DNA from: Flavobacterium araucananum
GTDB taxonomy: Bacteria > Bacteroidota > Bacteroidia > Flavobacteriales > Flavobacteriaceae
Length of the DNA stretch: 64,000 nucleotides
Direction of reading: 5' to 3'
Assembly (NCBI RefSeq): GCF_002222055.1
Contig: NZ_MUGS01000016.1
Coordinates: 1-64,000 of the forward strand
The notes under the pieces are model-generated. The model was not told the origin of the DNA, did no database searches, and saw nothing but the letters and a program-made list of their open reading frames with translations. Within the stretch, counting starts at the first letter, position 1. Each line of letters begins with the position of its first letter. Below, one piece after another: positions 1 through 64,000 of this stretch. A program made the translations under genes and the position numbers.

Positions 1-73
1 TTCCGCTAGGAACTAAATATCGGTAGAAAAAAAATAATATTTCACACAAAATTGTCCCGTTAGGGACTACACG
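1..73 (+). repeat. REP-like palindromes upstream of the Y1 transposase
   Basis: Two related units are visible. Positions 1-29 read TTCCGCTAGGAACT followed by a CGGTAGAAA tail. Positions 54-73 read GTCCCGTTAGGGACTACACG, whose TCCC/GGGA arms can form a short hairpin around GTTA. The same words recur near 35.17-35.55 kb. REP-like hairpins next to a Y1 transposase are the hallmark of RAYT systems. The link here is inferred from adjacency and shared sequence. Confidence 0.6.
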
Positions 74-75
74 TT

Positions 76-537
76 ATGGCAAATACCTATACCCAAATAC
101 ACATTCATTTTGTTTTTGCCGTAAAATTTAGGCAAGCTATAATTCATAATGATTGGAAAGAAGAGCTTTACAAATACATTGCAGGAATTATTAGAAATAA
201 TAATCATAAACTCTTAGCGATAAATGGTGTTTCAGATCATATTCATGTTTTAATTGGTATTAGACCTGCACAATCAATTTCTGATTTAATGAAAAATATC
301 AAACAAGATTCTTCAAAGTGGATTAATACAAATAAATTTTTAAAAATCCATTTTGAATGGCAAGAAGGATATGGAGCATTTTCATATAGTAAATCCCAGT
401 TAAATGCAGTAGTTAATTATATTGAGAATCAGGAAGTGCATCATAAAAAGAAAACTTTTCGAGAAGAGTATATTGACTTTCTTGAAAAATTTGAAATAGA
501 TTATGATGAAAAGTTTATTTTTAAGGAATTAATTTAA
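76..537 (+). CDS. IS200/IS605-type Y1 transposase (RAYT-like)
   Basis: A 153-residue single-strand DNA transposase of the Y1 HUH superfamily. The HUH metal-binding motif is His55-Ile-His57 in SDHIHVLIGI. The likely catalytic tyrosine is Tyr115 in YIENQ, with Gln119 one helical turn on. Family members nick and rejoin hairpin-ended single-stranded DNA. The length fits IS200 TnpA; no TnpB or accessory gene follows. The start codon lies three bases after a REP-like hairpin, and related hairpins stand alone at 35.2 kb, so it may be a domesticated RAYT moving REP units rather than a selfish IS. No second copy lies in the window. Confidence 0.88.
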   Translation: MANTYTQIHIHFVFAVKFRQAIIHNDWKEELYKYIAGIIRNNNHKLLAINGVSDHIHVLIGIRPAQSISDLMKNIKQDSSKWINTNKFLKIHFEWQEGYGAFSYSKSQLNAVVNYIENQEVHHKKKTFREEYIDFLEKFEIDYDEKFIFKELI

Positions 538-559
538 GTTATTTTTCAATCCCTAAAAA

Positions 560-1093
560 ATGCCAAATCCAAAAATAAAAATTCTTGCTATAACTGGCAG
601 CACACGAAAGAACTCAAGCAATTATAAAATTCTAAAATATATTGCAGAACATATAAAAACGGAATTCGAAGTTGAAATTTTCGAAGATTTGGATCAGATT
701 CCTCATTTTAATCCGGATTTAGATAAGGAGAATCCGCCAAAACAAGTTGAAGCTTTCAGGAATAAAATTATTGCGGCTGATGGAGTAATAATTTGTACGC
801 CTGAATATGTTTTTAGTTTGCCCGGAAGTTTAAAAAATATTTTGGAATGGTGTGTTTCGACTACTATTTTTTCAGGTAAAAAGACAGGATTGATAACCGC
901 TTCTGCTTCAGGAGAAATGGCGCATGAACAGTTGATTTTGATTATGAAAACACTCGAAGCCGGGTTCGATGAAAACACACAACTTTTAATACAGGGTATT
1001 CGTGGTAAAATTAATGAGGATGGTAAAATTATAAACGAAGAGACAGAGATTGCTGTTCAGTATTTTATATCTAATTTCGAAAATCAATTTTAG
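560..1093 (+). CDS. NADPH-dependent FMN reductase family protein
   Basis: A 177-residue cytosolic flavodoxin-fold protein. The FMN-phosphate loop is GSTRKNSSN at residues 13-21. The flavin-contacting segment PEYVFSLPGSLKN is at 81-93, matching the family pattern PEYnxsxPgxLKN. Family members reduce FMN, quinones, chromate or azo dyes using NAD(P)H; the substrate cannot be told from sequence. It starts 22 bp after the transposase gene but is unrelated to it. Confidence 0.88.
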   Translation: MPNPKIKILAITGSTRKNSSNYKILKYIAEHIKTEFEVEIFEDLDQIPHFNPDLDKENPPKQVEAFRNKIIAADGVIICTPEYVFSLPGSLKNILEWCVSTTIFSGKKTGLITASASGEMAHEQLILIMKTLEAGFDENTQLLIQGIRGKINEDGKIINEETEIAVQYFISNFENQF

Positions 1094-1148
1094 GATTTAG
1101 GTAAGCCGTTAATTGCTTAGTTTTACTTCTCGCTTTTTAAAATAAAAA

Positions 1149-2021
1149 ATGATCACAAGAAGAAATTTTTTAATAAATACCAGTCTGGCTGCTACAGCAG
1201 TTTGTGCTGTGCCATCATTAGCCTTTACGATGAATAAAAAAGAGATAGGATTGCAATTATATACACTGCGGGAAGAACTGGGTAAAGATGTAAAATCGAC
1301 TTTAAAAAAAGTAGCCAATGCAGGTTTTACAACGGTAGAAACGTATGGTTTTTCGATTAAAGATCAATTCTGGGGATTATCTGCAATTGAATTAAAGAAA
1401 ATATTAGACCAAAACGGACTTAAAGCGGTAAGCGGACATTATAACTTGGGAAGCTTTTTGGCAGATGGAAACACAACAGAATTGAAAGCAGCAATTGAAG
1501 CCGCTACGATTTTGAAAAGCGAATATTTGACAATTCCGTGGATTGATGAACCTTTGAGAAGGAATATTAAAGATTATAAAGTTATTGCAACGCGATTAAA
1601 TGAAGCTGCTAAAATGTGTCAGAAAGCAGGTTTGAAATTGGCGTATCATAATCATGATTTTGAGTTTCAAAAACACGACGGAGTTACCGGATATGAAATT
1701 TTATTAAAGGAAACAGATAAAGATTTAGTCTATTTTGAATTGGATTTATATTGGGTTGTTCGCTCAGGAAATGATCCTCTTAAATTGTTTAAAGAAAATC
1801 CGGGACGTTTTAAAATGTGGCATGTAAAAGATATGGACAAAACAAATCCGGCTTTGAATACAGAAGTTGGTTCAGGTTCGATTGATTTTAAAACCATTTT
1901 CAAAGAAGCAAAACAATCCGGAATGAAACATTTTTTTGTAGAACAAGAGAATAATTACAATCCGAATGCTTTTGATTCCATTAAAGTGAGTTGTAATTTT
2001 ATTTCTAAAAAATTGCTTTAG
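1149..2021 (+). CDS. sugar phosphate isomerase/epimerase-like TIM-barrel protein, exported
   Basis: A 290-residue protein of the xylose isomerase-like/AP endonuclease 2 TIM-barrel superfamily. The N-terminus ITRRNFLINTSLAATAVC resembles a twin-arginine signal (RRNFL followed by a hydrophobic stretch), so periplasmic export is likely. The barrel begins at GLQLYTLREEL; YHNHDFEF and the WHVKDMD segment are typical metal/substrate loops. Bacteroidota homologues are usually annotated as sugar phosphate isomerase/epimerase without a defined substrate. The cupin gene follows after 51 bp and could share a transcript. Confidence 0.85.
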   Translation: MITRRNFLINTSLAATAVCAVPSLAFTMNKKEIGLQLYTLREELGKDVKSTLKKVANAGFTTVETYGFSIKDQFWGLSAIELKKILDQNGLKAVSGHYNLGSFLADGNTTELKAAIEAATILKSEYLTIPWIDEPLRRNIKDYKVIATRLNEAAKMCQKAGLKLAYHNHDFEFQKHDGVTGYEILLKETDKDLVYFELDLYWVVRSGNDPLKLFKENPGRFKMWHVKDMDKTNPALNTEVGSGSIDFKTIFKEAKQSGMKHFFVEQENNYNPNAFDSIKVSCNFISKKLL

Positions 2022-2072
2022 AATTAAATCAGATAAAAAAAAATATTGTACAAATTCAATTAAAAAATAAAT

Positions 2073-2420
2073 ATGAATAGTTTTGGGACAAGTAAAGAAT
2101 TTATAAAAGGAGATGAAATAGAGTGGGAAGTAGTTGGTGAAGGAATCAAACGTAAGATTCTGGCTTTTGATGACAAAGTAATGTTAGTTAATGTTCATTT
2201 TGAAAAAGGCGGAATTGGTGTCTTACACGAACATTATCATACGCAGGTTACGTATGTTTCCAGCGGTAAATTTGATGTTACTATCAATGGCGTTACTCAA
2301 ACATTAAAAGAAGGCGACAGTTTTTACATTCCGCCTCATGCGATTCATGGAGTAGTTTGTTTAGAAAGTGGCATGCTTACAGATGTTTTTAGTCCCGCAA
2401 GAGAAGATTTTTTAAAATAG
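2073..2420 (+). CDS. small cupin-domain protein
   Basis: A 115-residue single-domain cupin. Motif 1 carries His52, His54 and His56 in LHEHYHTQ, with Gln58 near where cupins usually have the metal-binding Glu. Motif 2 carries PPHAIHG with His92. The fold normally binds one metal and serves as an isomerase, dioxygenase or sensor; the function here is unknown. Its position after a sugar isomerase-like gene suggests a carbohydrate role, but that is only context. Confidence 0.85.
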   Translation: MNSFGTSKEFIKGDEIEWEVVGEGIKRKILAFDDKVMLVNVHFEKGGIGVLHEHYHTQVTYVSSGKFDVTINGVTQTLKEGDSFYIPPHAIHGVVCLESGMLTDVFSPAREDFLK

Positions 2421-2440
2421 AATTAAATAAAAATCAGTTA

Positions 2441-2520
2441 GAATCTGCGTTTTCGCGATAGCGAATCCGTTTAATCAGCGTCAATTTTAGAATACTGATA
2501 ACGCAGATTTACACAGATTT
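2441..2520. repeat. intergenic inverted repeat (AATCTGCGT/ACGCAGATT)
   Basis: The arms AATCTGCGT (2442-2450) and ACGCAGATT (2501-2509) are exact inverse complements. Inside lies a small TTCGC-GATA-GCGAA hairpin, and ACACAGATTT follows on the right. It resembles the CACAGATT-type palindromes seen later in the window at 38.1, 42.5 and 47.3 kb. No coding sequence is visible in the 2421-2579 gap. Confidence 0.55.
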
Positions 2521-2567
2521 TATAAAAAAAATAACTCTAATTGTAAGTTTAGATTAAATATTGATGG

Positions 2568-2575
2568 TATTTTTG
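2568..2575 (+). promoter_or_regulatory. Bacteroidota -7 box TATTTTTG before the MFS gene
   Basis: TATTTTTG fits TAnnTTTG and ends four bases before the ATG at 2580. A clear TTTG -33 box 19 bp upstream is not seen. If used, the transcript would be almost leaderless or translation would start further in. Confidence 0.35.
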
Positions 2576-2579
2576 CCAA

Positions 2580-3746
2580 ATGAATTTATCCAAAACGAAT
2601 GTCTTATTTATGGCAGCTTGCACTGGACTTATAGTTGCAAATCTGTATTACTGCCAACCCTTAATTGTTTTAATTGCCAACGAATTTAAAATTCCTGAAG
2701 CCAATGCAGGAACAATAACCTATCTAACGCAAGCCGGTTATGCGATTGGGTTATTTTTTATGGTTCCGTTAGGAGATAAAATCGAGCGAAAAAAACAAAT
2801 TTTAATGACTACTTTTGCTTCTGTAATTGCCTTAATTCTTGCAGCTACGGCTCAAAGTTTTTTTCTTTTACAAATTGCTTCTTTATTAATTGGAATTACC
2901 TCAATTGTACCGCAGCTTATTTTGCCTTTGGCAGCTTCGCTAAGTGCGCCGGAACAACGTGGTAAAGTCGTTGGAACCATAATGAGTGGCTTACTTGTTG
3001 GTATCTTGCTATCGAGAACTTTAAGCGGCTTTATTGGTGAGGTTTTAGGATGGAGATCAATGTTTTATATCGCTGCCGGAATTTGTCTTTTAATCTTTTT
3101 TGTAATTCAGAATAAGTTTCCGGTCAATAAACCACAGTTTCAGGGAACTTACGGTCAATTAATTCAATCCCTTTTTACACTTATCAAAACACAACCGGTT
3201 TTGCGGGAAGCTACACTTATTAATGTGTTTAGTTTTGCACAATTTGGAGCTTTTTGGGTTACGATGGTTTTACTGCTTTCAGGAGAACCTTTTCATTATA
3301 GCAGTGCCACAATTGGTTTGTTTGGTATTGTAGGTGCTTCAGGAGCTTTAGCAGCACCATTGGTGGGTAAAATGGGAGACAAAGGAGGCTCAAGAGTAGC
3401 TGTTGGTTATGGCTGTTTATTGATCTTAATTAGTTTTTTAATTTTTTACTTTTCAATAGAAAGTGTAATAGGAATTGCGATTGGAATCGTTTTTATCGAT
3501 ATAGGAATTCAAGGCGTTCATATCTCCAATCAAACCCGCGTATATTCGTTGCTTCCCGAAGCAAGAAACAGGTTAAATACCGTATTTATGTCATTTAGCT
3601 TTTTAGGGACAGCGGCAGGATCTGCTTACGGATTGTTACTCTGGAAATTAGGAGGATGGCATGCCGTAACTATCGGATGTGCCGGATTATCAGTATTAGC
3701 ATTAACAGTATACGGACTTACTTATAAATCAAAGTCTAAAAAATAG
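2580..3746 (+). CDS. MFS transporter
   Basis: A 388-residue inner-membrane protein with about 12 hydrophobic segments and the MFS loop 2-3 motif GDKIERKK at about residues 64-71. The pattern resembles the YnfM/arabinose-efflux-like drug/H+ antiporters common in Bacteroidota. The substrate is unknown. The gene is monocistronic by spacing. A TAnnTTTG box sits directly before the ATG, so a leaderless mRNA is possible. The next internal Met is at residue 11, but it lies inside the first membrane segment. Confidence 0.88.
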   Translation: MNLSKTNVLFMAACTGLIVANLYYCQPLIVLIANEFKIPEANAGTITYLTQAGYAIGLFFMVPLGDKIERKKQILMTTFASVIALILAATAQSFFLLQIASLLIGITSIVPQLILPLAASLSAPEQRGKVVGTIMSGLLVGILLSRTLSGFIGEVLGWRSMFYIAAGICLLIFFVIQNKFPVNKPQFQGTYGQLIQSLFTLIKTQPVLREATLINVFSFAQFGAFWVTMVLLLSGEPFHYSSATIGLFGIVGASGALAAPLVGKMGDKGGSRVAVGYGCLLILISFLIFYFSIESVIGIAIGIVFIDIGIQGVHISNQTRVYSLLPEARNRLNTVFMSFSFLGTAAGSAYGLLLWKLGGWHAVTIGCAGLSVLALTVYGLTYKSKSKK

Positions 3747-3775
3747 AAAGGACAAATTGATATAAAATTAATTTG

Positions 3776-3783
3776 TAAATTTG
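3776..3783 (+). promoter_or_regulatory. -7 box TAAATTTG before the prolyl isomerase gene
   Basis: TAAATTTG matches the Bacteroidota TAnnTTTG -7 element and lies 23 bp before the ATG at 3807. The -33 element is weak: ATTG is at 16 bp rather than TTTG at 19 bp. Confidence 0.4.
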
Positions 3784-3806
3784 CATTTAAATTAAAAATA
3801 ACAACA

Positions 3807-4739
3807 ATGGAAAACGGAATATACGCTAAATTCAACACTAGTAAAGGTTCGATTTTAGTAAAACTAACACACGATTTAACACCGGGAACCGTAGGGAATT
3901 TTGTAGCTCTTGCAGAAGGAAATATGGAAAATAAAGTAAAGCCTCAAGGACAAAAATTCTATGATGGATTAACATTTCATAGAGTAATTCCTGATTTTAT
4001 GATCCAGGGTGGTTGCCCTAAAGGAACAGGAACAGGTGATCCTGGATATAAATTTGATGATGAATTTCATCCAAGTTTAAAACACGATCGTCCGGGAGTT
4101 TTAGCAATGGCAAATTCAGGACCTGCAAGTAATGGTTCTCAATTTTATATTACTCACGTTCCAACTTCTTGGTTAGACGGAAAACATACTGTTTTTGGTC
4201 ACGTAATCGAAGGTCAGGATGTTGTTGATGCTGTAGCTCAGGGTGATAATCTTGATAATGTAGAGATTATCAGAGTTGGAGAAGAAGCGGAGAAATTTAA
4301 TGCTATCGAAGCTTTTGTTGGTCTAAAAGGTGCTCGTCTAAAACGTGATGCTGCTTTAAAAGCTGAATCTGAAGCTAAAATGGAACAATTGGCTGCTGGT
4401 TTTGAAAGAACAGATAGCGGTTTACGTTATAAAATGATTAATAAAGGAGATGGTAAAAAAGCTGAATCTGGAAAAACAGTAGCGGTTCATTACGAAGGAT
4501 CTTTAGAAACAGGAAAAGTTTTTGATTCTTCTTACCCACGCAAAAAACCAATCGAATTTAGATTAGGCCAGGGTCAGGTTATCGAAGGATGGGACGAAGG
4601 TATTGCTCTTTTACAAGTAGGAGACAAAGCTCGTTTTGTAATTCCGTCTGACTTAGCTTACGGAGCTGCAGGAGCAGGAGGAGTTATTCCGCCAAACGCA
4701 ACTTTGATTTTCGATGTTGAATTAATGGAAGTAAAATAA
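3807..4739 (+). CDS. dual-domain peptidyl-prolyl isomerase: cyclophilin fused to FKBP
   Basis: A 310-residue cytosolic folding catalyst with two unrelated prolyl isomerase domains. The cyclophilin domain spans about 1-160, with catalytic Arg59 in FHRVIPDFMIQGG, GSQFYIT at 110-116 and Trp122 at the cyclosporin contact position. A helical linker follows at about 163-200. The FKBP domain spans about 203-310, with Tyr229, Phe239-Asp240, Trp262 in VIEGWDEG and Tyr285 in AYGAAG. There is no signal peptide. This order (cyclophilin then FKBP) is the dual-family immunophilin type described from Flavobacteria. A strong terminator follows the stop codon. Confidence 0.95.
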   Translation: MENGIYAKFNTSKGSILVKLTHDLTPGTVGNFVALAEGNMENKVKPQGQKFYDGLTFHRVIPDFMIQGGCPKGTGTGDPGYKFDDEFHPSLKHDRPGVLAMANSGPASNGSQFYITHVPTSWLDGKHTVFGHVIEGQDVVDAVAQGDNLDNVEIIRVGEEAEKFNAIEAFVGLKGARLKRDAALKAESEAKMEQLAAGFERTDSGLRYKMINKGDGKKAESGKTVAVHYEGSLETGKVFDSSYPRKKPIEFRLGQGQVIEGWDEGIALLQVGDKARFVIPSDLAYGAAGAGGVIPPNATLIFDVELMEVK

Positions 4740-4775
4740 GAAAATTAGATACAATTTAGTATTGTTTTAAATTAG

Positions 4776-4808
4776 AATCCCATTTGCTACGGCGAATGGG
4801 ATTTTTTT
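4776..4808 (+). terminator. intrinsic terminator after the prolyl isomerase gene
   Basis: The nine-base stem AATCCCATT/AATGGGATT around TGCTACGGCG is followed by a run of T. It lies 36 bp after the stop codon. Confidence 0.75.
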
Positions 4809-4836
4809 ATATTTACTTCTAAAATAAAGGAAAACA

Positions 4837-5157
4837 ATGAAATCAAGAATCTTAACACTAACAGCTGTAGTATTGCTTTTGGCTTCGTGCGGAACTCAAA
4901 AAACCGCTACGGTTGCAACCAAAGAACCAACTGCAACAGCAGTAACCGAAATAGCAAAACCTGCAGCGCTGACACCTGAATTAGCAGAAGGAAAAAACTT
5001 GTACGAAAACAGTTGTGCAAGATGCCATAAATTATATGATGCCAAGAAATTTACTCAGGAAGAGTGGAAGCCCATTTTGACAAGGATGCAGAAAAAAGCG
5101 AAGTTAGACGATACCCAAATAGCTTCGATATCAAATTATATTACTTCTCAATTGTAA
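4837..5157 (+). CDS. small cytochrome c family lipoprotein
   Basis: A 106-residue protein beginning with a lipoprotein signal: hydrophobic VVLLLASC with the lipobox Cys18. A threonine/alanine-rich linker follows, then one c-type heme site CARCH (Cys60, Cys63, His64). Met84 in ILTRMQKKAK is the likely sixth ligand. It should be an electron carrier anchored to a membrane and facing the periplasm. The partner oxidase or dehydrogenase is not in the window. A terminator directly follows. Confidence 0.88.
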   Translation: MKSRILTLTAVVLLLASCGTQKTATVATKEPTATAVTEIAKPAALTPELAEGKNLYENSCARCHKLYDAKKFTQEEWKPILTRMQKKAKLDDTQIASISNYITSQL

Positions 5158-5179
5158 AAAGTTGTTGTTGTAAAATCAT

Positions 5180-5216
5180 AAAACTATCCAGTACTTGTAT
5201 TGGGTAGTTTTTTTTT
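5180..5216 (+). terminator. intrinsic terminator after the cytochrome gene
   Basis: The arms AAACTATCC and GGGTAGTTT pair with one G-U, and nine T residues follow. It lies 23 bp after the stop codon at 5157. Confidence 0.7.
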
Positions 5217-5229
5217 AAAATAGAACATA

Positions 5230-5260
5230 AAAAAACACCTTCACGGATGAGGTGTTTAAA
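5230..5260 (-). terminator. terminator of the Gre-like gene
   Basis: The stem AAACACCT/AGGTGTTT around TCACGGATG starts three bases after the stop codon of the minus-strand gene. On that strand it is followed by a run of T. It could also work in the other direction. Confidence 0.7.
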
Positions 5261-5263
5261 AAA

Positions 5264-5659
5264 TTAAGAATTGCTTTCAGAAATAGTATTAACCGCAACT
5301 ATTTTTAAAGTCTTTATTCCGGCCGGTAATTCCCAATCGACTTCGTCATTTTCCTTAAAACCAATAATAGCAACACTTAAAGGAGCAAGGATTGAGATCT
5401 TACTTTGTTTGACATCTGCAAACGAAGGTAAGACAATCTGAATTTTCATTTGTTTCTTTGCTTTTACATCTTCGATAGTTACATACGAATTAATTTTTAC
5501 GATCGAATTATCTAGTTCGCTTTCTTTGCTAATTATAGCGCGATCTAATTCTTGCGAAAGTTGATTGGCTTCTTTTGCGTTTGTTGAATTTTTACTTTTT
5601 ACGATCAATTCTCTTAAGAACTGATAATCTGTTTTACAGAAAGTGGGTGTTGGTTTCAT
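5264..5659 (-). CDS. GreA/GreB-type C-terminal domain protein (Rnk-like)
   Basis: A 131-residue protein with a short helical N-terminus (about 1-50) and an FKBP-like C-terminal domain of the GreA/GreB family (about 55-125). The segments ILAPLSVAIIGFKENDEVDWELP and TLKIVAV match the usual SPxGxALLGxxxGDxVxxxxP pattern. The full GreA coiled coil with its acidic tip is missing, so it more probably binds RNA polymerase as a regulator (as Rnk does) than cleaves backtracked RNA. A hairpin-rich leader with a terminator-like stem lies upstream at 5.79-6.03 kb. Confidence 0.78.
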   Translation of the reverse strand: MKPTPTFCKTDYQFLRELIVKSKNSTNAKEANQLSQELDRAIISKESELDNSIVKINSYVTIEDVKAKKQMKIQIVLPSFADVKQSKISILAPLSVAIIGFKENDEVDWELPAGIKTLKIVAVNTISESNS

Positions 5660-5789
5660 AGATATATTGTTTTTTAAAATATTGAATTCAGTTTTTTATC
5701 GCTTGATAAATGCATAATCCTTATCTCAAATTGTAGAATACAATCTGAATTTTTGAAAATAGATGTTTTTGGAAACTTTTGGTTAAAAA

Positions 5790-6030
5790 AAACCAAAAAA
5801 ATATTTGAGAGAGGATACACTCTTTCAAATAAAATAAAAAATTAAATTGTGGTATAAATCCTCCGCCTTAAAGAAGAAATTGAAATAGACGGAGGCCTAA
5901 TTAATAAAGGCCTTACTATGTGAAATAAGTACAGCAAGCGGTTTTCTCGTTAGAGAAAACAACAACATAAAAACTGTAAATATATTTATAGCGCTCAAAA
6001 TGAGAATAATTAATTTGATCTGCAAAGATA
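5790..6030 (-). ncRNA. candidate small RNA or leader with a 23-codon ORF
   Basis: On the minus strand a TATCTTTG -7 box (6023-6030) is followed by a tiny ORF starting ATG at 5968 (MLLFSLTRKPL...) and ending at TAG 5897-5899. Hairpins follow: GTTTTCTC/GAGAAAAC (5941-5960), AGGCCT/AGGCCT (5893-5915) and CCTCCG/CGGAGG (5860-5895). A stem ATTTGAAAGAG/CTCTCAAAT with a T run (about 5795-5825) could terminate. This could be a stand-alone sRNA or an attenuator ahead of the Gre-like gene. The 5660-6058 gap holds no other gene. Confidence 0.35.
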
Positions 6031-6058
6031 GGTAAACTTTTTTAAATGGTGTAAATGT

Positions 6059-6613
6059 TTATTTCCATTTGATGCTACAGCCTATACTTGGCTTTTGAGG
6101 CTCTTTTAAACTACGGTTGTATATAAGTGCATCAATAGCACTGCGAAGATCACTACCGCTTAGAGGAATACCGTTTCCAGGTCTTGAATCATCGAGTTGT
6201 CCGCGATAAAATAATCGATCCTGATTATCAAATAAATAAAAATCCGGCGTACAGGCAGCATTATAGGCTTTGGCAACTTTCTGACTTTCGTCGAATAGGT
6301 AAGGAAAATCTATTTTGTTCTCAAAAGCAAATTCCGTCATTAATTCCGGGGCATCCTGCGGATATTTTACAATATCATTGCTTGAAATAGCGATTACACC
6401 AAGTCCCTGAACACGATAATCATTGGCAATCATAACAATTTCTTTGATTACATGAAGTACAAAAGGACAGTGATTACAAATAAAAATAACTAATGTTCCT
6501 TTTGATCCTTTAAGTTCTTCAAACGAATATTCGTTATTAGAGTTCGTATCTTTTAGTTTGAATTGTGGAGCAATAGTTCCCAGCGGAATCATATTTGAAG
6601 GAGTTCGTGCCAT
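6059..6613 (-). CDS. thioredoxin-fold (AhpC/TSA-like) thiol protein
   Basis: A 184-residue thioredoxin-like protein without a signal peptide, so probably cytosolic. The opening PLGTIAPQFKLKDTN is the AhpC/TSA family start. The redox pair is Cys46-Asn-His-Cys49-Pro in FICNHCPFV. The C-terminal GQLDDSRPGN is typical of the YneN/AhpC-like 'thioredoxin family protein' group of Flavobacteria. It could be a thiol peroxidase or disulfide reductase; the CxxC favours the latter. Confidence 0.85.
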   Translation of the reverse strand: MARTPSNMIPLGTIAPQFKLKDTNSNNEYSFEELKGSKGTLVIFICNHCPFVLHVIKEIVMIANDYRVQGLGVIAISSNDIVKYPQDAPELMTEFAFENKIDFPYLFDESQKVAKAYNAACTPDFYLFDNQDRLFYRGQLDDSRPGNGIPLSGSDLRSAIDALIYNRSLKEPQKPSIGCSIKWK

Positions 6614-6748
6614 TTTTTACAAAATTAGTTATTCAAAAATACCTTTAAAATTCTGTAAAAGGAAGATTGCAGACTAATTAATATTTACTTTTTGTTTTAT
6701 TGGAGGTTTTAGCATTCTTGTGAATCCCGATAGTTCTTTTGAATTGGC

Positions 6749-6873
6749 TTCAGCTTTTGCTGGAGTTTATATAAAATCAATCTGAATGGCTTTAGCCAAA
6801 AATGCCAAATTTGGCTAAAGCCTTATTGTTACTGATATTGGTAACCTCCAGCTAAAGCAGGAGTCTATTCAAT
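6749..6873. repeat. palindromic repeat of the GGCTTTAGCC family
   Basis: The core hairpin has exact 13-base arms GGCTTTAGCCAAA and TTTGGCTAAAGCC (6788-6822). It is flanked by a second inverse pair, TCAGCTTTTGCTGGAG and CTCCAGCTAAAGCAGG. A related copy lies at 28.34-28.44 kb. The 6614-6907 gap contains no recognisable gene. Confidence 0.65.
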
Positions 6874-6907
6874 AAATTTAATGCTCAAAAAAGTCGTATT
6901 TGTTCCT

Positions 6908-7801
6908 CTAAGAATTTAAAAACTCTAATAAATCGTTGTTTAATTTGTCTTTATCTGTATAGAATAAACCGTGTGGCGCACCTTCGTAAACAATATAAGT
7001 ATTTTCGCGAATGGCTTTTGCGGCTTTTTTTGATGTAAGTTCAATAGGTACTATTTTATCGTCATCGCCATGAATAATTAAGGTTGGAACTTTAATAAAA
7101 TCCAATTCTTCCCTAAAATCTGTGTACGAAAACGATTCGGCACATTTTAGAGTAGCACGGGGAGAAGCAAATGAACATAAGGTTCTGTAATATTCTAATA
7201 GTGGAGTGCTTAATGGTTTGTTGATGATATTTACACCAAAAAAAGTTTTCCCAAAATTGTCTACAAATCCTATTCGGTCTTCTTTAATAGCATTTGCGGT
7301 TGTTTCGCTTTTTTCTTTTGGATGTCCGTCAGGATTGTCATGAGTTTGCAATAAAAATGGAACAACAGACGATATTAAAGCTGCTTTTGTAATGCCTTTT
7401 CCGCCATAACGGCTAAAATAACGAACAACTTCTCCGCCACCCATTGAGAATCCCACAAGAGTCGCATCCTCTAATTGTAGCTGATCGATAATTTCTTTTA
7501 AATCATCTGTCAATGTATCATAGTCATAACCGTCGTAAGGCTGTGATGATTTACCAAATCCTCTACGATCGTAAGCAATAACCCTGTAATTATTTTGTAC
7601 TAAAAAATCGATTTGGTATTCCCACATCTCGTTCGAAAGTGGCCAGCCATGAATCAGGATTACAGGTTTTCCTTTTCCGTAATCTCTAACGTATAGTTTT
7701 ACGTTTTTCGAAGTTTTGATGTATTTATCCGTGTTTTGTTCGTGCAAATTAAAATCAAAATCTCTTAAAGTTTGATCTGCATTAAGGATACTATTTTCCA
7801 T
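6908..7801 (-). CDS. alpha/beta hydrolase (non-heme chloroperoxidase/arylesterase type)
   Basis: A 297-residue serine hydrolase. The oxyanion segment HGWPLSNEMW starts at residue 51 and the nucleophile is Ser119 in GFSMGG. The acid is in HGDDDKIVP and the catalytic His in APHGLF near the C-terminus. The pattern fits the cofactor-free haloperoxidase/arylesterase family; the natural substrate is unknown. An in-frame extension reaches 8032, but I chose the ATG at 7801 because the extension would overlap the divergent csaA gene and does not look like hydrolase sequence. Confidence 0.9.
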   Translation of the reverse strand: MENSILNADQTLRDFDFNLHEQNTDKYIKTSKNVKLYVRDYGKGKPVILIHGWPLSNEMWEYQIDFLVQNNYRVIAYDRRGFGKSSQPYDGYDYDTLTDDLKEIIDQLQLEDATLVGFSMGGGEVVRYFSRYGGKGITKAALISSVVPFLLQTHDNPDGHPKEKSETTANAIKEDRIGFVDNFGKTFFGVNIINKPLSTPLLEYYRTLCSFASPRATLKCAESFSYTDFREELDFIKVPTLIIHGDDDKIVPIELTSKKAAKAIRENTYIVYEGAPHGLFYTDKDKLNNDLLEFLNS

Positions 7802-7933
7802 TTTATATATTTTTAGGGTTAGCTGAATAAGTTGTAATGTAAATTTAGCCGAACAACTAAAAAAAACGGTTATAGAATTAGGAGTAATGATTACAAAATT
7901 AATACGTTTGTAATTGTTTAAAAATGAGACAAT

Positions 7934-8269
7934 ATGGATTTGACCTGGAATGAATTTGAAAGAACCGATATGCGTGTTGGAACTATTATAGAAGTAAATG
8001 ATTTTCCCGAAGCGAGAAAACCGGCATATCAACTTACAATTGATTTTGGTGCTGAAATTGGAATCAGAAAATCATCAGCTCAAATAACAACACATTACAA
8101 AAAAGAAGATTTAATAAACAGGCAAATTATAGCAGTAGTAAATTTTCCCAAAAAGCAAATTGGAAAATTTATGAGCGAATGTCTGGTTCTTGGCGCAATA
8201 GGCAAGGAGGGAGATGTAATTTTATTAGCTCCTGATTTTAAAATAGAAAATGGACTTAGGATTGGGTAG
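7934..8269 (+). CDS. csaA: CsaA-like tRNA-binding/export chaperone
   Basis: A 111-residue stand-alone tRNA-binding (EMAP/Trbp111-type OB-fold) domain. It opens with FERTDMRVGTIIEVNDFPEA, and the later IAVVNFPKKQIGKFMSECLVLG matches the CsaA/MetG C-terminal pattern. CsaA in Bacillus was described as an export-related chaperone and structurally resembles tRNA-binding domains; the cellular job in Flavobacteria is not established. It is divergent from the hydrolase gene. Confidence 0.88.
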   Translation: MDLTWNEFERTDMRVGTIIEVNDFPEARKPAYQLTIDFGAEIGIRKSSAQITTHYKKEDLINRQIIAVVNFPKKQIGKFMSECLVLGAIGKEGDVILLAPDFKIENGLRIG

Positions 8270-8277
8270 TTTTTTAG

Positions 8278-8537
8278 TTTTCAGTCTCGGTCTCAGTTTT
8301 CTGTTTGTTACAGATAAGTTTAACCGAAAAGTTCGCAAAGTTTTTACGCAAGGTTCGCAAAGTTTTATACAAAGCTTTGCAAGCTTTGCGGTTAAATTTT
8401 CGCCACAAATTCACGAATTATTTTTAGAATCTAGCTTTGTGAACTTAATCAGTCAAGACCTTTGCAATCTTTGCGAAAAATCTTTGCGAACTTTTCGGTT
8501 AATTAACGTTCAAACTGAATACTGAGACTGAGACTGC
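8278..8537. repeat. long nested inverted repeat (CAGTCTC family) between csaA and a hydrolase
   Basis: The outer arms CAGTCTCGGTCTCAGT (8281-8296) and ACTGAGACTGAGACTG (8521-8536) are near-perfect inverse copies. The inner arms TTAACCGAAAAGTTCGCAAAG (8319-8341) and CTTTGCGAACTTTTCGGTTAA (8482-8502) are also inverse. The centre is rich in TTTGCG/CGCAAAG words. The whole could fold into one long hairpin. An open frame runs through it but has no protein-like composition. Related CAGTCTC words recur at 12.86-13.02 kb. Confidence 0.7.
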
Positions 8538-8540
8538 GAA

Positions 8541-9086
8541 CTATTTAATTTTAGAAATCAATTGCTGCAAAATCAACTGACCTTCTTCCCAATATTTTAA
8601 ATCAGAATCAGAGTTGATGTGTCCTTGCTGACCTACGTTTACAAAATCACTTCCCCATTTTTCTGCAAAATATTTTTTTCTTTCAAAAGTAGCATAAGGA
8701 TCATTCTCGCTTGCTACAACTATTGAAGGAAAGGGTAATTTTGAAATTGGCATTGGCGAAAAATTCCGAACAGATTCCGGAGTATGTTCAGGTGAATCTA
8801 CATCTGCGGGAGCGACTAATAATGCACCTGCAATATTTTTGTTTGTATGTGCTGCTGCCCAATGTTGAACTAATGAAACTGCCAAACTATGTGCAACCAG
8901 AATAGTTGGGCGATCAAGTTTAGCAACTTCTTCGTTTAGGCGTTCTATCCATTCTTCGCGAATAGGTTCGTCCCAATTGTCCTGAACTATACGAGTGGAG
9001 TTCTTAAATTTTTTATTCCAAAAGGTTTGCCAGTGTTTAACGCCGGAATTTCCTAATCCGGGTAATATTAAAAGGTTTGTTTCCAT
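8541..9086 (-). CDS. RBBP9/YdeN-type serine hydrolase
   Basis: A 181-residue small alpha/beta hydrolase of the RBBP9/YdeN family. LLILPGLGNSGVKHWQTFW at residues 5-23 is the family opening. The nucleophile is Ser67 in VAHSLAV. The acid lies in ASENDPYA and the His in QQGHINSDS. It is cytosolic, and the substrate is unknown. No obvious operon partner is present: a repeat lies downstream and a 217-bp gap upstream. Confidence 0.9.
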   Translation of the reverse strand: METNLLILPGLGNSGVKHWQTFWNKKFKNSTRIVQDNWDEPIREEWIERLNEEVAKLDRPTILVAHSLAVSLVQHWAAAHTNKNIAGALLVAPADVDSPEHTPESVRNFSPMPISKLPFPSIVVASENDPYATFERKKYFAEKWGSDFVNVGQQGHINSDSDLKYWEEGQLILQQLISKIK

Positions 9087-9243
9087 TTCTGGGAATTTAT
9101 TTCAATTAGTATTTATTATTTTATAAGCAGGGTTACATTTTTTAAAAATAATCAAAAGCCTGATTCAATTGTATTAAATTTTACACTCCTTCATAAAAAC
9201 ATTAATAATACTAAATCTATGAATTTAATAGAATTTAAATATG

Positions 9244-9277
9244 TAAAAAAGTCCAAAATGCAAAACATATTGGACTT
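9244..9277 (-). terminator. terminator downstream of the Pur-like gene
   Basis: The stem AAGTCCAA/TTGGACTT with a 13-base loop is followed on the minus strand by TTTTTT. It lies about 27 bp after the stop codon at 9304. Confidence 0.65.
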
Positions 9278-9303
9278 GTACTTTTTTAAAAAGTTATAGT
9301 AGA

Positions 9304-9687
9304 CTAAATATCGTCAAAATCAATATCTGTAAAGCTAGATCTTTGTCCTTCAGGTTTATCAGAACCGTATTCTTTCTTAAAATCTTTTTGATGTCTTTCA
9401 GAAATTACTTCTTCGCCTTTGTGGTTCAAGACGTATGAAGTCATTTCTTCTAATATTTCGGCAAAAGCACTAAAATCTTCTTTGTACAAATAAATTTTGT
9501 GTTTTTTAAAATGAAAAGAACCATCTTCTTCAGTAAATTTTTTACTTTCGGTAATAGTGATATAATAATCATCAGCTTTAGTAGCTCTCACATCAAAGAA
9601 ATAAGTTCTTCTTCCTGCTCGTAATACTTTAGAAAAAATCTCTTCTTTTTCTAACATGTCATTTTCTCTCATAATACGTTCTATCAT
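9304..9687 (-). CDS. DUF3276 family Pur-like DNA/RNA-binding protein
   Basis: A 127-residue protein with one PUR domain (about residues 15-95: IFSKVLRAGRRTYFFDVR, then YYITITESKKF). Related single-PUR proteins such as Borrelia BpuR bind nucleic acids and regulate expression. The C-terminus is acidic and charged. An alternative start is Met6 (9672), which keeps the whole domain; both starts are open. It lies upstream of and apart from the ABC exporter, which is on the same strand. Confidence 0.87.
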   Translation of the reverse strand: MIERIMRENDMLEKEEIFSKVLRAGRRTYFFDVRATKADDYYITITESKKFTEEDGSFHFKKHKIYLYKEDFSAFAEILEEMTSYVLNHKGEEVISERHQKDFKKEYGSDKPEGQRSSFTDIDFDDI

Positions 9688-9741
9688 TTTTTGGAATTAA
9701 TAGTACTCAAAAATCATAAAAAATTATCTATTACGCAACAT

Positions 9742-11520
9742 TTAAAGTAATTCTTTTTCCGAAAGTTGTTTTAAATATAACGATGCATAATATCCCTCCT
9801 GATTTATTAATTGATTATGAGAGCCTTGTTGAATGATTTGGCCGTCTTCTAAAATGATTATTTTATCGGCATTTTTTGCCGATGAAACCCTGTGACTCAC
9901 TATTATTGTAGTTTTATACTTGCAAATTTGGAATAAATTATTAAGAATTGTTTCTTCGGTTTCTGTATCGACTGCAGATAAGCAATCGTCAAAAAGTAAA
10001 ATTGCCGGATTTTTAATAATTGCTCTCGCGATAGATACACGTTGCTTTTGGCCGCCTGAAAGTGTAATACCTCTTTCTCCTAATATTGTATCGTATTGCT
10101 TGTTAAAAGCTATGATGTTATCATGAACTACTGCATTTGTAGCAGCTTCAATTACTTCTTCGTCAGTAGCGCTCTGATTGCCAAATTTGATGTTGTTTTT
10201 AATAGTATCCGAAAATAAAAAAGCGTCCTGAGGTACAATTCCAATATTGTTTCTTAAATCATTTAAGTTCAAACTGCTTATTTCTTTTTGATCAATTGTG
10301 ATTCGCCCTTCAGTGACATCGTACAAACGTGAAATTAAAGATAAAATAGTTGATTTTCCAGAACCTGTTTTCCCTAAAATCGCCAATGTTTCTCCTTTTT
10401 TTACTGTAAAAGAGACATTTTTTAAAGCTTCAATATTAGTGTCTTCATACGTATAACTTACATTTTCGAAAGCAATAGAACCTTGAATATCGGATGAATT
10501 TTGATTTTGGTTTTTAATCTCAGGTTCGATTTTCAAAAATTCATTCAAACGCTTTTGAGATGCTTCAGCTTCCTGAACCATAGACGAAACCCAGCCTAAA
10601 GAGGCAACCGGCCAGGTAAGCATATTGACATATAAAATAAATTCAGCGATTGTACCAATATTTGCGATTGTACCATTGATGTACATAACACCTCCAAAAT
10701 AAATAACAACCAAATTACTGATCCCGATTAAGGCAATCATTAAAGGTCCAAACAGCGATTGAACTTTGGCAAGATCTAAACTCTTCTTTTTACTTTCATC
10801 TGCAAGAGCGACCATATTATTCTGGTGTTGATTTTCTAAAGAGTACGCTTTGATAACTCGTATTCCCGAAAAAATTTCCTGCGAAAAGCTTGAGACTTTC
10901 GATAAATATTGCTGAAAAGTAGTGCTTCGTTTGTTGATCTCAGAGCTTAATTTAAAAATACAATACGAAAGAACCGGCAAAGGCAAAATAGTATATAAAG
11001 TCAATAAAGGCGAAACATTATACATATATATGATCACGATAGCAAAACGAATAAAGGTATTAATCGTATACATAACCGCCGGACCAACATACATACGAAC
11101 CTTAGAAACATCCTCGCTGATACGATTCATTAAATCTCCCGTACGATTTTGTTTGTAGAAATTCTGAGAAAGATTTTCGTACTGCTTAAAAACCTCATTT
11201 TTTAAATCAAACTCGATATGACGCGACATTACTATCAATGTCTGGCGCATTAAAAAGGTTAAAAAACCTGCAACAATTGTTGTGGCTATGATTAGCAGTA
11301 CGTTATGAATTAATCCTTCGCGATAGGTATCAATAATTACCTGCGACGTTTGATCTGCTTTTGGTAATTTATCAAACTTCTCAATGGCGTTCAACGACTT
11401 ACTAATGAGCTTTGGAGTAAATAAAGAGAATATTTGTGCGATTATGGTGATTAAAATTCCTAAAGAGAAACTATATTTATATTTGATAAAATATTTGTTT
11501 AAATAGCTTAATTCTTTCAT
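9742..11520 (-). CDS. ABC exporter half-transporter (MsbA/multidrug type)
   Basis: A 592-residue protein with six membrane helices in about 1-320 fused to an ATPase domain in about 345-592. Walker A is GKTGSGKS, the signature LSGGQKQR, and the H-loop VSHR. Walker B reads AILLFDDCLSAVD, with Asp where the catalytic Glu normally stands. That substitution is seen in one half of some heterodimeric exporters (for example the YheI/TM287 type), but no second half-transporter gene is nearby. It probably exports lipids or drugs. The start is the ATG at 11520. Confidence 0.93.
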   Translation of the reverse strand: MKELSYLNKYFIKYKYSFSLGILITIIAQIFSLFTPKLISKSLNAIEKFDKLPKADQTSQVIIDTYREGLIHNVLLIIATTIVAGFLTFLMRQTLIVMSRHIEFDLKNEVFKQYENLSQNFYKQNRTGDLMNRISEDVSKVRMYVGPAVMYTINTFIRFAIVIIYMYNVSPLLTLYTILPLPVLSYCIFKLSSEINKRSTTFQQYLSKVSSFSQEIFSGIRVIKAYSLENQHQNNMVALADESKKKSLDLAKVQSLFGPLMIALIGISNLVVIYFGGVMYINGTIANIGTIAEFILYVNMLTWPVASLGWVSSMVQEAEASQKRLNEFLKIEPEIKNQNQNSSDIQGSIAFENVSYTYEDTNIEALKNVSFTVKKGETLAILGKTGSGKSTILSLISRLYDVTEGRITIDQKEISSLNLNDLRNNIGIVPQDAFLFSDTIKNNIKFGNQSATDEEVIEAATNAVVHDNIIAFNKQYDTILGERGITLSGGQKQRVSIARAIIKNPAILLFDDCLSAVDTETEETILNNLFQICKYKTTIIVSHRVSSAKNADKIIILEDGQIIQQGSHNQLINQEGYYASLYLKQLSEKELL

Positions 11521-11666
11521 TTTTTTAAGAGATTCAATGATGAAATGTTTCGATTTTGTAAATTATAATGAATTAAAACTAGCGTAATATATAATTTAAT
11601 CAAAACAAAGTGATTGTTTAATTGTTATTTTAAAGATAAAAAATTAGCACATGTGTATTTTTTGAT

Positions 11667-11674
11667 TATGTTTG
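11667..11674 (+). promoter_or_regulatory. -7 box TATGTTTG before leucine dehydrogenase
   Basis: TATGTTTG fits TAnnTTTG and lies 49 bp upstream of the ATG. The -33 region has TTAG about 19 bp before it, one mismatch from TTTG. Confidence 0.35.
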
Positions 11675-11723
11675 AGAAGTCTTTTTAACAAATTCATAAT
11701 TTTAACAAATAAATAGTAGCGCT

Positions 11724-12833
11724 ATGGATGCAACTTTCGCAACTGGAAAAGAACTTCAAAAAATGGATCCTGTTTTTGGTCAATTGTCTTTTGACGATCA
11801 CGAACAAATTGTTTTTTGCAACGACAAAGATACGGGTTTAAAAGCAATTATTGGTATTCATAATTCGGTTATGGGCCCAGCTTTAGGAGGAACCAGAATG
11901 TGGAATTATAATACCGAATGGGAAGCATTAAACGATGTTTTACGTCTTTCAAGAGGTATGACTTACAAATCTGCTATTACCGGATTAAACATTGGTGGTG
12001 GTAAAGCTGTAATTATTGGTGATGCTAAAACGCAAAAAACACCTGAATTAATGCGTAAGTTTGGTGAGTTTGTTCACTCTTTAGGGGGTAGATATATCAC
12101 TGCAGAAGATGTAGGAATGGAAACTAAGGATATGGACACCGTTAGGGATGTAACACCTTATGTTACCGGAATCTCTGAAGAAAGAGGTGGTTCAGGAAAT
12201 CCTTCTCCGATTACTGCTTATGGTGTTTATTTAGGAATGAAAGCTGCTGCCAAAAGTCAGTTTGGTACTGATGTTTTAGACGGTAAAAAAGTTTTGGTAC
12301 AAGGAATTGGTCACGTTGGTGAAGCTTTGGTTGAATATTTGACTAAAGAAGGAGCGATCGTAACAATTGCAGATATCAACGAAGAAAAATTATACGAAGT
12401 AGCTCAAAAATACAACGCAACAATATTTACAGGAGAAGATTTATATACTGCTGATGTTGATATTTATGCGCCATGTGCAATGGGAGCAACGATTAATAAT
12501 GATACAGTAAACAAAATTAAAGCTAAAGTTATTGCTGGTGCTGCCAACAATCAATTAGCAGATGAAAATGTTCACGGAGCAAGATTGCAGGAAAGAGGCA
12601 TTTTATATGCACCGGATTTCTTGATTAATGCTGGTGGAATCATTAATGTTTATGCAGAATTAGAACATTATGGTAAAGCCGAAATCATGTCTAAAACCGA
12701 AAACATCTACAACACTACGTTAGAAATTATCGATTATGCTGTAAAAAACGGAATGACTACTCATAAAGCGGCACTTACAATTGCTCAAAATCGTATTGAT
12801 TTGAGAAAAATTGAAAACGCTGCTAAGAAATAG
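11724..12833 (+). CDS. ldh: leucine dehydrogenase (Glu/Leu/Phe/Val dehydrogenase family)
   Basis: A 369-residue NAD-dependent amino acid dehydrogenase that deaminates leucine and other branched-chain residues reversibly to 2-oxo acids. Substrate-binding Lys82 is in MTYKSA, and catalytic Lys94 is in NIGGGKAV. The Rossmann motif is GIGHVGEALVEYL near 192-204. The length equals classical leucine dehydrogenases. HMG-CoA lyase at 21 kb, the last step of leucine breakdown, fits amino acid use but is not linked in an operon. A repeat-rich spacer follows. Confidence 0.93.
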   Translation: MDATFATGKELQKMDPVFGQLSFDDHEQIVFCNDKDTGLKAIIGIHNSVMGPALGGTRMWNYNTEWEALNDVLRLSRGMTYKSAITGLNIGGGKAVIIGDAKTQKTPELMRKFGEFVHSLGGRYITAEDVGMETKDMDTVRDVTPYVTGISEERGGSGNPSPITAYGVYLGMKAAAKSQFGTDVLDGKKVLVQGIGHVGEALVEYLTKEGAIVTIADINEEKLYEVAQKYNATIFTGEDLYTADVDIYAPCAMGATINNDTVNKIKAKVIAGAANNQLADENVHGARLQERGILYAPDFLINAGGIINVYAELEHYGKAEIMSKTENIYNTTLEIIDYAVKNGMTTHKAALTIAQNRIDLRKIENAAKK

Positions 12834-12857
12834 TTATTAGTTTATAAGCTTAGTTTA

Positions 12858-13013
12858 CAGTCTCAGTCCCGGTTTTCAGTTTTGAAAATTGAGACTGAGA
12901 TTTTTTTATGCTTTTCAACAGCAAACTGAGACTGAAAACCGCGACTGAAAACTGAGACTTTTTATGCAGTTTCTGTATCACTGAATACCGCGACTGAATA
13001 CTGCGACTAAAAA
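12858..13013. repeat. array of GACTGA/CTCAGTC words (CAGTCTC family)
   Basis: The spacer holds inverted and direct copies of CAGTCTCAGTC, ACTGAGACTG, CGACTGAAAACTGAG and CGACTGAATACTGCG. One hairpin (CTCAGTC...GACTGAG followed by TTTTTTT, about 12863-12907) could terminate the leucine dehydrogenase mRNA. Similar words form the outer arms of the 8.28-8.54 kb repeat. Confidence 0.6.
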
Positions 13014-13026
13014 GAGACGAATAAAT

Positions 13027-13057
13027 TTTAATATAAGGATTGAAATCCTTAATTTTG
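13027..13057 (+). promoter_or_regulatory. promoter TTTA-N19-TAATTTTG of nusB
   Basis: The -33 box TTTA (13027-13030) is exactly 19 bp from the -7 box TAATTTTG (13050-13057), one mismatch from the Bacteroidota consensus TTTG-N19-TAnnTTTG. The GTG start lies 28 bp downstream. Confidence 0.55.
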
Positions 13058-13085
13058 CAGACTAATTTTTAAATGTTCTTACAAG

Positions 13086-14030
13086 GTGGTAAATAGAAGA
13101 CACATACGCGTTAAAGTAATGCAATCCATTTATGCAATGCATCAAAGCGGTTCTGATAATCTGGAAAAAGAAGAAAAGTTTCTTTTTTACAGTATCGATA
13201 ATATTCAGGACTTATATCTTATAATGCTTTCTTCATTAATTGAAATTTGCAAAAAAGAATCTGTTTTTTTACATTTATCAAGCAAAAAACATCTTGCAAC
13301 TGCTGCAGAACGTAATCCAAACGAAAAATTTATCAACAACAAAATTTTTCAACTACTTGCCGAAAGTAATTCTCTGAGCATTGCCTTAGAAAATCGTAAA
13401 ATCAACAACTGGGCCTTAAACGATGATTATATCATTTTACTTTTAAATGATATCAAATCAAGCGAATTGTATATAAAATACATGAGCACTTCTGTAAATA
13501 CTTTTGAAGAAGACAGACAATTTGTGATCGATTTATTTGCTGATGTAATTGTTCCTAACGAAAAATTATATGAGTATTTAGAAGATGATAAATTAACCTG
13601 GGTTGATGATATTCCGGTTGTAAACACCCATATTGTTAAACAATTGAAAGCGATTAAAACTCAGGATCCTGATGATTTTAGAGTGCCTAAATTGTATAAA
13701 GATGTAGAGGATAAAGATTTTGCCAAAGACTTGTTTAGAAGAACCGTTTTAAACGAATCTATTCTTGCAAAAGAATATGATGACAAAACGCCAAATTGGG
13801 ACAGTGAAAGGATTGCAGAAATTGATACAATTATTTTGAAAATGGCAATTTGCGAGTTTTTAAAATTCCCTTCAATTCCGGTAAAAGTAACTCTTAACGA
13901 ATATTTAGAAATTGCCAAAGAGTATTCTACACCAAAAAGTAGTATTTTTATCAACGGAATTTTAGACAATTTGGTTAAGGAACTTACCGCCAATAAAAAG
14001 ATGATTAAAGTAGGTAGAGGTTTGATGTAA
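13086..14030 (+). CDS. nusB: transcription antitermination factor NusB (long Bacteroidota form)
   Basis: A 314-residue protein that should bind boxA RNA with NusE/S10 in antitermination complexes for rRNA operons. The N-terminal NRRHIRVKVMQSIYA is the family start. The C-terminal NusB core (about 200-300) contains WDSERIAEIDTIILKMAICEFL and PVKVTLNEYLEIAKEYSTPKS, the conserved RNA/S10-binding helices. The middle insert makes it twice the size of E. coli NusB, as is usual in this phylum. The start codon is GTG. yajC lies 106 bp downstream. Confidence 0.93.
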   Translation: MVNRRHIRVKVMQSIYAMHQSGSDNLEKEEKFLFYSIDNIQDLYLIMLSSLIEICKKESVFLHLSSKKHLATAAERNPNEKFINNKIFQLLAESNSLSIALENRKINNWALNDDYIILLLNDIKSSELYIKYMSTSVNTFEEDRQFVIDLFADVIVPNEKLYEYLEDDKLTWVDDIPVVNTHIVKQLKAIKTQDPDDFRVPKLYKDVEDKDFAKDLFRRTVLNESILAKEYDDKTPNWDSERIAEIDTIILKMAICEFLKFPSIPVKVTLNEYLEIAKEYSTPKSSIFINGILDNLVKELTANKKMIKVGRGLM

Positions 14031-14136
14031 AAGGGAGAAATTTCAATAATTAAAACCCAAATTATTATATCACTTTGAGCGAAGTCCAAGAGTTAAACAA
14101 AAAAATATTAATAACAAAAAATAAAAACTGAATACT

Positions 14137-14412
14137 ATGCAAGATTTAATGAAATTTGCTCCTTATTTACTAATGTTTGTAGTGTTGTATTTCTTCATGA
14201 TCAGACCACAACAAAAAAGAGTAAAAAACGAAAAAGAATTTGAAAGTGGCCTAAAAGTAGGTGATAAGATAATAACAAAAAGTGGTATTCACGCTAAAAT
14301 TGTTGAGCTTGCAGAAACAAGTGCAATTATCGAAACAATGTCTGGAAAATTAAAAATTGAGCGCTCAGCTATTTCTATGGAAATGAGTGCTGCTTTGAAT
14401 AAAAAAGCATAA
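14137..14412 (+). CDS. yajC: preprotein translocase subunit YajC
   Basis: A 91-residue inner-membrane accessory protein of SecDF. One N-terminal membrane helix (about 5-22, LLMFVVLYFFMIRPQQKR) is followed by the YajC domain with EFESGLKVGDKIITKSGIHAKI. The placement after nusB is common in Flavobacteria. A strong bidirectional terminator follows. Confidence 0.93.
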   Translation: MQDLMKFAPYLLMFVVLYFFMIRPQQKRVKNEKEFESGLKVGDKIITKSGIHAKIVELAETSAIIETMSGKLKIERSAISMEMSAALNKKA

Positions 14413-14440
14413 TTTTTTTTAGAAACCCGGAATAAATTAA

Positions 14441-14487
14441 AAATCCCAAACTTCAATTTAACGATTGGAGTTTGGGATTTTTTTTGT
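14441..14487. terminator. bidirectional terminator between yajC and pepT
   Basis: The stem AATCCCAAACTTCAA/TTGGAGTTTGGGATT (one mismatch) has T runs on the right and A runs on the left. It serves the convergent yajC and pepT genes. Confidence 0.75.
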
Positions 14488-14492
14488 TTTTA

Positions 14493-15770
14493 TTATCTCT
14501 TTCTTTTAGATTTTTCAGCTACATCAAAAGCACCTGGAATTGCAGTTAACTCGGCTATTTTTACAATGACATCGGTTGCTTTTTGAATACTTTCGGCAGG
14601 GACATATTCGTATTTTCCATGAAAGTTGTGACCGCCTGCAAATATATTAGGACAAGGTAAACCCATAAATGATAATTGAGAACCATCAGTTCCGCCACGA
14701 ATAGGCTTAATGATAGGTTTTATGTTGAGTTCTCTCATCGCTTTTTCGGCAATATCAACAATATGTTTAACCGGTAGCACTTTTTCTTTCATATTATAAT
14801 ACTGATCTTTTACTTCGGCAGTTACAATATCTTCGCCAAATTGTTTGGCGTATTTTTTATTGATTTTTTTGGCAATTTTACCAATTAAATCTTTTCTTTT
14901 TTCGAATTTTAACTTGTTATGATCGCGAATAATAAGTTCTAAAACCGTCTCTTCGATACTTCCTGTTAAGTGATGCACATGAAAAAATCCTTCGTAACCT
15001 TTTGTTTCCTGAGGGGTTTCTCCTTTTGGTAATTCGTTGATAAAGTCGTTGGCAATCAACATCGAATTAATCATTTTTCCTTTTGCATAACCAGGATGAA
15101 CACTTTTTCCTTTAAACGTAATTTTTGCTCCGGCTGCATTAAAGTTTTCATATTCTAATTCGCCAATCTGACTTCCGTCCATAGTATAGGCCCATTGAGC
15201 GCCAAATTTCTCTACATCAAAATGATGTGCGCCACGACCAATTTCTTCGTCTGGTGTAAAACCAATTCTAATTTTTCCGTGTTTAATTTCCGGATGCTGA
15301 ATTAGATATTCCATTGCCGAAACAATTTCGGTAATTCCAGCCTTATCATCTGCACCCAACAAAGTTGTTCCGTCGGTCGTGATAATGGTTTGACCTTTAT
15401 ATTGTAATAAATCTTTGAAGTAACCAGGAGATAAAACAATGTTTTTCTCTGCATTTAAGATGATGTCTTTTCCATCATAATTGGTAATAATTTGAGGTTT
15501 TACATTCGCTCCGCTAAAATCCGGGGAGGTATCAAAATGCGAAACAAACCCAATCGTAGGTACTTCGTGCGCTACATTGCTGGGTAAAGTAGCCATGATA
15601 TATGCCTTATCATCTATAGTGACATCATCCAGACCAATTGCTTTTAGTTCTTCGACTAATTTATTGGCAAGATTCCATTGTTTTTCTGTGCTTGGAGTTG
15701 TTTTTGAATTTGGATCCGATTCTGTATCAATAGTTACATAACTGATAAAACGATCTATAATATGTTGCAT
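14493..15770 (-). CDS. pepT: peptidase T (tripeptide aminopeptidase)
   Basis: A cytosolic M20B metallopeptidase of 425 residues that removes the N-terminal residue of tripeptides. Visible zinc-site segments are [44 protein letters not shown] and, near the C-terminus, [25 protein letters not shown] is also typical. I start at the Met of [11 protein letters not shown]; an in-frame ATG six codons upstream (15788) would add only MLKIKQ. Confidence 0.93.
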
Positions 15771-15859
15771 TTGTTTAATTTTTAGCAAATATAAGCAAAT
15801 AATTAGGCGTTGTAAAGCTCTAAATTATGAAAAATGAAAAAATGGAATGAAAAAAGTTT

Positions 15860-16004
15860 GCCACGAATTTCACGAATTGGCACTAATTTTAATTGTTTGT
15901 TTAAAACTTAAAAATCCAATTTCACGAATCTTAATTCGTGAAATTGGATTTTTTGAGCTTGTTATAAAGCCTTCTTATTAGTGTAAATTCGTGAAATTCG
16001 TGGC
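15860..16004. repeat. palindromic repeat of the GCCACGAATT family
   Basis: The left arm reads GCCACGAATTTCACGAATT then GGCACTAATT. The right arm reads TTATTAGTGT then AAATTCGTGAAATTCGTGGC. An inner hairpin AATCCAATTTCACGAA/TTCGTGAAATTGGATT lies at about 15910-15953. It sits between the divergently ordered spacer of pepT and the FGE gene; the 15771-16046 gap has no gene. A second copy is at 38.05-38.21 kb. Confidence 0.7.
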
Positions 16005-16046
16005 TAAAAAAAGATAAACAGTTGAGCTGCCTGTAGGTCAAAAAAA

Positions 16047-17180
16047 TTACTGAACACATCTGAAACCAATATGATTTGCAGGGGATTTATAATCTCCTTT
16101 TCCTCTTGTTCCTACCATATAACGGGTGCAATATTGATCTGTACATAAAAATGACCCGCCGCGTTGTACTTTTTTAGGTAAATTTGGTTCTCCCGGATCA
16201 TACGATGATTCAGGTCCCTGAGGGTTTTTGGCAACCTTACCTTTTTCGCTTATTACAGTATAATAGTCAGCAGTATACCAATCATTTGTCCATTCCCACA
16301 CATTTCCCCCTATGTCATAAAGTCCATACGGATTTGGCTCAAATTGAGCAGTTGGCGCAATCCCAATGTAGCCATCTTCGCCGGTATCTCCTTTTTCTAC
16401 AGGAAAATGACCTTGATAGATATTAGCCTGAAATTTTCCTTTTGGCTTTAGTGTATTTCCCCAGGCATATAATTGTCCTGATTTTCCGCCGCGTGCAGCA
16501 AATTCCCATTCAGCTTCAGTAGGTAATCTTTTACCCGCCCATTTTGCATAAGCCGCTGCATCATCATACGAAACCTGAACAACAGGATACTTTTCGCGCC
16601 CTTTTATAGAACTTCCCGCTCCTTCAGGATGTCTCCAGTCTGCACCTCTGACATAAGTCCACCATTGCATGTAGTTGTTTAGATTTACTGTAGCAGGAGT
16701 AGGGGTAAAAACGGCGGATCCGGCAATTAAATTTTCTAGCGGAGCATCCGGATATTCTTCGTGAGTTGGTTTTATTTCGGCAAGTGTTACATAACCTGTA
16801 GCTTTAACAAATGCCTCAAATTGTTCATTGGTAACTTCTGTTTTATCCATATAAAAACCATCTACATATACTTGGTGTATTGGTGCTGCATCTTTTGTAA
16901 CTCCTTTTATACTGCATAAACTTTCGTCCTCTACATTGCTTCCCATAGAGAATTCTCCTCCGGGAATCCATGCCATACCTTTTGGCGTTTTGCTGGCTGC
17001 AGGTTTGTTTTTGTTTTCTATTGTAGGTCTAAATAAAGAGGAATCAGTAGTATTGGGAGTTTCGGTACAATCCATCGCAACTACTTTTTGTTTTGGTACA
17101 ACAAGTTTATTGTATCCGTAAGCAATTGAAATAATAGAGATTGTAAGAATGGCTAAAATCCAATAGGTTTTATTTTTCAT
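16047..17180 (-). CDS. exported formylglycine-generating enzyme (FGE/SUMF1 family)
   Basis: A protein of about 377 residues with an N-terminal signal anchor (KTYWILAILTISIISIAYGY) and then an FGE-sulfatase domain starting at GMAWIPGGEFSMGS. The active-site pair of true FGEs is present: GGSFLCTDQYCTRY, two Cys five residues apart, which in known FGEs bind Cu(I) and oxidise sulfatase Cys to formylglycine. EAEWEFAARGG and GNVWEWTNDWY are further signatures. Many SUMF1-like proteins lack the Cys pair, so this one is probably catalytic. No Cys-type sulfatase lies nearby. The start chosen is MKNKTYW; an ATG 11 codons upstream is also open. Confidence 0.85.
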   Translation of the reverse strand: MKNKTYWILAILTISIISIAYGYNKLVVPKQKVVAMDCTETPNTTDSSLFRPTIENKNKPAASKTPKGMAWIPGGEFSMGSNVEDESLCSIKGVTKDAAPIHQVYVDGFYMDKTEVTNEQFEAFVKATGYVTLAEIKPTHEEYPDAPLENLIAGSAVFTPTPATVNLNNYMQWWTYVRGADWRHPEGAGSSIKGREKYPVVQVSYDDAAAYAKWAGKRLPTEAEWEFAARGGKSGQLYAWGNTLKPKGKFQANIYQGHFPVEKGDTGEDGYIGIAPTAQFEPNPYGLYDIGGNVWEWTNDWYTADYYTVISEKGKVAKNPQGPESSYDPGEPNLPKKVQRGGSFLCTDQYCTRYMVGTRGKGDYKSPANHIGFRCVQ

Positions 17181-17280
17181 TATAGTTTTATTTAGTCTGA
17201 TAGTGGTTGTCAATAAATAACGCTAAAGTTAAAAAAATAACCTTATAAAACTCTATTTATTTGATAAGGTTAGTATAATT

Positions 17281-18288
17281 TTATTTGTCTTCCTCAACAA
17301 GAACAACTTCGTATTTGTTTTTGCCATCGATTTGGACAGGTTGATAATAAGTCTCGCCAAATTTTACATATTTTACATATTTTACATCTCCAACAGTGAC
17401 TTCTTCGCCACCTTCGGGCAAATTATCAACTACAGTTCCGGCAGTAGGCGGTACTACTTTATAAGCGCTTCCGTCTTTTTCATAATAAGTACCTCCGTAA
17501 TAATAATTGTTAACGGTTCCGGTATTAACCGTTTCTGCGCCACTTGGGATATTGTTTATGGTAGCACCAACCGGAGCAGGTACTGCTGTATAACCTCCGC
17601 TCGCAGGTGTATACCAAACACCCTGATCATAATGATATTGACTGCTTTCTACGCTAACCACGATTGCGGTAACCGCCAGCGTGGCAACAAAAAATCCCCA
17701 AGGATGCCAAACCGGTCCCCAATAATAAGGTGTATAAGGACGAGGATAATAAGGATGATAGCAATTGTATCTGTAACCGCCATATCGGTAAGGAGGTCTA
17801 TTGTAGACTATCACGTTATTTCGTCTCACTACAGTATTGCGATTGTTGCGAACGTTAATATTATTATTCACATTGATGTTTACATTGTTTCTGTTTCTAT
17901 TTACGGTGTTGCCGCTAATATTGGTATTTTGGTTACCGGTTCTGTTTCTGTTTACAGTATTCGAATTTCTATTATTTGTTCGATCTGTATTATTAATCCC
18001 TGCAGAAGGTCTGTTGACTTTATTAGGGTTATTAATTCCCGAACCATTAGATCCCGGTCTGGTAGTAGTTGTAGGTCTTTTTATTCCGGATCCGTTAGAT
18101 CCTGGCCTTGTTTGTGTTGCTGGTCGTACTTGTGTAGGTCTGGTTTGAGCCGGTCTGGCTGTGGTGCCTCCGCGATGAGCACCGCCTCCGCCATGACGTT
18201 GTGCAATACTATCAATCGAAATCAAAAAAAAGGATCCCATTAAGCATATAAAAGCTATATTTCTAATGATTGTTTTTATTCTTTTCAT
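17281..18288 (-). CDS. secreted low-complexity DUF6515-like protein
   Basis: A 335-residue exported protein. The signal peptide is IAFICLMGSFFLISIDSIAQ, followed by a low-complexity region rich in Gly, Arg, Thr and Asn (two TRPGSNGSGI copies and NVNRN/NRNTV runs). A Tyr/Pro-rich stretch and one hydrophobic segment (FFVATLAVTAIVVSV) come next, then repeated C-terminal modules containing YYYGGTYYE and VKFGETYYQPV. It is probably periplasmic or surface-exposed; the function is unknown. I start at MKRIKTIIRN, since a longer frame to 18411 adds a non-signal-like extension and runs into pyrD. Confidence 0.78.
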   Translation of the reverse strand: MKRIKTIIRNIAFICLMGSFFLISIDSIAQRHGGGGAHRGGTTARPAQTRPTQVRPATQTRPGSNGSGIKRPTTTTRPGSNGSGINNPNKVNRPSAGINNTDRTNNRNSNTVNRNRTGNQNTNISGNTVNRNRNNVNINVNNNINVRNNRNTVVRRNNVIVYNRPPYRYGGYRYNCYHPYYPRPYTPYYWGPVWHPWGFFVATLAVTAIVVSVESSQYHYDQGVWYTPASGGYTAVPAPVGATINNIPSGAETVNTGTVNNYYYGGTYYEKDGSAYKVVPPTAGTVVDNLPEGGEEVTVGDVKYVKYVKFGETYYQPVQIDGKNKYEVVLVEEDK

Positions 18289-18422
18289 TTTCAGTGTTTT
18301 AAGTCCATTAAAATTAAGGAAAAAATAGGAACAATCGTAAAAAATAAAAATCATTTTAGTTTTTATAATTGTCTGAAGTATTATAATTAAATTTGCAACC
18401 GAAAAAAACACACAACACTCTT

Positions 18423-19457
18423 ATGTATAAATTGATTATTCGCCCGATACTTTTTTGGTTTGATCCGGAAGAAGTACATTATTTTACTTTTTCATTTGTT
18501 AAATTCATTTCAAAAATACCAGGAGTTTCATCAATTATAAAATCGATTTACGAAGTAAAAGATGCACGTTTGGAACGTGAGGTTTTTGGCATTAAATTTA
18601 AAAACCCTGTTGGTCTTGCTGCGGGATTTGATAAAGATGCTAAGTTGTACAAGGAACTTTCTGATTTTGGTTTTGGCTTTATAGAAATAGGAACCGTAAC
18701 ACCGGTTGGTCAGGAAGGGAATCCAAAAAAACGTTTGTTCAGGCTAAAAGAAGATCAGGCAATTATTAACCGAATGGGTTTTAATAATGGAGGTGTTCTG
18801 GAAGCTGTAGAACGTTTAAAAAAGAATTCGGGAGTTTTGATTGGTGGAAATATTGGAAAAAACAAAGTGACGCCAAACGAAAATGCAGTTGACGATTATA
18901 TCATTTGTTTTGATGCTTTATTTGATCATGTCGATTATTTTGTGGTTAATGTAAGTTCTCCAAATACACCAAATTTAAGAGCTTTGCAGGATAAAGAACC
19001 TCTAACGGCTTTGTTGCAAACGTTGCAAAATAAAAATGTTGAGAAACAAAAAACAAGCACTCAAAAAGTAAAGCCAATTCTTTTAAAAATTGCTCCGGAT
19101 CTTACAGACGAGCAATTATTGGATATTATTGATATTATAAAAACAACACAAATTGCGGGTGTAATTGCTACCAATACGACAATTTCAAGAGAGGGATTGC
19201 AATCTGAAAACCAATCTGAAATGGGAGGATTGTCAGGAAAACCATTGACAAAACGATCAACAGAAGTGATTCGTTTTCTCTCTGAAAAAAGCAATAAAGC
19301 ATTCCCTATTATTGGAGTAGGGGGAATACATTCTGCAGATGATGCCATTGAGAAGTTAAATGCCGGAGCAAGTTTAGTACAATTGTATACCGGATTTATT
19401 TACGAAGGCCCGGCTTTGATAAAAGCCATCAACAAAAAGGTTTTAAAGCAATCGTAA
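18423..19457 (+). CDS. pyrD: dihydroorotate dehydrogenase (quinone), class 2
   Basis: A 344-residue membrane-associated flavoenzyme that oxidises dihydroorotate to orotate with quinone in pyrimidine synthesis. The N-terminal helices ([23 protein letters not shown]) form the class 2 quinone tunnel. [37 protein letters not shown] (catalytic Ser region) and [11 protein letters not shown] are the family signatures. I start at the ATG 18423 rather than a TTG 30 bp upstream. The gene converges with the DUF3307 gene, overlapping it by 15 bp. Confidence 0.94.
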
Positions 19458-20159
19458 AAGCAACTCCTGAACGATTAAGCCTGTAATAATGGCCGTCCCA
19501 AAACTGATTAACGTACCAATTAAAACATACTCGGTAAGTTTTCTGTCTTTGGCTTCTTTTAAATCTCCAAATCTAAAAATAGATTTAGCAGCCAATAAAA
19601 AGCCTATAGCTTCAAAATGTCCCGTTAAGATAAAACAAAACACAAATAAACGCTCTAATATGCCAATGTAATTTCCTGCATTGGCAAGCGAATTGTCACT
19701 ATTACTGTTTTGACTTTCAGGAGTCCAGATAGAAATTATGGTTTTAATAAAAATAGAGGTTGGTTTAGTAATAAACAAGATACCGGTTATTAAAACCCAA
19801 AGCGTATTGTCAAACCACCCAAAGTTTATAGGTTCGCCTTTATAGAGTAATACGATTTCGATTAAAATTAAAAGATGTGCAATTTGGTCTGCAATAAACC
19901 AGGTGCGTTTTGTTTTCTTCTGCTGAAAATTTAGTTTGATCAAATCGATAATTCCATGCGTTACAGCAATCAAAACTGCATAAGGTATAAACTGAATTTC
20001 TCCCACTAAAATTGCTGCCAGAACACCATGCAAAAGAATATGAAGGTATAAATAAATACTTTTATGTTTCCTGGCTTCTTTATGGGTTACCCAAGAGTTG
20101 GGTTGTCCTGTAAAATCGCCTAATAAATGTGCTAAAAGTAGTTTTATGAATAAAATCAT
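19443..20159 (-). CDS. DUF3307 integral membrane protein
   Basis: A 238-residue inner-membrane protein with about six hydrophobic helices. Paired polar residues are spaced one helical turn apart inside or next to helices: His11/Asp15 (AHLLGDF), His40/His44 (HILLH), His68/Asp72 (THGIID) and Asp91/His95 (DQIAH). The pattern suggests an intramembrane metal site, as in membrane metal-dependent hydrolases of the DUF457/YdjM kind; this is inference. The start overlaps the satD stop by four bases, so the two are translationally coupled. The 3' end overlaps the end of pyrD. Confidence 0.85.
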
Positions 20160-20770
20160 GGCGTTGTAAGTTGTTTTATTTGTGTTCTGTAATAACGGTC
20201 TAAATTGAGTATTAAATCAAATTGTGCCCGTTTTTGTCTTCGGCTTACAGCAGCCTGATTAATGCCTAGTTTTTGTCCCAACTCTTCTTGCGATAAAGTA
20301 GGATTTTCTATTGCAGCTGCTACAAACTCTGCCGGTTGTGCCAGCCAATTGTCCATAAAAGTCAGGGCCAATTGCATCATTAAATTCATTTGTTCATCAA
20401 TATAGACGTTACCCGTTCTGAGTGCCAGAGTTATTTTTTGTTTTTTTAGAGTTTCAAAAAGTTCTCCAGAATGAATAAAAGCAGAACCATTACTTTCGGA
20501 TATTTTTTCGGCATTGTGTGTTTTATCACCAATACCAATACTCATTCTTGCATCCAGTTTTATAGCTTTTAGATGTGCCTTTATCAAAATAGCAGACCAT
20601 AAAGCTTCTTCGGGATTTTTAATCTCGATCTGGAACTCATCACCTCTGTAAACTTCCCATTGGCTTGGTGTTGCTCCAAACGCAGATAAGATTTTTTTCA
20701 AATCCTCTACCCAGTCTTTCGATTTTTGTTGTCTTGAGCCAATGATGTCGCCTGTAATTATGCTTGTCAT
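20156..20770 (-). CDS. SatD family regulator
   Basis: A 204-residue cytosolic protein. The N-terminal domain (about 1-125) has TGDIIGSR at 6-13, RGDEFQ at 42-47 and MSIGIGD at 76-82, reminiscent of the metal-binding and substrate loops of class III cyclases/GGDEF domains. The C-terminus carries a helix-turn-helix at about 159-182 (LSQEELGQKLGINQAAVSRRQ). SatD is named from an acid-tolerance operon of Streptococcus mutans; its biochemistry is not established to my knowledge. It leads a two-gene unit with DUF3307. Three matched palindromes lie directly upstream and probably bind this HTH. Confidence 0.85.
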   Translation of the reverse strand: MTSIITGDIIGSRQQKSKDWVEDLKKILSAFGATPSQWEVYRGDEFQIEIKNPEEALWSAILIKAHLKAIKLDARMSIGIGDKTHNAEKISESNGSAFIHSGELFETLKKQKITLALRTGNVYIDEQMNLMMQLALTFMDNWLAQPAEFVAAAIENPTLSQEELGQKLGINQAAVSRRQKRAQFDLILNLDRYYRTQIKQLTTP

Positions 20771-20804
20771 AATTCAAATATAATTAAAAATAAATTAAGT
20801 TCTA

Positions 20805-20880
20805 TATTACAAATATATGTAATATTTCTTATTATTACACTTTTGTGTAATATTGTCTATTATTACAGTATTGTGTAATA
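20805..20880. promoter_or_regulatory. triple phased operator TATTACA-N6-TGTAATA
   Basis: Three 20-bp palindromes occupy 20805-20824, 20833-20852 and 20861-20880. Every half-site is an exact TATTACA or TGTAATA, every spacer is six bases, and every unit starts 28 bp after the previous one. The spacers (AATATA, CTTTTG, GTATTG) differ, so conservation is limited to the half-sites. They lie between satD (start 20770, minus) and HMG-CoA lyase (start 20955, plus). Autoregulation by SatD, with possible effect on the divergent gene, is the simplest reading. Confidence 0.8.
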
Positions 20881-20954
20881 ATGTAATTAATGAAAATTAT
20901 AACTTTTATTTCTTTAAAAAAGAAACTAACTTAGCCTACATAAAAGAATAAGCT

Positions 20955-21821
20955 TTGAATAAAGAAATCAAGATTATCGAATGCCCCCGTGATGCTATGC
21001 AAGGTATCAAAACTTTTATTCCTACTAAAAACAAGGTTTCTTATATACAGGCTTTGCTTAGAGTGGGTTTTGATACGATTGACTTTGGTAGTTTTGTATC
21101 TCCAAAAGCGATTCCGCAAATGCAGGATACGGCAGAGGTTCTGGCACAACTTGATTTATCGCAAACCACAAGCAAATTGCTGGCTATAATTGCCAATACG
21201 CAAGGTGCCGCAGTAGCATCAGAGCATGAACCTATTCGCTATTTAGGATTTCCTTTTTCGATATCTGAGAATTTTCAGATGCGAAATACCCATAAAACAA
21301 TTGCTGAATCTTTGGTAACACTTGAAGAAATTCTCGAAATTGCTGATAAGAAAAATAAAGAAGTCGTAACCTATCTTTCAATGGGATTCGGGAATCCGTA
21401 TGGAGATCCATGGAATATCGAGATTGTTGGCGAGTGGACCGAAAAATTAGCCGGAATGGGCGTAAAGATTTTATCACTTTCTGATACCGTGGGCAGTTCT
21501 ACACCAGAAGTAATTACGTATCTTTTTTCAAATTTAATTCCAAAATACCCGCAAATAGAGTTTGGAGCACATTTGCATACAACACCCAATAGTTGGTTCG
21601 AAAAAATAGATGCCGCTCACAAAGCAGGTTGTACCCGTTTTGATGGCGCTATCCAGGGATTTGGAGGATGCCCGATGGCAACAGACAAACTTACCGGAAA
21701 TATGCCTACAGAAAAGTTAATCTCATATTTTACATCCAATAAAAAAACAACCGGTCTAAACTCTTTAAGTTTTGAAAGTGCTTATAATGAAGCTTCAAAG
21801 TTGTTTGGTAAATTTCACTAA
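20955..21821 (+). CDS. mvaB: hydroxymethylglutaryl-CoA lyase
   Basis: A 288-residue TIM-barrel enzyme splitting HMG-CoA into acetoacetate and acetyl-CoA, the final step of leucine breakdown. ECPRDAMQG at 9-17 corresponds to the family EVGPRDGLQ. The metal ligands sit in AHLHTTPN, and the catalytic Cys in GFGGCPMA. The start codon is TTG at 20955: an in-frame stop lies only six bases upstream, and the next Met is past the conserved metal-binding Asp, so TTG is forced. It is divergent from satD across the triple operator. Confidence 0.9.
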   Translation: MNKEIKIIECPRDAMQGIKTFIPTKNKVSYIQALLRVGFDTIDFGSFVSPKAIPQMQDTAEVLAQLDLSQTTSKLLAIIANTQGAAVASEHEPIRYLGFPFSISENFQMRNTHKTIAESLVTLEEILEIADKKNKEVVTYLSMGFGNPYGDPWNIEIVGEWTEKLAGMGVKILSLSDTVGSSTPEVITYLFSNLIPKYPQIEFGAHLHTTPNSWFEKIDAAHKAGCTRFDGAIQGFGGCPMATDKLTGNMPTEKLISYFTSNKKTTGLNSLSFESAYNEASKLFGKFH

Positions 21822-21900
21822 GAAATAGCTATATTTACTTAAGGCAGATAATAAGTAATCACAAAATAACGTTGTTCGTTATTTAGATATACATTAAGCT

Positions 21901-22452
21901 ATGAAAGTAAACTTTATAAAGAGAATTTCTAAGATCCTACTTTTATCATCCGTGTTTTTTTCATGCTCAAGCGATTTAGATTTTGATCAGGCGAAGGATT
22001 TAAAATTAGAGCCCGTTTTTGTGGCGAATTTAGCTTATTTTAATGTTTCCGCTACACAATTTGCAAATAGCGGAGGAGGACAAGTAGTATTTGATGAACA
22101 GGAATTTGATGCTTTTAAAGACAAATATTTCAGAGAAAATCTGGTAAAGGCAGAACTGGATTTCGAAATCGAAAATACAATAATCAGGGCCTTTACGGTA
22201 GATGTAGTTCTGTTGGATGCCAATAATCAAATTCTTGAAACAGACTCCTATCCAATTCCTGCCTATTCAGGAAGTTCAAATATTATAAAATATCCCACTG
22301 AAGTTTTCGAAAATCAAAGATTAGAACTCTTAAAAAAAACGGTTAAAATAGCTTTTTTTGTCCGGATGGCGCCCGGACCGGCATTAGACCAAAGTAGCAC
22401 GGGGAATTTGAAATTACGCTCCGGCGCAACCGTTTATATGGAAATAAAATGA
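21901..22452 (+). CDS. hypothetical lipoprotein
   Basis: A 183-residue protein with a lipoprotein signal (ISKILLLSSVFFSCSS, lipobox Cys about residue 22). The mature part looks all-beta, with an FTVDVVLLDANNQIL stretch and no catalytic motif I recognise. It overlaps the next gene by four bases (ATGA), so it is co-translated with the DUF5723 outer-membrane protein and may be its lipoprotein partner. Confidence 0.8.
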   Translation: MKVNFIKRISKILLLSSVFFSCSSDLDFDQAKDLKLEPVFVANLAYFNVSATQFANSGGGQVVFDEQEFDAFKDKYFRENLVKAELDFEIENTIIRAFTVDVVLLDANNQILETDSYPIPAYSGSSNIIKYPTEVFENQRLELLKKTVKIAFFVRMAPGPALDQSSTGNLKLRSGATVYMEIK

Positions 22453-23849
22453 GAAAAATATATCTTATTTTAATCGTCGCCCTTCAGCTTTCCACTTTTG
22501 CCCAGAACAAAGAAGTATTATACAATTTTACAGCTATCCCACAATCGTCCCTTGTAAATCCCGGGGCAGATGTTTCGTATAAATTCTATTTTGGTATTCC
22601 CGTTCTGTCCGGAGTTTCGGCCAATTTGGGTTCCAGTAGCTTTTCGGCGTATGATCTATTCGCCAATAACGGAGTCGATTTTAATGATAAAGTCAGAAAC
22701 GTAATTAATAATTCGTCAAGCAAAGACAAAACTCAGGTCAACCAGCAACTCGAATTATTTTCCGGAGGTTTTAGAGTAGGAGGAAAAGACAGCCAGTCTT
22801 ATATCTCGTTTGGAGTCTACCAGGAATTCGATTTTTTAATGTATGTTCCTAAAGATTTGGCAATATTAGCTTTAGACGGAAATCGGGATTATATAGGGAA
22901 ATCATTCAATCTCGCCGACTTAAATGTCAGAGCCGAAGTACTTTCAGTCTTTCATGTGGGGTTTCATAAAAAGGTAAGCGAAAAACTAGTCTTAGGCGGT
23001 CGTGCAAAATTGTATTCAAGCGGTGCAAATGCAACGTCGACTAAAAATTCCGGATATATTTATACCGGTCAGGCTCCGGGAACTCCCAATGTATACAATC
23101 AAATAATAAATTCAAATTTAGAACTTAAAACATCAGGTATTGCCGCTTTTACAAAAGAGGAATATGAGGGGAGTATACCAAGCGATGTTGTGCACAATAC
23201 TTTTTTTAATGGTAGTTTAGGACTTGGTGTCGATGCCGGACTTACCTATTATTTCAAAGATAATCTTCAATTTACGGCAAGTGTTGTAGATCTTGGTTTT
23301 ATCCGGCATACTAAAGATATTCAAACCTTAACCTACAAAGGAACTTATAAATACGATGGTGTAAATCCTAGTTTTGATCCTTCAAACGAACCCAAAAATA
23401 TCTTCGATGAGTTTGACAAAGCCATACCGCGAGATACACTTTATAATAAATACACCACCTGGCGACCTACTAAATTTTATTCGTCACTTCAGTATTCATT
23501 TGGCGAATCACGCTCTGGTGAAGAATGCAATTGCAAAGGAAAAATTAATCGAAAATATGTCAATGCAGTTGGTGGGCAATTGTTTGCCATGTCTATGCCT
23601 GTAGAACCTTTTGTGGCGCTAACCGCTTTTTATAAACGCAGTATTTTCGAGAAATTAGATTTTAAAGCCACTTATACCTTAGATTCTTATTCGAACAAAA
23701 ACATAGGTTTAGGACTTTCAGGAACGCTTGGTAAACTCAATATGTACATTCTCGTCGATAATGTGCTGGAGTACAAAGACATCTCAAAAGCCAATAGTAT
23801 GGCGTTTCAATTTGGGTTTAATTTTGTGTTCCAGAATTCAGATGATTGA
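22449..23849 (+). CDS. DUF5723 family outer-membrane protein
   Basis: A 466-residue protein with a signal peptide (IYLILIVALQLSTFAQ) and many alternating amphipathic strands with aromatic ends, consistent with a beta-barrel of the outer membrane. It begins the mature part with the DUF5723-like FTAIPQSSLVNPGAD. A short cysteine pair, CNCKG, occurs near residue 363. It is translationally coupled to the preceding lipoprotein. The ligand is unknown. Phylum-specific homologues have been suspected to relate to PorP/OMP P1-like barrels; this is not testable here. Confidence 0.8.
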   Translation: MRKIYLILIVALQLSTFAQNKEVLYNFTAIPQSSLVNPGADVSYKFYFGIPVLSGVSANLGSSSFSAYDLFANNGVDFNDKVRNVINNSSSKDKTQVNQQLELFSGGFRVGGKDSQSYISFGVYQEFDFLMYVPKDLAILALDGNRDYIGKSFNLADLNVRAEVLSVFHVGFHKKVSEKLVLGGRAKLYSSGANATSTKNSGYIYTGQAPGTPNVYNQIINSNLELKTSGIAAFTKEEYEGSIPSDVVHNTFFNGSLGLGVDAGLTYYFKDNLQFTASVVDLGFIRHTKDIQTLTYKGTYKYDGVNPSFDPSNEPKNIFDEFDKAIPRDTLYNKYTTWRPTKFYSSLQYSFGESRSGEECNCKGKINRKYVNAVGGQLFAMSMPVEPFVALTAFYKRSIFEKLDFKATYTLDSYSNKNIGLGLSGTLGKLNMYILVDNVLEYKDISKANSMAFQFGFNFVFQNSDD

Positions 23850-23956
23850 GGTGTGATCTTATAATTTTTTATATCATTTTAGATGGTAAAAATAACAATA
23901 AGAAGCTATTTCCTGCTGTTTCACTACAAGCACTCTAGCAAAACAACTTTTTTTCA

Positions 23957-23997
23957 AGGACTTAAAAGAGCTTCCGCTGGTCGCTTTTTAAGTCCGG
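23957..23997. repeat. hairpin element upstream of guaB
   Basis: The arms AGGACTTAAAA and TTTTTAAGTCC enclose GAGCTTCCGCTGGTCGC, giving a strong stem-loop (23957-23995). Several AAAGC-type words follow. The 23850-24160 gap has no convincing gene: a 60-codon frame across it matches no protein pattern. It may be a palindromic repeat or a terminator/leader structure. Confidence 0.45.
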
Positions 23998-24126
23998 AAA
24001 AAAAATGCTGTTTTGCTTTTCGTGGCTTTTCATTTCCATCAGGGCTAGGGCAGTTTTATTTGTAAGACCTTTCTTGTAAAGTTAAATTTATGAATAAGTT
24101 AGTAATCAAGTTTCCAATTTATTCAC

Positions 24127-24134
24127 TATATTTG
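24127..24134 (+). promoter_or_regulatory. -7 box TATATTTG of guaB
   Basis: TATATTTG matches TAnnTTTG exactly and lies 26 bp before the ATG at 24161. No clear TTTG is present 19 bp upstream. Confidence 0.45.
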
Positions 24135-24160
24135 CACGCAATTCAACTAGAAATTGCAAC

Positions 24161-25633
24161 ATGATAGCACACAACTCCAAGATTATCGGCGAAGGTTTAA
24201 CTTACGACGATGTATTATTAGTACCTAACTACTCGAATGTGCTTCCTCGCGAAGTGAGTATCAAATCAAAATTTTCACGAAATATAACACTAAACGTTCC
24301 AATAGTATCCGCTGCTATGGATACCGTTACCGAAAGTTCTATGGCAATTGCTATGGCACAAGAAGGCGGAATTGGTGTTTTACATAAAAACATGACAATC
24401 GAGCAACAAGCTGCGAAAGTTAGAAGAGTAAAACGTGCTGAGTCAGGAATGATTATCGATCCGGTAACATTGCCAATGAATTCTACCATTGCAGATGCAA
24501 AAAATGCCATGAAAGAATTTGGAATTGGAGGTATTCCAATCGTTGACGAAAACAAAATCTTAAAAGGAATCGTTACAAACCGTGATTTACGTTTCGAAAA
24601 AAACGGAGCAAGACCAATTGCTGAGGTAATGACCAGTACAAACTTAGTTACTGTAGCCGAAGGAACTTCTCTTGAACAAGCCGAAGTAGTTTTGCAAGGA
24701 CATAAAATCGAAAAACTACCGGTTGTTAATGCTAACTATGAATTGGTTGGTTTAATCACTTTTAGAGATATTACAAAATTAACTCAAAAACCAATTGCAA
24801 ACAAAGACGTTTTTGGTCGTTTAAGAGTTGCTGCCGCTATTGGTGTTACAGGTGATGCTGTCGAAAGAGCTGCCGCATTAGTAGCTGCCGGAGTAGATGC
24901 AATTATCATTGATACCGCTCACGGACATACAGAAGGTGTTGTAAATACATTGAAAGAAGTAAAATCAAAGTTCCCGCAAATAGATGTAATTGTTGGTAAC
25001 ATTGCAACTCCTGAAGCTGCAAAATATTTAGTAGCAAATGGTGCAGATGGTGTAAAAGTAGGAATCGGACCTGGTTCTATCTGTACAACCCGTATCGTTG
25101 CAGGTGTTGGTTTTCCACAATTCTCAGCAGTTCTTGAAGTAGCTGCCGCTATCAAAGGAACCGGAGTTCCGGTTATTGCAGATGGTGGGATTCGTTATAC
25201 AGGTGATATTCCTAAAGCAATCGCTGCAGGTGCTGACTGTGTAATGTTAGGTTCATTATTAGCAGGAACAAAAGAATCTCCTGGTGAAACTATTATCTTC
25301 GAAGGAAGAAAATTCAAGTCTTACCGCGGTATGGGTTCTGTTGAGGCGATGCAAACAGGTTCTAAAGACCGTTACTTTCAGGATGTTGAAGACGATGTCA
25401 AAAAATTAGTTCCGGAAGGTATTGTTGGTCGTGTTCCTTACAAAGGAGAATTAAACGAAAGCATGCTTCAGTTTGTTGGTGGTCTTCGTGCCGGAATGGG
25501 ATACTGTGGTTCAAAAGATATTCCAACTCTGCAAGAAACAGGACGTTTTGTTAGAATCACCTCAAGCGGAATTACAGAAAGTCACCCACACAACGTTACC
25601 ATTACAAAAGAAGCTCCAAATTATTCAAGATAA
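24161..25633 (+). CDS. guaB: IMP dehydrogenase
   Basis: A 490-residue TIM-barrel enzyme that oxidises IMP to XMP, the committed step of GMP synthesis. Two CBS domains are inserted at about 95-210 ([17 protein letters not shown] and [13 protein letters not shown]). The catalytic Cys lies in [17 protein letters not shown]. The flap [18 protein letters not shown] and the C-terminal ITKEAPNYS are standard. It is monocistronic, with a strong terminator. PurA at 30-31 kb handles the competing AMP branch. Confidence 0.96.
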
Positions 25634-25656
25634 TTTTCAGTTTTCTACATAAAACA

Positions 25657-25691
25657 AAAGGCATAAGAATCTAAATCTTATGCCTTTTTTT
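25657..25691. terminator. bidirectional terminator between guaB and a hypothetical gene
   Basis: The perfect 12-base stem AAAGGCATAAGA/TCTTATGCCTTT with an eight-base loop has T runs on the plus strand and AAAACAAAA on the left. It lies directly between convergent stop codons. Confidence 0.8.
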
Positions 25692-25692
25692 A

Positions 25693-26199
25693 TTATTCGT
25701 TGATAACCGTAATGCCATTGTTTAGTTCATCAATAATGTTTTGGTTTGGTTCTATTGCTTCGGCTTGAGCGCCGTATTGTATTTGTATAGAACCACCTTT
25801 TCCGTTGTATATAAAACCTTGGTATTTATACAGGTAATCATTATAATCTAACTCGCAGGTATAATAGTTTACAGTGATATCGTTAATTTTCTTTTTAGTT
25901 ATTTTAAGATTTTTAATTTTACCAAACTCTTTGTATTCCTCTTCGATCGTACTTTTTAAATTTTTATCGGTAATAAAATAATCATACTCGCTGAAATATG
26001 CGTTTATAAGATTGTACTTATCATGAAATTCAGCATCCCATGATGATGGTTCAGTGCTTTTTATCCAATGATCCGGATTGTACTTAATTTGATAAATTTC
26101 TTTTCTGCTAATGTAAGTTTCTGACTTTGAGTCACTTTTTTTTTGTCCCGTCATAGCAAAGCTTGATAGAACAAAAAGAAAAATTAATTTTTTTACCAT
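25693..26199 (-). CDS. hypothetical exported protein
   Basis: A 168-residue protein with a signal peptide (KLIFLFVLSSFAMTGQ). The mature part begins with many Lys/Ser residues and then a mixed alpha/beta fold resembling small PsbP/YcnI-like sequences: YQIKYNPDHWIKSTEP, SEYDYFITDKNLKS and VNYYTCELDYNDYLYKYQGFI. I recognise no catalytic motif. It is alone between a terminator and the TetX-like gene's 3' end. Confidence 0.75.
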   Translation of the reverse strand: MVKKLIFLFVLSSFAMTGQKKSDSKSETYISRKEIYQIKYNPDHWIKSTEPSSWDAEFHDKYNLINAYFSEYDYFITDKNLKSTIEEEYKEFGKIKNLKITKKKINDITVNYYTCELDYNDYLYKYQGFIYNGKGGSIQIQYGAQAEAIEPNQNIIDELNNGITVINE

Positions 26200-26335
26200 T
26201 GTATATTATTTAAGTATTTCTTTTAAATTTAGAAGTTATCTAAAAGCTAAAATATTAAAATAAAAATGGACTAACGATAAAAATAGTAGTTGTTTTTTTT
26301 CAAAAATTAGAATCCGTTTTAGCAATCGGATGAAG

Positions 26336-27481
26336 TTAAATCCCACCGCGACTATTTAGAATTTTTTCGGTTGTAACATTAGAATGCAGTAGTTTCTCCA
26401 TTTGATACGTGGTGCGTTGCGCTTCTAAAGCATAACCAAACATTTTTTGTTCATAATCGTCAATTGCATCCTGAATACTTGTAAACGTTCCGCTTGTCAG
26501 ATTCTCCGTTAGTTGATACGCATCCATTAAACCCATGTTTACACCTTCGCCTGCAAATGGTGGCATCAAGTGCGCTGCATCGCCAACAAGAGTAAGGTCT
26601 GAATGTTTTTTCCAGGGCTCTTCTAAAGAAAATAAACGCAAGGGTAAACCTGAAAAATCTGTTGCAACGTTAAAAAAGTTTTTATAATCTTCTCCCCAAT
26701 TTTTGAATTTTTCATTCAAAAATATCCTTATAAAATCATTGTTTTCAAAATCAAGACTGTTTTCTAAAATCCATTTTTCATTTGCTTTAAACGAAACTCC
26801 AAAATGTACAGAACCGTCGCGTAAAGTATGTGTATAGAACATTTTTTCTTCCCCCATTGCCATTACATTTCCATTACCATATTTAAGCTTAAACGCAGGA
26901 TAATCAAGTTCCGGATTTTCAATTTCTCCCTGAATAATATACGTTCCGGAAAGTTGAGGTTCTTGGTCCGTAACAAATTTTCTGGCGTTTGATCTTCCTC
27001 CATTTGCAACAATAACAAAATCTGCGGTTGTTTTAGAACCATTTTTAAATTCTAAATGATATTGTCTGTCCACTTTTTCAATTTCGGTCAATTGGCTGTC
27101 CCATATTACAGTATTTTCCTGTAGATTTTCGAGCATCATTTTTCTCAAATCATTTCGGTCTATTTCAGGTCTTTGATAGCCATTTTCTTCAGTTGGCATT
27201 TCGTCCGAAGTTATATTTCCGTGCATATCTGCCATTTTCTCGCCCGTTGGTCTTGCATAGCGATAAAACTCCTGCATTAAATTTGCTTTTTGTATTGCTT
27301 TTTGTCCAGAATCAGAATGTATGTCCAATGTTCCGCCCGAAGTTCTCGCCTGAGCATTTAGATCTCTTTCGTAAACAGTTACATCGGCACCATTTATTTG
27401 TAAAATTCGGGCTGTTGTTAAACCAACGGGTCCGCCGCCAATAATGACGATTTTTTTGTTTGTTAGTATTGAATTGCTCAT
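26336..27481 (-). CDS. TetX-like FAD-dependent monooxygenase
   Basis: A 381-residue class A flavin monooxygenase. The nucleotide fold is VIIGGGPVGLT at 12-22 with YERD at 37-40; RNDLR (Arg113) and GDAAHLMPPFAGEGVN (from 300) bind FAD. Length and colinear motifs (GGTLD, TVIWD, ANGG, RKFVTD, HFGVSFK) match tetracycline destructase Tet(X). From memory of Tet(X), the substrate residues Gln192 and His234 correspond to Gln184 and His226 here, while Arg213 is replaced (GNVMA). Tetracycline inactivation is therefore possible but unproven. A TetR-type regulator gene lies directly upstream on the same strand. Confidence 0.85.
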   Translation of the reverse strand: MSNSILTNKKIVIIGGGPVGLTTARILQINGADVTVYERDLNAQARTSGGTLDIHSDSGQKAIQKANLMQEFYRYARPTGEKMADMHGNITSDEMPTEENGYQRPEIDRNDLRKMMLENLQENTVIWDSQLTEIEKVDRQYHLEFKNGSKTTADFVIVANGGRSNARKFVTDQEPQLSGTYIIQGEIENPELDYPAFKLKYGNGNVMAMGEEKMFYTHTLRDGSVHFGVSFKANEKWILENSLDFENNDFIRIFLNEKFKNWGEDYKNFFNVATDFSGLPLRLFSLEEPWKKHSDLTLVGDAAHLMPPFAGEGVNMGLMDAYQLTENLTSGTFTSIQDAIDDYEQKMFGYALEAQRTTYQMEKLLHSNVTTEKILNSRGGI

Positions 27482-27547
27482 TGTATTTTTTTTAATTGAT
27501 ATATAGTAGAAGTAGTTTCTTAATTTGAAGTTGCTATTGTTTTAGTA

Positions 27548-28138
27548 TTAAGGCGTAAGTGCTTTTATGACCAGATTAAAGGCTTCATCGCTTATTTTTT
27601 TGGTAAAGACAAAAGGTTTTCCAGACATTGATTTTCCTTCTCTGTGAAGTTCTAAAAGAGAATAAAGTGATCCGTAAGCAATACTCCAGAAAACTTCGAA
27701 TGTAATAGGCAAGAGCTCTTTTTTTTCAATTGCAGTGGTAATGAATTTGCTCATTTGTTCTTTGAAATCTGTCGTAATTTCGGCTAAAATTGCATCGCCA
27801 TAAGTAGAGTGTTTCAGGAGTTCAAGACATTTGGTTTCCAGTACGAAGTCGAGCGTATATCTTGATCGGTTTTCCCATTGGTTTCTTAAACCATCAATAA
27901 AAGACATCTCTGACGAAAATCCAACTAACATTTCTTTAAAGAATTTTTTACCAATATCAATTCCAATTTTACGAATAAGATCTTCTTTATCCGAATAATA
28001 AATATAAAGTGTAGCAACCGAAACACCACTTTCTTTAGCCAGTCGGTTCATTCCAAAACCTTCTACACCTTGTGAAACCAGCATTTCGAGTGCTTTTTGT
28101 TTTACAATTACTTCCTTATTAATATCTCTTGTTCTCAT
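27548..28138 (-). CDS. TetR/AcrR family regulator
   Basis: A 196-residue one-component repressor. The N-terminal HTH (about 1-55) reads KQKALEMLVSQGVEGFGMNRLAKESGVSVATLYIYYSDKEDLI, the usual TetR pattern. The ligand domain follows, with NQWENRSRYTLDF and ALYGSLYSL-like helices of the AcrR type. It is 66 bp upstream of the TetX-like gene on the same strand, so the two may be one transcript controlled by this protein. No clear palindromic operator was found in 28.14-28.20 kb. Confidence 0.9.
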   Translation of the reverse strand: MRTRDINKEVIVKQKALEMLVSQGVEGFGMNRLAKESGVSVATLYIYYSDKEDLIRKIGIDIGKKFFKEMLVGFSSEMSFIDGLRNQWENRSRYTLDFVLETKCLELLKHSTYGDAILAEITTDFKEQMSKFITTAIEKKELLPITFEVFWSIAYGSLYSLLELHREGKSMSGKPFVFTKKISDEAFNLVIKALTP

Positions 28139-28508
28139 AATTCAAATTAATTATGATGCAAATATATTAATAATAAATGAACGTTCGCTTATTTATTAAG
28201 AAAAGTTTAAAAAGTTTAAAAAGTTTTAAAGGTGTAAAGATGCAAAGGGACAAAGGTTTAATGTAGAGACGCACAGCAGTGCGTCTTACTCAATGTAGAT
28301 ATATTTGAGTTTTAATAAAAAAAATTAAATTTCATTATTGAATAGCTTCCAGCTTTAGCTGGAAAGGGCAGAGTTGAGGTAAGAAAATGGCTTTAGCCAA
28401 ATTGCTTTTTTACGATTTATCTTAACGCCCAAATTTGGTATAAAAAAAAACTGCTTTTACTAATTCGTCAAAATTGTAAGAGCAGCTTTTTGTCGGAAAA
28501 TAATATTT
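28139..28508. repeat. repeat-filled spacer: GAGACGCAC hairpin and GGCTTTAGCC-family copy
   Basis: No gene is visible. It contains AAAGTTTAAAAAG direct repeats (about 28200-28230), the hairpin AGACGCAC-AGCA-GTGCGTCT (28267-28286), a CCAGCTTTAGCTGG palindrome (28349-28362) with ATGGCTTTAGCC further on, and the terminator at its right end. The GAGACGCAC hairpin recurs in degraded form at 38.01 kb. Confidence 0.6.
28442..28488 (-). terminator. terminator of the L,D-transpeptidase gene
   Basis: The stem CTGCTTTTAC/GTAAGAGCAG (one mismatch) is followed on the minus strand by nine T residues. It lies about 20 bp after the stop codon. Confidence 0.7.
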
Positions 28509-29390
28509 TTAAGGAGTTGCAGTTGGTTCTGCTTCTCTAACTTTTTGATTTTCTAAGATCTTTTGTATAAAGGGTTTGGATTGTGTCTCTATTTCGGTTT
28601 CAGAAATATCTAGTACCTTTGGATCTTTGGTTAATTTGAGCCATGGTTTTGGCGCGTCAAAATTATAACTTCCAAAAACAATTACCGGAGTTCCTTTTAC
28701 TTTTACATTTTCTTTATCTTTCAGGATCCATTCATCAGCAAATTTATAAAGGTATTTGGCGTCATTTTCTTGTAATCTTAAACAAGAATGTGAGGCAGGG
28801 TATCCAGGCAGTGCATATTCATGAAAACCGACACCCAATTTATTTTCGATATTAAAATTCCACTTCAAGTCCCATTCGTCATTAAAAGTACTCGTTGTTT
28901 TTTCGGCTTTCCAGTTCGTAAAAAATAAACCGGTTGGAGTAGGGTCTTTTTTTCTTCCCATATTGGTTGGGCCTGTATAAACTAATTCGCCATTTTCGTA
29001 CGCAGCAAAGGCCTGAGCAGGATAAGAGAAAATGATAACCTTCGATACTTCTTCTAAAGCTGTTACATGCAAAGGAAATGGAAGATAATACACAATATCA
29101 CCACTAAAATCTGCCGGAATGACAACGGAGTCTAATTTAATAAAATTTGCTTTATCGGTTCTGTTTATAGCATAAGCAATACGAAGTTTAGTACTGTAAG
29201 ATCCATTTGTTTTTAGCCATTCTTTGGTTTTTTCAAAATGGTACGAAACAGATTTCGGCTTTGTATGTTCTATTGTTTTTTTTGGTTTTACTTTTTCTTT
29301 AGTTTCGGTAGAATCACTTTTTTTACAAGATCCTAATAAAGCTAAAATTAAAAGAAGTAAGATATTTGATGTGTAGTATAACTTTTTCAT
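28509..29390 (-). CDS. L,D-transpeptidase (YkuD) lipoprotein
   Basis: A 293-residue periplasmic lipoprotein (ILLLLILALLGSCKK, lipobox Cys about 22). The YkuD domain spans roughly 105-235. The catalytic motif is HEYALPGYPASHSCLRL, with the nucleophilic Cys in SHSCLR. Family members cross-link peptidoglycan between meso-diaminopimelate residues or attach proteins to it. A C-terminal tail of about 55 residues is unassigned. It is monocistronic. Confidence 0.9.
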   Translation of the reverse strand: MKKLYYTSNILLLLILALLGSCKKSDSTETKEKVKPKKTIEHTKPKSVSYHFEKTKEWLKTNGSYSTKLRIAYAINRTDKANFIKLDSVVIPADFSGDIVYYLPFPLHVTALEEVSKVIIFSYPAQAFAAYENGELVYTGPTNMGRKKDPTPTGLFFTNWKAEKTTSTFNDEWDLKWNFNIENKLGVGFHEYALPGYPASHSCLRLQENDAKYLYKFADEWILKDKENVKVKGTPVIVFGSYNFDAPKPWLKLTKDPKVLDISETEIETQSKPFIQKILENQKVREAEPTATP

Positions 29391-29539
29391 AAAACTGGTT
29401 TTTTTAGTATTGTAAAGTTATTTTAATCATCGCAAAAAATGTTTACACAATTTTTTGAATTGTTTATTTGATTTTCATTCCTTTATAGATAATTTATCTA
29501 AAATCAATTTAAAAAGTTCAAGCAGAGATTTTAAAGTAC

Positions 29540-30121
29540 CTATATAAGGTCTTTTATTTTAGCATGTTGCAACAATAAGATCGTTTTAGCATCTGTAATT
29601 TCTCCGGATTCAATCATGTCGTACGCCTGATCAAAAGTAAATTCAAGAACTTCAATATTTTCCTGCTCAGCATCTAATCCGCCACCATCATTTACTTTCA
29701 TGGTTTCGTCATATTCTCCAACAAATAGATACAAAATCTCTGTAACAGATCCTGGCGACATATAGGTTTCTATAACTTTTTGAACTTTTTTTAAACGGTA
29801 ACCTGTTTCTTCTTCGGTTTCACGAATTACAGCTTGTTCGGCATTATCATGATCCAGAAGACCTGCGCAAACCTCAATCATCATTCCGGTTTTATTTCCG
29901 TTAAGATATGTTGGCAAACGAAATTGCCTGGTCAGGATAACGGTTTTTTTGCTTGAATTATACAACAGTATGGCTGCTCCGTTACCACGGTCGTATACTT
30001 CTCGAATATGAGATTCTACTTTACCGTCTTTTTTTTGGTAGTCAAAAGTTACTTTGTTTAGTAGGTACCAATTGTCAGATAATAATTTAGTATCGGTAAT
30101 TTTAATTTCTGGATTTTTCAT
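29540..30121 (-). CDS. nudK: Nudix hydrolase, NudK-like
   Basis: A 193-residue Nudix enzyme. The Nudix core lies in GLLDHDNAEQAVIRE followed by TEEETGY, giving the REx2EExG signature. ILTRQFRLPTYLNGN and PGSVTEILYLFVGEY are typical of the GDP-mannose pyrophosphatase NudK/ADP-ribose pyrophosphatase branch. I start at MKNPEIKI; an ATG at 30139 is open but lies at the end of the purA terminator's T tract. The gene follows purA on the same strand but is separated from it by that terminator. Confidence 0.85.
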   Translation of the reverse strand: MKNPEIKITDTKLLSDNWYLLNKVTFDYQKKDGKVESHIREVYDRGNGAAILLYNSSKKTVILTRQFRLPTYLNGNKTGMMIEVCAGLLDHDNAEQAVIRETEEETGYRLKKVQKVIETYMSPGSVTEILYLFVGEYDETMKVNDGGGLDAEQENIEVLEFTFDQAYDMIESGEITDAKTILLLQHAKIKDLI

Positions 30122-30139
30122 AAGAAAAAAGTTTTGCAT

Positions 30140-30170
30140 AAAAAAAACGCTCTGGTTATCAGAGCGTTTA
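30140..30170 (-). terminator. terminator of purA
   Basis: The 10-base stem AAACGCTCTG/CAGAGCGTTT around GTTAT is followed on the minus strand by TTTTTTT. It lies eight bases after the purA stop codon and directly before the nudK-like gene. Confidence 0.75.
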
Positions 30171-30176
30171 GAGTTG

Positions 30177-31448
30177 TTATTTTGTTATTGTTTGTTTTCT
30201 GTCTGGCCCAACTGATACAATTTTAATTGGCACTCCAACTTCTTTTTCAATAAACTCAATATATTCTTTTAGCTCAACAGGCAATTGCTCATAAGTAGTC
30301 AATCCTGTTAAGTCTGCTTTCCATCCTTTAAATTCTTTATAGACAGGAGTTACGTTTTCCGGCTCGATGTTATAAGGAAAGTGAGAGATATTTTGTCCTT
30401 TATAGTTGTATTCTGTACAAACTTTCAGTGTTTCGAATCCTGAAAGAACGTCGCCTTTCATCATCATTAATTGTGTAACTCCGTTTACCTGAACAGCATA
30501 TTTTAACGCTACAAGGTCTAACCATCCACAACGTCTTTGTCTTCCTGTAACAGATCCAAATTCGTTTCCAACTCTTGCCATAGTAGCACCAACTTCGTCA
30601 AAAAGTTCAGTCGGGAAAGGTCCGCTACCAACACGGGTAACATAAGCTTTAAAAATTCCGTAAACCTCTTTGATTTTGTTAGGCGCAATTCCTAAACCTG
30701 TACAAGCTCCGGCAGCAGTAGTATTTGATGAAGTTACAAAAGGATAAGTTCCAAAGTCAACATCTAATAATGAACCTTGTGCTCCCTCGCATAAAATAGA
30801 TTTACCTGCTTTTTGAGCCTGGTAGATATATTCTTCACTGTCAATAAAATCTAATTTTTTTAATTCTTCGATAGCTTCAAAAAACTCTTTTTCAAGTTCA
30901 GCTAAGTTGTATTGAATGGCAACATCATAAAAAGCAATCATTGCTTCATGTTTGTCGGCCAATGCTCTGTAACGTTCTTTAAAATCTTCTAATTCGATAT
31001 CTCCAACACGTAAACCGTTTCTACCGGTTTTGTCCATATAGGTAGGACCAATTCCTTTAAGTGTAGAACCAATTTTTGCTTTTCCTTTTGATGCTTCAGA
31101 TGCAGCATCAAGTAAACGGTGTGTAGGTAAAATTAAATGTGCTTTTCTTGAAATGATCAGTTTACTTTTGATATCAAGGTTAAATTTGGCTAAACCTTCA
31201 ATTTCTTTTTGAAAAACTACCGGATCTATTACAACACCATTACCAATGATGTTTATTGATTTTTTATGAAAAATTCCAGAAGGAATGGTTCTAAGAACGT
31301 GTTTAATTCCGTCAAATTCTAATGTATGTCCTGCGTTTGGTCCTCCTTGAAAACGTGCAATAATGTCATAATTAGAGGTAAGAACGTCTACAATTTTCCC
31401 TTTACCTTCATCTCCCCATTGTAATCCTAATAATAAATCTACGGTCAT
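30177..31448 (-). CDS. purA: adenylosuccinate synthase
   Basis: A 423-residue GTP-dependent enzyme joining IMP and aspartate on the way to AMP. The P-loop signature LLGLQWGDEGKGKIVD is at residues 5-20, followed by FQGGPNAGHTLEFDG. GSTLKGIGPTYMDKTGRNGLRVGD and TGRQRRCGWLD are the other standard segments. Length and motifs are complete. The fur-family gene lies 95 bp upstream on the same strand. Confidence 0.96.
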   Translation of the reverse strand: MTVDLLLGLQWGDEGKGKIVDVLTSNYDIIARFQGGPNAGHTLEFDGIKHVLRTIPSGIFHKKSINIIGNGVVIDPVVFQKEIEGLAKFNLDIKSKLIISRKAHLILPTHRLLDAASEASKGKAKIGSTLKGIGPTYMDKTGRNGLRVGDIELEDFKERYRALADKHEAMIAFYDVAIQYNLAELEKEFFEAIEELKKLDFIDSEEYIYQAQKAGKSILCEGAQGSLLDVDFGTYPFVTSSNTTAAGACTGLGIAPNKIKEVYGIFKAYVTRVGSGPFPTELFDEVGATMARVGNEFGSVTGRQRRCGWLDLVALKYAVQVNGVTQLMMMKGDVLSGFETLKVCTEYNYKGQNISHFPYNIEPENVTPVYKEFKGWKADLTGLTTYEQLPVELKEYIEFIEKEVGVPIKIVSVGPDRKQTITK

Positions 31449-31542
31449 TCTGTTTTAATTTGCGTTGAGGCAATTTGAGTTGCCCTACTGATTAATGTAG
31501 TTAATTTTCTTTTTTTTATTTTTAAAATAATGCGTTTCCGGA

Positions 31543-32001
31543 TTATTGTTTTTGCTTTTTGTTTCCGTAGAAATACAACGAATGATTGGTGATTTCAATA
31601 TCAAATATTTCTTCGATTGTTTTTTTGATGGTTTGAATTCTTGGATCGCAAAATTCGATTACCTCACCAGAGTCAGTCATGATAATATGATCATGCTGTT
31701 TATCAAAATATGATTTTTCGTAGTAAGCCTGATTTTGCCCAAATTGATGTTTTCTAACCAAAGCGCAGTCTAACAATAACTCGATCGTGTTGTATAATGT
31801 AGCTCTACTCACACGATAGTTCTTGTTTTTCATCTTGATATATAAGTTTTCTATGTCAAAATGCTCTTCGCTATCGTAAATTTCCTGAAGTATAGCATAA
31901 CGCTCAGGAGTTTTGCGATGCCCTTTTTGCTCAAGATACATTGTAAAAACATTTTTTACAATTTCTTGATTCCTAGTGTTGTCAGTTGAAATGAGTGTCA
32001 T
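31543..32001 (-). CDS. Fur family transcriptional regulator lacking the CxxC zinc pair
   Basis: A 152-residue dimeric DNA-binding protein. The winged HTH occupies about 20-80 ([25 protein letters not shown], then [13 protein letters not shown]). The regulatory metal region [15 protein letters not shown] has Met and Ser where typical Fur/PerR have the first CxxC, so structural zinc there is unlikely. It may sense peroxide or another metal. I start at ATG 32001 because the -7 box TATCTTTG overlaps the codon of an upstream TTG alternative (32010). It precedes purA. Confidence 0.88.
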
Positions 32002-32007
32002 ATCCGG

Positions 32008-32015
32008 CAAAGATA
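32008..32015 (-). promoter_or_regulatory. -7 box TATCTTTG of the Fur-family gene
   Basis: On the minus strand TATCTTTG fits TAnnTTTG and ends only six bases before the ATG at 32001, implying a very short or absent leader. Confidence 0.45.
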
Positions 32016-32185
32016 AATTTTTATTTTTAATGAATAAAAGTTTCGGGTTTAAAGTTTAACGTTACTGTCTGTATTTGATTCGTAACAATGCATCAAATAC
32101 AGGCATTTACAACATTAAATTTTAAAAAATACAAATAAATTTAATTAACATAATTATTTTTATTTATGATAAAACTAACAATTCT

Positions 32186-32578
32186 TTACGTAGTTTTAGA
32201 CATATACATGTACCAATTCCATTCCCGGGTTTTTCCTTTGTCATCAGACATAGCCTGACTCCAGACAGGATTAAATAATCTTACGGTCATTTCTTCAAAA
32301 GGTTCTCCATCTAAAGTCGCCAGAAAATTATCTATATTACCTATCACGTTTAAAATCTTATACATTTCTTGTGTTGAAGGAAACTCAATCCATTCGGTAC
32401 AATTGGCAAATCTCTTTTTTAATTTTTTATTCAGAATAACTGATTTTCCCTGAAAAAAGTCAAAATCATCTTTTGAAGAAGATTAGGAAGCAACAATTAT
32501 AAGCGCTCCGTTTTCGTCAAAATTTACTTTTGGAATTTCTATTTCTAAGGAATCGTTTATCGTGAAAAAATATTTATA
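32186..32578 (-). pseudogene. remnant of an unidentified gene with an internal stop
   Basis: The minus strand carries about 130 codons of protein-like sequence ending in REWNWYMYMSKTT and TAA at 32186-32188. It is broken by an in-frame TAA at 32483-32485 and has no start codon: a TGA lies just upstream at 32579-32581. Recognisable stretches are DSLEIEIPKVNFDENGALI, EWIEFPSTQEMYKIL and VRLFNPVWSQAMSDDKGK. I do not recognise the family. The 5' end stops about 20 bp from a MITE-like element, which may have truncated it. Confidence 0.6.
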
Positions 32579-32597
32579 TCAATAATTTAAGTAAAAT

Positions 32598-32790
32598 AAC
32601 CCGTTGGGTGTAATTAATTTTAACACATAGAAACATAGACTCTGGCTTCTCAAAAAAGGCGTTTCACTTAGTTAAAATGCACAGAGCTTGGCTATGTGAA
32701 ATAAATGTGTTTTTCTTGTATTCTTTTTTATGTATAAAATCTATGTTTCTATGTGTTAAAAAAAATATTTAATAACACACCCAACGGGTT
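32598..32790. mobile_element. MITE-like element with perfect 14-bp terminal inverted repeats
   Basis: The 193-bp element starts AACCCGTTGGGTGT (32598-32611) and ends ACACCCAACGGGTT (32777-32790), exact inverse complements. Inside, TAACACATAGAAACATAG (about 32620) and CTATGTTTCTATGTGTTA (32741-32758) form a second inverse pair. There is no ORF. A second, diverged copy lies at 53767-53984 and a half copy at 39437-39460. It has the form of a non-autonomous element; target duplication is not obvious. Confidence 0.65.
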
Positions 32791-32842
32791 AAAATATTCA
32801 CAATGTGGTATTCTCCTTTTGACTTTAAGACTTTAAACTGAT

Positions 32843-35065
32843 TTAGGTTCTGTATTCTCTGGTGACTTTATCAACACCATCGATTTTTTTAATGGCATTA
32901 ATCATCTTTTTCAAAATAGTATTGTTTTGAACAATTACTGCAATCTGACCATGAAAAATTCCGGCATCTCTACTTAGTGAAATGCTCTGAATATTTACGC
33001 TCATATTGTTCGAAATTACCCTTGTTAACTGATTCGTAAGTCCTAATACATCCATTCCGGTAATGTTGATAATGGCTTTAAATTCTTCCTGAGAAGAATC
33101 AATCCATTTGGCACTCATAATACGGTAAGCATAATTAGATTGCATGCCAATCGCATTAGGGCAATCTTTTTTATGAACTTTGATTCCTTCGTTAATCGTT
33201 ACAAACCCAAATACATCATCGCCCGGAATTGGGTTACAACATGGCGAAAGTTTGTAGTCGAGTTTGTCATGCTCTGTACCAAAAACAAGCATATCATAAT
33301 TGCTGCTGATAACAGGTTTATGAATATCCTCTGAAGCGGTAGTGTCTTTATTTCGTTTAATTTTATTTTTGAAGAAATTGATAAACGAGTTGCTTTTTTG
33401 CGCCGCATAATCCTTTAACTGCTGATTTTCGATCGCACCAATACCAATTCTGTAAAATAAATCTAAACTGGTTTTAAGTTTGAAAAAGTTTACCAATTCA
33501 TTGATAACCTGTTCGTTGATGGTTATTTTTAAATGCTTTAGTTTTCGGGTAAGTAATTCTTTTCCTTCTTCGGCTATTTTTTTGGTGTTCTCATTCAGAA
33601 CGTTTTTGATCTTATTTTTGGCTCTTGAAGTCGTTACATATTCTAACCAGTTTATAGTTGGTTTTTGGTTTGCAGAAGTTATCACTTCGACCTGATCGCC
33701 ACTTTTTAGTTCGTGATTTAAAGGAACCAAACGGCCATTGACACGGGTTCCTCTGGTTTTAATTCCGATCTCTGAGTGAATACTAAAGGCAAAATCAAGT
33801 GATGTAGCGCCTTTTGGCAGGGATTTGATTTCTCCTTTTGGGGTAAAGACAAAGATTTCTTTTGAATATAAATTCATTTTAAAATCTTCGACAAAATCCA
33901 CCGCATTGGTTTCTTGATTTTCAAGCGCTTCACGAAGCAAATTCAGCCAGACATCTAAACCGCTTTCTTCTGTTGCTCCGTTTTTGTATTTGTAATGTGC
34001 TGCATAACCTTTCTCTGCAATTTCATCCATACGCTCGCTTCGAACCTGTACTTCGACCCAACGGCCTTTTGGTCCCATCACGGTAATGTGCAAAGCCTCA
34101 TAACCGGTTGATTTGGGAGATGAAATCCAGTCTCGTAAACGACTCGGACTTGGTCTGTAATGATCTGTTACGATCGAATAAATTTTCCAGGCAACAAATT
34201 TTTCGTCGTGTGTATCTGATTTGTAGACAATTCTTAAAGCAAACTTGTCATATACTTCGTCAAAACTCACATTTTGAGCCCGCATTTTTCGACGAATCGA
34301 ATAAATAGATTTTGGGCGTCCTTTTATGATATAATCGATAGCCTCATTATCCAGTGATTTTTTTAAAACATCCGAAATATCTTTGATATAAGCATCCTGT
34401 TCTTCTTTAGTCTCTCTAATTTTGCTTACAATATCATTGTAAACGGCAGGTTCTGTATATTTTAACCCTAAATCTTCCAGTTTAGTTTTAATATTATAAA
34501 GGCCTAAACGATGGGCGAGAGGGGCATAAATATAAAGTGTTTCTGAGGCAATTTTGGTCTGTTTGTATTCTGCCATCGAATCCATTGTTTGCATATTATG
34601 CAAACGATCGGCTAATTTTATTAAAATTACACGAACATCATCGTTCAGTGTCAGAATCATTTTTCTAAAATTTTCTGCCTGCATGGAAGCATTTAGATCT
34701 TTTTGAACCAGTGAAATTTTAGTTAGACCTTCAACCAATTGTGCCACTTTTGGGTTGAATAATCGCTCAATATCTTCGACGGTCACAGGAGTATCTTCGA
34801 CAACATCGTGCAATAAAGCCGCGGCAATAGAGGTGGCTCCCAAACCAATTTCAGAAGCTACAATTTTTGCAACTGCAATAGGATGAAAGATATACGCTTC
34901 GCCAGATTTACGCCTTTGCTCTTTGTGTGCATCTACTGCAACATCAAATGCTTTGCGGATCAATTTTTTATCGGTAGGACTTAAGGTCTGATAACTAATT
35001 CGAAGTAATTCTTTGTATTCCTGCGCAATTGCTTTATTTTCTTTCTCAATATCTATTTCTATCAT
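32843..35065 (-). CDS. bifunctional (p)ppGpp synthetase/hydrolase (Rel/SpoT)
   Basis: A 740-residue stringent-response enzyme. The HD hydrolase domain (about 20-170) includes LLHDVVEDTPVT. The synthetase (about 220-360) includes WISSPKSTGYEALHITVMGP and EVQVRSERMDEIAEKGYAAHYKYK. Then come a TGS domain (about 385-450, EIFVFTPKGEIKSLPKGATSLDFAF), a helical/Cys region (LSPCCNPIPGDDVFGF) and a C-terminal ACT domain. The basic RRKMR-type motif before FDEVYD favours a bifunctional enzyme. I start at MIEIDIEKEN; five more codons upstream are open. Confidence 0.94.
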   Translation of the reverse strand: MIEIDIEKENKAIAQEYKELLRISYQTLSPTDKKLIRKAFDVAVDAHKEQRRKSGEAYIFHPIAVAKIVASEIGLGATSIAAALLHDVVEDTPVTVEDIERLFNPKVAQLVEGLTKISLVQKDLNASMQAENFRKMILTLNDDVRVILIKLADRLHNMQTMDSMAEYKQTKIASETLYIYAPLAHRLGLYNIKTKLEDLGLKYTEPAVYNDIVSKIRETKEEQDAYIKDISDVLKKSLDNEAIDYIIKGRPKSIYSIRRKMRAQNVSFDEVYDKFALRIVYKSDTHDEKFVAWKIYSIVTDHYRPSPSRLRDWISSPKSTGYEALHITVMGPKGRWVEVQVRSERMDEIAEKGYAAHYKYKNGATEESGLDVWLNLLREALENQETNAVDFVEDFKMNLYSKEIFVFTPKGEIKSLPKGATSLDFAFSIHSEIGIKTRGTRVNGRLVPLNHELKSGDQVEVITSANQKPTINWLEYVTTSRAKNKIKNVLNENTKKIAEEGKELLTRKLKHLKITINEQVINELVNFFKLKTSLDLFYRIGIGAIENQQLKDYAAQKSNSFINFFKNKIKRNKDTTASEDIHKPVISSNYDMLVFGTEHDKLDYKLSPCCNPIPGDDVFGFVTINEGIKVHKKDCPNAIGMQSNYAYRIMSAKWIDSSQEEFKAIINITGMDVLGLTNQLTRVISNNMSVNIQSISLSRDAGIFHGQIAVIVQNNTILKKMINAIKKIDGVDKVTREYRT

Positions 35066-35167
35066 AACGGCATGGTTCAAGTACTAAAAATAGCAATAAG
35101 TTTGAACATACGCAAGGGAATGAAGAGTTGATTTTAGATTTATGATTTCCGATTTTCTAAGTTTAAG

Positions 35168-35550
35168 TGTAGTCCCTAACGGGACAAAAAAGCAAAGATA
35201 GAATAAGATGTTTTACCAATATGTAATCCCTAACGGGATTTTTTTTCGGAAATTAATATTGATATAAAAGCAAATATTGTTTGTACAGATAATGCTCCGT
35301 TAGGAGTTACATGTCGGTAGAAATAAACAACCACACCACAAGATGATGTCCCTTAGAGCAATCTCATTAAGTTGAGAAAAAATAGATAAAAATGATTGCT
35401 GATTTTTGAGTAACGATTTTTGAGTTCAGATCTTTGAAACCCAGAAAATAGATGATATTAGTATTTAGCAACACCAAATCAGAAATCTTTAATCGTTAAT
35501 CTTCAATCTAAAATCCCTTAACTTAATGACATTGCCAGTAGGGACTACAC
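35168..35550. repeat. REP-like hairpin cluster related to the 5' end of the window
   Basis: Units are TGTAGTCCCTAACGGGAC (35168-35185), TGTAATCCCTAACGGGAT (35222-35239), GCTCCGTTAGGAGTTACATG plus TCGGTAGAAA (35294-35323), a partial GTCCCTTAGAG (35348-35358) and CAGTAGGGACTACACAG (35535-35551). Orientation alternates, as in REP pairs. The third copy includes the same CGGTAGAAA tail as positions 21-29. No gene lies in the 35.07-35.58 kb gap. Confidence 0.65.
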
Positions 35551-35582
35551 AGATTAATGCACTCAATCTAAAATCTAAAGCT

Positions 35583-37124
35583 TTACTGTATTTTCGAAAA
35601 ATCTAAATCCTGAAAATCATAGCTAAAATCAGTTAGTGAAGAAATTGGCAGCATTTTTAGATTCGCAACCTTTCCTGTTTCATCGTATTTAAAAAGCAAA
35701 TGCGCATCTGCGTGAAAAAAGGCATTATTCCATTTTACTACATAATTTCCATCTTTATAGAAAAATACTTCGCCTGCAAGTTGTGGCGAGCGTTTTGATG
35801 CAAAATAGACTTTTCCTTTTTTCTCTGTTATGGTAATTTCTCCAAACCAATTGTCTTTGTAGGTACCTGTAATTTTGGCGAGATCCGTTTTTAGTTTGTC
35901 TTTTTTATTTTTTGCAACGGTAGCCCAAACTTCATCAGTAACTTTATCTGCAGATTCTTCATTGGCTTTCATTCGGTTACTGTAAACGGTTACATAATCA
36001 TCAGATTTCACGCCCAAATAACTGTCTTTTATTGTATTGGTGATGGCATTAAAAGCCGCTCCTGATTGTTGATTGGTCAGGACAATAATTCCTAAACCTA
36101 ATTCAGGTATCAAAGTTGTTTGTGTTACGTTTCCTTCTAAACCTCCGGTATGTGAGACTTGTTTGTATCCTTTTATATCACTTAAAAACCAACCCAAACC
36201 ATATCCGGAAAAATGGGTATTGTATGGTGCTTTTGTTTTTGCAGGAATAATGGTTTGCAGTTGCCACATTTCGTCGTGTTCTTTCTCTGAAAATAATTGT
36301 TTGTTATCGCCGTATTTACCGTTGTTGATTTGCAAAATTGCCCATTTGCTTAAATCATTTACGCTTGAATAAATTCCTGCTGCTCCATCAAAAAGCTGAT
36401 TTTCGTAGCGTTTTATGGTTTTTAGTTTTCCATCAATCGGGACATGAGGTGTAATGACATTTGTGGTATCTTTTAACCGTTTTACAGAGGCCACACTATT
36501 GCTCATCTCCAGAGGTTTCATGATGCGCTCTTCGACAAAATCTGCCCATGTTTTTCCGCTTACAATATGTACAATTTCACCGGCGATTATATACATCAGA
36601 TTATCATAATCGTATTTGGTTCTAAAACTAGAAACGGGTTTTAAATATCTTAGATTATGTACAATATCCTGTGCTTTAAAATCGCTGCCATCAGGCCAGA
36701 TCATCAAATCTCCGGCACCAAGTCCCAGACCGCTTCTGTGGGTTAATAAATCACGAATCGTAAATTCCTGGGTTACATAATCATCATACATTTTAAAATC
36801 CGGAAGATATTTTACGACTTTATCGTCCCATTTTATTTTGCCTTCATCTACCAGCATAGCAAGTGCAGCAGTTGTAAAAGCTTTACTGTTTGACGCGATG
36901 CCAAAAAGTGTATTTGCATCTACTTTTCGTTGTGTTACAACTGATTGTACACCGTAACCCTTTGCAAGGACTACTTTTCCGTCTTTTACAATTGCAACGG
37001 CAATTCCGGGCACATCAAATGCTTTTATGGTACGATTTACCAATTCATCTACTTCCTGATTCGTGATTTGAGCCGAAACTGAAAAACTAAATAATAATAC
37101 TAAAATTGATAATTTGTAATTCAT
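35583..37124 (-). CDS. exported serine hydrolase (class C beta-lactamase/D-Ala peptidase-like)
   Basis: A 513-residue periplasmic protein with a signal peptide (LSILVLLFSFSVSAQ). The beta-lactamase-fold domain spans about 25-360: the nucleophile is Ser78-x-x-Lys81 in IASNSKAF, the second motif is in KYDYDNLMY, and the HTGG motif is in QVSHTGGLEGN. A C-terminal DUF3471-like beta domain (about 400-510) follows, including GTYKDNWFGEITITEKKGKV. Such proteins are usually esterases or peptidases rather than resistance enzymes. Confidence 0.9.
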   Translation of the reverse strand: MNYKLSILVLLFSFSVSAQITNQEVDELVNRTIKAFDVPGIAVAIVKDGKVVLAKGYGVQSVVTQRKVDANTLFGIASNSKAFTTAALAMLVDEGKIKWDDKVVKYLPDFKMYDDYVTQEFTIRDLLTHRSGLGLGAGDLMIWPDGSDFKAQDIVHNLRYLKPVSSFRTKYDYDNLMYIIAGEIVHIVSGKTWADFVEERIMKPLEMSNSVASVKRLKDTTNVITPHVPIDGKLKTIKRYENQLFDGAAGIYSSVNDLSKWAILQINNGKYGDNKQLFSEKEHDEMWQLQTIIPAKTKAPYNTHFSGYGLGWFLSDIKGYKQVSHTGGLEGNVTQTTLIPELGLGIIVLTNQQSGAAFNAITNTIKDSYLGVKSDDYVTVYSNRMKANEESADKVTDEVWATVAKNKKDKLKTDLAKITGTYKDNWFGEITITEKKGKVYFASKRSPQLAGEVFFYKDGNYVVKWNNAFFHADAHLLFKYDETGKVANLKMLPISSLTDFSYDFQDLDFSKIQ

Positions 37125-37145
37125 AGGAAGATAGTGTTTGGTTTT

Positions 37146-37937
37146 TTAATTAAATCCTCTTTGACGTTTGGCTTCAAAAATTAAAATTGCTGCTGCAACC
37201 GAGACATTCATGCTGTCTATTTCGCCCTGCATTGGAATTATAATATTCTGAGTTGCGGCATCACGCCAATCCTGCGTTAGTCCTGTAGCTTCTGTACCCA
37301 CAACCAAAGCTGTTGGAGTAGTAAAGTCCTGTGTATGATAAGATGTTGAATTCTGTAAAGTGGCGCAATAAAAATCAATCTTTTTTTCTTTCAAAAAAGC
37401 AATGATCTCAGCGGTTGTTCCTGTTGCGATTTGGTTTGTAAAGAGACAGCCAACGCTTGAACGAACAATATTTGGGTTGTATAAATCGCTTTTAGGATTT
37501 GCAATTAAAACAGCATCGAGATTTGCAGCATCTGCGGTACGCAAAAGTGCCCCTATATTTCCTGGTTTTTCCGGTGCTTCGGCAACAATAATTAGCGGAT
37601 TATCAGATAATTTTAAATCAGATAATGACATCGATTTTGTTTTGGCGATTGCCAAAATACCTTCGGTTGTATCGCGATAAGCTAGTTTTTGATAAACTTC
37701 TTTGTTGATTTCGATAAGTTGAACCGGTGTATTTACCAGTTTGCTAATCTGATTTTCAGTAACCAATTCCGGTAAAAATAAAACAGTCTCTATTTCGTAA
37801 CCACCCTTTATGGCCAATGAAATTTCGCGTAAGCCTTCAATCAAAAATGTTCCGGTTTGTTTTCTGGCTTTTGCCTTTTCTTGTAATAAAACGAGTGATT
37901 TTATAAATGGATTTTGTATCGAAGTAATTTGTTTCAT
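37146..37937 (-). CDS. TrmH/SpoU family RNA 2'-O-methyltransferase
   Basis: A 263-residue SPOUT methyltransferase. The N-terminal substrate-binding domain (KQTGTFLIEGLREISLAIKGG) precedes the knotted SAM fold, with EAPEKPGNIGALLRTADAANLDAV, ALVVGTEATGLT and IPMQGEIDSMNVSVAAAILIFEA, all three SPOUT motifs. The target (rRNA or tRNA ribose) cannot be told. It is 22 bp upstream of the serine hydrolase gene on the same strand. Confidence 0.92.
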   Translation of the reverse strand: MKQITSIQNPFIKSLVLLQEKAKARKQTGTFLIEGLREISLAIKGGYEIETVLFLPELVTENQISKLVNTPVQLIEINKEVYQKLAYRDTTEGILAIAKTKSMSLSDLKLSDNPLIIVAEAPEKPGNIGALLRTADAANLDAVLIANPKSDLYNPNIVRSSVGCLFTNQIATGTTAEIIAFLKEKKIDFYCATLQNSTSYHTQDFTTPTALVVGTEATGLTQDWRDAATQNIIIPMQGEIDSMNVSVAAAILIFEAKRQRGFN

Positions 37938-38008
37938 TTTTTTTAAGGCTCAAAGTTGCAAAGGTTCAAAGGTACTGAGTTTTTTCTTAAAAGTTACAAA
38001 GGTTTTAA

Positions 38009-38033
38009 GTAGAGACGCACAGCTGTACGCCTT
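38009..38033. repeat. degraded GAGACGCAC hairpin
   Basis: GTAGAGACGCACAGCTGTACGCC shares its first half with the perfect hairpin at 28267-28286 (AGACGCAC-AGCA-GTGCGTCT). The right arm has mismatches. Confidence 0.45.
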
Positions 38034-38051
38034 TGTTTGAGAAAAAAAGTT

Positions 38052-38208
38052 GCCACGAATTACACGAATTCCCACTAATTCTTTTTTTTGTCACAGATTA
38101 ATTGATTTATAAAGGATTTTCTAATCATTTTAATCCTTTAATCTGTGGCTAAACTTTTGTCGCGCTAAAGCGTAATATTAATTCGTGGAAATTCGTGCAA
38201 TTCGTGGC
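38052..38208. repeat. GCCACGAATT palindrome with a CACAGATT palindrome nested inside
   Basis: The outer arms GCCACGAATTACACGAATT (38052-38070) and AATTCGTGCAATTCGTGGC (38190-38208) are inverse. Between them sits a complete second palindrome, TCACAGATTAA (38091-38101) to TTTAATCTGTGGC (38137-38149). The outer type matches 15860-16004 and the inner type matches 42.53-42.84 and 47.35-47.42 kb. The 37938-38216 gap has no gene. Confidence 0.7.
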
Positions 38209-38216
38209 AAAAAATA

Positions 38217-39302
38217 TTATTTCTTAGTTACTTCAGTAATCTCATCAGCAACGGGATGTGATGTTGTAAACGTATATCCCATAATTTTGGCAATAGTTTG
38301 TGCGATTTGTTTTTGGTACAATTGCGATTCAGTTTTAATTTCGCCTTTGGCTGCGATTTCAGGTCCAATGGCAGCAAACCAAATTTGCGATGCACCTGGA
38401 ACATCTGCGCCATGATCTGTCCACTGTGTTTTTGTTTTGTCTCCGCGACCGTGATCTACGGTGATCAACAAAGTAGTTTTGTTTTTATATTGCGGATCGT
38501 TTTGTACAAAATCCCAAATTTCTTTAATCCATTTATCTACCTGATTTGCAGCATCAAGATATGATCTGTAATGTCCGGCATGTGCCCATTCATCCGTTTC
38601 TCCGTAAGCGATATATAGTACTTTTGGTTTCTTGGTTTTTAATTCATCCAAAGCCTGATAATGGGTAAAAACATCCAGACATTCATCTTCATGAAAAGGT
38701 TTAAACGAATTATTACGCATTTCATTCAATAGTTTTTGTGTTGTTGTTGGTTTATTTTCTCCCACATTATCAAAAGCCGAAATTACCGGAAAACCGCTTC
38801 TTTGTTCGTTTAAAATTCGATCAAAAGCATCCCACGCGCCAAAAGCAGCAACTTTGCCTTTTAGTTTTGATTGTTGGTTTAAAAACTCTAAAACATTGAC
38901 ATTTGGGTTGGCTTTATAACTATTGGAGTTTACTGCAACATCTACATTTCCGGTCATGATTTCGCTATATCCGGGATAACTAAACCAATACGGATTAGAG
39001 ACATCTACTTTATTGCCTAAATCGCGATTGCCATAAATCTGACCTTTTGTAACAATTTCTGACCATAAAAAGGGCATAATTTTTTTGCGTGATGCTGCAA
39101 AATCTGATCCTGCATATTTTTTATAAATATAGGTACTGTCGCCCTGATTGAATTTTTTATCGTTGGCAATTGCGGGATCAATTCCTTTAAAAATTTCCTG
39201 CCATCTAAAACCGTCTGTGGTTATAATGATAATGTTTTCTGTTTTTTGTGCATGAGACAAAAAGCTGATAAATATGATTACGATTAAAATTACTTTTTTC
39301 AT
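38217..39302 (-). CDS. exported alkaline-phosphatase-superfamily phosphodiesterase/sulfatase-like protein
   Basis: A 361-residue periplasmic metalloenzyme with a signal peptide (VILIVIIFISFLSHAQ). Metal-binding Asp is in IIITTDGFRW. The nucleophile region is FSYPGYSEIMTG, where a Ser/Thr replaces the Cys of formylglycine sulfatases, so the FGE at 16 kb would not act on it. The second metal site is TVDHGRGDKTKTQWTDHGAD. It probably hydrolyses phosphate mono- or diesters; the substrate is unknown. Confidence 0.87.
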   Translation of the reverse strand: MKKVILIVIIFISFLSHAQKTENIIIITTDGFRWQEIFKGIDPAIANDKKFNQGDSTYIYKKYAGSDFAASRKKIMPFLWSEIVTKGQIYGNRDLGNKVDVSNPYWFSYPGYSEIMTGNVDVAVNSNSYKANPNVNVLEFLNQQSKLKGKVAAFGAWDAFDRILNEQRSGFPVISAFDNVGENKPTTTQKLLNEMRNNSFKPFHEDECLDVFTHYQALDELKTKKPKVLYIAYGETDEWAHAGHYRSYLDAANQVDKWIKEIWDFVQNDPQYKNKTTLLITVDHGRGDKTKTQWTDHGADVPGASQIWFAAIGPEIAAKGEIKTESQLYQKQIAQTIAKIMGYTFTTSHPVADEITEVTKK

Positions 39303-39436
39303 TTTAGAAGAGATATTAGATTAAAGTTGAGGGGTTATTTTAAGGTAAATATTTCAAAACTAAATAATATACTTCAAATTAAAAAAAGAGTTGACAATTC
39401 ATTTCTTTATGATAACTCTAATTTTACAAAAAAAAT

Positions 39437-39460
39437 ATTTAACACATAGAAACATAGATT
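39437..39460. repeat. half copy of the AACACATAGAAACATAG element
   Basis: AATATTTAACACATAGAAACATAG at 39434-39457 matches one internal arm of the 32598-32790 element. No second arm is present, and it abuts the stop codon of the DUF58 gene (39461). Confidence 0.5.
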
Positions 39461-40792
39461 TTACAAAATTCCTCTTGCCTTAATCTCCAGATATTTATTG
39501 ATAGCATCCAAAGTCAGGTTTTCAGGTTGGGTAAGAACTGAATGTATTCCGTATTTTTTAAGTTCATTTGTAATTAGTCGTTTTTCGAACATGAATTTCT
39601 CGGCAATTACTTTGTCATAAACTTCCTGAATGGTGTCTGTTTTTTTATTGATAATCGCATTGAGTTCTGTATTGCTAAAAAAAACGACAACCAACAAATG
39701 ATTTTTTGCAATTCCTTTTAAATAGGGTAATTGACGGTTTAAACCATCCATGGTTTCAAAATTTGTATACAAAATAATCAAACTTCTTTGATTGATGTTT
39801 TTCTTGATATCAACATACAAACGACTGTAATCACTTTCAAAAAAATCTGTTTTGATGTTGTATAATGTTTCCAGAATTTTTTGCATTTGCGAAGACCTTT
39901 TCTCCGCATATACACGGTTTTCTACTTTTTTAGAGAAAGCAAAAATTCCGGCTTTATCTTGTTTTTTTAGAATTACGTTGGCTAAAACCAAAGTAGAGTT
40001 AATCGCATAATCCAGTAAACTTAATCCGTCAAAAGGCATTTGCATCACACGGCCTTTATCAATTGCCATATAAACCGATTGTGATTTTTCGTCCTGAAAC
40101 TGATTAACCATCAAAGCATTTTTCTTTGCTGTTGCTTTCCAGTTTAGAGTTCTAAGATCATCGCCCTGAACGTATTCTTTAATCTGTTCAAACTCCATTG
40201 TGTGACCAATGCGGCGAATTTTCTTGATTCCGTATTGGTATAAGTTATTCGAAAATGCCAGTAAATCGTATTTTCGTAACTGAATATAAGACGGATACGT
40301 TGGTACCATTTTATCTTTATCGAAAGAGAATCTTCTCGAAATTAGTTTTAAAGGAGAGGAAACATAGACATTCAAATATCCAAAATAATATTCGCCACGT
40401 TGAGTTGGGCGTAAATCATATCCAATTTCTTTTTGTTCAGAGGCTTTAATTGTTTTTACAAGTTTGAAATCACGTACTTGAAACTGAAACGGAATTTCGT
40501 CTATTATCTTAACTGAAATTTTAAAAGTATAGAAGTTTTTTATTGTAATTTTTACCGGATTTAAGTCACCGTTCGAAAGTTTTTCGGGTGTTATTCGTTC
40601 TGCTTCGATTCCGGTTTTTGTTGCATATAAAATTAAGATATCAAGTCCTAAAAAAGTGACTAATATGAGCACCAGAAACCAAACAGCATTGTATAAATTC
40701 GGAAAAATAAAAGCGCAAACAAATAGTCCAATAATGCCTAAAAGCACATAGAAAAAGAAGTTATTAAGGTAAAGGCTTTTTATGAATTTCAC
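39461..40792 (-). CDS. DUF58 family protein
   Basis: A 443-residue membrane protein with two N-terminal helices (about 10-55), a beta-rich domain and then the DUF58 core. Its signature YVQGDDLRTLNWKATAKKNALMVNQFQDE is near 205-235, followed by a von Willebrand A-like fold. DUF58 proteins travel with MoxR ATPases and are thought to act as their metal-binding partners. Here moxR lies 700 bp upstream on the same strand with one small gene between. Confidence 0.92.
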   Translation of the reverse strand: MKFIKSLYLNNFFFYVLLGIIGLFVCAFIFPNLYNAVWFLVLILVTFLGLDILILYATKTGIEAERITPEKLSNGDLNPVKITIKNFYTFKISVKIIDEIPFQFQVRDFKLVKTIKASEQKEIGYDLRPTQRGEYYFGYLNVYVSSPLKLISRRFSFDKDKMVPTYPSYIQLRKYDLLAFSNNLYQYGIKKIRRIGHTMEFEQIKEYVQGDDLRTLNWKATAKKNALMVNQFQDEKSQSVYMAIDKGRVMQMPFDGLSLLDYAINSTLVLANVILKKQDKAGIFAFSKKVENRVYAEKRSSQMQKILETLYNIKTDFFESDYSRLYVDIKKNINQRSLIILYTNFETMDGLNRQLPYLKGIAKNHLLVVVFFSNTELNAIINKKTDTIQEVYDKVIAEKFMFEKRLITNELKKYGIHSVLTQPENLTLDAINKYLEIKARGIL

Positions 40793-40825
40793 GTTTTTAT
40801 AGTTTCAGGTTTAAAGATATTTTTA

Positions 40826-41443
40826 TTATATTTTAGTAAAGCTTTTATAATCAAAACCATCTAAAACGGCTATTTTCCAGATTCCATTTTCTTTAACTGC
40901 GGTTACTTTATATTTGGGAGTTTCTTTCCATTCTGTCCAGGTCCAGTAAAAAGCAGCTGTATTATTCTGAATCTTTAAATCGTTTACTTTTAGTGTTTTC
41001 CAATATGATTCCGGATTGTCCTGACAATCACACCAAGGATTACTGTCAGAACCATAAGGAGGAAGTTCTCCAACAAAATATTCTACCTTTTTGGTTTTAA
41101 GATTATCACCAATTTTTAGCGCAATTTTATTATAATTGTCAATAAATTGTTGTGCAAAAAAATTAGACTTTTTAAGTTCATCCAATATTTTCTGGTGTGT
41201 TTTTGTATTTAATCCAATATATTTATCTCCTTTTTTATTTGCAACAACATCAAAATCACTTTGTGTTTTTTTTGTTTCGATCCATTCATAGGTTTTCCTG
41301 ATCAATGTTTCGAGTTGTTGTTTGTCACTTGCAAAATAAAATGCAGAATTTGTTTTTTGCAAAGACATAACATCCATTGGTTTAAAACTCACCAACGAAA
41401 TACAAATAAGAGACAAAAAGAATAGTTTAGAAAATTTCATCAA
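40826..41443 (-). CDS. hypothetical exported protein in the MoxR cluster
   Basis: A 205-residue protein with a signal peptide (LFFLSLICISLVSFKP). The C-terminal half alternates Tyr/Trp-rich strands (NNTAAFYWTWTEWKETPKYKV, then KENGIWKIAVLDGFD), similar in character to NTF2-like domains. It has a PWCDCQDNP segment with two Cys. The function is not recognised. It lies between moxR and DUF58, 47 bp after moxR, so it probably belongs to that transcript. Confidence 0.78.
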   Translation of the reverse strand: MMKFSKLFFLSLICISLVSFKPMDVMSLQKTNSAFYFASDKQQLETLIRKTYEWIETKKTQSDFDVVANKKGDKYIGLNTKTHQKILDELKKSNFFAQQFIDNYNKIALKIGDNLKTKKVEYFVGELPPYGSDSNPWCDCQDNPESYWKTLKVNDLKIQNNTAAFYWTWTEWKETPKYKVTAVKENGIWKIAVLDGFDYKSFTKI

Positions 41444-41490
41444 AAAAGGTTTAATATTTAAGACTTGAAAACGGAGACTAAGACTTAAAA

Positions 41491-42504
41491 CTATCTCGGG
41501 ATCTCTACTGTTTCTATAATTTGTTTGATAATTTCGGCGCTGGTAATTCCTTCCATCTCACGTTCCGGTGCTACAATAACACGATGTTGTAAAACCGGAG
41601 TTGCAGCTTCTTTAATATCTTCTGGAGTAACAAAATCACGTCCGCGAATGGCTGCAAAACCTTTAGAAGCATTCAGGATCGCGATTGAGGCACGTGGCGA
41701 AGCTCCTAAATATAAAAAGGCATTTTCGCGCGTGTTTACTACGATTCTGGCAATGTATTCCAGTAAATTTTGTTCTACCCTAATTTGTTTTACTAATCCT
41801 TGGTATTCTTTTATTTCTGCTGCCGAAAGAATGGTTTTTATAGCCTCTAATTTTCCGTGATCCTGCAATAAATGCTCTCTTTGAATGATTAAAATTTCTT
41901 CATTCAGTTTTGGATAATCGATAGTAATTTTAAATAAAAAACGGTCTAATTGTGCTTCAGGCAAGCGATAGGTTCCTTCTTGCTCAATTGGGTTTTGAGT
42001 TGCAATTACCAAAAACGGTGTTTCAAGTTTAAAAGCAGAACCATCGATAGTTATCTGACGTTCTTCCATAACCTCAAAAAGTGCTGCCTGTGTTTTGGCC
42101 GGCGCACGGTTTATCTCATCAATTAGAATTAAATTAGAGAAAATAGGACCTTTTTTAAATTCAAATTCAGAATTTTTAAGATTAAAAATCGAAGTTCCTA
42201 AAATATCCGAAGGCATTAAATCCGGTGTGAACTGAATTCGGCTAAAGCCAATGTTCAACGTTTTAGACAATAATTTAGCTGTAATGGTTTTGGCAACTCC
42301 CGGAACACCTTCCAGCAAAACGTGTCCGTTTGATAAAATCGCAACCAAAAGCTGATCGACCATTTTATGTTGTCCCACAATAACAGTTTCAAGTTCTTTC
42401 TTGATACTATTTACGTGCTCTAAAAGTGGTCCCAGGTTTATTCTCGTTTCAAAATTCACATTTTCATTTGTGATTCCGTTTTCTGTAGTATTGATATCGT
42501 CCAT
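41491..42504 (-). CDS. MoxR family AAA+ ATPase
   Basis: A 337-residue cytosolic AAA+ ATPase. Walker A is EGVPGVAKT (about 79-87), Walker B LILIDEINRAP, sensor 1 IATQNPIEQEGTYRLPEAQLDRF, followed by a lid domain. MoxR ATPases act as chaperones that mature or remodel partner complexes, usually with DUF58 and vWA proteins. The gene is separated from the upstream DUF4350 gene by a 118-bp tandem repeat. Confidence 0.94.
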   Translation of the reverse strand: MDDINTTENGITNENVNFETRINLGPLLEHVNSIKKELETVIVGQHKMVDQLLVAILSNGHVLLEGVPGVAKTITAKLLSKTLNIGFSRIQFTPDLMPSDILGTSIFNLKNSEFEFKKGPIFSNLILIDEINRAPAKTQAALFEVMEERQITIDGSAFKLETPFLVIATQNPIEQEGTYRLPEAQLDRFLFKITIDYPKLNEEILIIQREHLLQDHGKLEAIKTILSAAEIKEYQGLVKQIRVEQNLLEYIARIVVNTRENAFLYLGASPRASIAILNASKGFAAIRGRDFVTPEDIKEAATPVLQHRVIVAPEREMEGITSAEIIKQIIETVEIPR

Positions 42505-42533
42505 TTTTGGTGTGTTTTCTTGGTTATTTTTTT

Positions 42534-42868
42534 GCCACAGATTAAAAGGATTAAAATGATTCTTCTAATCTGTGCTAATCCTTTTAATCTGTGGCAAATA
42601 TTTTTTATACTAATGTAAAATATTTTCTATTTGTTGATTCTTGTTTTTTTTACCACAGATTTGAATGATTAAAATGATTCTTCTAATCTGTGTTAATCTT
42701 TTTAATCTGTGGCAAATATTTTTATACTAATGTCAAATATTTTCTATTTGTTGATTCTTATTTTTTTTTGCCACAGATTTGAATGATTAAAATGATTCTT
42801 CTAATCTGTGTTAATCCTTTTAATCTGTGGCAAATATTTTTTATACTAATGTAAAATCTTCTCTATTG
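42534..42868. repeat. 118-bp tandem repeat, three copies, carrying the 3' end of the upstream gene
   Basis: Copies start at 42534, 42652 and 42770, exactly 118 bp apart. Each has a palindrome CCACAGATT...AATCTGTGG and then TACTAATGTAAAAT or a one-base variant. In the last copy this TACTAATGTAAAATCTTCTC contains the stop codon and last codons of the DUF4350 gene; the first two hold degenerate copies of it. There are no variable spacers, so it is not CRISPR. The 42505-42845 gap has no gene. Confidence 0.8.
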
Positions 42869-44036
42869 CATCATTTATTCGCAATAAATCTTCTTCAAGA
42901 CTTCCGTGATAACTGTTTCGATGTTCGTTGATCAAAAATACAAGTTTTTGAATATCAGTTTCGTCTTTTCCGGTTTTATAATGCAGTTTCTGAATAAAAG
43001 TATCGTCTAACTTTGTTGTATCGATCAAATATTCAGTTCGTATTTTTTCTAAGAAGTAAATGATCTTTTTATCAATAATATTATTGTGATCGCCTTCCTG
43101 GTAATATAAATTTCCGATGGTCTTAGTAAAATCAACGGTTAAGTTTTGCAAAGGTTTCAGGATAGGTACGATACGTTGTTTGCGTTTGGCATTAAAAATA
43201 ATAAAAATCAACATTCCGATTAAAAAGAAATACCAAGCCCATTTTAATCCGGGTTGACTTAAGATATAACGCAAAGGGGAGTCAGAAATACTTTCGTTAT
43301 TTTGCCCTTTTGTGTACCAGAAAACATCGCCTTTTGGTAGATACGACAAAACATTTTCGACATATTGATAATGGTCTTTTTTAAGCAAATTAAAATTTGT
43401 AAAAGCCGCAGGTTGTGTGTGCAAATAAAAATAACCTTGTCTGTATGGAACTTTTATGTAATTAATATGTCTTGGTTTTGATCCCTGATAGCCCAAAACA
43501 GAAGTGTTCAGGGTATCTATTTTAGAGAAATAGTCGTCTACTTGTTGGGCAAATTTATATTTCTTAGTTTTTTTACTGGTTGTAAATACTGTCGTATTGC
43601 CTTCGTATTGAAAATCAGATTTAACTTCGACTTTTAGGGTATCGAGTAAATATTGCGGAAAATTTTTCATGCTTAAAAAAGCACTGTTTCCGTGCGATAC
43701 AAAATAAAATATTTCCTTGATCGATTGCTCGTCAATTGTATTGGCTTCGGATATGTTGATGAAGGTACCTTTTATTTTGTAGTTTTCTACAAGTGTATCG
43801 TCATTATATTTTGAATCTAAAAACTCATAAGGGGTTACGGTCGAAATTCGTTCTACGGGTTTTTTAAAAAGACCATTAATTTCTTTATCAAAAACAAATA
43901 ATCCGTATGGGATTTTGTCGTTGACAGAGTAAGTTGGTCTCCAATCGATAGGTTTGGGCTTGTTGTGATCTGATATTAAAATTATAGCCAGAATAAGAAC
44001 CAGAACAGCAATGTATATTTTGATACTTTTACTCAT
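42846..44036 (-). CDS. DUF4350 domain membrane protein
   Basis: A 396-residue protein with an N-terminal helix (IYIAVLVLILAIILIS), a periplasmic DUF4350 domain (about 30-270, with PYGLFVFDKEINGLF and YFVSHGNSAFLS) and a second helix (WAWYFFLIGMLIFIIFNA, about 270-288). The last ~105 residues are cytosolic. Typical of MoxR clusters; the biochemical role is unknown. It overlaps the DUF4129 gene by eight bases. Its 3' end is part of the 118-bp tandem repeat. Confidence 0.88.
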   Translation of the reverse strand: MSKSIKIYIAVLVLILAIILISDHNKPKPIDWRPTYSVNDKIPYGLFVFDKEINGLFKKPVERISTVTPYEFLDSKYNDDTLVENYKIKGTFINISEANTIDEQSIKEIFYFVSHGNSAFLSMKNFPQYLLDTLKVEVKSDFQYEGNTTVFTTSKKTKKYKFAQQVDDYFSKIDTLNTSVLGYQGSKPRHINYIKVPYRQGYFYLHTQPAAFTNFNLLKKDHYQYVENVLSYLPKGDVFWYTKGQNNESISDSPLRYILSQPGLKWAWYFFLIGMLIFIIFNAKRKQRIVPILKPLQNLTVDFTKTIGNLYYQEGDHNNIIDKKIIYFLEKIRTEYLIDTTKLDDTFIQKLHYKTGKDETDIQKLVFLINEHRNSYHGSLEEDLLRINDAIEKILH

Positions 44037-44805
44037 TACTAAAGGTTTTTATGGCATTCTTAAATCGGTTTTCGGCTTTTGTAAAGGAGGTTTCATCGAT
44101 TTCGAATTCGCCATACCAGATATAATTATATAAGTAAGATAAATAGGTGAACTCTTCCTTATGAACCGGTCTTTGAAGTTCATAGAGATAATCAGAATTT
44201 GTTTTTTCGATGTCCCATTCTATATAATGATTTTGTGCCATTACTTTTAGCAACCATAAATAATAGTACCGAATAACAATTCTTTTTTCGCCGGATTTAA
44301 GACTTTCCTTAATTAGTTTTTCGAAATCTAAAAGATGAATGTTCTTTTCGATATCAGAATAGTAGATGGTTCTTTTGTTCGAATTTTTTCCAAAAATCCA
44401 TTGTCCTTCTTTATTAATTAAAGCTTTTGCAATGAGATAAATTACAAATACAATAATTAAAATTGCTATTGTTTTTAATAAAATAGCAACAAAATTGAGT
44501 GAAGCCTGAGAGGTTTTAAAATGAAAAAGATTTCTAAAAATGCTTGCAAGCCAACTTAAAAAACGTTGCCACAAAGTTTTTTCAGGAGCTTTACGTTCAT
44601 ATACAAAATCTGAATCTGAATATTTTTTTTTGAAATTTTTAGAAAAAGTTTTGGTATCTACAGTACTGGAATCAATTTGAATGTCTTTCTCGGTATATTT
44701 TACAGAAGTTTTTATAGACTCGGATTCGACTATAGCCAACGAATCCTGAGCATGCGAGATACCAGATAAAAAAAGAAAGGATAAAAGGATAAAAATTCTA
44801 TTCAT
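44029..44805 (-). CDS. DUF4129-like membrane protein
   Basis: A 258-residue protein with a signal peptide (IFILLSFLFLSGISHAQ), an extracytoplasmic segment, one membrane helix (about 107-130, AILLKTIAILIIVFVIYLIAKAL) and a C-terminal domain with RIVIRYYYLWLLKVMAQNHYIEWD. The latter matches the DUF4129 region that faces the cytosol in transglutaminase-associated proteins. It overlaps the DUF4350 start, indicating coupled translation. Role unknown. Confidence 0.85.
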   Translation of the reverse strand: MNRIFILLSFLFLSGISHAQDSLAIVESESIKTSVKYTEKDIQIDSSTVDTKTFSKNFKKKYSDSDFVYERKAPEKTLWQRFLSWLASIFRNLFHFKTSQASLNFVAILLKTIAILIIVFVIYLIAKALINKEGQWIFGKNSNKRTIYYSDIEKNIHLLDFEKLIKESLKSGEKRIVIRYYYLWLLKVMAQNHYIEWDIEKTNSDYLYELQRPVHKEEFTYLSYLYNYIWYGEFEIDETSFTKAENRFKNAIKTFSNE

Positions 44806-44817
44806 TATTGGTTTCTA

Positions 44818-45798
44818 TTAATTCGATTTGGCTGATAATTGTTGTACTTTTTTGTGAACGATAAAAGGATAAACCAAATAATAGAATGAAATTATTCCTA
44901 ATGTAAACAGGATTATAAAACTACTTAACCAATTGGGCATATCGATAGAATATCGGGTTATAAATCCCTCGAGAAATCCTGCGCTAATAGTAAACGGAAA
45001 TGTACTCAGGAATATTTTGAAACTGTTTTTAAAGCCTATTTTAAAAGAGTTTACTCTCGAAAAAGTTTTAGGGAACAGGATCGAAGCGCCTAAAATAAAG
45101 CCTGCGGTACTTTCGATTACTATTGCAAAAATTTCCATCGAACCGTGAATCCAGATACCGCGAACGCTTTTCCAGAAAACACCCTGTTCGTAAAAAAAGT
45201 ACTGAAAAGATCCTAACATCAGTGAGTTTTGCAAGAAAATATAAAAGGTTCCAATACCGCCAAATATGCCGTAAATGTAACATCTTGCGCCTACATAAAG
45301 GTTATTCATGGTAATGCCTATAAAACTGCCCCAGTTGCTGCCGGAGCCGTAAACGGCCATTGGGTCTCCTTTTTTGATGTTTTCTAATGTCATGTTTACA
45401 TAACCGTCTCCCAGAATTAACCGAACAAAATTAGGATCAAATTTTGCCGAAACTACACCCATTGCGACTGTAATAAAAAATAAAATAAAAGCATACATTA
45501 AGTACCTTTTGTATTCGTAAACCAGCAAAGGAACTTCGGTAGTAAAGAATTCCAGTATTTTATTTTTTTCGGTTCTCTTAGTTTTGTAAATCTTTTGATA
45601 TATCTGCGAAGCAAGATGATTTAAGTAGATGACTGTCTTACTTTTTGGGTAATAGGTTTGCGCATACGACAAATCATTCATCATTTGAATGTACAAATTT
45701 GCTAACTCATCAGGATTTTTTTTAGCTTTACCGAAAATAGCTAGCTCAAATTCAAGCCATTTTTCTTTATTTTGTTTTATGAAGGCAACTTCTCTCAT
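44818..45798 (-). CDS. SpoIIM-like stage II sporulation protein M family membrane protein
   Basis: A 326-residue inner-membrane protein with six or so helices. The SpoIIM domain includes IHGSMEIFAIVIESTAGFILG and NNLYVGARCYIYGIFGGIGTFYIFLQNSLMLG. Bacteroidota do not sporulate; here the family is a standing member of the RDD-SpoIIM-DUF4129-DUF4350-MoxR-DUF58 cluster. It begins 20 bp from the divergent RDD gene and heads the minus-strand operon. Confidence 0.9.
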   Translation of the reverse strand: MREVAFIKQNKEKWLEFELAIFGKAKKNPDELANLYIQMMNDLSYAQTYYPKSKTVIYLNHLASQIYQKIYKTKRTEKNKILEFFTTEVPLLVYEYKRYLMYAFILFFITVAMGVVSAKFDPNFVRLILGDGYVNMTLENIKKGDPMAVYGSGSNWGSFIGITMNNLYVGARCYIYGIFGGIGTFYIFLQNSLMLGSFQYFFYEQGVFWKSVRGIWIHGSMEIFAIVIESTAGFILGASILFPKTFSRVNSFKIGFKNSFKIFLSTFPFTISAGFLEGFITRYSIDMPNWLSSFIILFTLGIISFYYLVYPFIVHKKVQQLSAKSN

Positions 45799-45818
45799 TG
45801 TAGGCTAAAATATAAAAT

Positions 45819-46562
45819 ATGTCAGAATTATCTATAAATACAACACAAAATGTTAAAATAAATTTTATTGCCGCTTCGGCAGGCGAAAGAATAGGATCTT
45901 ATTTTATCGATCTGGCTATTAAAGTTGCCTATGTCACAGTGATTTCTCTACTGTTTTTTTATTGGTTAAATCTCGGAAAATTATTTGAGACATTAGACAG
46001 TTGGTCAAAAGTTTCTATACTTTTAGTTCTTTATTTTCCATTTGTAATTTATTCGATCACCTTAGAAAGTATTTTTGAGGGACAAACTATTGGTAAAAAA
46101 CTAGTTAAAATAAAAGTCGTTAAAATCGATGGTTATCAGGCAGGATTTGGAGATTACCTGATGCGTTGGTTTTTTAGGCTGGTAGATATTACGCTGTTGT
46201 ACGGAATAGTAGCACTTATTACGGTTGTTTCGAGCAAAAAAGGGCAACGATTGGGTGATATGGTTGCGGGAACGGCTGTTATAACATTAAAAAACAAGAT
46301 CAACATTAGCCATACAATTCTGGAAGAAATAGGAGATGCTTACGTTCCTACTTATCCTTTGGTAATTAAATTATCTGATAATGATATGCGAATTATCAAG
46401 GAAACTTTTCAAAATGCACTTGCAAAAAATGATCATGAAGTCATTTATAAATTGGTTGCTAAAATTGAAAACGTTTCGGGAATTAAAAATCAATCCGGAA
46501 ATAACAGTGATTTCCTGAGGGTTATTTTAAAAGATTACAATTTTTATACACAGAATATGTAA
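45819..46562 (+). CDS. RDD family membrane protein
   Basis: A 247-residue protein with an RDD domain (about 18-150): the opening ASAGERIGSYFIDLAIKV carries the Arg/Asp positions. Further motifs are EGQTIGKKLVKIKVV, GDYLMRWFFRLVD and SSKKGQRLGDMVAGT. Three to four membrane helices are followed by an 80-residue cytosolic tail. RDD proteins have been linked to ion (Na+/H+) transport in some bacteria. It is divergently paired with the SpoIIM-like gene. Confidence 0.9.
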   Translation: MSELSINTTQNVKINFIAASAGERIGSYFIDLAIKVAYVTVISLLFFYWLNLGKLFETLDSWSKVSILLVLYFPFVIYSITLESIFEGQTIGKKLVKIKVVKIDGYQAGFGDYLMRWFFRLVDITLLYGIVALITVVSSKKGQRLGDMVAGTAVITLKNKINISHTILEEIGDAYVPTYPLVIKLSDNDMRIIKETFQNALAKNDHEVIYKLVAKIENVSGIKNQSGNNSDFLRVILKDYNFYTQNM

Positions 46563-46723
46563 TTTATGCCGCGGTGTATAAAAGATAGCGGGATAAATTA
46601 TTGAAAAGAGACCCAATTTATATCAGGAAATAAACCTTAGAATAGTAAAAAAAGATATAATAAAAGGCAATTTGAATCCGGTCATCTCTGCAACTTTGTA
46701 CCTTTGAACCTAAAAAATATAGA

Positions 46724-47326
46724 ATGTTTCATTTATTAGATCTTATCGGTACGATGGCTTTTGCTATGTCAGGCGCGTTAACGGCAATGCATAAAAAACT
46801 GGATCCGTTTGGCGTTTTTATTATTGCGTTTGTTACTTCTGTTGGTGGCGGAACGTTGCGTGATGTTTTGATAGGCAGAACGCCAGTAGGCTGGATGAAA
46901 GATTTGCAATATGTTTACGTGATTATTTTAGGTTTTGGATTGGCGATTCTTTTCCGAAAAAAATTCGATCGATTACGAACTTCCTTGTTTTTGTTTGATA
47001 CAATCGGGTTGGGGGTTTTTACTTTAATTGGTCTCGAAAAAGGAATTATGATTGGTTTGCATCCTGTTATTTGTATTGCTTTAGGAACCATGACAGCTTG
47101 TTTTGGCGGCGTAACAAGAGATATTTTGTGCACAGAAATTCCAACGATATTTAGACGGGAAATTTATGCTACGATTTGTATTCTTGGCGGAATCGTATTT
47201 TTTATTTTGAAAAAATTAAATTTAGATAATGATGTTTTATATTTAGTAACATCGGTTGTCATTATTACAGTTCGACTATTGGCCGTAAAATTCAAATGGT
47301 ATTTACCTGCATTTGATCACAAATAA
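46724..47326 (+). CDS. TRIC/UPF0126 family cation channel-like protein
   Basis: A 200-residue seven-helix membrane protein. The two inverted halves each carry the family motif: SVGGGTLRDVLIGRTP (about 40-55) and TACFGGVTRDILCTEIP (about 123-139). Family members form trimeric intracellular cation-like (K+) channels in bacteria and archaea. A TACCTTTG -7-like box lies at 46699-46706, 17 bp before the ATG. Confidence 0.9.
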   Translation: MFHLLDLIGTMAFAMSGALTAMHKKLDPFGVFIIAFVTSVGGGTLRDVLIGRTPVGWMKDLQYVYVIILGFGLAILFRKKFDRLRTSLFLFDTIGLGVFTLIGLEKGIMIGLHPVICIALGTMTACFGGVTRDILCTEIPTIFRREIYATICILGGIVFFILKKLNLDNDVLYLVTSVVIITVRLLAVKFKWYLPAFDHK

Positions 47327-47345
47327 GATTTTTTAGACGATATTA

Positions 47346-47424
47346 GCCACAGATTAAAGGATTAAAAAAGGATTTTCTTTGGCTGAAAATTCAGCGAATC
47401 ATTGAAATCATTAAAATCTGTGGC
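47346..47424. repeat. CACAGATT-family palindrome abutting a start codon
   Basis: The arms GCCACAGATTAAAGGATTAA and ATTAAAATCTGTGGC are inverse. The right arm ends five bases before the ATG at 47430, so the palindrome forms the leader of the acyltransferase gene. Inner words TTGGCTGAAAATTCAGC also form a small hairpin. Confidence 0.65.
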
Positions 47425-47429
47425 AAAAA

Positions 47430-48407
47430 ATGACAAAGTTTACCGTAAAAAAATATCACAAAAACGATTATAAAATTTGGAATGATTTTATTGGTCATGC
47501 CAAAAATGCTACTTTTTTATTTCATCGCGATTTTATGGAATATCATGAAGATCGCTTCGAAGATTTTTCGCTTTTAGTTTACGACGATCAAAAACTAATT
47601 AGCGTTTTACCGGCGAATAAAGTTCAGGAAACTATCTATTCGCATCAGGGGCTTACCTATGGAGGTTTGGTTTATAAGGAGCAAACTAAATTAGTGATGG
47701 TAATAGAAATTTTTCAGTCGGTTTTGTTTTTTCTGAAAGAGCATAAATTTCAAAAATTATATTTTAAAACACTTCCGTCCATTTATGCTTTAAAACCGGC
47801 AGAAGAAATTTTGTATGCTTTGTTTTTAACCGAAGCAAAATTGGTACGTCGCGATTCGCTTTCTGTAATCGATTTATCGCAGGAAAATGTTACATCAAAA
47901 ATAAGAAAAAGGGGTTTTCAAAAAGCAATTTCAAATGAGTTAGTGATCAAGGAAGAAACTCATTTTGAATCATTTTGGGAGGAGATACTGATTCCTAATT
48001 TAAATAAAAAACACAATGCAAAACCAGTGCATTCTACACAGGAAATGAACAACCTAAAAACTCATTTTCCTAAAAATATTCATCAGTTTAATGTTTATTC
48101 AGAAGGTAAAATAGTGGCAGGTACAACTGTTTTTGAAACGGAAACTGTTGCACATTGTCAGTATATATCAAAAAATGAAAAACAGGAAAATCTGGGGAGT
48201 TTAGATTACTTATTCCATTATTTGATTCGGGAAAGATTTGCTGCAAAACGGTTTTTTGATTTTGGAATTTCGAATGAAGATCAGGGAAAAAAACTCAATG
48301 AAGGATTATCGTACTGGAAAGAAAGTTTTGGCGCCAGTACCATAATTCATGATTGTTATGAAATAGAAACTGCAAATTATAATAAGTTAAATGGTATTTT
48401 TGTTTAG
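47430..48407 (+). CDS. FemAB/GNAT-like acyltransferase
   Basis: A 325-residue cytosolic protein related to the FemAB/BioF2-like GNAT acyltransferases (double GNAT fold). WNDFIGHAKNATFLFHRDFMEYH at the start and RKRGFQKAISNELVI in the middle match the pattern for this group. IVAGTTVFETETVAHCQYISKNEK and FDFGISNEDQGKKLNEGLSYWKESFGA complete it. It directly precedes the DegT aminotransferase gene by 16 bp, so it may N-acylate the amino sugar that enzyme makes. This is inferred from context. Confidence 0.82.
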   Translation: MTKFTVKKYHKNDYKIWNDFIGHAKNATFLFHRDFMEYHEDRFEDFSLLVYDDQKLISVLPANKVQETIYSHQGLTYGGLVYKEQTKLVMVIEIFQSVLFFLKEHKFQKLYFKTLPSIYALKPAEEILYALFLTEAKLVRRDSLSVIDLSQENVTSKIRKRGFQKAISNELVIKEETHFESFWEEILIPNLNKKHNAKPVHSTQEMNNLKTHFPKNIHQFNVYSEGKIVAGTTVFETETVAHCQYISKNEKQENLGSLDYLFHYLIRERFAAKRFFDFGISNEDQGKKLNEGLSYWKESFGASTIIHDCYEIETANYNKLNGIFV

Positions 48408-48423
48408 CAATTAAAAAAATAAT

Positions 48424-49536
48424 ATGATATCATTTCTGGATCTAAAAAAAATAAACGAGCCCTATGAAGCTGCTTTTCAGGAAAAAATGAAAACAGTTTT
48501 ATATAATGGCTGGTATATTTTAGGAGATGAAGTAAAAGCTTTTGAGAGGGCATTTGCCACTTATTGCAAAACTGATTATTGTATTGGGGTAGGAAACGGT
48601 TTAGATGCTCTTACTTTAATTTTTAAGGGATATATTGCTTTAGGGAAACTTCAAAAAGGCGATGAAATTATTGTACCGGCAAATACTTTTATAGCAAGTG
48701 TTCTGGCAATATTACAAGCAGATTTAGTTCCGGTTTTGGTCGAGCCAAAACTAGAAACATATAATATAAATCCAGATTTGATTCCGGAAAAAATTACTTC
48801 AAAAACCAGAGCGATCTTAGTGGTTCATTTATACGGTCAATTGGCAGATATGAATGCAATTAATCAAATCGCAATTCGCAATAATTTATTAGTTGTACAA
48901 GACGCAGCACAATCACACGGAGCGATCCAAAATGCTACAAACGGGACTCTGAGTAAAGTCGAAGAATCTTTAGGAGCTGCTGCATATAGTTTTTATCCCG
49001 GAAAAAATTTAGGAGCTTTGGGCGATGGTGGTGCCATAACTACTAATGATGCTGAGTTGGCAAAAGTGCTTTTCTCGCTTCGTAGCTATGGTTCTGAGAA
49101 AAAATATCATAACGAATATATTGGTGTAAATTCAAGATTAGATGAAATTCAGGCGGCTTTTTTGCATGTAAAACTACCGTACTTAAATGCTGATAATGAT
49201 AAACGACGGGCAATAGCAAAGCGTTATGTATCAGAGATAAAAAATGAGAAAATAGTACTTCCGTATTGGGATTTTTCAGCCAGTCATGTTTTTCATTTGT
49301 TTGTAATACGAACTGAAAACAGAGAAGAGCTGCAAGAATATTTATCCAATAATACGATCCAGACCGTTATTCATTATCCAATTCCGCCACACAGGCAAAA
49401 AGCATTTCAGGAATGGAATAATTTGTCTTTTTCAATTACCGAGAAGATTCATAATGAGGTTTTGAGTTTGCCTATAAGTCCGGTTTTAGAAGATTCAGAG
49501 GTTGATTTTGTTATTGAAATTTTAAATCGATATTAA
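48424..49536 (+). CDS. DegT/DnrJ/EryC1/StrS sugar aminotransferase (FdtB/QdtB-like)
   Basis: A 370-residue PLP enzyme. The PLP lysine is Lys194 in SFYPGKNLGALGDGG, the pyridine-N Asp is Asp160 in VVQDAAQSHG, and the phosphate loop is GVGNGLDAL. The opening FLDLKKINEPYEAAF resembles FdtB/QdtB, which transfer an amino group to C3 of dTDP-3-keto-6-deoxyhexoses. The FdtA-like isomerase gene 5.4 kb downstream supplies the matching step. Product identity (Fuc3N or Qui3N) cannot be decided here. Confidence 0.9.
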   Translation: MISFLDLKKINEPYEAAFQEKMKTVLYNGWYILGDEVKAFERAFATYCKTDYCIGVGNGLDALTLIFKGYIALGKLQKGDEIIVPANTFIASVLAILQADLVPVLVEPKLETYNINPDLIPEKITSKTRAILVVHLYGQLADMNAINQIAIRNNLLVVQDAAQSHGAIQNATNGTLSKVEESLGAAAYSFYPGKNLGALGDGGAITTNDAELAKVLFSLRSYGSEKKYHNEYIGVNSRLDEIQAAFLHVKLPYLNADNDKRRAIAKRYVSEIKNEKIVLPYWDFSASHVFHLFVIRTENREELQEYLSNNTIQTVIHYPIPPHRQKAFQEWNNLSFSITEKIHNEVLSLPISPVLEDSEVDFVIEILNRY

Positions 49537-49553
49537 TTTTGATTGGATAAAAA

Positions 49554-50870
49554 ATGACTGAATTAAAATTAATTATTAAACAATACGTTCCAGAAAAAAT
49601 ATGGATTTTGCTGATCAGAATTTATAATTTCACCAATTTAAGAACAGCCTATAGTTTGTATTTAATAAAAATAGCTCCAAAAAAACATCAAAAAGCACTT
49701 GAAATTGTGCGACAAAAAGAGCGGGTAAAAGTTGCTTTTTTTTTGATTCATGAATCTGTTTGGAAATACGATGTGCTTTATGATTTAATGTTGCAAAATT
49801 CCCGATTTGAACCGGTAATATTTGTTTGTCCGGCAGTAAATTTTGGTCAAGAGAATATGCTGTTTGAAATGAACAAATCATACAATTCTTTTATACAGAA
49901 AGGATACAATATCGTTAAAACCTATGATAATGAAACGGGTGAATATGCAGATGTAAAAAAAACCTTTGCTCCGGATGTTGTTTTTTTTACCAATCCTTAT
50001 CAGGGTTTGCAGGATTACAGGTATTATATTAAACAATTTTCGACCACGTTAACCTGTTATGTTCCTTATGCTATTATGACGACAAATTATGATGCTTTTT
50101 ATAATTTGGATTTTCATAATCTGGTTTGGAGGATTTTTTCAGAAACACCAATTCATAAACAAATAGCAGTTCAAAAACAAACAAACAAAGGGCACAACAA
50201 TGTTGTAACAGGATATCCGGGATTCGATTCGTTATTACTTAATAATGCACCAAATTATGCTGTTTGGAAAAACAAAAATACGGCTCTTAAAAAAGTGATT
50301 TGGGCACCGCATCATTCAATGCATGAACTCAATAAAGTATCAAATTTTTTAGAATATTCTGATGTATTTTTAGAGTTGGCGATGGTATATAAAGATCAAT
50401 TGCAAATAGCTTTTAAGCCGCATCCATTGTTAAGGGTAAAATTAGAAAATGATCTAAATTGGGGCAAAGAAAAAACAGATGTTTATTATAATAAATGGAT
50501 TAATTTGGAGAATGGACAGTTTGAAAATTCAGATTATACAGATTTGTTTTTAACCTCAGATGCTTTGATTCATGATTGTGGTTCTTTTATGGCAGAATAT
50601 CTGATAACTGGAAAACCATCTCTTTTTATGGTCAGAAATGAGGCTGTTATGAACGAATGGAGTGCGTTTGGAGAAAAGGCTGTGGCGGTACATTATCAAT
50701 CCAGAAATAAAGAAGAATTAATCGCTTTTATTGAAAATGTCGTATTGAAGGAGAATGATTCGATGAAAGAAATCCGTAACGATTTTGTTGAGAATAATTT
50801 AGTACCAAAGAACAGTTTTAGCGCATCTCAAAATATAATAGATTATTTAGAAACTGAATTTTTTAAATAA
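49554..50870 (+). CDS. CDP-glycerol/CDP-ribitol phosphotransferase-like protein
   Basis: A 438-residue GT-B-fold protein related to TagF/TarL polyol-phosphate transferases. Middle and C-terminal segments are VIWAPHHSMHELNKVS, AFKPHPLLRVKLEND (the catalytic-type His-Pro-His region) and DALIHDCGSFMAEYLITGKPSLFMV. There is no membrane helix; such enzymes act at the inner face of the membrane. The next gene encodes a CDP-ribitol synthase-like fusion, so ribitol phosphate is the likely donor group. Confidence 0.85.
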   Translation: MTELKLIIKQYVPEKIWILLIRIYNFTNLRTAYSLYLIKIAPKKHQKALEIVRQKERVKVAFFLIHESVWKYDVLYDLMLQNSRFEPVIFVCPAVNFGQENMLFEMNKSYNSFIQKGYNIVKTYDNETGEYADVKKTFAPDVVFFTNPYQGLQDYRYYIKQFSTTLTCYVPYAIMTTNYDAFYNLDFHNLVWRIFSETPIHKQIAVQKQTNKGHNNVVTGYPGFDSLLLNNAPNYAVWKNKNTALKKVIWAPHHSMHELNKVSNFLEYSDVFLELAMVYKDQLQIAFKPHPLLRVKLENDLNWGKEKTDVYYNKWINLENGQFENSDYTDLFLTSDALIHDCGSFMAEYLITGKPSLFMVRNEAVMNEWSAFGEKAVAVHYQSRNKEELIAFIENVVLKENDSMKEIRNDFVENNLVPKNSFSASQNIIDYLETEFFK

Positions 50871-50910
50871 TTTGGGTTAATGATTTTAAACTTTATTTAA
50901 ACAAAAAGAA

Positions 50911-52266
50911 ATGAATATAGCTGTCATTTTAGCGGGAGGAACAGGAATCAGGCTGGAAAAATCTTTACCAAAACAGTTTTTTAAAGTTGCCGGAAAAATG
51001 GTTGTAGAACATGCTGTTGATGCGTTCGAAAGAAATGAATTAATAGATGAAATCGCCATTGTTAGTAATAAACATTATCTTTTTATGATAGAGGATATGA
51101 TTATTAAAAACCAATGGAAAAAGGTTAAACGTGTTTTAGTAGGAGGAAAAGAACGATATCATTCGAGCCTTGCGGCAATTAATGCCTATGAGGAATTAAA
51201 AGAAGCTAATTTAATTTTTCATGATGCTGCCCGTCCTTTAATAAGCCAGCGAATTATAAATGATGTTGTACAGGCAATGCAGCATTATCAGGCTGTAGAT
51301 GTTGCTATAAACTCGGCAGATACTATTATTGAAGTCGAAAATAATATTATAAAAGAAATTCCGGAAAGGATAAAAATGCGCAGAGGACAAACTCCTCAGG
51401 GGTTTAGACAAGAGCTTATTGCAAAAGCATATAAGTTAGCGCTGCAAGACCAAAATTTTAAAGCAACTGATGATTGTGGTGTAGTAAAAAAATATTTGCC
51501 TCAGGAAAACATTTATGTTGTAGATGGCGAAGAGGTTAATATGAAACTCACGTATCCGGAAGATACTTATTTATTGGATAAATTGTTTCAGTTGCGCTCT
51601 GTCGAAATTCAGGATACACAACTATCAAAAGCAGCATTATCTGATAAAGTGATGGTTGTTTTTGGCGGTTCTTACGGGATAGGAAAAAGTATTGTAGATT
51701 TGGGAAAGGCAAATGGTATTCGTGTTTATAGTTTTTCCCGAAGCCAAAATAATGTAGATGTTTCTAATGTAGATGCCGTTAAAAATGCGCTTGAAAGTGT
51801 GTATCAAACAGAACATAAAATTGATTTTATTATCAATGCAGCCGGTATATTGCACAAAGAACCGTTGGAGATTATGAATTATCAAAATATTCTGGATTCG
51901 ATCAATGTCAATTATCTGGGAATGGTTCACATCGCTCTGGCTTCATTACCCTATTTAAAAGAATCAAAAGGGCATATTTTGTTCTTTACCTCTAGTTCGT
52001 ACACAAGAGGCAGAGCATTTTACAGTATTTATTCATCTGGAAAAGCGGCTGTCGTAAATTTTGTACAGGCAATTTCGCAAGAATGGGAAACCTTAGGGAT
52101 TAAAGTAAATTGTATGAATCCGGAACGTACACAAACACCAATGCGAATTAAAAACTTTGGTAATGAACCAGAAGATACGTTGCTAAAACCAGAAACGGTT
52201 GCATTAAGATGCATCCAGACTTTGTTGTCGAATTATACAGGACAAGTGATCGATGTACGACTTTAA
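50911..52266 (+). CDS. bifunctional cytidylyltransferase-SDR fusion, Bcs1/Acs1-like CDP-ribitol synthase
   Basis: A 451-residue two-domain protein. Residues 1-230 form an IspD/TarI-type cytidylyltransferase (LAGGTGIRLEKSLPKQF at 8-24, HDAARPL at 104-110, RRGQTPQGF at 157-165). Residues 245-451 form a short-chain dehydrogenase (GGSYGIG at 252-258, NAAG at 309-312, catalytic Tyr374 and Lys378 in YSSGK). This architecture and length match Haemophilus Bcs1/Acs1, which reduces ribulose 5-phosphate and makes CDP-ribitol. An IspD housekeeping role is unlikely given the fusion and locus. Confidence 0.87.
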   Translation: MNIAVILAGGTGIRLEKSLPKQFFKVAGKMVVEHAVDAFERNELIDEIAIVSNKHYLFMIEDMIIKNQWKKVKRVLVGGKERYHSSLAAINAYEELKEANLIFHDAARPLISQRIINDVVQAMQHYQAVDVAINSADTIIEVENNIIKEIPERIKMRRGQTPQGFRQELIAKAYKLALQDQNFKATDDCGVVKKYLPQENIYVVDGEEVNMKLTYPEDTYLLDKLFQLRSVEIQDTQLSKAALSDKVMVVFGGSYGIGKSIVDLGKANGIRVYSFSRSQNNVDVSNVDAVKNALESVYQTEHKIDFIINAAGILHKEPLEIMNYQNILDSINVNYLGMVHIALASLPYLKESKGHILFFTSSSYTRGRAFYSIYSSGKAAVVNFVQAISQEWETLGIKVNCMNPERTQTPMRIKNFGNEPEDTLLKPETVALRCIQTLLSNYTGQVIDVRL

Positions 52267-52291
52267 AATAACAAAATTTAACCTCTTTTAG

Positions 52292-53743
52292 ATGCAGAAT
52301 ACCTCTCTAAAATCAATAGCGGCAAAAGGGATTTTTTGGTCTGCGGTTGATAAATTTGCCGTTCAGATAGGGCAATTCGTTGTGAGTGTTGTGCTTGCCA
52401 GAATTTTGATTCCGGAAGATTTTGGGTTAATAGGAATGCTGGCCATTTTTATGGCCTTGTCCCAAACTTTTATCGAGAGTGGTTTAGGGATAGGCTTAAT
52501 TCAGCGACAAGACAGAACCGATATTGATTTTTCGACTGTATTTGTATTTAATTTATTGGTAAGTGGCTTTTTTTATCTGTTGCTATTTTTTTCAGCACCT
52601 TACATATCCCTTTTTTTTAATCAGCCACAACTAACAGATTTAGTTCGGGTTTTAGGTTTAACCTTGTTTTTGAATGCCCTTGCTATAGTTCAAAAAACGA
52701 AGCTAACCATTGCGATGGATTTTAAATCTATTGCAATGAGTAATGTTATAGCCGTAATTGCAGGCGGATTATGCGGTATAGTAGCTGCAATAAACGGATA
52801 TGGAGTTTGGTCATTGGTTGTTCAGAGTTTGGTTTGGTCTTTGGCTACATCAGTTTCTTTATGGTTTTTAAGTAGTTGGAGTCCGTCAGTTTCGTTTTCA
52901 AAAAAGTCTTTTAACTCCTTGTTTGGTTACGGTTCAAAAATTTTACTGGCAGGATTATATGCGCAGCTCCTCAATAATATTTATAATATTTGCCTGGGTA
53001 AATTTTATCCAACAGCTTCATTAGGTTACTATACAAGAGCGAAGAGTTTTGCAGATGTATCAGCGGGAACAATTGTGAGTATTATACAGCAAGCAACATT
53101 TCCGGTTCTTGCCGCAGTACAAAACGATCAGGAAAAATTAGTTTCTATATACAGCAGGATGATTCGTATGTCGGCTTTTCTGATTATTCCGCTTATGACA
53201 CTTATTGCTTTGCTTGCAAAACCTATTGTTATCTTGTTGCTTACAGAGAAATGGGTTTCTTTGATTCCGCTATTACAATGGATGGTTTTTGCGCGAATTT
53301 TTCTGCCTATGAGTGCGATCAATATGAATTTATTAAATGCAGTTGGACGGTCAGATTTATACTTAAAGGTCGACTTGTCAAAATTGCCTTTGACGATATT
53401 GGCAATGATAATAACAATCCCGTTAGGACTAAAAGCTATTATAATTGGTCATGTTGTTACATCTGCAATAGCATTTGTAATAAACGCCTATTTGCCAGGA
53501 AAGTTTTATGGCTATGGTGCCGTAAAACAATTAAAGGATATGTTACCTGTTTTTTTTGCTACAATTGGTATGGCAATCTCAGTATTAGTGCTTTCTTACT
53601 TTATAAAAAATTTAATCCTTGAGTTGCTTTTGGGAGTTGTTCTGGGAGCGGTAACTTATTTGTTTATATGTTGGGCACTAAAATTAGAAGAATTAAAAGA
53701 GGCTTGGCAATTATTGTTGAAGCTAAAAAAAGATAGTCTTTAA
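52292..53743 (+). CDS. polysaccharide flippase (MOP superfamily, WzxC-like)
   Basis: A 483-residue inner-membrane protein with 12-14 helices. The opening AAKGIFWSAVDKFAVQIGQFVVSVVLARILIPEDFGLIGM is the classic start of the Wzx/WzxC lipopolysaccharide biosynthesis family. GSKILLAGLYAQLLNNIYN and YTRAKSFADV are typical. It should flip the undecaprenyl-linked repeat unit to the periplasm. It is the last gene in the first plus-strand block of the locus, and a MITE-like repeat follows. Confidence 0.9.
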   Translation: MQNTSLKSIAAKGIFWSAVDKFAVQIGQFVVSVVLARILIPEDFGLIGMLAIFMALSQTFIESGLGIGLIQRQDRTDIDFSTVFVFNLLVSGFFYLLLFFSAPYISLFFNQPQLTDLVRVLGLTLFLNALAIVQKTKLTIAMDFKSIAMSNVIAVIAGGLCGIVAAINGYGVWSLVVQSLVWSLATSVSLWFLSSWSPSVSFSKKSFNSLFGYGSKILLAGLYAQLLNNIYNICLGKFYPTASLGYYTRAKSFADVSAGTIVSIIQQATFPVLAAVQNDQEKLVSIYSRMIRMSAFLIIPLMTLIALLAKPIVILLLTEKWVSLIPLLQWMVFARIFLPMSAINMNLLNAVGRSDLYLKVDLSKLPLTILAMIITIPLGLKAIIIGHVVTSAIAFVINAYLPGKFYGYGAVKQLKDMLPVFFATIGMAISVLVLSYFIKNLILELLLGVVLGAVTYLFICWALKLEELKEAWQLLLKLKKDSL

Positions 53744-53766
53744 AGATGAAATCAAAGAGATATTAG

Positions 53767-53984
53767 CCGTTGGGTTGTAATTACTTCGTCTGTTCGCTTC
53801 GCTTGGGTCAAAAAATATATATTTAACACATAGTAACATAGATTTTTTTAGTTAAAAAGAATGCAAAAAGAAATACATTTTTTTTACATAGCTAGTCTAT
53901 GTGCATTTTAAATAAGTGAAACGTCTTTTTTAAAGGTCCAAAAGCTATGTTTCTATGTGTTAAAATTAATTATACACAACGGGT
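53767..53984. mobile_element. second, diverged copy of the AACCCGTTGGG MITE-like element
   Basis: Left end CCGTTGGGTTGTAATTA, right end ATACACAACGGG. The internal arms TTAACACATAGTAACATAG (about 53832-53850) and CTATGTTTCTATGTGTTA (53945-53962) match those at 32.6-32.8 kb. The centre shares words such as GCATTTTAA and GTGAAACG with that copy. It separates the flippase from a minus-strand glycosyltransferase gene. No ORF. Confidence 0.6.
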
Positions 53985-53989
53985 AGATA

Positions 53990-54895
53990 TTAGTGTTTTT
54001 TAAAGTTTTTTCTCCAAAATAACCAAAATCGTAATCCTGTATTTTTTAAAAATAAACTATAATCCTTGATCTTAAAAGTGTGAACCATTTCGTGATGTAC
54101 TCTTTTTTGAACGGCAAGATCTTCTTCATTTGTTTGGTTTAATCCAATAGCTTTTTTGAGAATTAAATAAGTAGACCTATTTATTTTTTTAAATCGTGAA
54201 GAATGATTGTCATAAAAGCTAGTCGTTAATGAAGTAGCTGAAATTCGTTTTTTTATTAAAATTTCATCAATAAAATCGAATTCATACAAACGAGAGGAGC
54301 GTATCCAAAAATCTAAATCCTCATAAGCAAGAGTTTCATCGTAACCGTTCAGTAAATTATAAACTGATTTTTTTGCCATCGAAGAAACAGAACAAATACT
54401 ATCTCCACCAGAGAGAACACTTAAATATATATCGCCTGTTTGTCGTTTTTTAATGGTTTTTTTGTTATCATTTACAGGGAAATAATAAGAATCAAATTCG
54501 CCTTTTTCAGTAATTAATTCAGCATTGCCATAAACAATTCCCAGATTTTTAAAAGTACTTTCAGTAAACGCTTTTATTTGTAATGAAACACAATTAGAGA
54601 TCAAAACATCATCTGTTGCAAGATCAATGATATAATCTCCGCTGGCTAATTTTAAGGCTTTATTAAACGATTTAGTGTTTCCTAAATTAGTTTCATTGGC
54701 TATAAATTGAACTTTAGGATAATCTAACAGCCACTTTTCAATTGTATTTTTAGAGTCATCAGTACTACAATCATCTATAATTATCAATTCAATAAAAGGA
54801 TAATCCTGAGTGATAACTGAATGCAAACTCTCCAGGACAAATTTTTCATGATTATAACACATACAAATAACTGTGACTACTGATTTATTTTGCAT
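53990..54895 (-). CDS. glycosyltransferase family 2
   Basis: A 301-residue cytosolic GT-A enzyme. The opening VTVICMCYNHEKFVLESLHSV leads to the nucleotide-sugar site IIIDDCSTDDSKNT, and the metal-binding DxD region is IIDLATDD. LAYEDLDFWIRSSRLYEFDFID is the acceptor-side ED motif. It adds a sugar to the polysaccharide repeat unit; donor unknown. It is read opposite to its neighbours and divides the locus between two repeat-flanked blocks. Confidence 0.9.
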   Translation of the reverse strand: MQNKSVVTVICMCYNHEKFVLESLHSVITQDYPFIELIIIDDCSTDDSKNTIEKWLLDYPKVQFIANETNLGNTKSFNKALKLASGDYIIDLATDDVLISNCVSLQIKAFTESTFKNLGIVYGNAELITEKGEFDSYYFPVNDNKKTIKKRQTGDIYLSVLSGGDSICSVSSMAKKSVYNLLNGYDETLAYEDLDFWIRSSRLYEFDFIDEILIKKRISATSLTTSFYDNHSSRFKKINRSTYLILKKAIGLNQTNEEDLAVQKRVHHEMVHTFKIKDYSLFLKNTGLRFWLFWRKNFKKH

Positions 54896-54984
54896 ATTGT
54901 TTTTAAAGAGTTATATATTTGATACGAAAATAAGAAATCGATTATGATAGTGCCTAACAAAAAATGTAAAATTGAAATAAGCTT

Positions 54985-55377
54985 ATGAATATAGTTATGA
55001 TTGATTTTCCAAAAATTGAAAATTTCTTAGGCAACATTGCAGTAATAGAAAATGATACTATTCCTTTTGATATAAAAAGAGTTTATTATTTATATGATAT
55101 TCCAAGTTCTTCTAAAAGAGGAGGGCATTCTCATAAAAAACTACAACAAATTTTAATCGCAATTTCAGGAAGTTTTGATGTGGTTTTAAAAGATGGTAAA
55201 ACCGAAAAAACAATAACTCTTAATAAACCGGATAAAGGTTTGTTGATTAAAAATAATATTTGGCGTGAGCTAGAAAATTTTTCATCAGGTGCAGTTTGCC
55301 TGGTTCTGGCTTCTGAAGTTTTCGACGAGAATGATTATTTAAGAAACTACAGTGAATTTTTGAAATCAAAAGAATGA
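54985..55377 (+). CDS. FdtA/QdtA-type dTDP-4-keto-6-deoxyglucose 3,4-ketoisomerase
   Basis: A 130-residue cupin of the WxcM/FdtA/QdtA family. RVYYLYDIPSSSKRGGHSHKKLQQILIAISGSFDV carries the conserved Arg-Gly-x-His-x-His active-site segment, and NIWRELENFSSGAVCLVLASE closes the sheet. It moves the keto group from C4 to C3 of dTDP-4-keto-6-deoxyglucose, giving the substrate for the DegT aminotransferase at 48.4 kb. It overlaps the next gene by four bases. RmlA/RmlB are not in the window. Confidence 0.9.
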   Translation: MNIVMIDFPKIENFLGNIAVIENDTIPFDIKRVYYLYDIPSSSKRGGHSHKKLQQILIAISGSFDVVLKDGKTEKTITLNKPDKGLLIKNNIWRELENFSSGAVCLVLASEVFDENDYLRNYSEFLKSKE

Positions 55378-56474
55378 AATTACTCTACATAACGCAAAGA
55401 GCAAATGAAGAAGGAGGAGTACAACGCGTACTTGCAGTAAAAACCAATTATTTAATCGAGAAATTTGATTATGAGATTTGTATTGTTACTCAAAATGGAG
55501 GAAACGAAAACCTTTTTTTTGAGTTTAATAAACGAATCGATTTTTATGATATTTCGTTAAAAGCCAATAAGGCTTTTAATTTGCTTCGTTATAAAAAAGA
55601 GTTACAGACCTGTATAAAAAAAGTACAGCCTGATTGTATTATTGTTTGTGATTTTGCATTAAAATCATTTTCAATTCCGTTGCTAATAAATACAAAGATT
55701 CCAATAATTTTTGAGGCACACGGTTCTAGGTTTAATGAATACAAAGAGTCCCGTTTTTTTGGATTTACGAACAGATTCAAATATATATATCGAAATTATT
55801 GTGCTTCCAAATTTTTGACTTTTGTAGCCTTATCACAAGAAAGTCTAAACGAATGGTCTGTCAAAAATAGTATTGTAATTCCAAACCCATTATGGATAGA
55901 AACAAAATCTTATTCAGATTTAAAAGCAAAAAAAATTATTGCTGTTGCAAGACATTCACATGAAAAAGGAATTGACAGATTGTTGCAAATTTGGAAATTA
56001 GTTGCAGAAAAACATTCAGATTGGTCATTAGAAATTTATGGCAAACCAAATGAAGATTTAGGATTAATATACTTAGCAAAAAAGTTAATGATCGAAAAAA
56101 GTGTAGCTTTTCTTGATCCGGTAAAAAATATTCAGCAAAAATATACTGAAGCATCAATATTAGTTATGACCTCCAGAAACGAAGCATTGCCAATGGTTTT
56201 AATCGAAGCAATGGCCTGCGGTTTACCTTGTATCGCTTACGATTGCCCGGTTGGTCCAAAAGCAATCATAAAAAACAATGAAAACGGATTTTTGATTGAA
56301 GATGAGAATATAGACTTATTTGTAGAGAAACTGGAATTATTGATTACGAATGAAAACTTACGAGTTGAGTTAGGGATAAAAGCCATAAAAAGTGCTGAGC
56401 CATACAAGATCGAATCCATAATGTCTATTTGGAATGTTTTTTTTCTAGATTTGAAAAAAAGAAAAGGTAAATAA
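55374..56474 (+). CDS. glycosyltransferase family 4
   Basis: A 366-residue GT-B enzyme. It opens with LLYITQRANEEGGVQRVLAVKTNYL, and the donor domain has IIAVARHSHEKGIDRLLQIW and the EX7E motif in EALPMVLIEAMACGLPCIAYD. It is a typical retaining GT4 of repeat-unit assembly. It is coupled to the FdtA-like gene by an ATGA overlap, so it may transfer the 3-amino-sugar made by that pathway (inference). Confidence 0.9.
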   Translation: MKLLYITQRANEEGGVQRVLAVKTNYLIEKFDYEICIVTQNGGNENLFFEFNKRIDFYDISLKANKAFNLLRYKKELQTCIKKVQPDCIIVCDFALKSFSIPLLINTKIPIIFEAHGSRFNEYKESRFFGFTNRFKYIYRNYCASKFLTFVALSQESLNEWSVKNSIVIPNPLWIETKSYSDLKAKKIIAVARHSHEKGIDRLLQIWKLVAEKHSDWSLEIYGKPNEDLGLIYLAKKLMIEKSVAFLDPVKNIQQKYTEASILVMTSRNEALPMVLIEAMACGLPCIAYDCPVGPKAIIKNNENGFLIEDENIDLFVEKLELLITNENLRVELGIKAIKSAEPYKIESIMSIWNVFFLDLKKRKGK

Positions 56475-56508
56475 TAAAATATAGGTAACAAAATTTGTTA
56501 ACTGTAAT

Positions 56509-57396
56509 TTATTTAGTTTTTAAACTACAATAATACCCTAATCGATACATATCAAAAAGAAAAATTGATGGTTTTTTGCTCAATAATTGTTGGATAAAAA
56601 GAGACTTCGAAATTTTGAATCCAAACGCAATTAAAGACCTAAGATGGAATTTTGTTATGATTTGAAAATAATGGGAGAGCTTCACATAGTGGGAAGCAAT
56701 TAAACGGGAATCTGTCAGGTTTTTCAATCCTAAAACAGCTTCTTCTGATTTTCTTAAAAACGTTTCGCTATTTTCTAATCCTAAGTGGTAAACAGGATTT
56801 TCGATATGAATAATTTCAATTTTATTTTGTTCTAATTCGTATGAAAATAAAGTATCTTCATGTCTGAGATTTGGAATATCTTCATTGAATTTTACTTTTG
56901 TAAAAACACTTTTTGAAATCAGAAAATTCAAAGTCAAAAACGAAATGTAGGGATTTCTGCTTCTTTCAAAAACTTTTAGAGCCTCACGTTTATTGCCATA
57001 AACCCAACGTAAAAGCTGTTTTTTTTCAGGCTTTTCATTTTGGTATAAAATGCCGCCATAAACTACTTTTTCGGTATTATTTATTTGTGAAATATACGTA
57101 TCGATAAAATTATGATGAACCGGAAGGGTGTCAGCATCCAGAAAAAGCAAGTTTTGATAAGTAGCTTTTTCAGCCAATAAATTACGAATAGCACTTCGCC
57201 CAATATTTTTTTCTAAAATAGTATAACGGGTATTTCTGAACAGATTGATTCTTTTGTTTTCAGACAAAAAATCATCCGAAGCATCATCCAGACAAATAAT
57301 TTCGAAAATAACGTTAGATTCCAAAGCCTGCTTGTACAATGTTTCAACAAGATTAAAGACATTATAATTATAAACCGGAATTAAAATAGAAAGCAT
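56509..57396 (-). CDS. glycosyltransferase family 2
   Basis: A 295-residue GT-A enzyme. LSILIPVYNYNVFNLVETLYKQ leads to ICLDDASDDF, and the metal motif is LFLDADTLP at about 85-93. NLRHEDTLFSYELEQNKIEI carries the acceptor-side ED. The start overlaps the ftsE stop codon (TAATG), so it is co-translated with ftsE despite its unrelated role. Confidence 0.9.
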   Translation of the reverse strand: MLSILIPVYNYNVFNLVETLYKQALESNVIFEIICLDDASDDFLSENKRINLFRNTRYTILEKNIGRSAIRNLLAEKATYQNLLFLDADTLPVHHNFIDTYISQINNTEKVVYGGILYQNEKPEKKQLLRWVYGNKREALKVFERSRNPYISFLTLNFLISKSVFTKVKFNEDIPNLRHEDTLFSYELEQNKIEIIHIENPVYHLGLENSETFLRKSEEAVLGLKNLTDSRLIASHYVKLSHYFQIITKFHLRSLIAFGFKISKSLFIQQLLSKKPSIFLFDMYRLGYYCSLKTK

Positions 57397-58079
57397 TACA
57401 CGCTGCGTTGCACGACTTCAAAAATTCTTTCGTCTTCACATTTTAATGTTTTAGACGGGAACTTCATTAATAAAGCATAATCGTGAGTTGCCATGATAAT
57501 AGTTTTACCGTTGGCGTTGATTTTTTTCAATACTTCAAGCACCTCAGAGCTCGTTTGTGGGTCAAGGTTTCCCGTAGGCTCATCGGCTAGGATAAATTCA
57601 GGATCGTTTAATAAAGCTCTTGCAATTGCAACACGTTGTTGTTCTCCTCCTGAAAGCTGATGCGGCATTTTGTTTACAAAATCCTTCATACCCACTTTGT
57701 CCAGAACTTCATCAATTTTATGTTCCATCGCCTCTTTTTCAGACCATCCCGTTGCTTTAAGAACAAAAAGCATATTGTCTTTTACAGAACGATCCGGAAG
57801 TAATTTGAAATCCTGAAATACAATTCCAATTTTACGTCTCAAAAATGGAATCTCGCTTTCTTTAAGGGTAGCCAAATCAAATTCAACAATATGACCTTCA
57901 CCTTCAGTTAAAGGCAAATCACCGTACAACGTTTTCATGAAACTACTTTTTCCGGAACCTGTTTTTCCAATAATGTAGATAAACTCACCATGGTTAACAT
58001 CTAAATTAATATGAGATAAAATTTTTCTTCCTTCTTGATATATAGTTACTTCTTTAAGAGACAGTACGATTTGTGACAT
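57396..58079 (-). CDS. ftsE: cell division ABC ATPase FtsE
   Basis: A 227-residue ATPase that with FtsX controls septal peptidoglycan hydrolases. Walker A is GKTGSGKSS (about 38-46), the signature LSGGEQQR, Walker B EFILADEPTGNLD and the H-loop ATHD. LRRKIGIVFQDFKLLPDRSVKDN is characteristic of FtsE. No ftsX lies beside it, as is common in Flavobacteria. It heads a two-gene unit with the GT2 gene. Confidence 0.9.
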   Translation of the reverse strand: MSQIVLSLKEVTIYQEGRKILSHINLDVNHGEFIYIIGKTGSGKSSFMKTLYGDLPLTEGEGHIVEFDLATLKESEIPFLRRKIGIVFQDFKLLPDRSVKDNMLFVLKATGWSEKEAMEHKIDEVLDKVGMKDFVNKMPHQLSGGEQQRVAIARALLNDPEFILADEPTGNLDPQTSSEVLEVLKKINANGKTIIMATHDYALLMKFPSKTLKCEDERIFEVVQRSV

Positions 58080-58425
58080 AATAAATTGATTTGATTGGTA
58101 AAAGTAGTAAGATAACGCTTGGATTCAAAATAAAATTGAATCATTTCTGATAAAATATTAAAATGAAAATTTAAACGATATAAGTTCCTTTTAGCAAATG
58201 GAGCAAGGAAGTTTTTTATTTATTAAAGCTTAAAGGAGTTTAGATTCATAACTAAAGGAGAAAAACGCCTAACGTATAATTACTTATATCACTTGTATGG
58301 TTAAAAAATAGCATTTGAGAAGTTACTAAATGTAGTCTGCTAAAATTTTTGTTCATAATAAAAGCCTGAAACGTTTCGTTATAAACGGTATAAAATGATA
58401 CATTTGAATACTAAATATAATAAAA
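58080..58425. other. divergent regulatory spacer between ftsE and the TPR gene
   Basis: A 346-bp AT-rich gap. No ORF or long palindrome is visible. Near its right end TACATTTG (58399-58406) matches the -7 box for the TPR gene, with TTTC about 21 bp upstream. Otherwise I see nothing I can assign. Confidence 0.4.
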
Positions 58426-61400
58426 ATGCGTAAACTTTCCTGGTTCATTCTATTCCCAATTATCTTTTTTTCGACCATAGTTTCGGCACAAAAATCAGCT
58501 ATTTACACTTACGATCTAAAAGATTTTGACAAAGCACTGGCTTTATATAATGACAAACAATATGCTTCGGCACAACTTATTTTTGAATATGTAAAAAACA
58601 ACGCTACGACCGAAGAAGTTCAGTCAGATTGTGCTTATTATATTGCCAATTGTGCCATTAGAACCAACAAAGCCAATGCAGATGCGCTGATGGAAAAATT
58701 CGTTAGTGATTATCCAACAAGTACCAAGCAAAATCAGGCTTATATTGAGGTCGCCCAGTTTTTCTTTGAGCAGGGTAATTATCCAAAAGCTTTGCAATGG
58801 TTTGATAAAGTAGATGAAAGTTATATGAGTAAATCCGACTCGGATAAATTTAATTTCCAAAAAGGATACAGTTACTTCAATGCCAAAAAGAAAAAAGAAG
58901 CCACAACTTACTTTAATAAAGTGGTTAACTCTCCTGAGTTTGGTTCTCAAGCCAAATATTATTTAGGATTTATGGCTTATGAAGGCGATGATTACAAAGA
59001 AGCAACCAAATATTTTGATGAAGTTTCGGGCGAAGAAAAATACAAAGAAAAACTTTCGTACTATCAGGCTGATATGAACTTTAAGTTGGGAAATTTCCAG
59101 AAAGCAATTGATTTAGGGCAAAAAGCTATGGCTAAATCAAATGCACTTGAAAAATCGGAACTGAATAAAATTATTGGAGAAAGTTATTTTAACCTAAAAC
59201 AATACGACAAAGCCATTCCGTTTTTAGAGCAATATGCAGGTAAAAAAGGAAAATGGAGCAATACCGATTTTTATCAATTAGGTTATGCTTATTATGAGCA
59301 AAAAGAATATGAAAAAGCGATTTCGCAGTTTAATAAAATAATTGAAGGAAAAGATTTTGTAGCACAAAATGCATATTACCATTTAGGGTTAAGTTATTTG
59401 AATACCGGCAAAAAACAAGAGGCTTTGAACGCTTTTAAAAATGCCTCAGAAATGGATTTCAATGCGCAAATTCAGGAAGATGCTGCTTTAAATTATGCAA
59501 AAGTGAGTTATGATATTGGAAATGCCTATCAGACCGTTCCGGGAATCTTGCTTGATTTTCTAAAGAAATATCCAAACAATTCAAGCAGATCTGAGATCGA
59601 AAAATTATTGGTAGATTCTTATATTTCTACTAAAAACTACAAAGAAGCCTTGACCTTATTAGAGAAAAACAGATCTCCGGAAAATAAATCCGCGTATCAA
59701 AAAGTACTTTTTTACAGAGGATTAGAACTCTATAATGAATCCAATTATCAAGAAGCCGGAAAAATGTTCAAAAGTGCAATCAGTGAGCAAAAAACACCTG
59801 AGTTTACAGCACGTGCCACTTTCTGGAAAGCAGAAACAGAATATGTTACAGCAGATTTTCAGAACGCATTATTGAGTTACAAACAATTTGCGGGTCAGGC
59901 TGCGGCTAAAACAACTGATGAGTTCAAGAACATTAATTATAATATTGGATATACCTATTTTAAGCTAAAAGAATACGATTCTGCAGGAAATTCATTTCAG
60001 GCACAAATCGATAATTCTCCGGCAGATAAAGTTCGTTTAAATGATTCGTACTTGCGTTTGGGAGATTGTCGTTTTGCAAGTGCCAAATATACTGCTGCAA
60101 ATGAGGCGTATGCCAAAGCAATTGAAGCAAGAGGTGTAGATGCAGATTATGCGCAGTTCCAGAAAGCAATTTCGTACGGGTTCATGTCTAAAAACGATAA
60201 GAAAGTCGATGAGCTGAATAATTTTCTACAGATGTATAAAAAATCAGAATATCGTGATGATGCATTATATGAATTGGGAAATACGTATGTGGCAGAAAAA
60301 AAGAACGATCAGGCGATTAAAACCTACGATCAGTTAATATCAGAATATAAAAACGGTGTGTTTGCTTCAAAAGCAATTCTAAAACAAGGATTAATTTATT
60401 ACAACTCAGATCGGGATGATCAGGCATTGGTTAAATTTAAAAAAGTAGCCGCTGAATTTCCAAAAACCCCGGAAGCGTTAGAAGCAGTTTCGACAGCCAG
60501 ACTAATTTATGTAGATTCAGGAAAAGTAGACGAATATGCAACCTGGGTTCGTACCCTGGATTTTGTTGCTGTTACCGATGCTGAATTGGATAACGATACT
60601 TATGATGCGGCTTATAAACAATACAGTCAAAATAACAGCAAACAAGCCATTACAGGTTTTGTGGGGTACATCAGTAAATTTCAAACAGGACTTCATTCCT
60701 TAGAAGCTAATTTTTATCTGGCACAATTGTATTTTGCAGAAGGTTCAGAAACAAAATCAATTGCAAACTATCAATATGTAACGGATCAGGCAAGAAACGA
60801 ATTTACAGAGCAATCGCTAGCCAAATTAGGTCAGATTTTCTTGAAAGCAAAAGATTGTGATAAATCAATTCCGGTATTGAAACGTTTGGATGATGAAGCC
60901 GATTCTTCGCAAAACAAAAGCTTTGCCCAGGCTAACTTGATGAAGTGTTATTATGACAAAAAAGATTACGACAACGCAGTTGTATACGCAGACAAAGTAT
61001 TGCAAAGTGCAAAAGCCGATGCAAACGTAAAAGCCGATGCACAGATTATTGTAGCACGTGCAGCAATGCAAACCGGAGATGAAGAGAAAGCAAAAGCAGC
61101 TTATGCTAAATTATCAGCAACATCCAAAGGAGAATTAGCAGCCGAAGCGTTGTATTATGATGCTTATTTTAAAACGAAAGAAGGGAAGTTTGATGCCTCG
61201 AATGTTTCGGTTCAGAAATTGGCAAAAAATTATTCGGCTTATAAATATTACGGGGCAAAGAGTTTGGTTTTAATGGCAAAAAACTTCTACGGACTAAAAG
61301 ACAGCTATCAGGCAACTTATATTTTAGATAACGTAATTAACAATTTTACCGATTATCCGGATGTTGTTGAAGAAGCTAAAAAAGAATTAGCAGCAATAAA

Positions 61401-61440
61401 AACGGAAGAGTCTAAAACAAATTCGTCTATTAATAAATAA
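58426..61440 (+). CDS. exported tetratricopeptide repeat protein
   Basis: A 1004-residue periplasmic or outer-membrane-associated protein with a signal peptide (WFILFPIIFFSTIVSAQ). It consists almost wholly of TPR-like helical repeats, with units such as AYYEQKEYEKAISQFNKII, YYHLGLSYLNTGKKQEALNAF and YYDKKDYDNAVVYADKVL recurring every 34-37 residues. It is a scaffold with no enzymatic motif. Its position near a TonB-dependent-receptor-like barrel suggests an envelope assembly role. Confidence 0.88.
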   Translation: MRKLSWFILFPIIFFSTIVSAQKSAIYTYDLKDFDKALALYNDKQYASAQLIFEYVKNNATTEEVQSDCAYYIANCAIRTNKANADALMEKFVSDYPTSTKQNQAYIEVAQFFFEQGNYPKALQWFDKVDESYMSKSDSDKFNFQKGYSYFNAKKKKEATTYFNKVVNSPEFGSQAKYYLGFMAYEGDDYKEATKYFDEVSGEEKYKEKLSYYQADMNFKLGNFQKAIDLGQKAMAKSNALEKSELNKIIGESYFNLKQYDKAIPFLEQYAGKKGKWSNTDFYQLGYAYYEQKEYEKAISQFNKIIEGKDFVAQNAYYHLGLSYLNTGKKQEALNAFKNASEMDFNAQIQEDAALNYAKVSYDIGNAYQTVPGILLDFLKKYPNNSSRSEIEKLLVDSYISTKNYKEALTLLEKNRSPENKSAYQKVLFYRGLELYNESNYQEAGKMFKSAISEQKTPEFTARATFWKAETEYVTADFQNALLSYKQFAGQAAAKTTDEFKNINYNIGYTYFKLKEYDSAGNSFQAQIDNSPADKVRLNDSYLRLGDCRFASAKYTAANEAYAKAIEARGVDADYAQFQKAISYGFMSKNDKKVDELNNFLQMYKKSEYRDDALYELGNTYVAEKKNDQAIKTYDQLISEYKNGVFASKAILKQGLIYYNSDRDDQALVKFKKVAAEFPKTPEALEAVSTARLIYVDSGKVDEYATWVRTLDFVAVTDAELDNDTYDAAYKQYSQNNSKQAITGFVGYISKFQTGLHSLEANFYLAQLYFAEGSETKSIANYQYVTDQARNEFTEQSLAKLGQIFLKAKDCDKSIPVLKRLDDEADSSQNKSFAQANLMKCYYDKKDYDNAVVYADKVLQSAKADANVKADAQIIVARAAMQTGDEEKAKAAYAKLSATSKGELAAEALYYDAYFKTKEGKFDASNVSVQKLAKNYSAYKYYGAKSLVLMAKNFYGLKDSYQATYILDNVINNFTDYPDVVEEAKKELAAIKTEESKTNSSINK

Positions 61441-61575
61441 GAATAAAGAGCATAGAAAATAGAGAATAGAAAAAAGAGGCAAGAAGAAAGATTAAGGAGA
61501 GATAAGAAGCAAGATAAAAGATTGCTGAGAAGTCTTTTTTCTTTATTCTTTTATCTAAAATCTTCCTAAAAAAAT
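61441..61575. repeat. purine-rich spacer with a pyrimidine-rich right half
   Basis: Runs such as GAATAAAGAGCATAG and AGAAGCAAGATAAAAGATT on the left can pair with TCTTTATTCTTTTATCT on the right. GAGAAGTCTTTTTTCTTT also occurs, in near-identical form, in the spacer after the phzF-like gene, so both flanks of that gene carry the same repeat family. Confidence 0.5.
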
Positions 61576-61585
61576 AAGAAAAAAA

Positions 61586-62449
61586 ATGAGTTTACCTTTT
61601 TATATAATTGATGTTTTTGCTGAGAAAAAATATGCCGGTAATCAATTGGCGGTTTTTCTGGAGGCGGGTCATTTAAGTTCGGTAGAAATGCAGCAAATTG
61701 CGCGCGAAATTAATTTTGCCGAAAGCACTTTTATTACCAAGCTGGATTTAGAAAATAATAAGGCAGAGATAAAAATATTTACACCATCTCAGGAGATGCA
61801 ATTTGCGGGACATCCTATTATTGGAACTTCATGGGTTTTGATGCATAAAGTGTTTAATGATTCTCCGGAGAATATAAAATTAAATGTTCCGATTGGACCA
61901 ATTTCAATTCATCAATCTCAAGGTTTGATCTGGCTAAAAGCGGCGCAACCGAAGTTTTGGGATATTTTTTCGAAAGAAGATTTTACAGTATTTAGCAATC
62001 TTAAAAATCATGATTTTGAAAACCAGTTTCCTATTCAGGAAGTAACCACCGGAAGCGCTTTTGTAATGGTTGGACTAAGTAGTAAAAGAGCTTTGGAAAA
62101 TTTGGTTTTAGATAAAGATAAAACAAATCATTGGCTCATAAAAAATTGTAAAACCACTCATAGAGGCTTGTATTTTTATTACCTGGAAGGTTCAAAATTG
62201 TTTAGCAGAATGTTGTGCATAGAACACAACCAATTGGTAGAAGATGCGGCAACAGGAAGCGCAAGCACATGTTTGCAGGCTTTTCTTTTAAAATATCATA
62301 AACCTGAAATAGATTTAATTAATTATCAGGGAGATTACATCAATCGTCCATCGCAAATATTTTTTAAAGGAAAATTAACAGAGAATGAGTATGATATTAA
62401 AATAGGAGGTAAAGCTCAGTTTGTTGCAAAAGGAGATTGGGAAGCTTAG
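61586..62449 (+). CDS. PhzF family isomerase-like protein
   Basis: A 287-residue cytosolic protein with the diaminopimelate-epimerase-like double fold. The catalytic Glu region is EINFAESTFI (Glu about 45), followed by FAGHPIIGTSW and, in the second half, VEDAATGSASTCLQAFLL. PhzF itself isomerises a phenazine precursor, but most homologues are of unknown function; no phenazine gene is present. Both flanking spacers are purine-rich repeats. Confidence 0.9.
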   Translation: MSLPFYIIDVFAEKKYAGNQLAVFLEAGHLSSVEMQQIAREINFAESTFITKLDLENNKAEIKIFTPSQEMQFAGHPIIGTSWVLMHKVFNDSPENIKLNVPIGPISIHQSQGLIWLKAAQPKFWDIFSKEDFTVFSNLKNHDFENQFPIQEVTTGSAFVMVGLSSKRALENLVLDKDKTNHWLIKNCKTTHRGLYFYYLEGSKLFSRMLCIEHNQLVEDAATGSASTCLQAFLLKYHKPEIDLINYQGDYINRPSQIFFKGKLTENEYDIKIGGKAQFVAKGDWEA

Positions 62450-62457
62450 CTGATGGA

Positions 62458-62650
62458 GAATAGAATAAAGAGAATAGAATAAAGAGAATAGAGTAAAGAG
62501 AATAGAATAAAGAGAATAGAATAAAGAGAATAGAATAAAGAAGCTAGAGGAAAGAGCAAAGACTAAAAAATATAATAGAATTAAGAAATAGAGAAAATCC
62601 AGAAATAAGAGAGAAGTCTTTCTTCTTTGCTCTTTCTTCTATTCTCTAAA
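62458..62650. repeat. 14-bp tandem repeat followed by a complementary pyrimidine tract
   Basis: Six head-to-tail copies of GAATAGAATAAAGA (one with an A-to-G change) fill 62458-62541. After a purine-rich linker, GAGAAGTCTTTCTTC and TCTTTCTTCTATTCTCT (to about 62647) are complementary to the repeat. Plus-strand purine bias then switches to pyrimidine. Such tracts are prone to length change, and this one lies just before the next start codon. Confidence 0.7.
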
Positions 62651-62662
62651 AAAAAAAGATAT

Positions 62663-64000
62663 ATGAAAATTAATTGCCAGAATAAAACCATTATTTTACT
62701 TGTATTGTTTGTTGTCCAGCTTTCGTTTTCGCAAAAGAAAAATGAAACGATCGGGACAGAAACTGTAAATGTGGTAAAACCCTATTCGCCAACAGTTTCA
62801 GATGCTTTTAAGGTAAAGGAGATTCCTTCGCTTGACGATACGGGAAATCAGCCTAAAGAAACGATAAAATATAGTATTTTGTCAGTCCCTGTAGCATCTA
62901 CATTTACACCATCAAAAGGAAAAGCCGAAGGAGTAGAGAAATCAAAAAAAGAAAAATTATTTAATAATTACGCCACTTTAGGAGTTGGAAATTACGGCAC
63001 TCTAAATGCTGAATTATTCGTAAATCAGGATTTAGGAAATAACGATTATGTAGCAGGAATGTTTCGCCATCACTCTTCGCAAGGCGGTATTAAAGATGTA
63101 AATCTAAATGATGAATTTTATGACACCGCACTAGATGTAGGTTATGGTGTAAACAATCGCGACATGGCATGGAATGTTGATTTAGGGTATCAAAATCAAA
63201 TTTATAACTGGTATGGTTTGCCAGTTGAATTTGGTTCGACTTTAGACGGACAAACCCGTGATGATTTAATAAGAGGAATCAACCCGAATCATTCTTATAA
63301 TACCATTTCGTTAGGTGGAAACATTGAATTTAATGAAGGTATTTTTAGTAAAATCTCAACTAAATTCACCCATTTTTCAGATAGCTTCTCCTCTTCAGAA
63401 AATCGTTTTTACGTAAAACCTTCTTTCAAAGTAGAAGTGATGGATCATTCTATAAACACAAATGTTATCGTAGATCACGTGAGCGGATCTTTTGAGCATA
63501 ATTACGAACGTGATAATACACAACCTCTAAAATACAGCTTGACTAATTTTGGAATTGAACCAAGTTTTGTAATTCTTGAAAACGACTGGACTTTAGAATT
63601 AGGAGCCGGATTATTTTATGGTTTGGATTCTGAAAACAGCGGAAACAAGTTTTATATCTATCCAAAAGTAAATGCCTCGTATAAATTAGTAGGCGATTTA
63701 ATGATTTTCTACACAGGTGCAAATGGTGGTTTAGAACAAAATTCTTATGCTGATTTTGTAACCCAAAATCCTTTTTTATCGCCAACATTAAACATGAGGC
63801 CAACCAACAATCAATATACTGTTTTTGCGGGGTTAAAAGGTAAATTGGCAAATAACATCAATTATAACCTGACAGGTTCTTATCTAAACGAAAAAGATAA
63901 AGCATTGTATGTTGCCAATAACTATACGGAGGATTTCTCGAATCAGAATTATGCTTTTGGGAACTCTTTTGGAGTTGTTTATGATGATGTAAGAACATTC
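62663..64000 (+). CDS. outer-membrane beta-barrel protein, TonB-dependent receptor-like (partial)
   Basis: The frame opens with ATG at 62663 and runs off the window after 446 codons. A signal peptide (IILLVLFVVQLSFSQ) is followed by a segment with VNVVKPYSPTVSDAFKVKEIP and then a barrel of aromatic-capped strands (ATLGVGNYGTLNAELFVNQ and FYIYPKVNASYKLVGDL). A canonical plug domain is not seen, so a plugless barrel is possible. It pairs with the TPR gene upstream. The remainder lies outside. Confidence 0.8.
   Translation, partial: MKINCQNKTIILLVLFVVQLSFSQKKNETIGTETVNVVKPYSPTVSDAFKVKEIPSLDDTGNQPKETIKYSILSVPVASTFTPSKGKAEGVEKSKKEKLFNNYATLGVGNYGTLNAELFVNQDLGNNDYVAGMFRHHSSQGGIKDVNLNDEFYDTALDVGYGVNNRDMAWNVDLGYQNQIYNWYGLPVEFGSTLDGQTRDDLIRGINPNHSYNTISLGGNIEFNEGIFSKISTKFTHFSDSFSSSENRFYVKPSFKVEVMDHSINTNVIVDHVSGSFEHNYERDNTQPLKYSLTNFGIEPSFVILENDWTLELGAGLFYGLDSENSGNKFYIYPKVNASYKLVGDLMIFYTGANGGLEQNSYADFVTQNPFLSPTLNMRPTNNQYTVFAGLKGKLANNINYNLTGSYLNEKDKALYVANNYTEDFSNQNYAFGNSFGVVYDDVRTF

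Follow-up and report, generated by a model that had tools for sequence, protein, structure and literature searches.

The array of repeats between satD and a divergent HMG-CoA-lyase-like gene in the window (the whole 64-kb stretch of DNA analysed here) is very probably the operator of SatD itself, by which SatD would autoregulate its own gene together with that of a membrane partner. This reading is drawn from the array, its linkage to satD homologues in other genomes, and the covariation of its bases with the recognition helix of SatD, all computed here; the linkage and the covariation together make SatD the very probable binder of the ladder and regulator of its own operon. The features concerned are the following.

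19443..20159, minus strand: satD partner, membrane protein of 238 aa, DUF3307 (PF11750) at its N terminus
20156..20770, minus strand: satD, 204 aa, predicted cyclase/GGDEF-like domain and C-terminal HTH (PF16264, E 1.3e-6; predicted fold)
20228..20257, minus strand: SatD recognition helix, residues 172-181, in which residues 173, 174 and 177 covary with half-site bases 4, 5 and 6
20393..20770, minus strand: SatD residues 1-126, predicted nucleotidyl-cyclase/GGDEF/palm-like domain with conserved D8 and D44
20775..20782, minus strand: second TATATTTG, an alternative -7-like element 4 nt ahead of the satD ATG (from sequence)
20805..20880, no strand: predicted SatD operator ladder, six hexamers TATTAC/GTAATA alternating at a 14-bp step (from sequence and from the same layout upstream of satD homologues)
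20805..20824, no strand: palindrome 1, closest to satD, half-sites 20805-20810 and 20819-20824
20810..20817, minus strand: TATATTTG, a candidate Bacteroidota -7 element inside palindrome 1, toward satD (from sequence)
20833..20852, no strand: palindrome 2, half-sites 20833-20838 and 20847-20852
20861..20880, no strand: palindrome 3, half-sites 20861-20866 and 20875-20880
20955..21821, plus strand: HMG-CoA-lyase-like gene, divergent neighbour

The repeat array upstream of satD

The array was initially described as three TATTACA-N6-TGTAATA palindromes in 28-bp register with differing spacers, and inspection of the sequence agreed: all three palindromes are free of mismatches, lie exactly 28 bp apart and have unlike spacers (AATATA, CTTTTG and GTATTG). 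The finer unit is an alternating 14-bp ladder rather than the 28-bp palindrome only, as TATTAC and GTAATA hexamers start by turns at 20805, 20819, 20833, 20847, 20861 and 20875 with a uniform 14-bp step. Similarly, the 7-base half-site of the preliminary description is exact in the window, while base 7 is variable among relatives (judged by eye) and the common core is a hexamer. None of 40 dinucleotide shuffles of the window produced a ladder of five or more half-sites alternating at 14 bp, and the real window holds one, with six half-sites.

When the 5.9-Mb genome was searched for exact TATTACA-N6-TGTAATA, four places were obtained, namely the three of the array and C85:37-56. By eye, the latter lies inside an open frame, near its start; the frame resembles that of an EamA-type transporter, and the site is taken as a chance occurrence. 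The pattern of three TATTAC half-sites in ladder order, with up to three mismatches, matched 37 times in the genome compared with 42 for the reversed control pattern, and the only mismatch-free matches were the four within the array at 20805-20880; thus no second TATTAC ladder above the reversed-control level was present elsewhere in the 5.9-Mb genome. Single TATTAC-N8-GTAATA sites were found at five places (three in the array, C39:34753 and C85:37) and the reversed control at three. TATTAC ladders are therefore not scattered genome-wide, an outcome that had been named in advance as a refutation, and the array accompanies satD, as the following comparison of loci indicates.

Distribution of ladders upstream of satD homologues

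A search upstream of satD homologues in other Flavobacteriaceae had been proposed as a check, and the sites are present there and far outside the genus: ladders of the same layout precede satD homologues across Bacteroidota, and also those in plasmid records of Vibrio and Pseudoalteromonas. Within the genus, SatD homologues were detected in 68 of 150 genomes. Chains of like palindromes with a period of 28 lie upstream in 56 of the 69 genus loci (all 69 match rows were used), and 45 of these chains contain at least three units. None of the other periods between 16 and 44 exceeded 4 of 69, and the coding-region control gave 1 of 69 at period 28. Each genus locus repeats its own half-site, and these sequences vary by lineage. 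A named set, consisting of the best 80 of 594 relatives, had period 28 in 75 of its 80 loci.

A search with the PF16264 profile gave matches in 65 of 296 Bacteroidota genomes and in 0 of 14 control genomes, and the former figure is a lower bound, as the SatD of the window itself escaped this search; it aligns with the profile over residues 5-188 at E 1.3e-6, and its 28.6 bits fall just short of the gathering cut-off of 29 bits. For the Bacteroidota PF16264 set, 70 of 73 rows were taken, leaving out G422, G410 and the fragment G348. In the phylum set of 69 loci, period 28 was found in 13 and period 29 in 23, with at most 2 at other periods. Loci that pass PF16264, such as L085, are also among those found with a profile built from relatives of the window SatD (A1). 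The class-level search detected satD homologues in 50 of 395 genomes (52 rows, of which four were left out as three duplicate places and one fragment). In addition, seven plasmid records carry SatD homologues. By script, the plasmid loci have six half-sites in Vibrio lentus, four in both Pseudoalteromonas and four in Segatella, and fall under the threshold of four in both Salinivibrio (three) and Sphingomonas (two); the Vibrio and Pseudoalteromonas ladders are clear by eye.

The pooled loci L005-L277 number 273, and 272 remained after removal of L077, which has no SatD match. Among these, 261 were eligible, the conditions being a SatD of near full length and no less than 150 nt of upstream sequence; some repeat one place, and they were clustered into 115 representatives at 70% identity and 57 at 50%. 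With a ladder defined as at least four half-sites at a step of 13-15 with at most one mismatch each, ladders were found in 84 of 115 representatives (mean 2.5 and maximum 6 in ten shuffle rounds, 1 in the coding control) and in 43 of 57 (mean 0.7 and maximum 1 in ten shuffle rounds, 0 in the satD coding control), counts that are not fully independent because the loci share ancestry. A fixed step of 14 accounted for 53 of 115 and 19 of 57 representatives, and any other step from 8 to 23 for at most one; certain lineages take 14- and 15-bp steps by turns. The half-site sequence is lineage-specific (TATTAC, TATCGG, TATAAG, TATCTG, ATTGGC, GAAACA and others) and the step of 14 or 14/15 bp is constant.

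Below the threshold are 31 of the 115 representatives at 70% identity, 22 with three half-sites and nine with two; three are common by chance (shuffles gave a mean of 29.4 of 115 with three or more). By eye, several of these 31 have diverged arrays and others none. A subset of L086-L106, distant relatives, has GAAACA/GATACA half-sites whose steps alternate between 14 and 15, and the helix there is of the KNRxQIWKRR type. The locus L262 carries 20 half-sites with 14/15 alternation and L250 carries 15 at 14 bp, with very similar spacers that suggest recent duplication of units.

Half-site bases change with the SatD recognition helix

Covariation was assessed on 72 of the 84 ladder-bearing representatives, the 12 whose profile scores did not exceed 85 being left out. 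The partial Mantel correlation between the half-site and SatD residues 170-181, given the N-terminal domain, was 0.516 (permutation P = 0.001), and the best 12-residue window within residues 1-158 reached 0.194. Changes were then placed on a tree made from SatD residues 1-126 alone. Changes at base 5 and residue 174 coincided in 13 of 20 cases (expected 3.7, P = 4.6e-7), those at base 6 and residue 177 in 11 of 19 (expected 3.7, P = 7.2e-5), and those at base 4 and residue 173 in 7 of 14 (expected 1.9, P = 4.9e-4), with each of the three residues at the top of the columns scored for its base. The P values are given uncorrected, and set against about two hundred columns the result is strong for base 5, modest for base 6 and not significant alone for base 4. 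In mutual information without tree correction, D23 of the N-terminal domain ties with R177 for first place with base 4, and other columns outside the helix score too.

The pairs can be read as a code. Residue 174 goes with base 5 as A with A (19/22), S with G (21/25), T with G (10/12) and N with T (7/10), and residue 177 with base 6 as R with C (13/14), K with C (12/13), E with G (10/12), Q with G (10/12) and G with T (7/7). The window SatD, with A174 and R177 and the half-site TATTAC, agrees with this code. The half-sites were oriented partly by a TAT-first rule, which biases the share of TAT by construction, and bases 4-6 are those tested. That protein contacts stand behind the constant half-sites had been suggested from the unlike spacers, and this covariation is the best evidence for it. 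On these computational grounds, SatD appears to recognise its own promoter array.

Domains and predicted fold of SatD

In the AlphaFold model of SatD (mean pLDDT 93.9, 47 sequences), residues 1-126 form a beta-alpha domain and the C-terminal part is helical. This C-terminal part contains the HTH that the preliminary description had assigned to SatD, to which a predicted cyclase-like N-terminal domain is now added. Residues 1-126 match the folds of adenylyl cyclases, GGDEF domains, GTP cyclohydrolase III and polymerase palms with moderate scores. Foldseek gave the Ma1120 adenylyl cyclase at E 7.3e-4 (TM 0.40/0.49), and VIA gave GTP cyclohydrolase III (Z 10.2), the DosC GGDEF domain (Z 9.4) and a light-regulated adenylyl cyclase (Z 9.2), where rows within 1 are tied and the values are only moderately above the 7-8 usual for models without a clear match. 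The sequence identity of the N-terminal domain to these structures is 7-20%. Of 261 homologues, 260 have D8, 260 have D44 and all have G43; in the model, D8 at the end of strand 1 and D44 in the hairpin of strands 2-3 look like metal-ligand aspartates, an equivalence made by motif and topology. By eye, the motifs TGDIIGSR, RGDEF and RMSIGIG resemble those of cyclases and GGDEF domains. A nucleotide signal through the N-terminal domain is plausible.

Solved structures searched with the SatD sequence gave weak matches only (E 0.1 or worse, mostly HTH proteins), and the viral structure library gave no match at E 0.001. A scan of viral contigs by the SatD alignment returned 13 pattern matches, none of them a relative, and tblastn against phage records at E 0.01 found no match for SatD or for the partner. 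In the PADLOC defence library SatD had one match at E 0.019 (residues 151-180) and the partner had none, so a defence role is not claimed.

The membrane partner and the satD operon

Of the 260 loci whose sequence extends far enough, 259 have a partner-like gene directly downstream of satD; the profile behind this count was iterated on those downstream frames themselves and could have drifted. The start of the partner and the stop of satD overlap by 4 nt in the window, and this is the most frequent overlap among the loci (152 of 257). The two genes are probably co-translated, and probably regulated together as a satD-partner operon. PF11750 was found in the window partner and in two of four other partners scanned, and DUF3307 is annotated in all five of the annotated plasmid loci. 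The partner is most conserved C-terminally, outside the PF11750 match: G166, E169, R170, K192, R196, Y211, G215 and S219 occur in at least 96% of 111 partners, short ones included. Partners under 130 aa make up 16 of the 111, and the one of these run through Pfam had no DUF3307 match; for two (46 and 69 aa) the starts are perhaps misplaced. Short partners of about 105 aa seem little more than the conserved C-terminal region. PHROG 2470, a membrane protein, matches the N-terminal part of the partner. The partner model (pLDDT 84.0, pTM 0.54) had its best PDB match at E 0.75, which is no evidence for a new fold.

The satD-DUF3307 pair of L225 lies on a Vibrio lentus plasmid classed as conjugative, a hint that the module can pass between cells. 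On the Sphingomonas insulae plasmid, the pair has next to it (L227:3072-3575) a gene whose annotation is Pycsar system effector family, a possible defence neighbourhood.

The consensus of the Bacteroidota promoter -7 element is TAnnTTTG. Of 84 representatives, 33 carry such an element close to where the ladder ends on the satD side; anchors placed at random upstream gave a mean of 5.05. In the window and, by eye, in many close relatives it lies inside the last palindrome, and in some loci beyond the ladder. The ladder ends at most 80 nt from the start codon in 81 of 84 representatives, with a median distance of 23.5 nt (IQR 8.75-40).

Proposed mechanism and alternative explanations

We propose that SatD monomers bind the hexamer half-sites through the C-terminal HTH, so that adjacent molecules would face each other, with orientation alternating every 14 bp, and a run of SatD would cover the promoter region of satD and its membrane partner. 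That the step is fixed and the sites are many suggests cooperative assembly on the DNA, in line with the cooperative autoregulation proposed in the preliminary description. As DNA has about 10.5 bp per turn, a 14-bp step corresponds to a turn of about 120 degrees, and SatD neighbours would wind round the DNA rather than share one face. Bound SatD would most likely repress its own operon by blocking the promoter, because the satD-side end of the ladder in the window contains the probable -7 element. The N-terminal cyclase/GGDEF-like domain most likely binds a nucleotide that would alter DNA binding, and such a domain makes a nucleotide the prime suspect for relief of repression. The overlapping genes, self-control, patchy occurrence and plasmid carriage would also fit an antitoxin-toxin-like pair.

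The array might belong to the divergent HMG-CoA lyase gene or serve another regulator, with SatD merely a neighbour. All 103 TATTAC-type ladder loci that have 600 nt or more upstream do show an HMG-CoA lyase match within 1.2 kb, a uniformity which indicates that this clade kept one chromosomal position for the module. Outside the clade, satD ladders stand without such a neighbour in 69 of 99 cases at 70% clustering and 39 of 53 at 50% (the neighbour count used loci with at least 600 nt upstream, 112/115 and 54/57), and half-site changes coincide with changes in the SatD recognition helix; we regard this explanation as very unlikely, and the lyase-like gene is probably not the owner of the array. 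It is scarcely credible that the repeats are a neutral tandem-repeat expansion or RNA hairpins, as the half-site bases covary with the HTH. Units do duplicate, given that same-phase spacers have a likeness of 0.64 compared with 0.42 predicted from composition, and the 20 and 15 half-sites of L262 and L250 would fit expansion as well. The likeness of half-sites is nevertheless higher than that of spacers, at 0.92, partly by construction since the search allows at most one mismatch. A -7-like element in or beyond the last palindrome would place most of the array outside the satD transcript, which speaks against hairpins, and neither an Rfam family nor a tRNA was found in the 64-kb window.

The direction of control is judged here from the position of the promoter. 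SatD bound upstream could act as an activator, recruiting RNA polymerase to the operon either always or in a single ligand state only, and to this we give a small but appreciable chance. Multi-site arrays can activate or repress, the distance from ladder to start codon is variable, and some loci have the -7-like element beyond the ladder. Where this element lies inside the last palindrome, by contrast, bound protein would exclude the polymerase, and repression by SatD is preferred for this reason; with TAnnTTTG near the ladder end in only those 33 of 84 representatives, repression over activation is not secured. We also put forward, as a long shot, that SatD is a DNA-assembled signalling enzyme: the ladder would pair the cyclase-like domains, a nucleotide signal would be made or released and passed to the membrane partner, and operator length would tune both expression and signal. 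On this view, satD and its partner would form a self-limiting module resembling an antitoxin-toxin pair, with SatD as an antitoxin of cyclase fold.

Comparison with known systems

The window SatD has a near whole-length profile relationship to the SatD family PF16264, with a score just under the cut-off. The satD passages of PMC10326533 and PMC11323703 link SatD to acid tolerance, and according to those of PMC11323703 satD of S. pyogenes is accessory, being present in 178 of 249 genomes, yet essential where present. The satD passages of PMC11323703, PMC10326533 and PMC5786311 deal with acid tolerance, essentiality and the lysozyme response, and an operator is not described in them. An accessory yet essential gene, as reported for S. 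pyogenes in PMC11323703, would be the expectation if SatD restrains a harmful partner. The present analysis provides a predicted operator for the SatD family, a residue-to-base code that can be read from sequence, and a predicted cyclase-like domain with metal-ligand-like residues. Furthermore, satD and its membrane partner are seen as a two-gene module of Bacteroidota and of proteobacterial plasmid records. These results make an obscure module accessible to specific questions, such as the nucleotide bound, the relief of self-control and the role of the partner.

The nearest architectural parallel is found in regulators of the PucR/CdaR type, which like the SatD model combine a GGDEF-fold domain with a C-terminal HTH; one of them, BAD_0249 (3onq), ranks 39 in the Foldseek list for SatD. 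A Pfam scan of SatD at E 0.001 gave no match to the PucR HTH (PF13556) or to the GGDEF-like domain (PF17853). According to the part of PMC11617747 concerned with it, MabR, of the PucR group, has a GGDEF-like domain and an HTH, with the catalytic motif missing from the former, whereas SatD retains GD at 43-44 and D8. Class III nucleotidyl cyclases and GGDEF diguanylate cyclases share the predicted fold of SatD residues 1-126; compared with them, the modelled SatD domain is small and is fused to an HTH. The repressors of MetJ boxes and Fur arrays read, as is proposed for SatD on its ladder, adjacent sites of fixed spacing by one protein. In contrast to these, SatD half-sites alternate in orientation at 14 (or 14/15) bp, and form runs of up to 20 with a lineage-specific sequence.
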